IMG/VR virus record: IMGVR_UViG_3300042924_005772
Coordinates: 1-35,977 of that record
Direction: 5' to 3' (one strand)
Length of the DNA: 35,977 nt
From: a virus
The notes beneath the pieces are model-generated. The model was given only the letters and a program-made list of their open reading frames with translations. It ran no database searches and was not told where the DNA came from. This document shows positions 1 to 35,977 of the stretch, in pieces (position 1 is the stretch's first letter; the number at the start of each line of letters is the position of its first letter). A program made the position numbers and the translations under genes.

Positions 1-31
1 AGATGATTTCACGGATTTTCGAAAAGACAAG

Positions 32-262
32 CTAATTCCCGTGAAGTTTACCCCAAATCCAACTCCAAGCCACAGAGACAACAAAGCCTACTGCCCCGGC
101 CCAGCCGAAGGCAACATTCATTTGTTTTTCGAGATGACGAAGCCTCTCGTCGTGACCGACAAGATGTCCGTCGTGGCGTTTCAGCAGATCCGTCAAAGCA
201 TCAAGCTTTGCGTCCAGACCCGCCAGTCTTGCCACTATCTCTGACACTTCCTTCCTTGGCAT
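32..262 (-). CDS. Small holin/XhlA-like membrane protein
   Basis: This 76-residue protein has an amphipathic N-terminal half (roughly residues 5-47, rich in Leu, Asp, Arg and His, coiled-coil-like). One hydrophobic segment follows at about residues 50-70 (WAGAVGFVVSVAWSWIWG), with a short basic tail. That layout resembles XhlA-type haemolysin/holin accessory proteins of phages, which sit in the inner membrane and assist lysis. Its start overlaps the end of the upstream gene by 62 bases, which is long, so a downstream start is possible. It is the last complete gene of the leftward virion block here. A lysis role is inferred from topology only; a small structural membrane protein is the alternative. 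Confidence 0.6.
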   Translation of the reverse strand: MPRKEVSEIVARLAGLDAKLDALTDLLKRHDGHLVGHDERLRHLEKQMNVAFGWAGAVGFVVSVAWSWIWGKLHGN

Positions 263-497
263 ACAATTCGTCCAGTTGTTTAAGCTTACGATTAAGTCTA
301 TCGCGCACGGCTTCTGGATTCAAACGGAAACCACAGACCCTAAACAGGTCTTCGGCTGTATCGAAAAACTCCCGAAAATGCTCGGGAGTAAAAGCCCAAT
401 CGGGCTTGCGTTTGGCCCGACAAGGAGAGATGGCTAGATCCAGATCGGCAACCGCCTGTTCGACGATTGCTGCGGTCAGATCAAGCCATCCCCTCAT
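201..497 (-). CDS. Hypothetical protein (98 aa) after the capsid gene
   Basis: I do not recognise this protein. The start chosen is the ATG at 497, which overlaps the stop of the preceding gene by 17 bases. The frame stays open upstream, but there it runs inside the preceding gene and gives Arg/Pro-rich low-quality sequence. The protein has a helical N-terminus (WLDLTAAIVEQAVADLDLAI) and a charged central part with several Phe. A basic helix (about 61-80) and a Gly/Ser/Lys-rich tail follow. Position after the capsid gene suggests a head or head-tail role, but nothing in the sequence proves it. Confidence 0.55.
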   Translation of the reverse strand: MRGWLDLTAAIVEQAVADLDLAISPCRAKRKPDWAFTPEHFREFFDTAEDLFRVCGFRLNPEAVRDRLNRKLKQLDELYAKEGSVRDSGKTGGSGRKA

Positions 498-828
498 CAG
501 CCCCCTCTTCGACAGCTTCAACAAAGGATGTCTCTTCGTCTTCTTCCTCCTCCATCTCTTCTGTCTTGGGGGATACCTTGGCTCGGACTTCCGTCCCTTC
601 GATTGACTCCAGCACCATCTTACCCTTGGCGTAGCGGAATTTCGCAACGGCCTCAAAGGGTTCGTTGGGTTGGACATCGGCGGGAGGAACAAAGCCTGCG
701 GGGATCGGAAACACAACTTCGCCGTCTTGGGTCGGAGCGGTCTCCGGCTCAATCTGGGCGACTTTGTCCGTCTTTGCCACTGCGGGAGGTTCCCGCATCG
801 CAATTAATACAGCTTCGGGTGTGTTCAT
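481..828 (-). CDS. Acidic hypothetical protein after the capsid gene
   Basis: This 115-residue protein lies directly downstream of the major capsid gene. The ATG at 828 is preferred over the ATG at 876, because the extra 16 residues would be encoded by the inverted repeat at 845-873. The middle has a Pro-rich stretch (FPIPAGFVPPADVQPNEPFE) and a short beta-like region. The C-terminus is strongly acidic, with runs of Glu and Asp. Small acidic proteins beside capsid genes can be decoration or head-completion proteins. That role is inferred from position only, and the family is not recognised. Confidence 0.6.
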   Translation of the reverse strand: MNTPEAVLIAMREPPAVAKTDKVAQIEPETAPTQDGEVVFPIPAGFVPPADVQPNEPFEAVAKFRYAKGKMVLESIEGTEVRAKVSPKTEEMEEEEDEETSFVEAVEEGADEGMA

Positions 829-844
829 TGTTTGAATGGAAGCA

Positions 845-873
845 CCTCCCAGGGGGATGGAACCCCTGGGAGG
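845..873. terminator. Perfect 11-bp hairpin after the capsid gene
   Basis: CCTCCCAGGGG (845-855) is followed after 7 bases by its exact reverse complement CCCCTGGGAGG (863-873). The hairpin lies between the capsid stop (892) and the start of the next gene (828). No T-run follows on the leftward strand, so it is not a classical intrinsic terminator. It may act as a partial terminator, an RNA processing site or a 3' stability element for capsid mRNA. The Shine-Dalgarno-like GGGAGG on the leftward RNA is buried in the stem. Confidence 0.6.
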
Positions 874-891
874 CACGACTTACTCAATCAA

Positions 892-2106
892 TTACGAGTA
901 GCAACCGACAAGGTTCAAGTCGTTGTTGCAACGCGAGTGACGGATCACATATCCGTACTGCGGGAACACCGGCTTGGAACCGCTGCCGAACACAGCGCGG
1001 AAGAACCCAATGGCACCGTCCGGATTGTTATCACGATCCGGAATATTGCGCCAAGTGAAGTCCCCACGGAAACTGTGAGGGTCAAAGTTCATCGCACCCG
1101 TGCCACTGATCGGCTTCGGGATCAAGGAGGTGAACACATCCTGATGGAACAGAATGGTGTCCTCGAACTCGGCCGTTTCGTAGGCGGGGTTGATGTCATA
1201 TTTGTAACCCTGCGTGCCAGCCGCACTGCGGATGAACGGATACCGGCGCACATAGGAGCCGGCAACCAGATCCCAGCGAGGGGCATACGGGTCGACGAGG
1301 TGGTGGAACCCACGATAGGTCCGATTGACGCCCAGAGGGGCGAGCAATTCGTTAACCCGATCGCTCCAGCGGAAGTCCTGACGGATATCCGCATTGGAAC
1401 GGATCAAGTCGTCGGAAGCTTCCGAAGACATGATCGCAAGGAACACCGGAGCTCCGTTGGAACGATCGTACACGTTGTTGCCTGCGCCGTCGCGGATCAA
1501 CTTCATGTAGATACGATCTAGGATACCCTGGGTCAGCTTGCTGGTGGGGGAGTTGCCAGCCGCACCGGTGCCAAGGAACGCACCCGTGCTGACCTCTTCG
1601 AGGTTGGGACGGGCGATGACCTTGTGATCCGATAGGCGGACGTACTCATCACGATAACGCTCTTTCCAGACTTCGCTCGTGGCGTCGGTGAGGATCGCCA
1701 TGATGTTGGCGAGCTGCTCTTTCCGCTTCAGCGGGACGCGCAGATCGTTCAAGCAGATGTCCGGGCTATTGAGCGCGGTTTGCTGGAGGTTGTAGGTCCG
1801 AAGGGTCTGACCGAACTCGATCGTCTCGGCGGACGGGGCGCAAGAACCGGAGCCGGTTCCAGGCGTGCCGTAGGCGGGGTTCGAGGAGAGGTTAGCCCAA
1901 GAGACCTTGGGGGTTCCGTCGCTCTTATAGGGGAGCGAACGTTCGTAGACCAGGACGGAAACGGAATCACCCATCTCATCCGGCCACGCATCTTGTTTTA
2001 CGAGCTTGAGCCAAGGAGAGGTGTCGACAGTCCGACGATAGATGTCGGGACCAATACGACCGCTCTCTTTGATCAACAGCTGCTCGACGTCAAACGTAGT
2101 AGCCAT
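892..2106 (-). CDS. Major capsid protein
   Basis: This 404-residue protein is predicted to form the icosahedral head. Support comes from its size, from its place in the virion block that also holds portal and scaffold, and from composition: soluble, no signal peptide, rich in aromatic, Asn and Asp residues. Recognisable segments include an N-terminal helix with SGRIGPDIYRR and a C-terminal beta-rich region around YPQYGYVIRH-like sequence. It has its own strong promoter-like signal at 2290-2316 and a 180-base leader, as expected for the most abundant protein. Unusually, five fibre and glycan genes separate it from the scaffold gene. The fold (HK97-like) is assumed from the phage type and not shown by motif. 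Confidence 0.8.
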   Translation of the reverse strand: MATTFDVEQLLIKESGRIGPDIYRRTVDTSPWLKLVKQDAWPDEMGDSVSVLVYERSLPYKSDGTPKVSWANLSSNPAYGTPGTGSGSCAPSAETIEFGQTLRTYNLQQTALNSPDICLNDLRVPLKRKEQLANIMAILTDATSEVWKERYRDEYVRLSDHKVIARPNLEEVSTGAFLGTGAAGNSPTSKLTQGILDRIYMKLIRDGAGNNVYDRSNGAPVFLAIMSSEASDDLIRSNADIRQDFRWSDRVNELLAPLGVNRTYRGFHHLVDPYAPRWDLVAGSYVRRYPFIRSAAGTQGYKYDINPAYETAEFEDTILFHQDVFTSLIPKPISGTGAMNFDPHSFRGDFTWRNIPDRDNNPDGAIGFFRAVFGSGSKPVFPQYGYVIRHSRCNNDLNLVGCYS

Positions 2107-2289
2107 TGTAGTAGTTACCTTTCACTAAGGGTTAATGGAATGTAAACCCAGCAACACTATGTTGTTGGCATCCCATCAGTTTTCCCCGGCGGCATCCCGA
2201 GAGTTTTTGTTGCCCGACGCATCAGTTGTTTTCAGCTATGCAGCGGCGGCCTGCACTTACGCCCGTGCCTATTCAACCTAGCAACTCTA
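2107..2289 (-). promoter_or_regulatory. Long structured 5' leader of the capsid gene
   Basis: This gene-free stretch would be the untranslated leader of the capsid mRNA if transcription starts at the promoter at 2290-2316. It holds GGCATCCC twice at a 24-base period (2167-2174, 2191-2198), a CCAGCAAC/GTTGTTGG inverted repeat at about 2147-2168, and a TGCAG/CTGCA hairpin at about 2237-2253. GAAAGGT just before the ATG is the ribosome binding site. A leader this long is unusual here, where most genes overlap. Confidence 0.45.
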
Positions 2290-2316
2290 AAAATAACACC
2301 CTATAGAATCTGTCAA
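2290..2316 (-). promoter_or_regulatory. Promoter of the capsid transcript
   Basis: Read leftward, a perfect -35 box TTGACA (2311-2316) is followed by a 15-base spacer and TATTTT (2290-2295). It overlaps the stop codon of the upstream glycosyltransferase and drives toward the capsid gene. The same box pair and spacer occurs before other transcription units in this window. Confidence 0.55.
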
Positions 2317-3017
2317 GTGGGTGTGTTTAATATTTTTTCGATTTCTGGCAGACATTCCTTAATACCGCCCCACGACCAAAATTGCCGAACATAGACCTCT
2401 TCTTGGTGCGGGTCTTTCCACTCAAACTTAGACCGAAACTTTTCCCAGGCAAAAGCACCCAAAACATTAAACTCCGAAAAGCTTTTGTGCGGACGGGAGG
2501 TTACATAATCGGCCAGAGGCTTTCTATGCCTAGCTTCAAGATAGGTTCTAAGCTCGTTGTATATCCACCTAGGGTACACAAAAGGGTGCCTACGCATAAA
2601 CTCAAACTGGGGAACCCATCCAAGTGTTTCTGCAACAATAGGTTGCCAATGGCAACCTTCGAGTTTTGAATATGGTTCATAAAAAGCTATGGGTCTTCCT
2701 TCTGTAATTAAGAGCTCTGGGGAGATCGGTTTTGTCCAAATTGTATCGGAATCAAAATGACAGACATAGTCGGAGTCTGTGTAGGTGTCGGCCAAAAGTT
2801 TCGTGACCTGTTGTCCAAGGTAATCGTCGGGGTATTTGGGGCATTCGTGCACCTTTTCCTTGGTTAAGTGTTTAAGGAGGTGTCCATCACCCTCTGGGAC
2901 AACAATGTGGATATCTCTAAAACCTCGGGCAAACAGTTCGCATGACTTTAGGCAGTGAGCCAGCCACTCAAAATCCCCACGATAGCTTCTAATGAAAAGG
3001 TCTACCGAGGCCGACAT
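2313..3017 (-). CDS. GT-A-type glycosyltransferase
   Basis: This 234-residue protein looks like a small GT-A-fold glycosyltransferase. A DSD motif in HFDSDTIWTKP (about residue 92) matches the DxD metal and nucleotide-sugar site, preceded by an N-terminal beta-alpha region typical of the Rossmann-like half (VDLFIRSYRGD, IHIVVPEGDG). It resembles DUF6492-like transferases of capsule and LPS clusters. It overlaps the FkbM gene upstream by 16 bases and is the last gene of the glycan cassette before the capsid gene. Likely role: transfer of a sugar to a phage or host glycan. The donor and acceptor cannot be read from the sequence. Confidence 0.75.
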   Translation of the reverse strand: MSASVDLFIRSYRGDFEWLAHCLKSCELFARGFRDIHIVVPEGDGHLLKHLTKEKVHECPKYPDDYLGQQVTKLLADTYTDSDYVCHFDSDTIWTKPISPELLITEGRPIAFYEPYSKLEGCHWQPIVAETLGWVPQFEFMRRHPFVYPRWIYNELRTYLEARHRKPLADYVTSRPHKSFSEFNVLGAFAWEKFRSKFEWKDPHQEEVYVRQFWSWGGIKECLPEIEKILNTPT

Positions 3018-3709
3018 AAAACATCGTACTGGAACCGATTTGGTTCTGGGTGTGGCTCCATATCATATTTTAACTCATCAGATATATACTCCAAAAGGCC
3101 TTCTAGGCTTTCACCCTGGCGGTAAAGGGCGTTGCTGTTGCACTCAACCCAAAGCATAGGCCGATAAGCCTCAATTGTTTGTCTGGCTCCGCGCAAAGCA
3201 GAAATTTCGTGACCCTCGACATCAAGCTTAAAAAAGTTCAGCTTTTTTAAATTAATCGAGTCCAGATCCAGAACAACGACTTTCTCGATCCCGGCACCTC
3301 CAAGATGGCCAGCACCGGCATTGGGGGAATTCGAGTACACATATTCCCCACGCTTGTCGCTTAAGCCATAAGGCATACTCACGGCCTTCGGGCAATTGTG
3401 GACTAGACATTCAAAAGCTTTTGGGTTTGGTTCAAAAGCGTATACGGCTCCAGACGCACCAACTTTCTCGAGATAGGCGATTGTGTGATCACCAATAAAA
3501 GCACCGGCGTCGACAACAAAATCACCTTCGTTGATATTCGGAAGAATAAAGCTCAAGGAATAGTCGTCGTGGGCAAGCTTACCAGACTCCTGCACCCACT
3601 TTGATATGTGGGTGTCACCTTCAATCACCGCAATGTTATTTGGGAGAAGTTTCACAAGTTGCGAGTGTAGTCGATAGGTTTGTTTAGGCCAACACCTTCT
3701 TTTTGACAA
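3002..3709 (-). CDS. FkbM-family methyltransferase
   Basis: This 235-residue protein is a SAM-dependent O-methyltransferase of the FkbM type. Motif I is clear (DFVVDAGAFIGDHTIAYLEK), followed by YAFEPNPKAFECL (acidic loop after beta 2) and the family signature KLDVEGHEISALRGA. Such enzymes methylate sugar hydroxyls in polysaccharides and glycoproteins. The start codon at 3709 is TTG, overlapping the upstream glycosyltransferase by 26 bases, so the genes are translationally coupled. An internal start is possible. In this setting it probably caps or modifies the glycan built by the neighbouring transferases. Confidence 0.85.
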   Translation of the reverse strand: MSKRRCWPKQTYRLHSQLVKLLPNNIAVIEGDTHISKWVQESGKLAHDDYSLSFILPNINEGDFVVDAGAFIGDHTIAYLEKVGASGAVYAFEPNPKAFECLVHNCPKAVSMPYGLSDKRGEYVYSNSPNAGAGHLGGAGIEKVVVLDLDSINLKKLNFFKLDVEGHEISALRGARQTIEAYRPMLWVECNSNALYRQGESLEGLLEYISDELKYDMEPHPEPNRFQYDVLCRPR

Positions 3710-4346
3710 AATTTAAAAGTTTAACTTTATTCCCGATACCCCTAACCCAATTGGCGTGATGCATAAGTATGCTTTTGGGTATTTCAAGATCCTCTTGCCC
3801 TCCCCAGATTTGGTTGTTGGTCGCTGACGAAATTGTATAATACTTTTCGTTTGGGAGGAAATCGAAGGAAATCGTATCGGCTATGGTGTTTGCCGCAAGT
3901 TGTTCGTCCTGGTACTTCGGTAGGAGATCCAGAATTTTTTCGTAAAAGCCTTCCGATGTCGAATTGCACTTAACCAAGACAAATCCTGTGCACATGCGGT
4001 TTTTATGTTCTGGTTTTGGGGCATCGTCCTGGAACAAAATATCAACTCCATCTCGCCTATGGCTCAAAATGTCCTCTGCAAAACCTTCAAAAAACTGGAC
4101 ATCGGCGTCAGAAAGAACCACAAAACTACCAAAATTACTTCTTATGATTTTTAGGATCAGCCTAACTTTATCGAGCATAGCGTAAGACCACCCTTCAGAA
4201 AAATATTCGCCAGCTTCTGTCCTTTGAGGCAACTCGGCAAAATTTAATGACAATAAATTCTTTGGGTCTGCTTTGAAAAAAGAAGGCTTGAAAAACTCTA
4301 GGAATATTGGTTTGTGGGATTGGGAGAAAAACGAAAAGACTTTCAC
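3684..4346 (-). CDS. Nucleotide-diphospho-sugar transferase
   Basis: This 220-residue protein resembles the PF03407-type nucleotide-diphospho-sugar transferases. Visible marks are a start-type segment with SEGWSYAMLDKVRLIL, a DAD motif in VVLSDADVQFFEG (DxD site, near residue 80), and RMCTGFVLVKCNS. A KYQDEQLAANT block follows, with a C-terminal LMHHANWVRG, all in family order. The start codon is GTG at 4346, sharing GTGA with the stop of the upstream gene. It belongs to a four-gene glycan cassette whose base composition looks more A+T-rich than the flanking virion genes, which suggests acquisition as cargo. Confidence 0.8.
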   Translation of the reverse strand: MKVFSFFSQSHKPIFLEFFKPSFFKADPKNLLSLNFAELPQRTEAGEYFSEGWSYAMLDKVRLILKIIRSNFGSFVVLSDADVQFFEGFAEDILSHRRDGVDILFQDDAPKPEHKNRMCTGFVLVKCNSTSEGFYEKILDLLPKYQDEQLAANTIADTISFDFLPNEKYYTISSATNNQIWGGQEDLEIPKSILMHHANWVRGIGNKVKLLNFVKKKVLA

Positions 4347-5011
4347 ACCTTAAGTTCCCTCAATCGATCAATGAATGAGCTATTTTTACATTGGTGGAAC
4401 AAAACAGTTTTAGGCTTGAGGATGTCGGTTAAGCTTTTTTTATCTGGAAAGTCGAAATCACGCTTTTGGTTCCAGATATGCTGGATGAGTTCCGTCCAGT
4501 GTGCGTTGTTGACGATATCGTCAGCGCAAGCAACGTCCCAAGCGATGCGATCCAACTTGCAAACATATTGGGCTTGGTGGAGAACATCTGCCGGGTAAAC
4601 AGCATTGCCGCTCATATGTAGCGGGACATTCTCGGCTACTACTCTCGCTCCCATAAAGGGCTTACCACACGAATTGTACTCAGCCTCAATCTGATCGATC
4701 CAGGAGGGGACGATAGGGACACAATCTGCCTCAAACCAGAGGAATGGGCGTTTGATGTCCCAAGTAATATGCTGGCAAAGTCTTTTAAAAAGGTGGTTCG
4801 GGCTCTGAGGCCAGCCACGTTCATCCTCGTCGTGGGGGACAAAGAAACTTGTTTTGGCAAACGGGCTTTTGAAGGCCGATGTGTCGACCCTTTTGGATGC
4901 GGAAATGATGAGCTCATGTTTCTCCGTGGGTGTCTTGATCTCCTCAATCCAGTCCAGCAAGCGTTGCGCAGCTGGTGCGTCCAGATGGCTGGTTGGCAAA
5001 ACCAAAAGCAT
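4343..5011 (-). CDS. Glycosyltransferase-like protein
   Basis: This 222-residue protein shows a GT-A-like layout: an N-terminal beta strand (MLLVLPTSHLD) and a helix. A WFEADCVPIVPSWIDQIE segment carries an E-x-D in place of DxD, and C-terminal histidines (TVLFHQC) could act as ligands. It is the first gene of the cassette after the tail fibre gene, whose stop lies five bases before this ATG. The position immediately after the fibre suggests it may glycosylate the fibre, or a host-surface glycan, but this is inference. The exact family is not certain. Confidence 0.65.
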   Translation of the reverse strand: MLLVLPTSHLDAPAAQRLLDWIEEIKTPTEKHELIISASKRVDTSAFKSPFAKTSFFVPHDEDERGWPQSPNHLFKRLCQHITWDIKRPFLWFEADCVPIVPSWIDQIEAEYNSCGKPFMGARVVAENVPLHMSGNAVYPADVLHQAQYVCKLDRIAWDVACADDIVNNAHWTELIQHIWNQKRDFDFPDKKSLTDILKPKTVLFHQCKNSSFIDRLRELKV

Positions 5012-5015
5012 CGGA

Positions 5016-6797
5016 CTACCCTAGGGCAATAATGTCGGCTGGTATAGCGGTTTTTTTAAGTTTCTCGCCAACTGAACCAGGTGTGCTGGAAGCCGACGAA
5101 AGGGCGTAGTCCCAGACATTAGCTTGGGTTAGAACGGCGATGCCGACGGTGTTGTCGACTGCCACGCCTGCGGCCACGGAGCTTGCGGCTGGTACGGCAA
5201 GGGTACCTGTAAAATTACCAGAGGCGTAAGATACTCCGCTTCGGACATTGGCTGGAGTTGGATATGTTCCGGTGGCGTTTGGGTCCGTTAATGTTTTATC
5301 GGTGTTCGTGCTGGTACGTCCGACGAAAACATTGGATGTTTGGTCTAACAAACGTGCGTGCCCGGCAATTGGAAATGCGCCAAAAGCTCCAAATTGTAGT
5401 TCTTTGTAATAAACAGGCGAGGCATAGTTTATGTTGCTAATAACATTATCCACACCTGGATTCACAAAAACAGTCGATCCGACACCAGGAGCACCAAACC
5501 CCCCGTTGCTGCCAACTGCCCTAGTCACAGTTAGGCTCGCATTATTCCCACCCATAAGGATAGCGGGACAAAGATTCCCACTTCCGCCTATTGCGGACCC
5601 ATTGACCGTGGCAATAACGGCGTTTTGTATGACGATGGCACGAGAATTTGATGCGGGATACATCCCGCCTGTTGCGTTACCGTTAATTGTTATGGTATTA
5701 CTTGATCCGCTTTGACAAAGAATCCCAGATCCGCCACCGCCTAACCCGCCAGTTCCTGGCCAGCCAAAAACATTTCCGTTAACGGTGACCGGGCCGAAGG
5801 AGTTTTTATCAATAGCGTGACCGAGTCTGCCGGCGGTAACATTACCATTGATTATAAAAGTTCCTGGAGACTCCCGTACGCCAGAGCCAGATCCTGAAAC
5901 ATCGGAGCCAAAAACATTTCCAGTAACATTAAAAGTAGCGTTAACGTTTTGGGAAATAAGGCAATAATTTGTTGCTCCCGAAGCACCTATGTTTCCAGTA
6001 ATATTGTACGTGGTAATAGCACTACCGCTTATACTTAAACCATTTGCCACAGTTCCAACAATATTCCCAACCACAGTGATTGGGATATTTTGCCCCGATG
6101 AAACGGATGTATTAGAGCTATTATTTGAACCGCCAACCAGATTACAATTTAAATTAATAAACGAGTTGGTTAACGCCGAGCCTGTTGGAGAGTACCCAAC
6201 ACTAACCCCAACAGTACTTCCACTTGAAGAAGACCCTCCTGTGACTGGACCAGTATTTACTGTTAGTTGAGTTGGTTGGTTGTCAGAATTAAAAATACCA
6301 ATACCGTGAGTATTTGTGCTTGCTGTCCCACCAGTTACACTTCCGTTTACAGTTACATAACCCCCCCAAATATAGAGCGCAACAGAATTGCCTTGACTCC
6401 CACCAAGTAAATTACCATTTATAGTGACATTCGGAATATTCCCGGAAGAATGCGTAACATAAATGGTGTTAACAGTTGCAGTTGTTGCGCTACCAGTTGC
6501 ATTCCCAGTAATTACTCTAGTTCCTGTACCAGTAATAGTTAATACCGCACTACTTCCAGCGATAAAGCCGTTTGTTGCGGTCACATTATAAGAACTACCG
6601 CTAGGAATTGAAAATCCACCTCCCGCAACAGCTGCCCCTCCAGCAGTTGTCCTAAGACTCAAAACCGTAACATTCTGGTCAATTGTGACTGTTCTATTAT
6701 TGGCGTGAACATCATCGGCGGCAGTCGGAAGTGTCCCTCCGTCCCAGGTGGCGGTGTTCGACCAGTTTCCAGTGGCTACTGCATATCGTGTGGCCAT
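5016..6797 (-). CDS. Tail fibre/adhesin with beta-helix repeats
   Basis: This 593-residue protein is almost entirely Gly, Ser, Thr, Asn and Val. About ten degenerate copies of a strand-turn unit of the form (V/I)T(V/I)NGN(V/A)xGG occur between about residues 110 and 440, spaced 20-35 residues. This is the pattern of a right-handed beta-helix. The N-terminus (NWSNTATWDGG, then TVTIDQNVTV) is a common start of phage and bacterial adhesins. The C-terminus is less repetitive and may hold the trimer tip. It would mediate host binding. Spacing to the small protein upstream is one base, so the two are probably co-translated. No chaperone or endosialidase domain is visible. Confidence 0.8.
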   Translation of the reverse strand: MATRYAVATGNWSNTATWDGGTLPTAADDVHANNRTVTIDQNVTVLSLRTTAGGAAVAGGGFSIPSGSSYNVTATNGFIAGSSAVLTITGTGTRVITGNATGSATTATVNTIYVTHSSGNIPNVTINGNLLGGSQGNSVALYIWGGYVTVNGSVTGGTASTNTHGIGIFNSDNQPTQLTVNTGPVTGGSSSSGSTVGVSVGYSPTGSALTNSFINLNCNLVGGSNNSSNTSVSSGQNIPITVVGNIVGTVANGLSISGSAITTYNITGNIGASGATNYCLISQNVNATFNVTGNVFGSDVSGSGSGVRESPGTFIINGNVTAGRLGHAIDKNSFGPVTVNGNVFGWPGTGGLGGGGSGILCQSGSSNTITINGNATGGMYPASNSRAIVIQNAVIATVNGSAIGGSGNLCPAILMGGNNASLTVTRAVGSNGGFGAPGVGSTVFVNPGVDNVISNINYASPVYYKELQFGAFGAFPIAGHARLLDQTSNVFVGRTSTNTDKTLTDPNATGTYPTPANVRSGVSYASGNFTGTLAVPAASSVAAGVAVDNTVGIAVLTQANVWDYALSSASSTPGSVGEKLKKTAIPADIIALG

Positions 6798-6798
6798 G

Positions 6799-7161
6799 TT
6801 AGGTCTTGGTTAAACTAATGAGATTTCCGCTTCCGTCGTACCCGAGCGTCAGCGTGGCGACCGTGGTTCCACCTGCCCCGCCAGTCTTGTAGGTCACAGA
6901 TGTCAGATTCCCGCTGGTGTAACCAAGGGCTCGGTAATCGTGGGTAGGAATGTTCCAACCAGCAATGTTCCCAACGCTAACCGAACCAGACACGCTGGCT
7001 GGGACTGGCGTCGCCCGAAGCTCCGCATCCGTCAAACCACCACCAGAGGAGCCACCAGTCTTTGAATCGATAGATTGCAGAAGACTATTAATCTTCTGCA
7101 AAGACCTTGGCTCCCTATCTTGAGGGAGAGGTGCGTCACCTTCTGGGAAGAAGGATGGCAT
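6799..7161 (-). CDS. Small virion protein with RSLxKIN anchor motif
   Basis: This 120-residue protein has an N-terminus (PEGDAPLPQDREPRSLQKIN) nearly matching that of the 434-residue protein at 12715-14019 and related to the protein at 24405-24737. The rest is Gly/Ser/Thr-rich beta sequence ending in GYDGSGNLISLTKT, as in short fibre or baseplate-attached proteins. It precedes the beta-helix fibre gene by one base. The shared motif probably docks these proteins to a common virion component. The ribosome site AGGAAAAG precedes the ATG. Confidence 0.65.
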   Translation of the reverse strand: MPSFFPEGDAPLPQDREPRSLQKINSLLQSIDSKTGGSSGGGLTDAELRATPVPASVSGSVSVGNIAGWNIPTHDYRALGYTSGNLTSVTYKTGGAGGTTVATLTLGYDGSGNLISLTKT

Positions 7162-7170
7162 CTTTTCCTA

Positions 7171-8433
7171 TCAGACTCTGGAGATTGCGTCCAAGAAGCT
7201 TAAGCCAGGGTCGGCGTCGTTCTTGTCCACAACTTGACCAGCACCAGTTCCAGGGGTTGCCTTGCGGTATTCGGCCAAGCTACTCTTTAGGCTAACCATC
7301 TCTTGGTTCGTCTTGGAGACATAGTCCTTGAACACCTGCACAACCAAGGGGAGGGTGACAGCCTGATAGGTCAAAGCCGCACGCTGACGATGGTCGAGCG
7401 GCTCGGCATCAAGCTTCTCAGCCTGCGAGCGAAGCTGATCGATAGTCTGGTTCCACTGATCGTTGCCATCAATCTTCTTGAGCAACGGAAGTTCGGATTG
7501 GAAACTTTCCCAGACTTCGCCGAAAGCCTTCTTGGCATCGGCATCGTATTTGGCTCGCTCCACACGCTCTTCTTCCTCTTCGGCCTTGGTCAAGGCTTCG
7601 AGGGTCGCCTTGCTTTCCTTGACCATTTCGTCTCGCTTGGAGTTGATCTGAATCAACTCGTCGACCTTCATCCGAACAGCCAAAGCATCGGCGGCGTCCA
7701 TTTCACCAGTCAACTCCTTGAGGAGAACTCGGCGTTTGGCTCCGTCTGTCTCGTTGACTGCTTCCAGAATCGTGGACGGGCGGACATCGTAGACCTTGGC
7801 GATGTCGGAGATGGTCTGGACTGCGGCCTTGGTAGGCTCGGCAATGTTGACCTTATACTCGCTGGTTGCCTCAATTCGGCTGACACGGAGTTCGCCTTCC
7901 AGTTCTTCCCGCTCTTTCTGGAACTGCTCGAGCTTGGTCTGGAGTTCTTTCAGTTGGGCGTCGGTCTGCACATCGCCACCTTTTTCAGAAACAGCCTCGG
8001 TTCGGGTAGCGACCTTAGTCTCAAACTCTTTCAGTTTGGCTTTGGCGTCGCGCAACTCCTTGGTGAGCTTGGCAAAGGCGGTCTGAGCGGCGGGTGCTGT
8101 GCCTTCTGGGAGAGCCTCAATAGGCTCTTCCGTTTTGGCTTCGGCAGGCTTTTCCGCAAAAGCCTTGTCATCTACACCGATTTTCCCGAGCTCGTTAAGA
8201 ATGAAAGAAGGGGTTGCGGTAGTTTCTTTGGCTGGAGCTTCCGTGGCTTTAGGTGAAGTAGCGGCAGGCTCTGGTGCTTTCGGAGTGGCAACCTCCTGCG
8301 GTGCGGTTTTTGGAGGAGCGGCATCAACTGGAGCCGATGTGCCGAGTGCGGCATCAAGAGCCTCAGAAAGGCTGACGCCAGCGGAAGGTTTCGTTGCGGG
8401 GGTTGGGGTCGTCTCGGTTGTTGCTGTTGACAT
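7171..8433 (-). CDS. Capsid scaffolding protein
   Basis: This 420-residue, highly charged protein lies just downstream of the portal gene. Its N-terminal 110 residues are Ala/Pro/Thr-rich and disordered. Residues about 120-330 are helical with long coiled-coil stretches rich in Glu, Lys, Ala and Leu (for example KLEQFQKEREELEGELRVSR). The C-terminus is another helical patch. Low hydrophobicity, long helices and gene position are the marks of head assembly scaffolds, which fill the procapsid and leave before packaging. The ATG at 8433 follows AGGACT. The capsid gene does not follow directly; fibre and glycan genes intervene. Confidence 0.75.
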   Translation of the reverse strand: MSTATTETTPTPATKPSAGVSLSEALDAALGTSAPVDAAPPKTAPQEVATPKAPEPAATSPKATEAPAKETTATPSFILNELGKIGVDDKAFAEKPAEAKTEEPIEALPEGTAPAAQTAFAKLTKELRDAKAKLKEFETKVATRTEAVSEKGGDVQTDAQLKELQTKLEQFQKEREELEGELRVSRIEATSEYKVNIAEPTKAAVQTISDIAKVYDVRPSTILEAVNETDGAKRRVLLKELTGEMDAADALAVRMKVDELIQINSKRDEMVKESKATLEALTKAEEEEERVERAKYDADAKKAFGEVWESFQSELPLLKKIDGNDQWNQTIDQLRSQAEKLDAEPLDHRQRAALTYQAVTLPLVVQVFKDYVSKTNQEMVSLKSSLAEYRKATPGTGAGQVVDKNDADPGLSFLDAISRV

Positions 8434-8436
8434 AAA

Positions 8437-8724
8437 TTAGTCCTCTTTCTTTGCGTCCGACCAAGGTTCGGGAAGCGGTTGATTTTGACGTTTGATTTCC
8501 TTTAGAGCCTCAATGTTTCGCAGAGCGTCAAAGTACCCTTCACGACGTGCGTTCATCAAGGCGTTAAACTGCACGGCATCTGTGCCAGTCGGGACTTGCA
8601 TTTGAGTCGGCCACGCAATGTCGCGCAACACGGCAAACCCGGCTTTTAAAGCTTGGTTGGTTTCCCAAAGTTGTTTCCATTCTAGTTGAAGATCTTCCCG
8701 CCTTGCCCAATCAGTTATTTTCAT
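8437..8724 (-). CDS. Hypothetical protein between portal and scaffold
   Basis: This 95-residue protein is predicted mostly helical, with many Trp and charged residues (WARREDLQLEWKQLWETNQ) and a segment ALMNARREGYFDALRNIEAL. Genes in this slot often encode small head proteins, but the family is not recognised. Four bases separate its stop from the scaffold start. No strong ribosome binding site is visible. Confidence 0.6.
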   Translation of the reverse strand: MKITDWARREDLQLEWKQLWETNQALKAGFAVLRDIAWPTQMQVPTGTDAVQFNALMNARREGYFDALRNIEALKEIKRQNQPLPEPWSDAKKED

Positions 8725-8755
8725 ATGACCGCAGACTTTATTGAGTCAGCGTCAA

Positions 8756-10948
8756 CTAAGCAAGTCTTTTTTGCGTTATTTTTTGGGCGGCTTCGGCGTC
8801 CCGAATAGCCATCTTTTGCTCGGCTTCGGCGGCTCGAAGCTGTTGGTCGAGTTGAGCTTGCTGGAGTCTGATCTGGGAATTGACTTGGGCTTCCCGCAAT
8901 TTGGAGGCGGTCTTAGGGTCGAGATCCATACCTGCGGTCTGGGGGTTGCGCTGGGCTTCGGCGGCCATCTGTTTTCCAATATTCTCCACGGCTTCCCGCA
9001 CAAGATTGAGAACTTGCATAGCGGCGGCCACTTCCTGTTTTCGAGTCGGGTCGGAAGCGAGGGCTTCGACATGCGCCATCGAATGGGGGTACTGCAACTG
9101 GAGGTAGGCGAGGGCAACCCGAGGCTCGACTTGGTTCTGTTGCAGAGCCTGCAGGAACCGACCAGCGTCTTCGAGGTGGATGCGAGCGTGAACAGCATGG
9201 TTCTCGCCGGGATTGACGCTAACTCCACGGCCACTTTGCATCGCATTGTTCTCGAGCTCGGCGATCTTGGCGTCGACTGGAACACGCTCAATCTCGGCCT
9301 TCGGGAGGTAGCGGTCGACCTGGTCGTAACCGACACGAGCCGCCACACGATCACGGATAAGATTACGTTGTCCGACCTCGTCGAAGCGTGGGAGGATCTG
9401 GAGAAACTCGTTAAAGGCGAGCATTCGGGCACCCGCACTTCCGGCGCCAATGGCTCGAACTGCGTTGACCCGATACACTTTCTGGACTGCGTCCCACGGA
9501 ACGCCACGAGCCATAACCCGCTTTTTGAAGTCGACGGCGGCTTTGCCACCAGGTTCGTCGGCTCGGTAGTTAACTGTGGCCAAACGGCGGAACTGCTCGG
9601 CCAACAGCTTCTGCCAAGGCGTGTAGTAAAGGTTCATCGCCTGCGTCCCAAGAATGGACTGCTGGGCAAGTTGGGCTTGGACTTCGGTCGCAGTCCTAGC
9701 GTCACCTTCGGGCATCAACTGACGCTGGTTGTAAGTGCCGGTGTTGTTCTGGCGAACCATCTCCAAGTCACGAACAATCGGGAGAACATTGCCAGCAAGG
9801 TTTGGCACGGCACGATCAACCACATTGATGCCGGGAGGCAGAATGGAAAGCGGACCGTTGTACATCAAGGTCAAATTGCTGACATCCTCTCCAGTTCCCG
9901 GCTGGATCATCAAGGCGGAGGAAAGCATCGCCCCGTCGACAACGGCGTTACGGAGGCGGTTGGAAAGCTGGATAAACGGAAAGAGTTTGTAACCAAGACC
10001 ACGAATGGAGTGGAGTGTGCCGTTGGTTCCGATCCCATAGCTGAACAAGGTGAAGGCCTCGTTGGCGTGTTTGAAGCGGCTGGGCTTTTTAAATAGGAAG
10101 TCTGTCTCGTCACCAGCCCGAGTCCCGATGTAATGGGAGATGGAGCCGTCAAACTCCTGGACAAAGTAGTGAACGCAACGAACGACTTTGCTACGGGCGT
10201 GGGAGTAAATAAGGTCATTGTTCTTCAACTCTTCCTGCAGACGCTCCCAGTCCCGATCGGTGGCTCGGGCGATCTCGGTGGAAAGCATAATGGCCTTGCG
10301 GGTGACTTCAACGTTCCAGCCAAGTTCGGCGGCGATCTTGGGGTTCTCGATGTACTTAAAAAGCTCGCCTACCAGGAAATTCCGCTCAATTGTCATCACT
10401 TCAAATTTCGTGTCGGAAGCGGGTGTGCCACGGGGAACTTTAAAATCCCGCATACCGCAGACATTCCACTGCCAGTTGCGGTTATCCTCGAAGAAGGACA
10501 AGCCCACGCCATAGGCCACAAACTGGTGGGCAAGCATCTGCTGTTTGTAGAAGAACTCGTCCCAATCGGTGATCGTGCGGTGAAACTCCTCGGCAATGAT
10601 ATTTTCCCACTCCACCCTTTGCGAGGCGTCGCCAAAGGAGGTTTTGACCGTGGCTAGTTTGTCAACGGAATTGACCAGATCGGAGTAGGCTGAAAGCGAG
10701 GTCTCAAGAGCCGCGGCTGCCTCGCCGAAGTTAAGGTTAGCCCGATATCCTTGACCGAGGGCTTTGAGTTGCTGGGAGGAGTAGGGTGGCTCGCCATCGA
10801 GCATCGACTGGACTTTCTGGCGGTCAATGGAAGAAGCGTCGTCAGACTGACGCATTGCCATGTAAATGGCGTGAGCCGACTTTACATCTTTGATTCTTGT
10901 CCGTGGCGGTTTGCCGGACTCTGAAAGTGATTCGAGTTCGATTGACAC
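8756..10948 (-). CDS. Portal (head-tail connector) protein
   Basis: This 730-residue protein is predicted to form the dodecameric portal at the packaging vertex. It lies directly after TerL. A central helix block has NGPLSILPPGINVV and GDARTATEVQAQLAQQS, the T-A-T-E-V segment seen in podovirus portals. Residues about 640-730 are helical and Gln/Ala-rich (QLRAAEAEQKMAIRDAEAAQ), like barrel or crown regions. Length is close to P22-type portals and above T7-type ones. The start codon is GTG at 10948, preceded by AAGGGA at short spacing and by a promoter-like signal (10958-10984). The long open frame on the opposite strand is a shadow. Confidence 0.85.
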   Translation of the reverse strand: MSIELESLSESGKPPRTRIKDVKSAHAIYMAMRQSDDASSIDRQKVQSMLDGEPPYSSQQLKALGQGYRANLNFGEAAAALETSLSAYSDLVNSVDKLATVKTSFGDASQRVEWENIIAEEFHRTITDWDEFFYKQQMLAHQFVAYGVGLSFFEDNRNWQWNVCGMRDFKVPRGTPASDTKFEVMTIERNFLVGELFKYIENPKIAAELGWNVEVTRKAIMLSTEIARATDRDWERLQEELKNNDLIYSHARSKVVRCVHYFVQEFDGSISHYIGTRAGDETDFLFKKPSRFKHANEAFTLFSYGIGTNGTLHSIRGLGYKLFPFIQLSNRLRNAVVDGAMLSSALMIQPGTGEDVSNLTLMYNGPLSILPPGINVVDRAVPNLAGNVLPIVRDLEMVRQNNTGTYNQRQLMPEGDARTATEVQAQLAQQSILGTQAMNLYYTPWQKLLAEQFRRLATVNYRADEPGGKAAVDFKKRVMARGVPWDAVQKVYRVNAVRAIGAGSAGARMLAFNEFLQILPRFDEVGQRNLIRDRVAARVGYDQVDRYLPKAEIERVPVDAKIAELENNAMQSGRGVSVNPGENHAVHARIHLEDAGRFLQALQQNQVEPRVALAYLQLQYPHSMAHVEALASDPTRKQEVAAAMQVLNLVREAVENIGKQMAAEAQRNPQTAGMDLDPKTASKLREAQVNSQIRLQQAQLDQQLRAAEAEQKMAIRDAEAAQKITQKRLA

Positions 10949-10957
10949 GTGTCCCTT

Positions 10958-10984
10958 ACTCTAACACCGAATATTGTTAGTCAA
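10958..10984 (-). promoter_or_regulatory. Promoter before the portal gene
   Basis: Read leftward, TTGACT (10979-10984) overlaps the TerL stop codon. A 15-base spacer and TAGAGT (10958-10963) follow, ending nine bases before the portal GTG. Box type and spacer match the other promoter-like sites in the window. Confidence 0.45.
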
Positions 10985-12630
10985 GAGACACCTAGGACTT
11001 GTCGGTCGTCCAAGGAACTGACATCCAGCTTCCTAGCCATCTTGAGCCAATCCTTGCCACGCTCGCCAGCCCTTCTTCCACCAGCCACGGCTCCCAGCCT
11101 CTGACGGCAGAGATCAAGCAAGAGGAGGGCGGCATCTGCCAAGTCGGGTGATTTGCCCATTCTGGACTTCATATCCCGCTTGGGCTCCACCACCAGACGA
11201 CCTCCAGATAGGGTGCTGTACTTCCTAGCGCACAACTCACGAGCCAGTTCTGGGGTAATGCCACGGATCTGGTTTCCACGCAGATATTCCACCCCGACAT
11301 ACCAAAGCTCCGTGACCCTATTGGCAAACTTCTCGTTGGCTTTGACGGGTGACATCACGCTGATGGGGAGTTCGGTCGGCTTTTCCCCAAACTTGACCCG
11401 AAGCACTTTAGAACTCCAGGTCTCGCTCAAGATGTCGCAGAACGGATCGCCTGCACCCGTGGCGTCAACTGCCAGATGTTCTGGGCGAACCCCTTCCTTC
11501 TCGCAGATCTCCCGAACCTGTCTGGCGATCTGAAAGTTCCGTGGTTCGTTGGCTTTGGTGGCATCCTCACGGATCACATAAGCCTTGTTGAAGGAGACAG
11601 TCGGGAGATCAAGACTGCTCCTACCAAATGCCCCGACATAGAGGACGGAGCGGTCTCCTCCGTTGGTGAAGGCAGGATCAAATCCGGCCACCTTGATCGG
11701 TTGGGTTTGCCAAAGAGGTAGGGACTCACCATCGAACTTTCGGATATCGGCTTCCGAGTAGATGTTTTGTTCGGCACCAACGGGAGCGGGAAAAGATCGG
11801 ATAAACCGCCAGTAAGAGAGCGAATTTTCTCCTTGATACTCCTTGGCCTCACGAAGCTGGCGGGATGTCAAAAGGAACGGCCATTGATCGTCGGCGTCCA
11901 GATTGGGTGTCTTCTCGCCGTCGAGATGGATGCAATATCCACGGGAAGTTTCCCACCCGTCCAACTCGGCATTGACGCTATTCCATGTGTTCTTGGGCGT
12001 GATGAACTGGCCGAACGGATCGTAGGACGATGCAAAGTTCCCAAGGGCGATGCACTGAAAAAATGGGTTGGAGTCCAAGTTGTGGATCGCCTCAAAAATT
12101 GCGGGAGAAACATCCGTAGCCTCGTCGACCAAAAGGAACACGCGTTTGTTCTTGAGACCGATCAGCTTTTCGGTGGCTTCCTTCTCCTTGTCCTTGGCAG
12201 ACGGGATGAGGGTGATGGATGAGCGGTCACTGCCAGCCTCGTCCAAAATCAGTTTCCCCATCGAGTCGACGATGCGACCTGGGAGTCCCGGAATCTGTAA
12301 ATGACGCTCACGGATGACTCCCCACATACGTTTTCTGGCTTCACGAACGGATGTCGTGGTGACCAGCACAAGAGTGTTAAACGGATCGCACAACCAATTC
12401 ACCAATCCCCATAACCCGATGCAGTGGGTCTTGCTGGAGGACTTTGGGCCAGAAATGCCTAGGTAATTCCACTTGCAGGCTTCCTCAAAAATCTTCTCTG
12501 CCCAAGGATTCCATTGGAATCCGTTCTTGTTCTTCTTGTCGTATGGCCAAAGCAATTCAATCACCCTACGAAAATGGCCGTACTTGCCAAAGCCACCACG
12601 CTCTGGGCCATAGTTGTCACGAAAGGCCAC
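10981..12630 (-). CDS. terL: Terminase large subunit
   Basis: This 549-residue protein is the ATP-driven DNA packaging motor with a nuclease domain. The Walker A motif is GPKSSSKT (residues 61-68). Walker B is FLLVDEATD, with Asp169 and Glu170. The C-terminal RNase H-like nuclease has the first acidic residue in AGFDPAFTNGGDRS (Asp318), a second in AVDATGAGDP, and a last in SPDLADAALLL. The length is typical. The GTG at 12630 has no clear ribosome binding site; CACAAT lies seven bases upstream, so leaderless initiation is possible. The partner small subunit lies about 16 kb away on the same strand at 28368-28904. Confidence 0.93.
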   Translation of the reverse strand: MAFRDNYGPERGGFGKYGHFRRVIELLWPYDKKNKNGFQWNPWAEKIFEEACKWNYLGISGPKSSSKTHCIGLWGLVNWLCDPFNTLVLVTTTSVREARKRMWGVIRERHLQIPGLPGRIVDSMGKLILDEAGSDRSSITLIPSAKDKEKEATEKLIGLKNKRVFLLVDEATDVSPAIFEAIHNLDSNPFFQCIALGNFASSYDPFGQFITPKNTWNSVNAELDGWETSRGYCIHLDGEKTPNLDADDQWPFLLTSRQLREAKEYQGENSLSYWRFIRSFPAPVGAEQNIYSEADIRKFDGESLPLWQTQPIKVAGFDPAFTNGGDRSVLYVGAFGRSSLDLPTVSFNKAYVIREDATKANEPRNFQIARQVREICEKEGVRPEHLAVDATGAGDPFCDILSETWSSKVLRVKFGEKPTELPISVMSPVKANEKFANRVTELWYVGVEYLRGNQIRGITPELARELCARKYSTLSGGRLVVEPKRDMKSRMGKSPDLADAALLLLDLCRQRLGAVAGGRRAGERGKDWLKMARKLDVSSLDDRQVLGVS

Positions 12631-12714
12631 AAGTTCAATTGTGACATCGGTTGTCCCGGCTGGCCATACTCGGCAAAGACTGTAACAAAACGATTAGCTT
12701 GGGGCAAGATTTAG

Positions 12715-14019
12715 TTAACGGCTGATTTCTTCCCAATCCATCGACCCAAATATGTTTGAGCCACCACCGCCAACGATTTGAGCCGCAACCGTAATTGTCA
12801 ACTCATAGGGAGTCGAGGTAAAGCTATTACGTTCCAGCTGAAACCTAAACAAAGCTTCTTTTAGGATATCCACCGAAGGATTCGATTGGTTGGATTGGCT
12901 GACAAACCCGCTGGCCAAAATCCTACCACCAGAAAAGCTGGAGCCAGTAATATTATATTCCATAGAACTATCCGAGCCCGGATCTGCCCAAGTTCCTCCA
13001 GAAGTTGTGCCACCAGCCATAACACGCCAATTATAATTACCAGAAGTTGCGGGGAGGATAGACAGAGCGGTCAAGATTGCAATGGAGTCGAGTCTTGTGG
13101 ACTTTAAGCGGATAGAAACAATTGGGTAATAAGTACCGGCCACAGTCATATTATAAGGAGTCGTCACAACTGTGTTGGCCGCTTTCTGTGCGCCAAAGAG
13201 TTGATAACCACCTTCTGAAATGACCGTGGAACAAACTTGTTTTAATGTGCTTGAACCACTGGTCGTGCCAGTATTTGTAATTTCGTAACGTAGGGGGAGG
13301 CTGGCTGTGGTGATGTAGGTGGAGGAAATCAAATTTGCGTGGTGGAACGAATGACAGGTTACGAATTGGCCATTGATCACGAAGCCACACCGAACAGTGC
13401 CGAGACCGAGCCACTCAATATCCATCCACATAATCTGGGCTTTTGTGATGTCGAGGGTGAAACCAGAAGCACCAAGACCGTCGAGTTTGTCGCCATTCCA
13501 GTCGGATTTATTGACGGTGGTTGTCGTGCCTGTGGCCAAACTACGCTCGACAAAACTTAAGGTTGTCCCATTTAGTTCCAAAAAGATTCCGTTGTCTGTG
13601 CCAAAGTAACCTACACGTTGTCGCAAATTGGTTTTTGCTGGGGCAAGAACAAAAGTGTTGAGAACTAAAAGGGATTTCCCAGGTTGGTAGGAGAAAACTT
13701 TGGTTGTTTCACGAAGGACTTGTGATCCGGAGGATGACGAAACGGCGAGGTCGACTAAGCCTTGGTTTGTGTTGAAGCTCGTCGAACCACCCGTAGCGGT
13801 AGAGGTATCCCACAACGCATTGTCTTGGTAGCGGTGGCTTGATTCGAAAAGGGTAAACGGAAGTCCAGCCCGAAGCCTCCCAAAAGCGTCAGTTGGGATT
13901 CCGCTATTAGTGGCCGAAAGACTAATCCCATTATAGAGTAGGCTATTTATCTTATGTAAGGATCTTGATTCTTCGTCACCTGGCAAGGGATAGTTGTTTT
14001 CTGGGTAATAAACAGGCAT
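12715..14019 (-). CDS. Virion/tail protein with RSLxKIN anchor motif
   Basis: This 434-residue protein is beta-rich and low in charge, like phage tail-associated or fibre proteins. Its N-terminus (PENNYPLPGDEESRSLHKIN) matches that of the protein at 6799-7161. The remainder has lectin or jelly-roll-like composition, with segments such as VRCGFVINGQFVTCHSFHH and GNYNWRVMAGG. It is the first gene of the leftward virion block and has a promoter-like signal ending six bases before its ATG. Function is inferred from composition, position and the shared N-terminus. Confidence 0.65.
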   Translation of the reverse strand: MPVYYPENNYPLPGDEESRSLHKINSLLYNGISLSATNSGIPTDAFGRLRAGLPFTLFESSHRYQDNALWDTSTATGGSTSFNTNQGLVDLAVSSSSGSQVLRETTKVFSYQPGKSLLVLNTFVLAPAKTNLRQRVGYFGTDNGIFLELNGTTLSFVERSLATGTTTTVNKSDWNGDKLDGLGASGFTLDITKAQIMWMDIEWLGLGTVRCGFVINGQFVTCHSFHHANLISSTYITTASLPLRYEITNTGTTSGSSTLKQVCSTVISEGGYQLFGAQKAANTVVTTPYNMTVAGTYYPIVSIRLKSTRLDSIAILTALSILPATSGNYNWRVMAGGTTSGGTWADPGSDSSMEYNITGSSFSGGRILASGFVSQSNQSNPSVDILKEALFRFQLERNSFTSTPYELTITVAAQIVGGGGSNIFGSMDWEEISR

Positions 14020-14025
14020 AGGACA

Positions 14026-14052
14026 ACCTTAAGGCCATTCGGGACAAGTCAA
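14026..14052 (-). promoter_or_regulatory. Promoter of the leftward virion block
   Basis: Read leftward, TTGACT (14047-14052), a 15-base spacer and TAAGGT (14026-14031) end six bases before the ATG at 14019. The mRNA could be leaderless or nearly so. AAGG could instead serve as a weak ribosome binding site at short spacing. Confidence 0.45.
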
Positions 14053-14146
14053 CCATAACCGAAGAATTGTCTTGCCTAGATTAATCCAGTATGTACATCC
14101 AAACGCAACATGTGGGGGTCAACCCAAACAAAAGGAGAAACATCTA

Positions 14147-14605
14147 GTGACGATAACAAAAGAATTAATGGCGATAGATCCCGGCAAATCGGGGGGAATA
14201 GCTTGGAAAATGGCGTATGGTGCGAGAGCCATACCAATGCCACAGACCGAGACGGACATAGCCAACAAATTAAAAGAGGTTTATTACCATCTGGATCACC
14301 CGACAGTGATCGTGGAGGAGGTGGGTGGATACATCGGAAGACCACAGCCGGGATCGGCTATGTTCACTTTTGGACGAAATTTCGGATTCATCTTGGGTGT
14401 TCTGACCACAATCGGCGCAAGGGTCGTTTTAGTAAGGCCGCAAAAATGGCAGGGATATTTGAGCCTTGGCAAAAGCGAGGGTGACAAGACCAAGTGGAAA
14501 AACAAACTTAAGCAAAGGGCGCAAAGTCTGTTCCCGTCACTGGATGTGACTCTGGCCACGGCAGACGCTTTGCTTTTGCTGGAGTACGGAAACAAGACTG
14601 AATGA
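14147..14605 (+). CDS. RuvC-like Holliday junction resolvase
   Basis: This 152-residue protein is an RNase H-fold nuclease of the RuvC type that would resolve branched DNA before packaging. The first catalytic acid is Asp11 in AIDPGKSGGIAW. A second acidic pair is in TVIVEEVGG (Glu57/58). The last acid is in ATADALLLLEYG (Asp140). The GTG at 14147 is chosen because AAAGGAG sits about ten bases upstream; the frame is open farther upstream without a site. It is the first rightward gene, and its stop overlaps the next start as ATGA. Confidence 0.85.
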   Translation: MTITKELMAIDPGKSGGIAWKMAYGARAIPMPQTETDIANKLKEVYYHLDHPTVIVEEVGGYIGRPQPGSAMFTFGRNFGFILGVLTTIGARVVLVRPQKWQGYLSLGKSEGDKTKWKNKLKQRAQSLFPSLDVTLATADALLLLEYGNKTE

Positions 14606-15873
14606 GCGTTGAGTTATACGAATGGCAGAAGCCGTCTGCCGAGACCTTGCTGGAAAGTCTGAACCAGCATCGTGTGGCCGCAGACTGGAGCGACACGGGG
14701 ACTGGCAAGACGGCAAAGGCGGTATGGATTGCGAAACAGCTAGGCCAACCCGTCGGGGTAATCTGCCCGAAAGCTGTCATACCAGCCTGGAAGAACTGGC
14801 TGAAGACCGCAAAAGTAAAGCCACTCTTCATCCACAACTACGAAAAGTTGCGGACGGGGAAGACTGGGTTTGGGGCTTTTAAAAACGGAATGTGGGTGTG
14901 GTCGGACAAGTTGCCGAAGGACACTCTTTTAATCTGGGACGAAGTCCACAAGTGCAAGGGGGCGAACAGCCTTAACGGGAAAATGCTCATCCAGAGCAAG
15001 ACATTCAACACGCTTATGCTCTCGGCAACTTTTGCGTCAAACCCGTTGGATATGCGTTCGACGGGTTATGTGCTGGGCTTGCACGAGTACGGCAACTTCT
15101 TTTCTTGGGCGATCCGCAATGGGGTCAAGAAAGCTCCGTGGGGTGCGTTGGCCTACTTCGGCGGTAAACGGAAACTGGCTGAAATCCACAAGGCAATGGG
15201 GGATAGGGCCAGCCGAATCAAGATTGAGGATCTGGGGGACAAGTTTCCCGACAACGAGGTCTTTGCCGAAGCCTATGACTGCGGGGATGTGCAGGGATTG
15301 TACGACGAGCTTGAGAAGAAACTTGCCGAGATTGCCGCCAGCAAGGCAAAGGACAGACCTCACCCTATGACCGAAATCTTGAGGGCAAGGCAGGAGTCGG
15401 AGCTTGTGCGGGTTCCAGTCCTAATCGATATGGCGGAAGCCTTGTTGGACGAGGGGCGAAGCGTGGTGATCTTCTGCAATTTCCGAGGGACAATCGAAGC
15501 CCTCAAGGCAAAACTCAAAAACGCTTGCGTTATCTGGGGAGACCAGTCGGACGAGGAGCGGGAGCAGATGCTGGCGGATTTCCAGGACGACTCCCACCAC
15601 ATAATGTTGTGCCAAATCCAAAGCGGTGGCGTGGGGGTTTCGTTGCACGATACCCACGGAAAAAGACCAAGAAGTTCCTTGATCTGCCCGACCTATTCGG
15701 CTATTGACCTAAAGCAGGCCTTGGGTCGGATTCATCGGGCTGGGGCAAAAAGTAAGGCTGTACAACGAATCATTTTTGCGGCTGACTCTATCGAAGAAAC
15801 CGTCATGCGAAGAGTCAAAGCAAAGCTGAAAAACATAGAAACACTCAATGACGGGGATATGGAGACCATATGA
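14602..15873 (+). CDS. SNF2/DEAD-type DNA helicase
   Basis: This 423-residue superfamily 2 helicase has an N-terminal YEWQKPSAE Q-motif-like start. Motif I is WSDTGTGKT (Lys36), motif II is WDEVHKC (Asp113, Glu114) and motif III is MLSATFAS. In the C-terminal domain VVIFCNFRGT and the SNF2-type motif VI QALGRIHRAGAKSK are visible. Small phage SNF2-like proteins of this size are common in replication modules and probably remodel DNA or drive recombination. It shares ATGA with the resolvase gene and with the next small gene. Confidence 0.88.
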   Translation: MSVELYEWQKPSAETLLESLNQHRVAADWSDTGTGKTAKAVWIAKQLGQPVGVICPKAVIPAWKNWLKTAKVKPLFIHNYEKLRTGKTGFGAFKNGMWVWSDKLPKDTLLIWDEVHKCKGANSLNGKMLIQSKTFNTLMLSATFASNPLDMRSTGYVLGLHEYGNFFSWAIRNGVKKAPWGALAYFGGKRKLAEIHKAMGDRASRIKIEDLGDKFPDNEVFAEAYDCGDVQGLYDELEKKLAEIAASKAKDRPHPMTEILRARQESELVRVPVLIDMAEALLDEGRSVVIFCNFRGTIEALKAKLKNACVIWGDQSDEEREQMLADFQDDSHHIMLCQIQSGGVGVSLHDTHGKRPRSSLICPTYSAIDLKQALGRIHRAGAKSKAVQRIIFAADSIEETVMRRVKAKLKNIETLNDGDMETI

Positions 15874-16046
15874 AGAAAAACAATGAAGAGCTAAATCAAA
15901 AAATGTCGCAGATTGCCGGACATTTCTATTTGCTGGCACAGCAGTATTTCGGGGATATCCGTGGAAAAGAAATTCCGCAGTGGGAAAAGCAACTGCAATT
16001 AGGCATTGACATGTACGAGGATCTTAGGGAAAAGTTCACGCAATGA
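15870..16046 (+). CDS. Small helical protein (58 aa)
   Basis: This short gene fills the space between helicase and nuclease and overlaps both by four bases (ATGA). The protein is charged and helical, beginning MKKNNEELNQKMSQ, with AGHFYLLAQQYFGD in the middle. The tight coupling on both sides is the main evidence that it is translated. The family is not recognised. Confidence 0.55.
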   Translation: MKKNNEELNQKMSQIAGHFYLLAQQYFGDIRGKEIPQWEKQLQLGIDMYEDLREKFTQ

Positions 16047-16285
16047 GCGCACATCACGAATACTCCCCGTCGCAGTTGATGTATCGGGAAGCCTGTCCTG
16101 GCTGGAAGCCGGACAACGGACCGCAATCCGTGGCGGCGGCCGAGGGGACTTTGATGCATCACGCCCTAGAAACGGGAGACTGCTCTGGGCTGACGGAAGA
16201 GCAGGTGCGATGCGTCGAGATGGTGTCCAACCTATTCAAGGAACTAGAGGAGGAACTTGCCAATGACGATTCTACGGGAGCTTAA
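16043..16285 (+). CDS. N-terminal part of DUF2800-type nuclease
   Basis: This 80-residue frame begins MSAHHEYSPSQLMYREACPG and continues with AAAEGTLMHHALETG. These match the start of DUF2800 phage nucleases (PD-(D/E)XK, Cas4/RecB-like): the Cys of the N-terminal motif, then EGTxxH. The frame ends at 16285, just where family members would continue into the GTAD block. That block is encoded in the next (+1) frame from 16263. So it is half of a split or frameshifted enzyme. It starts with an ATGA overlap to the preceding gene. Confidence 0.7.
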   Translation: MSAHHEYSPSQLMYREACPGWKPDNGPQSVAAAEGTLMHHALETGDCSGLTEEQVRCVEMVSNLFKELEEELANDDSTGA

Positions 16286-17129
16286 GCTCAACATAATGAA
16301 CGGGCTGACCTTTGGGACAGCCGATATGGTGATGGTCAAGGGAGATCGTGCCATCATCGGTGACGCCAAGTTTGGGTGGAATCCCGTCGAGGACGCCGAG
16401 AAGAATCTGCAGGGGTGGGCATATGCCATCGGTGTGATGGAGAAGTTTCCGAAGGTGATGATGGTCGATGTCGTTTTCGCACAGCCAAGACTTGATATGG
16501 TCAGCAAGGCGAGGTTCTTCCGCAACGCCGATCTGGAAAAGATGAAGCTTCGGGTGATGGCCGTGATCGCAAGAGCCAAGGATCACAAACCAGAAGATTT
16601 GCGACCCAGCGAATTCTCTTGTCTCTATTGCGGAGCCAAGGCAACCTGTACGGCCTTGCACAAAAAAGCCCTAATCATCTCGAGCAAGTTTGCCCCTCTG
16701 GCGGAGGATGGTGAGCTTATCGATCTCTACAACCCGTCACAACTGGCGACTCCAGAACTGCGTGGGAAGGCGGAGATTCTACGGAGAGTGCTCGAGCCGT
16801 GGTGTGAAAAGGTTCGCAAGGAAAATTTACGGTATGCCGTCGAGGAGGGGGAGGATATCCCCGGCTTCGAGGTCAAATCCAGGTCGGGTCGACGGACGGT
16901 GTCCGATTCGCAACTGACTTGGGAACTGGTCAAGGATCGGATGACTCCAGAGGAGTTTGCCGCCGTGACCGAAATATCCGTGGCACAACTTCTGAAGGCG
17001 TACTCCTCAAAGGCACCGAGAGGTTCCAAGGAGAAGCTCAAACAGGAGATCGAAGACAAACTCACCGAGGCAGGTGTTCTGCAGGGTGGGGATGAGATTC
17101 GATATTTACAAAGAATAAAGGAAAAATAA
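16263..17129 (+). CDS. C-terminal catalytic part of DUF2800-type nuclease
   Basis: This 288-residue frame holds the nuclease core: GLTFGTADMVMV, AIIGDAKFGWNPVED (Asp and Lys of the D-x-K type), LQGWAYAIG and FAQPRLD. FSCLYCGAKATCTAL, with three cysteines, may bind an iron-sulphur cluster together with the Cys of the N-terminal part. The ATG at 16263 has AGGAGG about nine bases upstream, inside the preceding frame, so separate translation is plausible. An in-frame TTG at 16257 also exists. In relatives both parts form one polypeptide that processes DNA ends in recombination. Confidence 0.8.
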   Translation: MTILRELKLNIMNGLTFGTADMVMVKGDRAIIGDAKFGWNPVEDAEKNLQGWAYAIGVMEKFPKVMMVDVVFAQPRLDMVSKARFFRNADLEKMKLRVMAVIARAKDHKPEDLRPSEFSCLYCGAKATCTALHKKALIISSKFAPLAEDGELIDLYNPSQLATPELRGKAEILRRVLEPWCEKVRKENLRYAVEEGEDIPGFEVKSRSGRRTVSDSQLTWELVKDRMTPEEFAAVTEISVAQLLKAYSSKAPRGSKEKLKQEIEDKLTEAGVLQGGDEIRYLQRIKEK

Positions 17130-17135
17130 TAAAAT

Positions 17136-17912
17136 ATGAAAACCTCATTCGCCAAACCGGCGAGCAAACCCGCAACGAAACCCGTGGCCACCGCCAAACC
17201 GGCTCCGCAAGAGGAAGCCGTCGAGGAGACATCCGAATCGACGCTTGCCGTCCGTGAGAGCTCGGAGGTGGCTATGCCGATCCAGGGTATGGACGGACAG
17301 ATTCAGGGGGAGTTCTCCCGCCGTGATCTGACCATCCCGAAACTGAATCTGGTCAACAAGACTGGCGAACTGTCCAACACGTTCCCCGCAGGAAGCTTCC
17401 TCTACAATCGTGAGGTTGTGATTGGCGACGGCAAGAAGCCGTGCCAGATCACGATCACCCGCATGGCGAAGTTCTACCTGCAGGATCTGCCCTACGGATC
17501 GGGCGAGATGCCGAAGAACTTCTCCACGCTGCGTGATGTCCGCGCGGCTGGCGGGGCTCTGGCCAACGACCCGGAAGCCGAGGAGGGCGTGGATCGCTAC
17601 TCCGAGGCGATGACCTGCATCGTTCTGGTCAAGTCCCCCGAAAAGAACCACGCCTTGTTCCCCTTTGAGTACAACGGGGAGTTCTACGCGTTGGCTCAGT
17701 GGTTGCTGACCAAGTCCGCCTACAAGCAGACTGGTCGCAAGCTGTTCACCGATTCCCAGCTGGCTCTGCGAGCCGGGGTCGACACGGCCAGCTACGAATT
17801 GACGTCCAGCATCCGCACGAACAGCCAGGGTTCCTGGTATGTTCCGGTGGTCAAGCTCGGTGCGAAACACGACGAGAAGTTCGTCGAGTTCGTCCGTAGC
17901 ATCACCAGCTAA
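17136..17912 (+). CDS. Conserved hypothetical, possible ssDNA-binding protein
   Basis: This 258-residue protein has a Lys/Ala/Pro-rich disordered N-terminus (to about 30) and an acidic linker. A globular domain follows, beginning RRDLTIPKLNLVNKTGELS. Its position between a recombination nuclease and the polymerase region, and a mixed beta-rich domain, fit a DNA-binding or annealing role. No OB-fold or RecT motif is clear, so this is only a suggestion. The purine-rich AAAGGA upstream is far from the ATG. Confidence 0.65.
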   Translation: MKTSFAKPASKPATKPVATAKPAPQEEAVEETSESTLAVRESSEVAMPIQGMDGQIQGEFSRRDLTIPKLNLVNKTGELSNTFPAGSFLYNREVVIGDGKKPCQITITRMAKFYLQDLPYGSGEMPKNFSTLRDVRAAGGALANDPEAEEGVDRYSEAMTCIVLVKSPEKNHALFPFEYNGEFYALAQWLLTKSAYKQTGRKLFTDSQLALRAGVDTASYELTSSIRTNSQGSWYVPVVKLGAKHDEKFVEFVRSITS

Positions 17913-17919
17913 GACGACA

Positions 17920-18291
17920 ATGGAAGTTCCCGCTCATGGTGCGCAGGGAGATCCTGCGACGGCTCCAAACGAAAGCCTCCAGGCCATAGAAACAAGCGAG
18001 GAACTTTTCTGCCCATCCGTTCAAGAAGTTGCGGATCTGGCGTGGCAAGTGGTGTCCAGAATTATGGGCAAGGGCTCGGACAAAAGCGTGTTTGGCCAGT
18101 GGTATCACACCGATTCCAGAAGGTACAACGCCGACCGAGCCATCAACCACATTTGCCAAGCTATGATGCAGATTGACGGCAACCGCAAGACTCCAGACGC
18201 AAACAACGAGGAGCCGATCGACCACTTGGAGAGGGCTTTGGTTCGGTCGGTCTTCCTCCTTTACAAAACAATTAAGGGGAAAACTCAATGA
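17920..18291 (+). CDS. Hypothetical protein (123 aa)
   Basis: The ATG at 17920 is preferred because the longer open frame upstream lies inside the preceding gene. The N-terminus is polar. The rest is helical with ADLAWQVVSRIMGKGS and IDHLERALVRSVFLLYK. The family is not recognised. It lies in the small-gene chain before the polymerase and shares ATGA with the next gene. Confidence 0.6.
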   Translation: MEVPAHGAQGDPATAPNESLQAIETSEELFCPSVQEVADLAWQVVSRIMGKGSDKSVFGQWYHTDSRRYNADRAINHICQAMMQIDGNRKTPDANNEEPIDHLERALVRSVFLLYKTIKGKTQ

Positions 18292-18569
18292 AGAAAACCA
18301 ACAAGAAATCGGTATCCGCCTGCGTGCTCAAGAAGGATGCGGAGGAGTTCCGCAAGCTCCCGAAGGATCTTGGGCAGATTATCCTAAAAGAGATACGGGA
18401 TGTGGATATGTGCGAGATGGTGATGGAAACGGATGACAAAACGGCAAAGCTTGTGGCCGACATCGGTCGGAAGCTGATCAAGGAGGACACGGAAGCCTTG
18501 TTCGGATATGCCGTTAGGAAGGCAATCGAGGACATTGTCAAGGAAAACGGAAGGCTGGGTCGCAAATGA
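18288..18569 (+). CDS. Hypothetical helical protein (93 aa)
   Basis: A charged, helical protein starting MKKTNKKSVSACVLKKDAEE. It overlaps its neighbours on both sides by ATGA. Alternating Lys/Glu helices suggest a small soluble adaptor. No known domain is recognised. Confidence 0.6.
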   Translation: MKKTNKKSVSACVLKKDAEEFRKLPKDLGQIILKEIRDVDMCEMVMETDDKTAKLVADIGRKLIKEDTEALFGYAVRKAIEDIVKENGRLGRK

Positions 18570-18748
18570 AGGAAATCGCAGACGGAATTTTCTTGTGGTG
18601 TTTCATCAAACTTGCCAGTCTCTGGTTCGGTGACGTTGCCTTCACCTCTTGTCCGAAAACGGATCGTGTGCAGACCATGATCTTTTCGTCGAGGGAAGGA
18701 ACCGTCGGAAAGATTTTTGAGTATATGCAAAAGGAGAACATCCTGTGA
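18566..18748 (+). CDS. Hypothetical small protein (60 aa)
   Basis: A short protein with a hydrophobic N-terminal segment (IFLWCFIKLASLWFG) and a polar remainder. It is coupled to the upstream gene by ATGA. The family is not recognised; peripheral membrane association is possible. Confidence 0.5.
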   Translation: MKEIADGIFLWCFIKLASLWFGDVAFTSCPKTDRVQTMIFSSREGTVGKIFEYMQKENIL

Positions 18749-18972
18749 TCAACCGAGAACTTGAAAGACTTCGTTCGTTTTACAACGGACTGACCGACAC
18801 GCTTGAGGTGTGCCAAAAAAGAATGGTGGAGACCAACGGGGTAATTGAAGGACTTGTCGGATTGTGCCAAGAACACCTTACGATGCTTTCAGACCTAGAG
18901 TATGAAAACGCAAAACTTCGACAAGAAAACAGAAACATAAAAACATATATGGAACAAAAAGGAGGAAACTAA
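18745..18972 (+). CDS. Small coiled-coil protein (75 aa)
   Basis: The start is GTG at 18745 with AAGGAG eight bases upstream. The protein has heptad-like Leu spacing and ends in ENAKLRQENRNIKTYMEQ, a clear coiled coil. It may oligomerise with a neighbour. No family is recognised. Confidence 0.55.
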   Translation: MINRELERLRSFYNGLTDTLEVCQKRMVETNGVIEGLVGLCQEHLTMLSDLEYENAKLRQENRNIKTYMEQKGGN

Positions 18973-18973
18973 A

Positions 18974-19198
18974 ATGCAGGAGTTCATTCTTGGTGTCATT
19001 GTGGGCATCTGCCTACATCACCTGTGGATCTGGTGGAAGCATCGGGTAACCTATACGACAACCAGCTACACAACCAATACGGGCAAGACGCATTATGTGA
19101 GTTACGCAATGCCGAAGCTCAACTTAAAGAACGTCAATGTCTGGCCGTTTAGGAAGGCGGAGGATGTCTTCGTCGGGAAGAAACGGAGGAAGAAATGA
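18974..19198 (+). CDS. Small membrane-anchored protein (74 aa)
   Basis: One N-terminal hydrophobic segment (FILGVIVGICLHHLWIWW) is followed by a Thr/Tyr-rich polar part and a basic C-terminus (GKKRRKK). This is a single-span membrane protein. GGAGG precedes the start. With the 39-residue membrane protein that follows, it could form a lysis or superinfection pair, but this is speculative. Confidence 0.5.
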   Translation: MQEFILGVIVGICLHHLWIWWKHRVTYTTTSYTTNTGKTHYVSYAMPKLNLKNVNVWPFRKAEDVFVGKKRRKK

Positions 19199-19314
19199 TC
19201 GAGGCGATCAAGTTTTTGTTCACGGCTGTCTTGGTCGTGTCCATCCTAACTGGGATCGTCTTCGTGTGCTGCTTCGGAGCTTGGTTCTTTGACAGGTGGA
19301 GGAAAGAGCGATGA
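19195..19314 (+). CDS. Tiny membrane protein (39 aa)
   Basis: It starts at an ATGA overlap with the gene before it and ends in an ATGA overlap with the gene after it. It is almost wholly a transmembrane helix (FTAVLVVSILTGIVFVCCFG) with a basic tail (DRWRKER). The coupling on both sides is the main evidence. Confidence 0.5.
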   Translation: MIEAIKFLFTAVLVVSILTGIVFVCCFGAWFFDRWRKER

Positions 19315-19481
19315 GGCATCTTGAGCAGACCATTGACCAGTTGGCTATGCGGGTTTCCGAACTGGAGGCTCGTCTGGACAAAATGGAGAGGGATTCGTAC
19401 TTCCAAAGATCGCTCTCTGAGCCTGTGGAAGTTATCGGATCGTGGCAAACAAGCGGAAATCTAGAGGAGAACAAAATATGA
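19311..19481 (+). CDS. Small coiled-coil protein (56 aa)
   Basis: The ATG at 19311 overlaps the previous stop. The N-terminal half is a coiled coil (TIDQLAMRVSELEARLDKME). A short polar tail follows. The family is not recognised. Confidence 0.5.
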   Translation: MRHLEQTIDQLAMRVSELEARLDKMERDSYFQRSLSEPVEVIGSWQTSGNLEENKI

Positions 19482-19687
19482 GCGTTGATGTGAGAATCCG
19501 TGCCTCCGAGGACACGGAAAACAAGAAATTGAAACTGGAGGTGCATGTCGATCGTTTTGGAGCTACGGAGCTAGAACTTGCCGTGGCCGAGAAGCTTTAC
19601 CGAAAGGCCGAGATCCTTGTGGAGGGTCTGGTCCAGGAGGTGGAGACCAAAACAGACGAGGAGCCTTCCCGAATTATCGTCCCGTAA
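19478..19687 (+). CDS. Small hypothetical protein (69 aa)
   Basis: The ATG at 19478 is supported by GAGGAG about eight bases upstream and overlaps the preceding stop. The protein starts with a beta strand (SVDVRIRAS) and ends with a helix and an acidic tail. Its stop overlaps the DNA polymerase start (TAATG), so it may set polymerase translation. Confidence 0.55.
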   Translation: MSVDVRIRASEDTENKKLKLEVHVDRFGATELELAVAEKLYRKAEILVEGLVQEVETKTDEEPSRIIVP

Positions 19688-21444
19688 TGTACGCCATTGA
19701 TTTCGAGACGACCTACTCGTCCGATGTAAACATCGACAAGTTGGGGCAATGGCATTACCTTCGGCATCCGACGACTGACCCGTATCTGGTGTCCATTGTT
19801 GGACCAGATATGGAATATGTGGGGAGACCAGAAAAGGCTCCCTGGGACAAGATCGACGGGAAGCATTGGGTGGCGCACAACTACTCCTTCGACGGAGCAG
19901 TGATGGATGTTCTCCGTGAGAAGGGGATCACCCAAGCCAAGCCGTCCAAATTCACCTGCACGGCAAACTTGTCGGTGTTTATGGGGGCACCGAGAAACTT
20001 GGGGGGAGCATCCAAGGAACTACTTGGAGTTTCCGTGGACAAAGACCCAAGAGCCTTTATGAAGGGCAAGACCTGGGATGAGGTCGTCGCTTTGGGCAAG
20101 GCTTCCGAGATTGAGCAGTATGCGCTCAACGACTCGAAACACTGCCTTGACCTGGCGAAGACATTCCTAGGGCGGATGCCAGAGACGGAACAAAGGCTGT
20201 CCAGACAGACGATCAAGATGGGGTGGCGTGGCTTCAATGTGGACAAGGAGCTAGTCGACAAGGGGCTCAACAAGCTTGATTGGATCCGCATCCAAGCCAA
20301 CCAGAAGCTGCCGTGGGCGGACGACGATCACACGGGCGATGTGCTTAAAGTGACCGAACTGGCGAAAGCTTGCCGTGAGGCCGGAATTCCTGTTCCTCCG
20401 TCGACATCCGAAGACGACCCGGCGTGCATTCGATGGGAAGATGAATTTGGGGACAAGTATCCTTGGGTGGGAGCGATGCGGGATTGGCGCAAGTCCAATA
20501 TGCTTTTCACAAAGCTTGAGCTTCTCTGGAAGCGTCGTCGTCCAGACGGAACTGTGCCTTACGGACTAAAGTACTTCGGTGCCCAGACGGGTCGTTGGTC
20601 TGGGGAATCAAGATTCAATTTCCAGAATTTACCCAAGGGAGATGTGCACGGAGTCGATCTCAGGGCCTGCATTGTACCCAGGGCGGGGAAGAAATTTATC
20701 ATCTCCGATTTGGCACAGATTGAGCCAAGGGTTCTAGCTTGGCTCTGCGGAGACGAGGATTTGTTGTGCGCCATCCGAAGCGGTTACGGAATCTACGAGG
20801 CGTTCGCTGTTGCCGCTGGGTTATGGAAAGGCAAGAAGGGTACGCTCAAGAAGGGCGACCCGGCCAAGTACGCTCTGGCCAAAGCGCAGGTGCTAGGGCT
20901 TGGCTACGGGTGCGGATACAAGAAATTCGTGCTGGTCGCCAAGATGATGGCTGGGCTCGAACTGGACGAGGAAAAATCCAGGACAATCGTGGAAGGCTAC
21001 CGCCGCAAGAACCACAAGGTCGTGGCTTTGTGGAACAAGCTTGAGAGAACATTCAAGGAGTCCCAAGGCGAAGACTGCCACATCGAGCTTCCGTCTGGCA
21101 GGGCTCAGAAATACTTCGGTATTACCAGCCAGATGGGTCTCCACGGGAAGCCCGACTGGAGGGCTGGGGTAAATATGGGTGGACCCAAGTTTCCGTTCTG
21201 GGGCGGGAAGCTGTGCGAGAACTTGGTGCAGGCGACGGCTCGGGATGTGTTTGGCGAGTGTCTGCTCCGTCTGGAAGATGCGGGGCTTGACATCCTCGCC
21301 CATGTCCACGACGAAGTAATTTTAGAGGTGGACAAAGATGTCACTTGCGACGATGTTAATAGGCTTATGGCAGTCACCCCAGAATGGCTTGAAGGATGTC
21401 CGATTGAGGCCGAAAGCCAGGATGCGGAGTGTTACAAGAAATGA
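19687..21444 (+). CDS. polA: Family A DNA polymerase with 3'-5' exonuclease
   Basis: This 585-residue replicative polymerase has an N-terminal proofreading domain (Asp5 and Glu7 in AIDFETTY; AHNYSFDG; YALNDSKHCLDLA) and a polymerase domain. Motif A is ISDLAQIEPRVLAWL (Asp341), with Pro where E. coli has Leu after Ile-Glu. Motif B is ALAKAQVLGLGYG with Lys399 and Tyr407; the usual Arg754 position is Tyr395 and the Phe762 position is Leu403. Motif C is HVHDEVILEV (Asp542). No 5' nuclease domain is present, as in most phage enzymes. It copies the phage genome with the primase-helicase downstream. Confidence 0.95.
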   Translation: MYAIDFETTYSSDVNIDKLGQWHYLRHPTTDPYLVSIVGPDMEYVGRPEKAPWDKIDGKHWVAHNYSFDGAVMDVLREKGITQAKPSKFTCTANLSVFMGAPRNLGGASKELLGVSVDKDPRAFMKGKTWDEVVALGKASEIEQYALNDSKHCLDLAKTFLGRMPETEQRLSRQTIKMGWRGFNVDKELVDKGLNKLDWIRIQANQKLPWADDDHTGDVLKVTELAKACREAGIPVPPSTSEDDPACIRWEDEFGDKYPWVGAMRDWRKSNMLFTKLELLWKRRRPDGTVPYGLKYFGAQTGRWSGESRFNFQNLPKGDVHGVDLRACIVPRAGKKFIISDLAQIEPRVLAWLCGDEDLLCAIRSGYGIYEAFAVAAGLWKGKKGTLKKGDPAKYALAKAQVLGLGYGCGYKKFVLVAKMMAGLELDEEKSRTIVEGYRRKNHKVVALWNKLERTFKESQGEDCHIELPSGRAQKYFGITSQMGLHGKPDWRAGVNMGGPKFPFWGGKLCENLVQATARDVFGECLLRLEDAGLDILAHVHDEVILEVDKDVTCDDVNRLMAVTPEWLEGCPIEAESQDAECYKK

Positions 21445-21638
21445 AAAACAAGCCTCATTTCAACCCGACTTTTGGAAGATGGAAAACCGCACCTTACGGA
21501 AGGAACCCCAATGAAAGAACCCAAATGGAGAAAGTGTCTGAAATGTGGAAAGCGTTTTACCGAAGAGTCTCTGCTCTGCTCGGCCTGCGATGCAAAGCCA
21601 ACAAAAATAAAAAAGCTAAGAGCCAAAAGAAAAAGTAA
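21441..21638 (+). CDS. Possible overlapping frame after polymerase
   Basis: This 65-residue frame starts with an ATGA overlap to the polymerase stop. Its N-terminus (MKNKPHFNPTFGRWKTAPYG) looks protein-like. Its second half is the shifted reading of the zinc-ribbon gene at 21511-21642 and is Lys-rich filler. Either it is a real overlapping gene or only its start is used to carry ribosomes to the zinc-ribbon start. Confidence 0.3.
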   Translation: MKNKPHFNPTFGRWKTAPYGRNPNERTQMEKVSEMWKAFYRRVSALLGLRCKANKNKKAKSQKKK

Positions 21639-21642
21639 ATGA
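21511..21642 (+). CDS. Small zinc-ribbon protein (43 aa)
   Basis: The frame encodes KCLKCGKRFTEESLLCSACD followed by a basic tail. That is two CxxC pairs 12 residues apart, a clean zinc-ribbon spacing. AAGGAA precedes the ATG, and the stop overlaps the next start as ATGA. It lies entirely within most of the alternative frame 21441-21638, and the Cys pattern makes this frame the better gene. Probable role: DNA, RNA or protein binding in the replication module. Confidence 0.65.
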   Translation: MKEPKWRKCLKCGKRFTEESLLCSACDAKPTKIKKLRAKRKSK

Positions 21643-22232
21643 GGCACGCCGCCGACATCCCAAACCACCAGTATCTCTGGGTGGACAAGTCAGTCTTGAG
21701 CCGTGGCGAAGTCACGGGCTGGGAAGAGGCGGTGTGGTTTGGGCTCACGTCAGTCCCACATCGGGCTTGGGGCTGCACGCTGATGCTCAAATGTGGTGCG
21801 ATCTATCGTGGAACTCCGCTGTCCGCTCTGGCCTTGAACGAGGTTGGTAAGGAGCAAAACTGGACGATCGGGGATGCCCAGAGGTGGGATTGTTTCGGGT
21901 ATGATTTCCAGCCGATCCGTTACGCCTATCTTCGGGAACTGGATTGCGATGTCTGGCTGGCCAAGCGTGGCCACTGGATGCGTGGGCATTACTTGTTCAC
22001 AGCGGAGCCTTACGAGGATTCGTATTCGCTTGAGCCGTCCCAGACCAAAAGCCACCATTTCATCGCACTATGCAACGGAAGAATCACCTGCGTGCCGGGT
22101 AACAATGTGATCTGGCGCGAGAGCAGCTTTACGAAGCCGGACGGTAAGCCTGACTGGTTGAGGGTACAAACCGAGACTTGGCACGCTGAAGAGCCCGGAT
22201 TCGACCATATAACAACGGAGGAGTCGGCGTGA
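21639..22232 (+). CDS. Hypothetical protein (197 aa)
   Basis: A soluble protein rich in Trp, Tyr and His (for example WGCTLMLKCGAIYRG and LAKRGHWMRGHYLFT), with alternating beta strands. No catalytic pattern is evident to me. It is coupled to its neighbours by ATGA and GTGA overlaps, between polymerase and primase-helicase, so a replication or nucleotide role is possible. Confidence 0.65.
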   Translation: MRHAADIPNHQYLWVDKSVLSRGEVTGWEEAVWFGLTSVPHRAWGCTLMLKCGAIYRGTPLSALALNEVGKEQNWTIGDAQRWDCFGYDFQPIRYAYLRELDCDVWLAKRGHWMRGHYLFTAEPYEDSYSLEPSQTKSHHFIALCNGRITCVPGNNVIWRESSFTKPDGKPDWLRVQTETWHAEEPGFDHITTEESA

Positions 22233-24394
22233 AAACAAATCTATTCAAAATACCAAATCTAAAATCAAGAAATGCGGAGCCCGTCAAGCCGTGGGAGACT
22301 TCTGTCGTAGTCCCGAGCTTCGGGGCGAAGGAAGAGTTTCGACGCTGGTGCGAAGCCGACACGACGGACGGGGTGTTCGTCTCGGCGTTTGAGGGGATCA
22401 ATCCACATGTCCGTGTTAGCAAGTCCAACGATCCGTATCGGATGCACGGGCTGATTGCGGATTACGACACCTCCATATCGGACGAGCAGCTGCTGGAAGG
22501 TCTGGCTCGTGGGTCGAAGCCGGGTTTCAAGCCGATGTTTGCCCACAAGACTTTCAGTTCCGGGGCAAGGGTGATCTGGATGTTTGAGGAACCGATTTAT
22601 GTTCTGCCGGGGGTGCTCAAGGAGTTTATCGGCCTGCTGGTCAAGGAGACCAAGGCCAAGCAGATCTTCCCAGGGTTGGACGAAGTCGTCACCAAGCCAG
22701 ACCAGTACTACGCTTGGTTCCCAGGCGCAGTCAAATTTGCCGACCAGCCTATCCGAACAGAGGCCGTCCACTCCATCCTTTCCGAGGCCGTGCAGAAGGC
22801 CAAGCGGTACAACGGCGAGGGTGCCGTGGAGATCCCGCTGGATCGGGTGTTCCAGAAGTTGCAGGAGACTTTCCCCGGTCGCTGGGTCGGACCGTTTGAG
22901 GAGGGGATGCGTGGACCGCTTTTCTGGGTCGACGACGGGGTGGATCGGACGGGAGCACAGGTCACCAAGACGGGTATGATCTCGTATTCGACACGAAGCC
23001 CGAAAGGCTTTATGTCGTGGGCGGATCTGTTCGGTGCGGCTTGGGTCAAGGAGTACCAGGAAGATCGTTACGGCGGACCGATGGGTACCTTCTGGTTTGA
23101 TGGCAAGTTTTACTGGAAGAAGGATCTTGAGGGATACTGGCGTAACTCTGGGAAAGACGACACCCGCCACGACATCGTCGGGACATTCGGGCTATCCAGC
23201 GCACCCGATGCTCGGGGATCTTTGTCCGAGGCGGATGAATCGATGCGCCGTATCCGTGAGTCTCGGGTTATCCAAGGAGCAATGCCAGCGTTGTTCGATC
23301 CACGTGACATCACGGTCCAGGACGGCAAGCGGATGCTCAATATCTCCCGCACCAAGATTATCCAGCCAGCCGATGGCAAACACGAGTGGGGACAGGACTT
23401 TCCTTGGCTTGCCAAGTTCTTCGACACCGCCGTTGACCCGCACGAATCGTTGCCGTTCCTACTTGGCTGGCTCAAGCACTTCTACTGCTCGGCTTTGAAG
23501 GGGGTACTGCGCCCAGGGCAAGCCGTCTTCATCGCCGGCAATGTGGGATTGGGCAAGACTTTCTTTGGAACGGAGATTGTGGCCAAGCTGATGGGTGGAG
23601 GAGCCAACGCCTCCGATTACCTAGTCCACGGATCGCAATTCAACGCCGAGCTATTCGAGGTGGCGGTCTGGAATGTCGATGACGCAAGCTCGGCTGACTC
23701 CGCTGAAGCCCATCGCCACTACAGTCGGATGATCAAGCAGGGCGTGGCCAACACCCGCCACGCTTACCACAGGAAGTTCCTCGACCAGGTCACCCTTGAT
23801 TGGCGTGGCCGCATCATCCAGACGCTCAACGACGACCCCGAATCCGTACAAGCCGTGCCCCATACCGACGGCAGTATTCTGGACAAGATCAGCCTGTTCA
23901 AGTTCAAGAGCCACGAGATGTTCCGCAAGATTGACCGGGACGAGATTCCCGCAATGCTGGCAAGGGAACTGCCTCACTTCGCCGCTTGGCTTCGGGATTG
24001 GGTTGTGCCTGAACATGTGGTCGGTGATGAAAGGTACGGTGTCAAATCCTACCACCATCCCTTGCTTCTGGCCGAATCCAAGGCATCATCCAGCGTGCAC
24101 AGCTTCCTGGAGTTTCTTGAGGTGTTCCTGTTCCAGTATAAACACGATCACCCGACAAGCACTCACTGGAAGGGATCTGCGATCGAGCTTCTCTTGGCCT
24201 TCCAGAACGACGCCAAGCTGTCGACGAGCATGCGGATGTTCGTCCCCAACTCCAGGGCTCTGGGCAGGATGCTGGCCAGCCTATCGGCAATGGAGGGCTC
24301 CAGGGTCAAGCGTCTTCTTCTGCTCAACGGGATCACCCAGTGGAAGATTGAGCTGCCCAAGGACAAGCCCTTGACAGAGTCAGAACACGATTAG
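22229..24394 (+). CDS. Primase-polymerase/helicase fusion
   Basis: This 721-residue protein combines an archaeo-eukaryotic-type primase-like N-terminus and a superfamily 3-type helicase C-terminus (DUF5906/D5-like). In the primase part LIADYD (Asp78, Asp80) is the likely metal site, followed by SSGARVIWMFEEPI. In the helicase part Walker A is AGNVGLGKT (Lys443). AVWNVDDASS serves as Walker B, followed by GRIIQTLNDDPES as the sensor region. It would unwind and prime phage DNA for the family A polymerase. The start is GTG at 22229, overlapping the previous stop, with GGAGGAG upstream. Confidence 0.85.
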   Translation: MKTNLFKIPNLKSRNAEPVKPWETSVVVPSFGAKEEFRRWCEADTTDGVFVSAFEGINPHVRVSKSNDPYRMHGLIADYDTSISDEQLLEGLARGSKPGFKPMFAHKTFSSGARVIWMFEEPIYVLPGVLKEFIGLLVKETKAKQIFPGLDEVVTKPDQYYAWFPGAVKFADQPIRTEAVHSILSEAVQKAKRYNGEGAVEIPLDRVFQKLQETFPGRWVGPFEEGMRGPLFWVDDGVDRTGAQVTKTGMISYSTRSPKGFMSWADLFGAAWVKEYQEDRYGGPMGTFWFDGKFYWKKDLEGYWRNSGKDDTRHDIVGTFGLSSAPDARGSLSEADESMRRIRESRVIQGAMPALFDPRDITVQDGKRMLNISRTKIIQPADGKHEWGQDFPWLAKFFDTAVDPHESLPFLLGWLKHFYCSALKGVLRPGQAVFIAGNVGLGKTFFGTEIVAKLMGGGANASDYLVHGSQFNAELFEVAVWNVDDASSADSAEAHRHYSRMIKQGVANTRHAYHRKFLDQVTLDWRGRIIQTLNDDPESVQAVPHTDGSILDKISLFKFKSHEMFRKIDRDEIPAMLARELPHFAAWLRDWVVPEHVVGDERYGVKSYHHPLLLAESKASSSVHSFLEFLEVFLFQYKHDHPTSTHWKGSAIELLLAFQNDAKLSTSMRMFVPNSRALGRMLASLSAMEGSRVKRLLLLNGITQWKIELPKDKPLTESEHD

Positions 24395-24397
24395 ACT
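24371..24397 (+). promoter_or_regulatory. Promoter for the 24405-25979 cassette
   Basis: A perfect TTGACA (24371-24376), a 15-base spacer and TAGACT (24392-24397) lie at the 3' end of the primase gene. The -10 box ends seven bases before the ATG at 24405, and no ribosome binding site is visible, so the transcript would be leaderless. It would let the virion-like genes be expressed apart from replication genes. Confidence 0.5.
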
Positions 24398-24404
24398 TGA
24401 AGCT

Positions 24405-24737
24405 ATGAGTTACCAGCCAAACAGCAACGACAACGAGAACCAGTCTCTCCGCAAGATCAACGCAATTTCCCACGAAACGCAGTATGACATTGAAGAACTC
24501 AACCGCCAGTCGATGGGGTTGAGGGGTGCTGTGGTTCTCAGCGGAGCAGGCTCCCTGCCGACGGGAACCTATATCTCGCTTCAGTTCCTAAACGAAACCG
24601 TGATCACTTCCATCACGGCCGCCGAAATCGTCAACGCCTCCTCGCTCCACACCACGATCAAGGAAGGCAACGCCATCTTCGGAACGATCACCGGGCTGAC
24701 CATTTCTTCCGGTCTAGTTATCGCCTACAAAGCGTAA
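24405..24737 (+). CDS. Small virion protein with SLxKIN anchor motif
   Basis: This 110-residue protein starts with a polar segment ending NENQSLRKINAISHETQ, related to the RSLxKIN motif of the proteins at 6799-7161 and 12715-14019. The rest is beta-like (GAGSLPTGTYISLQFLNETV, then ITGLTISSGLVIAYK). It is probably attached to the virion through the same site as those two. No Shine-Dalgarno is seen. Confidence 0.6.
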   Translation: MSYQPNSNDNENQSLRKINAISHETQYDIEELNRQSMGLRGAVVLSGAGSLPTGTYISLQFLNETVITSITAAEIVNASSLHTTIKEGNAIFGTITGLTISSGLVIAYKA

Positions 24738-24749
24738 GGGAGTCCTTCA

Positions 24750-25142
24750 ATGAGAAGGATCCGAAGGTTCCTCAGACTCGGGGCTTCCCGACTTGTTTTA
24801 CTGCGGATGTTCCTTGTTCGGGCGTTTGGCTCGGGGTCGGGCTATGGCGTGGCCAATCTTGCCCCCCTAGTCGTAACCCTCACGGGATACACGCCGGGAG
24901 GAGCCCAGCTAAAGGCTGGTTCTAGCTTTACCATCTCGGCCGCTAGGTCTCCTTTTGCGGCTTCGACCATCACGGCCTCGGCCACAAATGTGGGTGCAAC
25001 GCTGTCCCTAACCAAGAACTCCGATGGGTTGTGGACGGTTGTGGGGCTTGCGGTCGGGTCTTCCATTGTCACCATAACGCAACCAGGCGGTAACGGATTC
25101 TCGGCGGACGCGGTCAGTTTTGGCGTTATCGTCTCGAACTAA
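24750..25142 (+). CDS. Ig-like domain protein (130 aa)
   Basis: An Arg-rich N-terminus (MRRIRRFLRLGASRLVLLR) precedes an immunoglobulin-like beta domain from about residue 40, with the typical end LWTVVGLAVGSSIVTITQPG and FSADAVSFGVIV (Big_2-type pattern). Ig-like domains on phage heads and fibres often bind carbohydrate. AAGGGAG precedes the ATG. It is probably a virion surface protein, and the glycosyltransferase gene follows. Confidence 0.6.
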   Translation: MRRIRRFLRLGASRLVLLRMFLVRAFGSGSGYGVANLAPLVVTLTGYTPGGAQLKAGSSFTISAARSPFAASTITASATNVGATLSLTKNSDGLWTVVGLAVGSSIVTITQPGGNGFSADAVSFGVIVSN

Positions 25143-25151
25143 ACCCTGGCC

Positions 25152-25979
25152 GTGAAGGCCTATCTAAGCTACTCCACAAACGGGTATCACGGCATCAACA
25201 ATGTGTCTGGGATGGTGCGGGACTGCACCTACATCGCAGTCCGGCTGGCCAAGCAGTGGTTTGAGGAGGTGGTTCTGGTTGCCGACGAAGCTGGGGCTAG
25301 GGCAATGGCCGACATCCCATTCGACAGGGTTGAAAAGGCTTTGGAGGGGAAAATCCCAAGATACCTGGAAAAGGTATGGAGCCTACCAAAGATAGAGGCT
25401 TACCTGCATATCGCCAAAAAAGGTGACCCTTTCGTCCACATAGACGGAGATGTGTTTCTTTGGGGAGCCCTACCAGAAAGGTTGCTAAAGGCGGAGGTAT
25501 TCGCCCAAAGCATAGAGCCAAAGGCACATATTCTTTACGGGGTCGATACATTCATAAAGGCCTGCCCAAACCCAGGTGAAATCAAAAACTACCGACAACC
25601 CCACGCCTACAACACTGGTATCTTTGGCGGCTCGAACCTCACGCTGATATGTGAATACGCAGAGGAAGCTTTGGGTATAATCAAGAATACCCACAACGAG
25701 GGATACTGGAAGAGCGTGTCTTGGGCCGACGCCTGGAAAGCGGCAGTAATACCAGAGCAGTACTGCCTAGCGTCCATATTGGGCAAGAGTGGAGCCGATA
25801 TAGAGCTATTGACCGACAAGCCTTGGCCTACTGACGAACAGATGAAAGGTGTGCCGTACTCACACCTTATGGGTAGGAAACAGGAGCCAGAGATACAGAA
25901 ACAGGTACGGGAACTGGTTAAGCTATTCAAATCTCAACCCTCGACTAGCCAACCTTCGGTGGGTATCCCACCAGCCTAG
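25152..25979 (+). CDS. Glycosyltransferase-like protein (275 aa)
   Basis: The protein has a GT-A layout: an N-terminal strand (KAYLSYSTNGYHG), then VVLVADEAG, a DGD motif in FVHIDGDVFLWG (DxD site), and NTGIFGGSNLTLI, which fits the acceptor region. It resembles DUF6734-like transferases. The start is GTG at 25152, ten bases after the preceding gene. It ends the rightward block. With the cassette at 2313-5011 the phage has at least four such genes. Confidence 0.7.
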   Translation: MKAYLSYSTNGYHGINNVSGMVRDCTYIAVRLAKQWFEEVVLVADEAGARAMADIPFDRVEKALEGKIPRYLEKVWSLPKIEAYLHIAKKGDPFVHIDGDVFLWGALPERLLKAEVFAQSIEPKAHILYGVDTFIKACPNPGEIKNYRQPHAYNTGIFGGSNLTLICEYAEEALGIIKNTHNEGYWKSVSWADAWKAAVIPEQYCLASILGKSGADIELLTDKPWPTDEQMKGVPYSHLMGRKQEPEIQKQVRELVKLFKSQPSTSQPSVGIPPA

Positions 25980-25985
25980 AGTTAA

Positions 25986-26035
25986 CCACTTTTTCACAAG
26001 TCGTTGGATCAACGAGGGTTGCTACGCAAAAAGTG
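25986..26035 (+). repeat. Nested inverted repeat after the glycosyltransferase
   Basis: CCACTTTTT (25986-25994) and its exact complement AAAAAGTGG (26027-26035) enclose a second perfect hairpin TCGTTG-GAT-CAACGA. It sits six bases after the last rightward gene. It may terminate or stabilise rightward mRNA, though no T-run follows it. Confidence 0.5.
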
Positions 26036-26049
26036 GGATAGGGGGTGAC

Positions 26050-26252
26050 AATGGGCGATTTCAAACCCATTATCTATATAAAATATTTTTTTACGGCGTA
26101 AATTATTTTTTCCAGACGCTCCGACTTATATATAATACACTTAATCCACTTATTTAATATAAGTATATATAGTATAAGGATTTAAGGTCAGTGGGTTAGG
26201 GTTAGTGGGTTTGTTGATGGCGGTTTGTCCCCACTTGTTATTGTAGTGGCAA
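26050..26252. other. A+T-rich convergent intergenic region
   Basis: No gene is seen here. The region separates rightward genes (ending 25979) from leftward genes (ending 26253). It contains long A/T runs, an ACTTATAT/ATATAAGT inverted repeat (about 26126-26160), a GGTTAGGGTTAG stretch and a CCACT/AGTGG hairpin (26231-26249). A replication origin or a bidirectional termination zone is possible. No origin-binding repeats are obvious. Confidence 0.35.
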
Positions 26253-26408
26253 CTACTTGCGTAAACTTTTGACCTTTTCCGCCAGCAAATGTACCCATTT
26301 CTTGGCAGAATTAAATCCTACAATTCCGATAGGGATTATCAGATTTGTAAGAAACACGGCTATACAGAGGCCTAGTATGGCCGACAGCTGATTGGCTAGG
26401 CTCTCCAT
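26253..26408 (-). CDS. Small membrane protein (51 aa)
   Basis: The protein is one long hydrophobic region (AILGLCIAVFLTNLIIPIGI) followed by a basic amphipathic tail (VHLLAEKVKSLRK). It is the last gene of a leftward series of six small genes. Size and topology fit a holin-like or other small membrane effector, but there is no family match. Confidence 0.5.
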   Translation of the reverse strand: MESLANQLSAILGLCIAVFLTNLIIPIGIVGFNSAKKWVHLLAEKVKSLRK

Positions 26409-26409
26409 A

Positions 26410-26544
26410 TCACTCAGCCCTGTCGTCTACCCTGTCCCCGTCCTTGTCTTGGAAGTCCAGAGGATCCCTGGAGATTACGATATGCGCGTCTAGGAAACCC
26501 TCGACGGCAAGTTGTTCTTGTATCTTTTTTGTGTGTTCGTCCAT
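26410..26544 (-). CDS. Small acidic protein (44 aa)
   Basis: It starts MDEHTKKIQEQLAVEGFLDA and ends in DKDGDRVDDRAE, which resembles an EF-hand or thrombospondin-3 calcium loop (DxDGDxxDD). The start at 26544 has AGGGG just upstream. Its stop is one base from the start of the membrane protein gene. The family is not recognised. Confidence 0.45.
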   Translation of the reverse strand: MDEHTKKIQEQLAVEGFLDAHIVISRDPLDFQDKDGDRVDDRAE

Positions 26545-26573
26545 CCCCTAATCCTGGGATGGGTTGAAGAGTG

Positions 26574-26732
26574 TCAATCCCTGTTCTTGGGTTTACCAGC
26601 CGCAGACAGGGCGATTGCGACAATCTGCTTCTTCGATCGGGGCTTTCCGCCAGCACCACGGGCTTTACCCTTCTTTTTGTTATCCGCCATAAGCTCGCGG
26701 ATATTTGCGCTTACGTTTCTACCGAGAGGCAT
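26574..26732 (-). CDS. DUF6496-like small basic protein (52 aa)
   Basis: The protein starts MPLGRNVSANIRELM and ends with KPRSKKQIVAIALSAAGKP, the (S)KxQxxAIALSxAG pattern of DUF6496 proteins found in phages and bacteria. The function of that family is unknown; it is basic and probably binds nucleic acid or a virion part. Its N-terminus MPLGR is shared with two neighbouring genes. Confidence 0.65.
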   Translation of the reverse strand: MPLGRNVSANIRELMADNKKKGKARGAGGKPRSKKQIVAIALSAAGKPKNRD

Positions 26733-26762
26733 ATGTGGATCCTATTCTGCCTTAACCTTCCG

Positions 26763-26996
26763 TCAAGCCCGTCCACCCAGCCCACGACGACCCTGCCAGC
26801 TTATGCGAGCGGGACCTTTCTTTTTCCTGGCAGCCGAGTTGCACATTGCCTTGGTCGGGCGGCAAGCGGGATAACTTCCCTTGCTGGAGTCCTTGCGACC
26901 GCACGGGCCACCCGTCTTGCAGTTGATCCAGCCCTTGCCCTTGTTGCGCTTGAACCATCCGTGAAGCCCGTACTTCTTTTCCAATTCAAAAGCCAT
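26763..26996 (-). CDS. Small Cys/Lys-rich phage protein (77 aa)
   Basis: It has KKYGLHGWFKRNKGKGWINC, then KTGGPCGRKD and YPACRPTKAMC. Four conserved-looking cysteines and many basic residues suggest metal and nucleic acid binding. I recall similar short proteins in environmental phages, without a known function. The start overlaps the upstream stop by one base (TAATG). Confidence 0.65.
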   Translation of the reverse strand: MAFELEKKYGLHGWFKRNKGKGWINCKTGGPCGRKDSSKGSYPACRPTKAMCNSAARKKKGPARISWQGRRGLGGRA

Positions 26997-27145
26997 TATT
27001 TGTTACCCCAATTTTTTGCACCGACCTTGCGGCACTTGACCAATGCCCCGGACGCATAGGCCGAAGGCCAAACCTTGTAGCGGGATTTGACCTTGTTGTA
27101 GCAAGCGTCCTTCGGCTTGGTTTTCTTTTGTCTTCCCAGGGGCAT
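26996..27145 (-). CDS. Small basic phage protein (49 aa)
   Basis: It starts MPLGRQKKTKP and continues DACYNKVKSRYKVWPSAYAS and GALVKCRKVGAKNWG. I recall this block as a widespread short phage family of unknown function. Two cysteines and high Lys content are notable. It shares the MPLGR start with two neighbours and overlaps the HNH-like gene by TGATG. Confidence 0.65.
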   Translation of the reverse strand: MPLGRQKKTKPKDACYNKVKSRYKVWPSAYASGALVKCRKVGAKNWGNK

Positions 27146-27390
27146 CAGTATCTCCAGGAGTTGTTGTCACGGCCACGATTCCTGCTCCGCTCCATAACCC
27201 TCAAATTTCCATTTGAGTTGTTTCGTGGATTGCCGTCTTTGTGGTCGATGTCTTTCCCGTCACCCTTGCGAACCCGACCCGTCCGCATGGCTCTGCGCCT
27301 TGCCGTGTTTCTAGCCGCTCTGTCTTTCTTCGCTTGCGAAGAACTGTGGTACCGGCGGTACTCCATAGCGTAGTCACGTCCAAGAGGCAT
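27145..27390 (-). CDS. HNH-endonuclease-like protein (81 aa)
   Basis: The C-terminal half has DIDHKDGNPRNNSNGNLRVM, a beta-beta-alpha HNH core with His in DH and two Asn. The last position, usually His, is Asn in RSRNRGR, as in several small phage HNH proteins. The N-terminus begins MPLGRDYAMEYRRYH and is basic. It is the first gene of the leftward series, with a promoter-like signal immediately upstream. It may nick DNA in packaging or replication, or be a degenerate DNA-binding form. Confidence 0.75.
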   Translation of the reverse strand: MPLGRDYAMEYRRYHSSSQAKKDRAARNTARRRAMRTGRVRKGDGKDIDHKDGNPRNNSNGNLRVMERSRNRGRDNNSWRY

Positions 27391-27397
27391 AGACAGA

Positions 27398-27424
27398 ATT
27401 GTAACCGAACGGGGCGTTTGTCCA
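27398..27424 (-). promoter_or_regulatory. Promoter of the leftward small-gene operon
   Basis: Read leftward, TGGACA (27419-27424, one mismatch to TTGACA), a 15-base spacer and TACAAT (27398-27403, one mismatch to TATAAT) end seven bases before the ATG at 27390. No ribosome binding site fits, so a leaderless mRNA is likely. Confidence 0.55.
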
Positions 27425-27547
27425 GAGGGTGTGAAAAATAAAAAAATTTTTTAATGTCGCCTCACGCAATACTTAGTAATTATAAAGGGGGTATATACTG
27501 GGGAGGGGTGGTGGGTAAATCTATATCTTATCTTTAATTCCAGGGTT

Positions 27548-27570
27548 CAAAAAAGCCTTCGGCTTTTTTG
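27548..27570. terminator. Intrinsic terminator-like hairpin
   Basis: CAAAAAAGCC-TTC-GGCTTTTTTG is a perfect 10-bp stem with A- and T-runs, able to act on both strands. It lies in the 283-base divergent gap (27391-27673). It could insulate the two units, or attenuate transcripts entering the rightward unit. Two copies of GGTCGGTCGG (27578-27587, 27596-27605) follow it. Confidence 0.65.
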
Positions 27571-27673
27571 CGGTGGGGGTCGGTCGGGTTTTTTCGGTCG
27601 GTCGGCGTTGGGTTTTTGGACAGCGGAACGATAGTTTCTCTGTACCGATAACCTTAACTTGGAGGTATTGAAT

Positions 27674-27973
27674 ATGAAAGCACTAACTAACCTAATCAAA
27701 TCACTGACTGGAAACTGGGGAACCATCGCCTTTAAGGATGGTGACAAAGACTATGTGGCCTTTGTCTTTAGTGGTGATTACCTTCGGGGTAATAGTTCAA
27801 CTGGTGACACTGGTTGGACAAACCTCACTCCGTTCAGCCTCTCCAAAGCTGGACAGATGGTCACTGCTGGAGATCGTAAGTTCTTTGTGAGGATCGGTAT
27901 CTCGATCCCCCCGAAGAGCCAAGCTCCTTCCAAACCGCAGAAGGTCGGAACCTTCACCGAATCCTTGGTCTAA
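27674..27973 (+). CDS. Hypothetical protein (99 aa)
   Basis: The ATG at 27674 has a strong GGAGGT about eight bases upstream; an in-frame TTG at 27659 is less likely. The protein is mixed beta (WGTIAFKDGDKDYVAFVFSG) with a Pro/Lys-rich C-terminus. It is followed by two hairpins and a T-run, so it appears to be a separately terminated, well expressed gene. The family is not recognised. Confidence 0.7.
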   Translation: MKALTNLIKSLTGNWGTIAFKDGDKDYVAFVFSGDYLRGNSSTGDTGWTNLTPFSLSKAGQMVTAGDRKFFVRIGISIPPKSQAPSKPQKVGTFTESLV

Positions 27974-28029
27974 AGGATTCCATCACCGAAGCACCGAGGG
28001 GTTCAATCCCCCTCGGTGTTTCTTTTTTT
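27959..28029 (+). terminator. Tandem hairpins and intrinsic terminator
   Basis: GAATCCTT/AAGGATTC (27959-27980) forms a first perfect stem over the stop codon. CACCGAGGGG/CCCCTCGGTG (27992-28018, 7-base loop) forms a second perfect 10-bp stem, followed by a T-rich run to 28029. The second is a textbook rho-independent terminator for rightward transcription. Confidence 0.8.
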
Positions 28030-28051
28030 AACCTTTAACTCCTGGAGGTAT

Positions 28052-28405
28052 ATGAACAACACCCTACGACTACAACTGATTGATGCTGGGTTTGCTGACC
28101 GAACCATCAACAACTCGCTGGTGGCTGGTTGCAAACCTTCGCCTACTCTGTCGGCTTGCTACCAAACCGAACTCTACGCCGATCGCAAGACTATCTGGGG
28201 GTTGAAGAAGAAAGCTATTAAAGCTAGGGATTACGCTCGTCCCTATATCCGAGTATCCAAATCGAGGATCCTCGCTGCTATGGCCTTTGAGGAGCGATTT
28301 CAGGCCATCAGGAAAGCTGATCGTGACCTCTCCAAGGGTTCTCGTAGCCCTCGGCAACCCAAGGAAACTACTCGGAAGGGGGACTGGAATGAATCTCTTT
28401 GCTGA
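28052..28405 (+). CDS. Hypothetical basic protein (117 aa)
   Basis: The ATG at 28052 follows a strong GGAGGT. The protein is basic and helical (KKKAIKARDYARPYIRVSKS). Its last 38 bases overlap, tail to tail, the small terminase gene on the other strand. It lies just after a strong terminator with no evident promoter between. The family is not recognised. Confidence 0.6.
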   Translation: MNNTLRLQLIDAGFADRTINNSLVAGCKPSPTLSACYQTELYADRKTIWGLKKKAIKARDYARPYIRVSKSRILAAMAFEERFQAIRKADRDLSKGSRSPRQPKETTRKGDWNESLC

Positions 28406-28904
28406 TTTGTCGCACAATAGGCATTGTATTCAACCCGGAAGCAACTCCTTGAACTTCAACGACATCCGTATTTTCAGCTGGAACTTGTTGAAGCACAGCG
28501 ATATTCACAATATTTCCTTTTCCACCCGACGACTGATCCGTAAGGCCAAGTGCTGGTCTCGCAACCTTATCAATTTTGCCAAGTGCATCAAAGTGTTCGT
28601 TAACTTCCCGAGTGGTTGCGGGTTGCTGGGCTTCGAGGACATCCAATCCACGATCAACTTCCTTTACTACCCTTTGAAGATACGAGGTGGCCTTGTTGTC
28701 CAGCGTTTGAATACTACGAGACAGCTTTTTGGCTTCCAGTCCCTCAAGTATTGCCAACCTTTTGGAAGCCCATCCCTCTCTGAAGATACGAGTCTTCAAA
28801 GTTCTGGTATTCAAACCATAGGTTTTACAGATATCAGTAGGCCGAGTGCCCCGCATATATTCGGCCTCTACGAGTTTCCAGTCTATGCCCAAGTCCTTCG
28901 GCAT
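28368..28904 (-). CDS. terS: Terminase small subunit
   Basis: This 178-residue protein starts MPKDLGIDWKLVEAEYMRGT, followed by PTDICKTYGLNTRTLKTRIF, a helix-turn-helix as at the N-terminus of PBSX-type small terminases. A central helical oligomerisation part (about 60-120) and a polar tail follow. It would recognise phage DNA and load TerL. The ATG at 28904 is chosen; the upstream extension overlaps another gene. It is a single leftward gene inside a rightward block, with its own promoter-like signal and no ribosome site. The longer rightward frame across it is a shadow. Confidence 0.8.
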   Translation of the reverse strand: MPKDLGIDWKLVEAEYMRGTRPTDICKTYGLNTRTLKTRIFREGWASKRLAILEGLEAKKLSRSIQTLDNKATSYLQRVVKEVDRGLDVLEAQQPATTREVNEHFDALGKIDKVARPALGLTDQSSGGKGNIVNIAVLQQVPAENTDVVEVQGVASGLNTMPIVRQISKEIHSSPPSE

Positions 28905-28911
28905 AACTGAC

Positions 28912-28939
28912 TTGATAGCAGAAGGACATAAGGAGTCAA
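28912..28939 (-). promoter_or_regulatory. Promoter of the small terminase gene
   Basis: Read leftward, TTGACT (28934-28939), a 16-base spacer and TATCAA (28912-28917) end seven bases before the ATG at 28904. This predicts a leaderless mRNA. The -35 box overlaps the ribosome site of the rightward gene at 28944. Confidence 0.5.
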
Positions 28940-28943
28940 TAAA

Positions 28944-29234
28944 ATGCCTACGCCAACCAAAGGATACAACCAACTCGGTCAATGGAGAGACAACCCTAAC
29001 CTTCGTTCTACGCTGAACAAGGTTGCAACGAAACACCATTGGATCGTCCTCCGAAACGGACGACCCGTGTCGAACCTTCGACATTACACCATCGGTGATT
29101 GTCGGCAGGAGTTTCTCCATTGGGCTAGGATTGTCTCAACCTTCCCCGATGGAAGCAAGCTGGGATTGATGGCGGCTGATGGGACTTATGTTCCCGTCAA
29201 CTTCAGCATCCCCCACCCCGCCTACAACATCTAA
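28944..29234 (+). CDS. Hypothetical protein (96 aa)
   Basis: AAGGAG precedes the ATG at good spacing. The protein is soluble, with a C-terminal GSKLGLMAADGTYVPVNFS. The family is not recognised. Its start region overlaps the small terminase promoter on the other strand, so expression of the two may be linked. Confidence 0.6.
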   Translation: MPTPTKGYNQLGQWRDNPNLRSTLNKVATKHHWIVLRNGRPVSNLRHYTIGDCRQEFLHWARIVSTFPDGSKLGLMAADGTYVPVNFSIPHPAYNI

Positions 29235-29252
29235 CCATAGGAGGAACCTTCG

Positions 29253-29348
29253 ATGTACGACTTCATCCGAAACTACTTCTACTTCATCTCTGGAGTGCTG
29301 GTTGGTATGGCACTCTACTCAATCGTGGAGGTTCTATGTTCGCAGTAA
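29253..29348 (+). CDS. Tiny membrane protein (31 aa)
   Basis: GGAGGAA precedes the ATG. The protein is mostly one hydrophobic helix (FIRNYFYFISGVLVGMALYS). It overlaps the next gene by 13 bases. Confidence 0.45.
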   Translation: MYDFIRNYFYFISGVLVGMALYSIVEVLCSQ

Positions 29349-29461
29349 TCTACAAAGGCAGAGTCATCCAGGAGTTCAAGACGAGGAACCTTGCCTTCCG
29401 CTACCTTATCCGTAGCGGTTGGGAATGGGACGACGAGGCAATCGTTCGGAGGTTGCCGTGA
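29336..29461 (+). CDS. Tiny hypothetical protein (41 aa)
   Basis: GGAGGT lies five bases before the ATG at 29336. It encodes MFAVIYKGRVIQEFKTRNLA and a C-terminus with WEWDDEAIVRR, a beta-beta-alpha-like mini-domain. The stop overlaps the next start (GTGA). Confidence 0.5.
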   Translation: MFAVIYKGRVIQEFKTRNLAFRYLIRSGWEWDDEAIVRRLP

Positions 29462-29715
29462 TCGATCCTTGTCCAAGGTGTCACGAGCCAGTCGAGAAAG
29501 CCAGACGAGACCTCGATCTGGTTTACTGCTTGGCTTGTGCAACCTCAACCCCTACGCCCCGCTACAAAGGGGCGATGGTCTACGCACACAAGACTGGGGG
29601 AGCAATCCAGTTGATGGCTCCCGAAACTTACAGCGAATTGAGGCGTTATTCACGGAGGGTTGGACAGCGTTCCACCCTTCGCAATGTCCTCTACGCATCT
29701 GGCAGAAGCGTTTAA
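29458..29715 (+). CDS. Zinc-ribbon protein (85 aa)
   Basis: The start is GTG at 29458 with GGAGG five bases upstream. CPRCHEPVEKAR and YCLAC form a four-Cys zinc ribbon (residues 4-28). A conserved-looking part follows with YAHKTGGAIQLMAPETYSEL. Similar short zinc-ribbon proteins occur in many phages; the function is unknown. Confidence 0.65.
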   Translation: MIDPCPRCHEPVEKARRDLDLVYCLACATSTPTPRYKGAMVYAHKTGGAIQLMAPETYSELRRYSRRVGQRSTLRNVLYASGRSV

Positions 29716-29734
29716 CCGAAAGGAGATACTTACT

Positions 29735-30136
29735 ATGAGCAGAAATGTGTTTCAGAAATCATCCGACGACAGCGACAACGAACAACCTCAAGGCATCGCC
29801 ATCGGTCTGGAGCGTGGCAATGGGCCGTTGCCCTACATCGCCTTGCTCGCCAAGATCCTTGAGAAGATCAGCCCGAGCCAACCCAACCAGAAGGACGAGG
29901 CCGAGTCGATCAAGGTCGCCTTGGCTTCCTTGGGGATTGTCCTCAAGAGCAGCCCGAAGCATTACGAGAAGCTGGTTGCCTTCATCGGCATCCACGCCTC
30001 GGCTTGTATGCCCGACGGGGAGATGAGTCTGTCCGATGCCCCCGAGGGCTTTGTTGAATTGCGTGAGAAGTTGAAAGACGAAATGTTGGAGGCCGCCAAA
30101 GAGGAGGCCGAATCCAACTTGGATAAGCAAGACTAA
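29735..30136 (+). CDS. Hypothetical protein upstream of MoxR ATPase
   Basis: This 133-residue helical, acidic protein is preceded by the ribosome site CCGAAAGGAGATAC, also used by the ATPase gene. It has a polar N-terminus and a helical region with YIALLAKILEKISP. The C-terminus is rich in Glu and Lys. Immediate linkage to the MoxR-VWA pair suggests a partner or regulator. The family is not recognised. Confidence 0.6.
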   Translation: MSRNVFQKSSDDSDNEQPQGIAIGLERGNGPLPYIALLAKILEKISPSQPNQKDEAESIKVALASLGIVLKSSPKHYEKLVAFIGIHASACMPDGEMSLSDAPEGFVELREKLKDEMLEAAKEEAESNLDKQD

Positions 30137-30169
30137 CCACAACCACCAACCGAAAGGAGATACGACACA

Positions 30170-30922
30170 ATGGCTACCACCACTACCAAAACAACGAAGC
30201 AGAAGAAAACCGATTGCTGGCAAGATGTCGAGCAGACATTGTCCGCTGGCGTTAACCGACTGGTTCTTTACGGGCCTCCTGGAACTGGCAAGACTTACGC
30301 TGGTCTGACGATGGCGACCAAGGATCGTCCGACCTTCCGTCTGATCTGCACCCCCGATATGACCAACGCCGATGTCACGGGGGCTTGGATGCCGAACGAG
30401 AAGGGAACCTTCTCTTGGCACGAGGGTCAAGCGGTCAAGGCTTGGCGGACTGGCGGTCGTCTCATCGTTGACGAGATCGACAAGGCGGGGGGCGATGTGT
30501 TCGCTACCTTGCTGGCGATGACCGACAGCCCCGAGTCTTGCAAGTGGGAGAACCCGCAGACTGGCAAGGTCGAGACTCCCCAAGAGGGCTTCAGCGTGGT
30601 GATGACCACCAATCTGGAGAACCTTGAGGATCTGCCCGAGGCCATCCGTTCCCGCTTCCCGATCCGTATCCGCATCAACAAGCCCCACCACACGGCACTC
30701 GAACGCTTGTCCCCCGATCTTCGGGACTACGCCGAGCGTTCCGCTGACTTGGGTGAACGGCGGATCGATCTGCGAACCTTCTTCGCCTACGACAGCCTAC
30801 GCAAGTCTGTCGGTGCGGAGAGGGCGGCTCACTTGATCTTTGACGACAAGGCCAAGGACTTCTTGACCGCCATCAAGATCGATCAGATCAACGGAGCCAA
30901 GCTCGCCGAGAAGTCCGAATAA
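30170..30922 (+). CDS. MoxR/CobS-like AAA+ ATPase
   Basis: This 250-residue AAA+ protein has Walker A YGPPGTGKT (Lys41) and Walker B RLIVDEIDKAG (Asp101, Glu102). Sensor 1 is VVMTTNLE (Asn148), followed by AIRSRFPIR with the probable arginine finger. It belongs to the MoxR/CobS-type group, which act as chaperone-like ATPases with a VWA protein encoded next to them, as here. The physiological target in phages is unknown. CCGAAAGGAGATAC gives strong translation. Confidence 0.88.
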   Translation: MATTTTKTTKQKKTDCWQDVEQTLSAGVNRLVLYGPPGTGKTYAGLTMATKDRPTFRLICTPDMTNADVTGAWMPNEKGTFSWHEGQAVKAWRTGGRLIVDEIDKAGGDVFATLLAMTDSPESCKWENPQTGKVETPQEGFSVVMTTNLENLEDLPEAIRSRFPIRIRINKPHHTALERLSPDLRDYAERSADLGERRIDLRTFFAYDSLRKSVGAERAAHLIFDDKAKDFLTAIKIDQINGAKLAEKSE

Positions 30923-30961
30923 GTTAAGCAACCCTCAACCTTCAATGAAAGGAGGTAGCTG

Positions 30962-32329
30962 ATGCAAACCGCAATACTACCAGAGTTCATACGACAAGCT
31001 GGCAACCGCCGTGGTGTCAATGAGGCTTGGGACATCATCCGATCCTCGATGGATCGTGGCAGTCCCAAGACTTGCATTGAAGCACGACGGCTGATGGTTC
31101 CCTTCAACGAGGAGGCACGAGCCGAAGTCATCCGAGCCCACGAGATGATGCACATTCGATTGAGTCCGCCGAGTCTTGAGCCTTGGCTCAAGCGTGGCGT
31201 TGCCACCGAGCAAGCCCTAATGCTGGCCGAGGAATGTCGGATCAATCGGGTGCTTCAGAATGAAGGCTTCAATCCGAGTGAACATCTCTACGACGAGACT
31301 GACGAGATCAATGCTTACCGCTATGCCAAGGCCAAGGACTTGGCTGGTGTCATCCGTGTGGTGGCGGCAACACACGGAACCAAGACGCAGGAAGCGGTGC
31401 TTAAACAAATCGAGAAGGCTGGTCTTGAGAACGGAGAGTTGGAAACCATCCAAGGGGCTACGGATTTGTCCAATACGATCGCCGAGTTGCTCGACAACTA
31501 CAAGTATAATCTGACGAGCGACAAACCGATTGGTCGCAAGACCAAGGTGCCACTTACCCGTGGCTTCCTTGTGACCGAGAAAATCGCCACCGTTCTGGAC
31601 AAGTATATGGAGATTGCCGAGATGACCAAACGCATCCCGCAACTCCGACCATCCAGAAAGGTGCAGGATTCCGCTGCCGAATGCACGGCCAAGTTCGGTG
31701 ACTTGGTTGACGGCAAGGCATCCCTCAATCGGATGCACAACGGCAACCTTGGCAAGGTTCGCATCGCCTCGGATGTCGGTCGGGCTCCCCGCCGTATCGG
31801 TCGTTTGCTTACCGACCCGTATCGTCGGGTGTTCGATCGTGTCAAACGCAAGTCGGGCGGTGTCGTCTTGATTGATTGGTCTGGCTCGATGAGTCTTGAA
31901 CCCAAGGATATCTTGACGATACTTCAGCACGCTCCAGGAGCCACGATTGCGGCTTACGCCCACAAGGATGGGAGCAAAGGCGTCCCCAACTTCTGGGTGC
32001 TAGCCAAAGACGGCAAGATGGTCAGCAAGTTGCCGACCAAGCACGGCTGTGGCAACGGCGTTGACGGACCAGCCCTACGCTGGGCGTTAAAGGCCAGACG
32101 ATTCCAGAACGAGATGGTGCTTTGGGTTTGCGACGGAGCCGTCACCGATGGGGCTGACGATTGCTTCTATACCCATCTGGCGGCCGAGGCCAAGGCATTG
32201 GTCACGACTGGCAGAGTTGTGATGCAGAAATGTATGGAAGATGCGGTCGACTTCCTTAAGAAGTTGGCCAACGGACAGGTGTCCCCGACAGGCCCGACCT
32301 ATGTCGGCGAGCTACGCCGAAGCTACTAA
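30962..32329 (+). CDS. CobT-like VWA protein with HExxH motif
   Basis: This 455-residue protein has a C-terminal von Willebrand A domain: the MIDAS start is DWSGSMS (Asp305, Ser307, Ser309), and a later Asp is in VCDGAVTDG (Asp391). Near the N-terminus is HEMMH (residues 60-64), with EECRIN about 26 residues on (Glu90/91). This resembles the zinc site of VWA-associated metallopeptidase-like proteins. It is the partner of the MoxR ATPase 40 bases upstream. It may be a remodeller substrate receptor or a protease. Confidence 0.8.
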   Translation: MQTAILPEFIRQAGNRRGVNEAWDIIRSSMDRGSPKTCIEARRLMVPFNEEARAEVIRAHEMMHIRLSPPSLEPWLKRGVATEQALMLAEECRINRVLQNEGFNPSEHLYDETDEINAYRYAKAKDLAGVIRVVAATHGTKTQEAVLKQIEKAGLENGELETIQGATDLSNTIAELLDNYKYNLTSDKPIGRKTKVPLTRGFLVTEKIATVLDKYMEIAEMTKRIPQLRPSRKVQDSAAECTAKFGDLVDGKASLNRMHNGNLGKVRIASDVGRAPRRIGRLLTDPYRRVFDRVKRKSGGVVLIDWSGSMSLEPKDILTILQHAPGATIAAYAHKDGSKGVPNFWVLAKDGKMVSKLPTKHGCGNGVDGPALRWALKARRFQNEMVLWVCDGAVTDGADDCFYTHLAAEAKALVTTGRVVMQKCMEDAVDFLKKLANGQVSPTGPTYVGELRRSY

Positions 32330-32343
32330 ACCTAGGATCACTT

Positions 32344-32487
32344 ATCAAAACCTTTGAAGTTAGCGATCCAGACAGCGGTGTTCAGTGGATTGTGGAAGCA
32401 GACGCCATCGAAGATGTGAAGAAGTGGATGGTGTCTCAACTCCCACATTCCGAACGATACCAAATCAAGGAGGTTCATAATGGATAA
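32344..32487 (+). CDS. Possible small protein with non-standard start (47 aa)
   Basis: The frame encodes TFEVSDPDSGVQWIVEADAI and ends KEVHNG, and reads like a real small protein. No ATG, GTG or TTG occurs between the upstream in-frame stop and this region. ATC at 32344 has AGGA six bases upstream. Use of ATC, an internal GTG, or a frameshift from the VWA gene are all possible. Confidence 0.4.
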   Translation: MKTFEVSDPDSGVQWIVEADAIEDVKKWMVSQLPHSERYQIKEVHNG

Positions 32488-32511
32488 CCCATATCAAACG
32501 GAGGAAACACT

Positions 32512-32676
32512 ATGCGAAGCATAACCAAGATACGAAACAAACTGAAAGGCTTGGAGCTTGAGGTGGCCAGAGCCATCGCAGTCTCCCCGAAAGACGAGGA
32601 TCTTTACGGGCAAATGCTTGATCATATCAAAACATGCGAACAGCTTTTGCTGGTCGCCAAGGAGTCATCCATATGA
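32512..32676 (+). CDS. Small helical protein (54 aa)
   Basis: GGAGGAA precedes the ATG. It is helical, with RNKLKGLELEVARAIAVSP and CEQLLLVAKESS. Its stop overlaps the next start (ATGA). The family is not recognised. Confidence 0.55.
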   Translation: MRSITKIRNKLKGLELEVARAIAVSPKDEDLYGQMLDHIKTCEQLLLVAKESSI

Positions 32677-33131
32677 TTACTGGAATCTTAATTGATCCGA
32701 AAGCCAAGTCGTTCACCGAGGTCAAATCGGACGGACGCTTTGGCATTGAGGAAATCTACGAACTGACGGGATGTCGGTGCGTCTCAACCTTCAACCTTCC
32801 AAACTACGATGTCGCCTTTATCGACGACGAGGGATTGCTGAAGGGTGAGGAACACCTTGGGAATGTCGGTTGCTATCGGCTCAAGTGGGCTGGCCAAACC
32901 CATCTGGTTGGCAAGACCTTGATCGTGGGAACCGATGACGAAGGCGAGACGACTTCGTGCAAGTCAACCATCGAGGAACTGGAGAAGCAGATCGAGTGGG
33001 TCAAGCCACCGACTGACGAGGAGATGGACGAACTTCTCCAGATCAAAGTCTTCCCGCTTGATCGTGACGAGATGCGAGGCCACACCTACGCCGAAGACAT
33101 CCAAGACAGCAACCCGATGCGGGACGCTTAA
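32673..33131 (+). CDS. DUF3846-like protein (152 aa)
   Basis: The ATG at 32673 overlaps the previous stop. The middle resembles DUF3846: DVAFIDDEGLLKG, a ring of small conserved residues, then LVGKTLIVGTDDEGETTS. The C-terminus is helical and acidic. DUF3846 proteins are common in phages and plasmids; the function is not established. Confidence 0.65.
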   Translation: MITGILIDPKAKSFTEVKSDGRFGIEEIYELTGCRCVSTFNLPNYDVAFIDDEGLLKGEEHLGNVGCYRLKWAGQTHLVGKTLIVGTDDEGETTSCKSTIEELEKQIEWVKPPTDEEMDELLQIKVFPLDRDEMRGHTYAEDIQDSNPMRDA

Positions 33132-33134
33132 CCA

Positions 33135-33242
33135 ATGGACGAAAGACAATTCACCATCCTAACGGAGACAATCCGGGAAGGCCTGGAAAACCTAGCCAAA
33201 GAAGTCGAGAAGATACGACTCGTCATGGAGGATCAAGTATGA
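33135..33242 (+). CDS. Tiny helical protein (35 aa)
   Basis: It sits between two genes with a four-base overlap to the next (ATGA). It encodes a single amphipathic helix (GLENLAKEVEKIRLVMED). The evidence is coupling and composition only. Confidence 0.4.
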   Translation: MDERQFTILTETIREGLENLAKEVEKIRLVMEDQV

Positions 33243-33448
33243 TCCAAGACATCAAACAAGAATCGGATATCCAAAGTTTCTTTCATTGTCGAGAGTGCCT
33301 TGAGGAATTACCCGACGGGGAAAGCCCACGATCCTACGCCAGCCTTGAGGTTGGCTGGACACCCAAGGGCATCCAAGTCTGGTGCAAACGGCACGAGTTG
33401 AATGTCATCAACCTAGATTTCCGAGGCCAGAAAGTGAGCCCGTTATGA
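33239..33448 (+). CDS. Small zinc-binding protein (69 aa)
   Basis: FHCRECLEELP and WCKRHELNVINLDF give a CxxC plus C-x2-H pair, likely binding zinc. I recall short phage proteins with the same LEVGWTPKGIQVWCKRH block. The function is unknown. It is coupled to its neighbours at both ends. Confidence 0.6.
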   Translation: MIQDIKQESDIQSFFHCRECLEELPDGESPRSYASLEVGWTPKGIQVWCKRHELNVINLDFRGQKVSPL

Positions 33449-33645
33449 GATACAAGATCCAAAGCGAATCAACCTTCGGATGGGGCGACATCAAGGAAAG
33501 CGTGGACGGCCTTGGCAAATACAAGGACTGCCACTACGAGACGAAAGAACTTGCCGATGAGGAATGTTCGGAATTGAATGAGAAACTCGGGGGAGGATTT
33601 CGGGTGGTTCCAATAACCACACGATCCGACTTCGACTTCTATTGA
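33445..33645 (+). CDS. Small hypothetical protein (66 aa)
   Basis: The ATG at 33445 overlaps the previous stop. It begins MRYKIQSESTFGWGDIKE, mixed alpha/beta, and ends in SDFDFY. The family is not recognised. Confidence 0.55.
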   Translation: MRYKIQSESTFGWGDIKESVDGLGKYKDCHYETKELADEECSELNEKLGGGFRVVPITTRSDFDFY

Positions 33646-33657
33646 AAGGAGACACCT

Positions 33658-33858
33658 ATGCCACGATACATTGTTGAATTGCACAAGACCACACGATCCA
33701 CCGCAGAGGTCGAGATTGAGGCAGAGTCGAAAGACCTTGCTAGGTCGGAAGCCTACCATCTTTGGGAACAAGACTGCGACGACAACCGAGTCGAGTGGGA
33801 TGTGATGGAAGAAGATTGTCAAGTCGGAGACTGCGAAGAAGCCAAACTGGAAGACTAA
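33658..33858 (+). CDS. Small acidic protein (66 aa)
   Basis: GAAAGGAGACACCT precedes the ATG. It starts with a strand (PRYIVELHKTTRSTAEVEIE) and is very acidic toward the end (EEDCQVGDCEEAK). Such small acidic proteins can mimic DNA in anti-restriction, but no specific similarity is seen. Confidence 0.55.
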   Translation: MPRYIVELHKTTRSTAEVEIEAESKDLARSEAYHLWEQDCDDNRVEWDVMEEDCQVGDCEEAKLED

Positions 33859-33876
33859 AACAGAAAGGATACTACT

Positions 33877-34155
33877 ATGGAGAAACCCAAAACATTGAAA
33901 CTAAAACCGCTTAACAAATACAAAAACCTAAAGGAAAGCGAACGCAAACTTGTAGCCGAGGACTTACTTAAATCCATTCGTGGGAAACTCGTCCTTGGCC
34001 AAGCCTGTGCCATCGCTTACGGCAAGTTGCGGGAGACGGAACCCAGCAACGCCGAGGACATTGCACTACTTGGTGAGCAATACTTCGGGATGTTTTACGC
34101 CATTGCATTGACCACCCTCCGCATCACTGATGGCCGAAATGGAGTTGCCAAATAA
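33877..34155 (+). CDS. Hypothetical helical protein (92 aa)
   Basis: GAAAGGA precedes the ATG. The N-terminus is basic (KPKTLKLKPLNKYKNLKESE) and the remainder helical with AIAYGKLRETEP. The stop overlaps the next start (TAATG). The family is not recognised. Confidence 0.55.
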   Translation: MEKPKTLKLKPLNKYKNLKESERKLVAEDLLKSIRGKLVLGQACAIAYGKLRETEPSNAEDIALLGEQYFGMFYAIALTTLRITDGRNGVAK

Positions 34156-34388
34156 TGTCTGCCGTAAAGGACGATCCATACTTAAAAGAATACCTCAAAC
34201 TCCGTGGCAAAGTCCTTGTGGATGTAGTCAAGGATGAGGAAGGCGTTGATGGAGAACCCCTCTATGGCCTAGTCTTCAAGTCTGGGATCAAGGATCGCAA
34301 GCCATCGGTGGCTTGGGTCTACCGAGACGAAGAAGGCAATGGTGCGGGGTTCCTCAACATCATTGATGTCGACCTAGACGCCAAGTGA
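34155..34388 (+). CDS. Hypothetical protein (77 aa)
   Basis: A small alpha/beta protein with KDDPYLKEYLKLRGK and a C-terminal AWVYRDEEGNGAGFLNIIDV. It is translationally coupled to the upstream gene. A structured RNA element begins at the base after its stop. Confidence 0.55.
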   Translation: MSAVKDDPYLKEYLKLRGKVLVDVVKDEEGVDGEPLYGLVFKSGIKDRKPSVAWVYRDEEGNGAGFLNIIDVDLDAK

Positions 34389-34453
34389 TTGATGGGGCAT
34401 AGAGTCGGAAGATGATTCCGAACTGGAATTCCTCCAGGTTTAACACCCATCAA
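34389..34453 (+). ncRNA. Three-way-junction RNA element
   Basis: The whole gap between two genes folds on paper into a three-way junction. TTGATGGG (34389-34396) pairs perfectly with CCCATCAA (34446-34453). Inside it are two perfect hairpins: TCGGAA/TTCCGA (34405-34421, 5-base loop) and CTGGA/TCCAG (34423-34437, 5-base loop). It is not a tRNA: there is no T-arm and no anticodon arm of normal size. The following gene at 34459 lacks a ribosome site, so the element may control its translation. Confidence 0.5.
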
Positions 34454-34458
34454 GCTTT

Positions 34459-34644
34459 ATGAAAACTGAACCCAGACTCAGCGAAGAGTCGGTCTTGGTC
34501 TACGATATGGCCAGCTTTGTCAAAGCAACAAGGAACCTTGTTGCCAAGCCAAATCTGGAACTTGACGATACCACCCGCAACGACCTTAAGTTGTGGGCTG
34601 ACCAACTTCTTCGCCAAGTCAATCATTATAGGATGAGCAAATGA
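34459..34644 (+). CDS. Hypothetical protein (61 aa)
   Basis: Helical protein with LELDDTTRNDLKLWADQLLR near the end. No Shine-Dalgarno precedes its ATG; instead the RNA element at 34389-34453 ends five bases upstream. It shares ATGA with the next gene. Confidence 0.5.
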   Translation: MKTEPRLSEESVLVYDMASFVKATRNLVAKPNLELDDTTRNDLKLWADQLLRQVNHYRMSK

Positions 34645-34970
34645 CAATCGAACTAGATAGTTACGAAGCCAGCTTCGAACACAAGGGCAAGAACTACGAG
34701 GTCACTGGGTCAGTGACCCACGAGACCCATACCGAAGATGTCGGTATCGGGAGCTACGAATACTGGGGACACACGGAAACTGACAAACAACTTGTCGAGA
34801 TCAGCGAGTATGTGGATGCAGAATTCCACAACCTGCAGGTCTTTGAAAAGGGGTCGGAACATCCAGTGCTTGAGCCGTCAGCCGAACTGACGGAAGCCGC
34901 CGAGCTTGCCCTCTTTGGTGCAACCTATGAATATGCGGAACAAGTAGCCGCAGAAGGGAAACTACTATGA
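34641..34970 (+). CDS. Acidic hypothetical protein (109 aa)
   Basis: Beta-rich, acidic N-terminal two thirds (SFEHKGKNYEVTGSVTHETH) and an Ala/Glu-rich C-terminal helix. Coupled to both neighbours by ATGA. The family is not recognised; an anti-defence DNA mimic is one possibility. Confidence 0.55.
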   Translation: MTIELDSYEASFEHKGKNYEVTGSVTHETHTEDVGIGSYEYWGHTETDKQLVEISEYVDAEFHNLQVFEKGSEHPVLEPSAELTEAAELALFGATYEYAEQVAAEGKLL

Positions 34971-35380
34971 TGTCACCAGAAACCAAACGGCTCGTCGAGC
35001 AATCGGCTGTGCCGTTGATCTCCAGTCAAATCGAAACCTTACGAGATTCACTCCGCCATCTTGAACAGACTGTCTTTAAGATGGAGCGTGATCTCCAAGG
35101 CTACGCCAAGGCCACCACGGCATTGACCGAGGAACTTAACCAAGCCCTTAAGATCCGAACCCATCGGACTTCCTATGTCAATGAACGTGGCAAGCAAGCC
35201 TACTTCAGAGATCCGATCAGCGTAGCTGGTCGATGGGGGGAGTGGAAGAAACTCCTTGAGGAAGGCACACCGACGGCGGTTGTCGCCAGACAATGGGGTG
35301 TCGACAGACGATCCATCCAATACGCAAGAAAGCAGAACTTCAAACCAGCACTGATCAAAAACCAACGGAGGAAAAAATGA
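34967..35380 (+). CDS. Probable helix-turn-helix regulator (137 aa)
   Basis: The N-terminal half is a coiled coil (LRHLEQTVFKMERDLQGYAK). The C-terminal half has LEEGTPTAVVARQWGVDRRS and IQYARKQN, which reads as a helix-turn-helix, then a basic tail (KNQRRKK). It probably binds DNA as a dimer. An ATG three bases later is an alternative start. Confidence 0.6.
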   Translation: MMSPETKRLVEQSAVPLISSQIETLRDSLRHLEQTVFKMERDLQGYAKATTALTEELNQALKIRTHRTSYVNERGKQAYFRDPISVAGRWGEWKKLLEEGTPTAVVARQWGVDRRSIQYARKQNFKPALIKNQRRKK

Positions 35381-35553
35381 GCATACTCAACAAAGCCAGA
35401 TTCAAGAGAGCCGCACTGGACATCGCCAGCAAACGGCATCACAAGTTCACGAGAGTTGGCAAGGAGTTTGTCAGTCTTGCCGAACACGCCTTGGTCGGAT
35501 GGATGATGAACTACATCAACCAACTACCAAGCAAAGGCAAGACCATCAAATGA
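35377..35553 (+). CDS. Small basic protein (58 aa)
   Basis: The ATG at 35377 overlaps the previous stop (ATGA). The protein has FTRVGKEFVSLAEHALVGWM and ends LPSKGKTIK, a short basic helical fold of a type I recall as common and uncharacterised in phages. A nucleic acid-binding role is possible. Confidence 0.6.
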   Translation: MSILNKARFKRAALDIASKRHHKFTRVGKEFVSLAEHALVGWMMNYINQLPSKGKTIK

Positions 35554-35977
35554 CGGAACTCCTCAAGCTCAACCGAGGCAATGCCAAGCTGGGCAAGGGA
35601 ATCTACACATTCAATTTGCCAGCTGGCTACTCCTGCCCTGGAGCTAGGGAATGTCTATCCCGTGCTGGCCGTGCCAGCGGAACAATTCAAGACGGGCTTG
35701 AAACCAAGTTCCGTTGTTTCTCCGCATCGGATGAGGCAAGGCTCCCAAATGTTCGGGCTCAACGCTGGCACAACTTTGACTTGCTGAAGCACAAATCCAC
35801 CTCGCAAATGGTGGAGTTGATCCAAGCAAGTTTGCCCAAGAAAGCCAAGCTCATACGCATCCATGTGTCTGGCGATTTCTTCAACCCTCAATACTTCGAC
35901 GCTTGGCTGGAGGTTGCCAAGAACAACCCAACCATAATCTTCTACGCTTACACCAAGAGCCTTCATCTTTGGGTCGG
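35550..35977 (+). CDS. gp88-family protein, partial at window end
   Basis: The frame opens at 35550 (ATGA overlap) and is still open at the window end, so only 142 residues are seen. It begins MTELLKLNRGNAKLGKGIYT and has YSCPGARECLSRAGRASG, then IRIHVSGDFFNPQYFDAWLE and IIFYAYTKSL. These are the hallmarks of the mycobacteriophage gp88 (DUF7227) family: a Cys-rich N-terminus, then HxSGDF and YTKS. Its function is not established. Confidence 0.8.
   Translation, partial: MTELLKLNRGNAKLGKGIYTFNLPAGYSCPGARECLSRAGRASGTIQDGLETKFRCFSASDEARLPNVRAQRWHNFDLLKHKSTSQMVELIQASLPKKAKLIRIHVSGDFFNPQYFDAWLEVAKNNPTIIFYAYTKSLHLWV

Follow-up and report, generated by a model that had tools for sequence, protein, structure and literature searches.

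The element at positions 34389 to 34453 on the plus strand of the window, that is, of the whole analysed stretch of 35,977 nucleotides (IMG/VR virus record IMGVR_UViG_3300042924_005772), is almost certainly a member of an undescribed family of phage RNAs, which form a closed three-way junction and are made on the coding strand in polycistronic transcripts. In total, about 65 to 67 copies were found (39 non-redundant), some of them in near-identical contigs, and all reside in phage or viral records from several unrelated dsDNA phage lineages, T7-like ones included. The core strings had no relevant match in 5.39 million open papers, and searches by topic gave no description; subscription journals lay mostly outside this search, and an earlier description is possible. 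Regarding its role, the data lean toward a context-independent module.

In the window, an 8-bp stem closes two perfect hairpins within a 70-nt gap between a TGA at 34386-34388 and an ATG at 34459. The preliminary description had reported this sequence, its coordinates, the gap and the fold correctly, as well as the presence of CCTCC, which is located on the 3' side of the second hairpin. The features are, in order:

34155..34388, plus strand: upstream gene, 77 aa, no assigned function; its stop codon directly abuts P1
34389..34453, plus strand: whole three-way-junction RNA, type A; blind covariance-model match at 34385-34457
34389..34396, plus strand: 5' strand of P1, TTGATGGG; pairs with 34446-34453 (8/8); family-wide covariation with all pair types
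34397..34404, plus strand: junction strand J12, GCATAGAG; near-invariant, with a C/A position coupled to the P2 loop
34398, plus strand: C34398 in J12, the base exchanging C/A between types A and B
34405..34421, plus strand: P2 hairpin TCGGAA-GATGA-TTCCGA, loop GATGN; about 97% of cells paired, double changes in 5 of 6 pairs
34422..34423, plus strand: J23, AC; present in all members but the divergent AP013544 (GC), the search pattern accounting for part of this constancy
34424..34436, plus strand: P3 hairpin TGGA-ATTCC-TCCA in the family register (CTGGA-ATTCC-TCCAG, 34423-34437, in the window fold), including CCTCC; pairs covary, loop free
34437..34445, plus strand: junction strand J31, GGTTTAACA (family NNNU[G/U]AACA); constant at 9 nt, U(G/U)AACA near-invariant
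34446..34453, plus strand: 3' strand of P1, CCCATCAA; same basis as the 5' strand
34459..34644, plus strand: downstream gene, 61 aa, no assigned function; starts 5 nt past P1, no Shine-Dalgarno sequence

The minimum-free-energy fold of the segment is exactly this three-way junction (-24.2 kcal/mol, z -2.7), a value equalled by 2 of 200 shuffles. Such stability is not unusual, as equally good folds are formed by 321 of the 2874 segments of this size in the window, and the minus strand of 34389-34453 even scores slightly better (z -3.5). Fold stability is only weak evidence for the element; conservation and covariation are the evidence.

An exact 24-mer search led to two close relatives, L002 and L003. 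In L003 the element is identical letter for letter despite a strongly diverged following gene, and in L002 it differs at one loop base. Identity to window positions 34155-34650 ends just past the element in L003 and, in L002, within the preceding gene about 150 nt upstream of it, a breakdown which suggests mosaic exchange around the element. Homologues of the upstream gene occur in L004-L008, of which L006-L008 have no RNA at that place; one of these latter records holds a diverged copy elsewhere. There, one P1 pair reads A-T in place of T-A, and the second hairpin keeps its form with a different sequence. In the 65-kb record of one close relative of the window phage no copy was found at all. 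Further members came from IMG/VR pattern scans built on the junction, the first broad scan returning 77 matches against roughly 28 expected by chance, as judged from a mis-specified pattern (one extra N) that served as negative control; about 20 of the 77 make the full structure. When the type A and type B cores were compared by BLAST with 50,697 phage records and 72,556 plasmid records, only chance matches appeared, and a match in cyanophage MbCM1 was rejected on inspection. No circularly permuted form was seen among the copies found, in searches that demanded a closed P1.

A covariance model, R1, was built from 13 members that excluded the window and its two near-identical relatives. Applied blind to the window, R1 returned a sole match in 36 kb, at 34385-34457 (65 bits, E 1.7e-15); thus the window element, which possesses P1, P2, P3 and the junction strands, is found by a model that had not seen it. 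Chance-pattern loci in the same search set reached an R1 E-value no better than 0.16, except L023, which proved to hold a genuine type B copy elsewhere in the locus. Likewise, the uncultured phage MedDCM-OCT-S45-C18 (AP013544, genus Ayaqvirus), the nearest deposited relative of one T7-like carrier (62% polymerase identity), was missed by the core-sequence BLAST and is therefore an independent match: it bears the element at the same place, before the polymerase gene (L318 1407-1485; E 1.5e-8), with a 10-bp P1, a somewhat degenerate core and GC as J23.

The three closest relatives alone hold no covariation information. Across the 13 members without the window, 86.0% of cells were paired versus 62.8% after shuffling, 76 double-change cells were counted versus 26.1, and the score reached 0.676 versus 0.224, with slid versions at or below 0.209. 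With 43 members the double-change cells rose to 276 versus 93 for shuffled alignments, P1, P2 and P3 each being supported. Compensatory changes are thus abundant among the homologues, and the structured phage RNA proposed in the preliminary description is borne out by them. In an all-pairs scan of 39 non-redundant members with 45-nt flanks, the pairs of P1, P2 and P3 came out on top, joined by a coupling of position 14 (J12) to positions 29/30 (P2 loop), and no convincing pairing with the flanks emerged. Over the helices, G-U outnumbers A-C by 51 to 14, which indicates that the RNA is read from the plus strand, the strand of the genes.

This last result bears directly on the reading of the element as a feature of the DNA itself, such as an origin, a site of packaging or recombination, or a mobile insertion with inverted repeats. 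Its inverted-repeat ends, the breakdown of identity nearby in L003 and L002 and its presence or absence between close relatives would agree with such a reading. Nevertheless, the wobble-pair excess and the fixed strand relative to the genes already largely refute it, and the coupling between loop and junction, stems of any sequence and no target-site duplication noticed likewise oppose it, so that we regard it as very improbable.

The conserved part of the family lies in the junction, whose strands G(C/A)AUAGAG, AC and U(G/U)AACA are nearly invariant. P2 is a 6-bp hairpin with the loop GATGN or GAGAN, and P3 is a freely variable hairpin, ranging together with its loop from 6 to 72 nt. Two subtypes can be distinguished: type A, to which the window copy belongs, reads GCAUAGAG with the loop GAUGN, and type B reads GAAUAGAG with the loop GAGAN and has a P1 displaced by one pair, G13 being paired in this type. 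Among 20 type A and 30 type B sequences the three features exchange together, C14, the GATG loop and P1 register A being combined in 19 of the 20 (the remaining copy has GAAG), and A14, the GAGA loop and register B in all 30. Watson-Crick pairing is possible in type A for C14-G30 and A15-U29, and in type B the same positions hold A-A and A-G. From this coupling we infer a direct contact between J12 and the P2 loop.

Rfam 15 returned no match at gathering score for the window element and none up to E 5 around it, and the other members searched in Rfam also gave no match to the element. The window element is not recognised as a tRNA by ARAGORN or RF00005, and the hammerhead core CUGANGA...GAAA...NUH is absent from the aligned members, again with no Rfam match; the preliminary description, which had set aside both classes, was right to do so. 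HDV-like and theta ribozymes found no support either, the corresponding flank-core covarying pairs being absent from the all-pairs scan and no HDV match appearing in Rfam. A riboswitch would call for a consistent downstream gene family and an expression platform, and here the neighbours are unrelated and the spacing variable. Three further candidates were rejected. One was a small peptide, MIPNWNSSRFNTHQAL*, overlapping the start of the next gene; given covarying stems and a variable P3, the members have no reading frame in common. Ribosome bypassing lacked matching in-frame take-off and landing codons; and CCTCC as a functional anti-Shine-Dalgarno sequence is not conserved in the family. The role once suggested for CCTCC is accordingly unsupported, P3 varying freely in both sequence and length.

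Carriers have no protein family common to all of them. More than 1000 bacterial genomes subjected to pattern and model searches gave no confirmed copy: the covariance model matched in 0 of 20 genomes, and the pattern in 0 of 398 from the phylum of a Deefgea genome (Pseudomonadota), 0 of 345 from the phylum of a Bacteroidetes genome and 2 of 289 from the phylum of an Opitutia genome (Verrucomicrobiota), neither of which the model confirms. Most phage records carry exactly one copy. Record G1090 (99.8 kb; L236) has two, about 2.2 kb apart and each followed by a similar ...AATGCGATTTCCTNAAATAT... stretch, and G1074 shows a weak partial second match. The T7-like carriers possess single-subunit RNA polymerases. 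In the window, a MoxR-like ATPase gene is followed by a phrog_33218 gene (30170-32329), a pair that recurs in carriers; the element lies directly behind it in group-3 phages and 2 kb further on in the window.

In most lineages the element sits between co-directional genes and on their coding strand, and the upstream stop codon usually lies 0-20 nt before P1; other upstream stops lie 45-72 nt before it, mostly with an extra RNA domain in between. Its neighbours include genes for DnaB helicase, a replication initiator, DNA methyltransferases, terminase subunits, a Holliday junction resolvase and RNA polymerase. In L087 it lies immediately behind a tRNA-Met, and in the T7-like L206, L172 and AP013544 it stands 9-12 nt ahead of the start codon of the RNA polymerase gene, in L206 and L172 also directly behind a good sigma70-type promoter. 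In L252 a tRNA-Leu-like sequence, called a tRNA by neither ARAGORN nor Rfam, comes after the element.

In one phage group a second structured RNA of about 60-70 nt lies directly upstream of the element (L170, L190, L191, L184, L168, L197, L208, L209, L219 and L023), and it was found solely in that position. It has a covarying outer stem, a hairpin that is often GCAA-looped, and another hairpin whose loop region reads CCTTTCC in 10 of 10 copies and TCCTTTCC in 9 of 10, the former resembling the anti-Shine-Dalgarno tail of 16S rRNA; no Rfam match was obtained at the 4 loci searched. Downstream of the element, L209, L219 and L170 show a further stretch that may be structured, its ends closing as in GAAGC...GCTTC.

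This setting could suggest a cis-acting leader or intercistronic switch, in which a ligand, a protein or ribosome traffic would open or stabilise P1 and thereby control translation of the next gene, as in an orphan riboswitch or in translational coupling. In fact, the next start lies 6-24 nt past the junction in about 16 of 36 copies (30-80 nt in about 10), is sometimes placed inside P1' (L317, L215) and mostly has no Shine-Dalgarno sequence, upstream stop codons often adjoin P1, and the polymerase gene follows closely in the three T7-like phages. However, cis control leaves unexplained the roughly 9 of 36 copies with no gene within 100 nt downstream or none at all, and the downstream genes have no common family or pathway. 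The preliminary description had pointed out that the next gene lacks a ribosome site, which is true and carries little weight, a missing Shine-Dalgarno sequence being ordinary in carriers: a rough count finds one at only 18 of the 39 genes in the window phage, and at roughly 30-60% of genes in most carriers. We therefore consider a cis-acting leader rather improbable.

Independence of context and of any common gene partner, together with a copy number of mostly one per genome, would also be expected of a trans-acting phage small RNA, either trimmed from the transcript or transcribed from a promoter of its own, whose junction would bind a widespread host factor such as the ribosome, RNA polymerase, a nuclease or a defence protein. 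Terminator-like hairpins or U-runs follow some copies (L213, L192, L191, L183, L115; terminator-like hairpins in the first two), a sigma70-like promoter follows the copy in L310 and convergent genes the one in L309, and the two copies in L236 have no same-strand gene end within 150 nt upstream. A promoter directly upstream was rejected as a general rule, being detected at p<0.05 in only 4 of 38 copies, and most copies lie flush behind a stop codon. Moreover, the absence of the element at the locus in close relatives and from the whole 65-kb record implies that it is dispensable. On balance, a trans-acting role is possible and somewhat doubtful.

Since no gene is common to all carriers, a phage protein partner is not to be expected, and an element found beside unrelated genes with no such partner points to a self-contained module that either acts on the transcript it belongs to or is released from it. 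Our first choice, held tentatively and placed ahead of a trans-acting RNA and then of a cis-acting leader, is that the element may serve as a self-contained intercistronic processing module, possibly a self-cleaving one. We hypothesize that the rigid junction would either cleave its own backbone, as a new small ribozyme class, or offer a defined cut site to a host nuclease, and that the cut would separate the messages of unrelated genes and define the ends of the RNAs. Processing is favoured by the sense orientation, the co-directional genes, the stop codon mostly 0-20 nt before P1, the tRNA-Met adjacency and the polymerase gene downstream in three T7-like phages. Small ribozymes combine a fixed, conserved core with a freely variable loop, a catalytic-style anatomy which the fixed junction and free P3 loop of the element resemble, and its positions resemble those of mRNA-processing elements. 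Against processing, the two T7-like copies that start at a sigma70-type promoter have no upstream gene to cut off, the copies in L309, L310 and L236 lie at operon ends or off genes, where splitting an mRNA would be of little use, and clear tRNA adjacency is known from one lineage.

The more specific proposal, in which the intercistronic module of these many unrelated phages would be a small self-cleaving ribozyme of a new class, or else a different RNA fold with catalytic or ligand-binding properties, and would have two natural core variants (C14/GATG and A14/GAGA), is conceivable and rather unlikely. Each of the roles named in the preliminary description, namely cis-regulatory RNA, processing site and small ncRNA, retains some probability, and control of the next gene in cis is not general. 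A nearly invariant junction in phages without a common gene implies a general task, whether RNA cutting, interaction with a universal host component or control of the ribosome; if true, a new small ribozyme, a phage RNA directed against the host or a translation device of such breadth would be notable. The family now comprises about 67 natural variants in two subtypes and has a covariance model.

Several known systems share part of these properties. The fold of theta and other HDV-like ribozymes is a nested double pseudoknot whose P1 involves the 5' flank. Theta ribozymes of gut phages are, like the element, small structured phage RNAs, sometimes beside a tRNA and independent of particular genes (PMC10879173), but they are minimal HDV-like ribozymes, whereas the element is a plain three-way junction without flank pairing. 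The hammerhead ribozyme, with intergenic examples in phages (PMC3088659), likewise combines a three-way junction, a conserved core and free stems. Its core is, however, CUGANGA / GAAA / NUH, in contrast to G(C/A)AUAGAG, AC and U(G/U)AACA in the element. The manA RNA (RF01745) is also a structured phage RNA, and the 194-kb phage record L091 carries both, with manA at 4919-5131, less than 500 nt from the element; the two differ in fold and sequence and occupy separate loci there. The put antiterminator RNA of HK022 needs no phage protein and consists of two hairpins in tandem where early operons begin. The element resembles put as a phage RNA needing no phage protein, and differs in being a three-way junction that is sometimes located at operon ends. 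The RNase III sites of the T7 early mRNA are intercistronic and on the sense strand, one of them directly before the RNA polymerase gene, a placement the element shares, and its proposed job would be theirs, or that of theta ribozymes beside phage tRNAs. In contrast to the T7 sites, which are long near-perfect hairpins with no conserved junction, the element is built around one.
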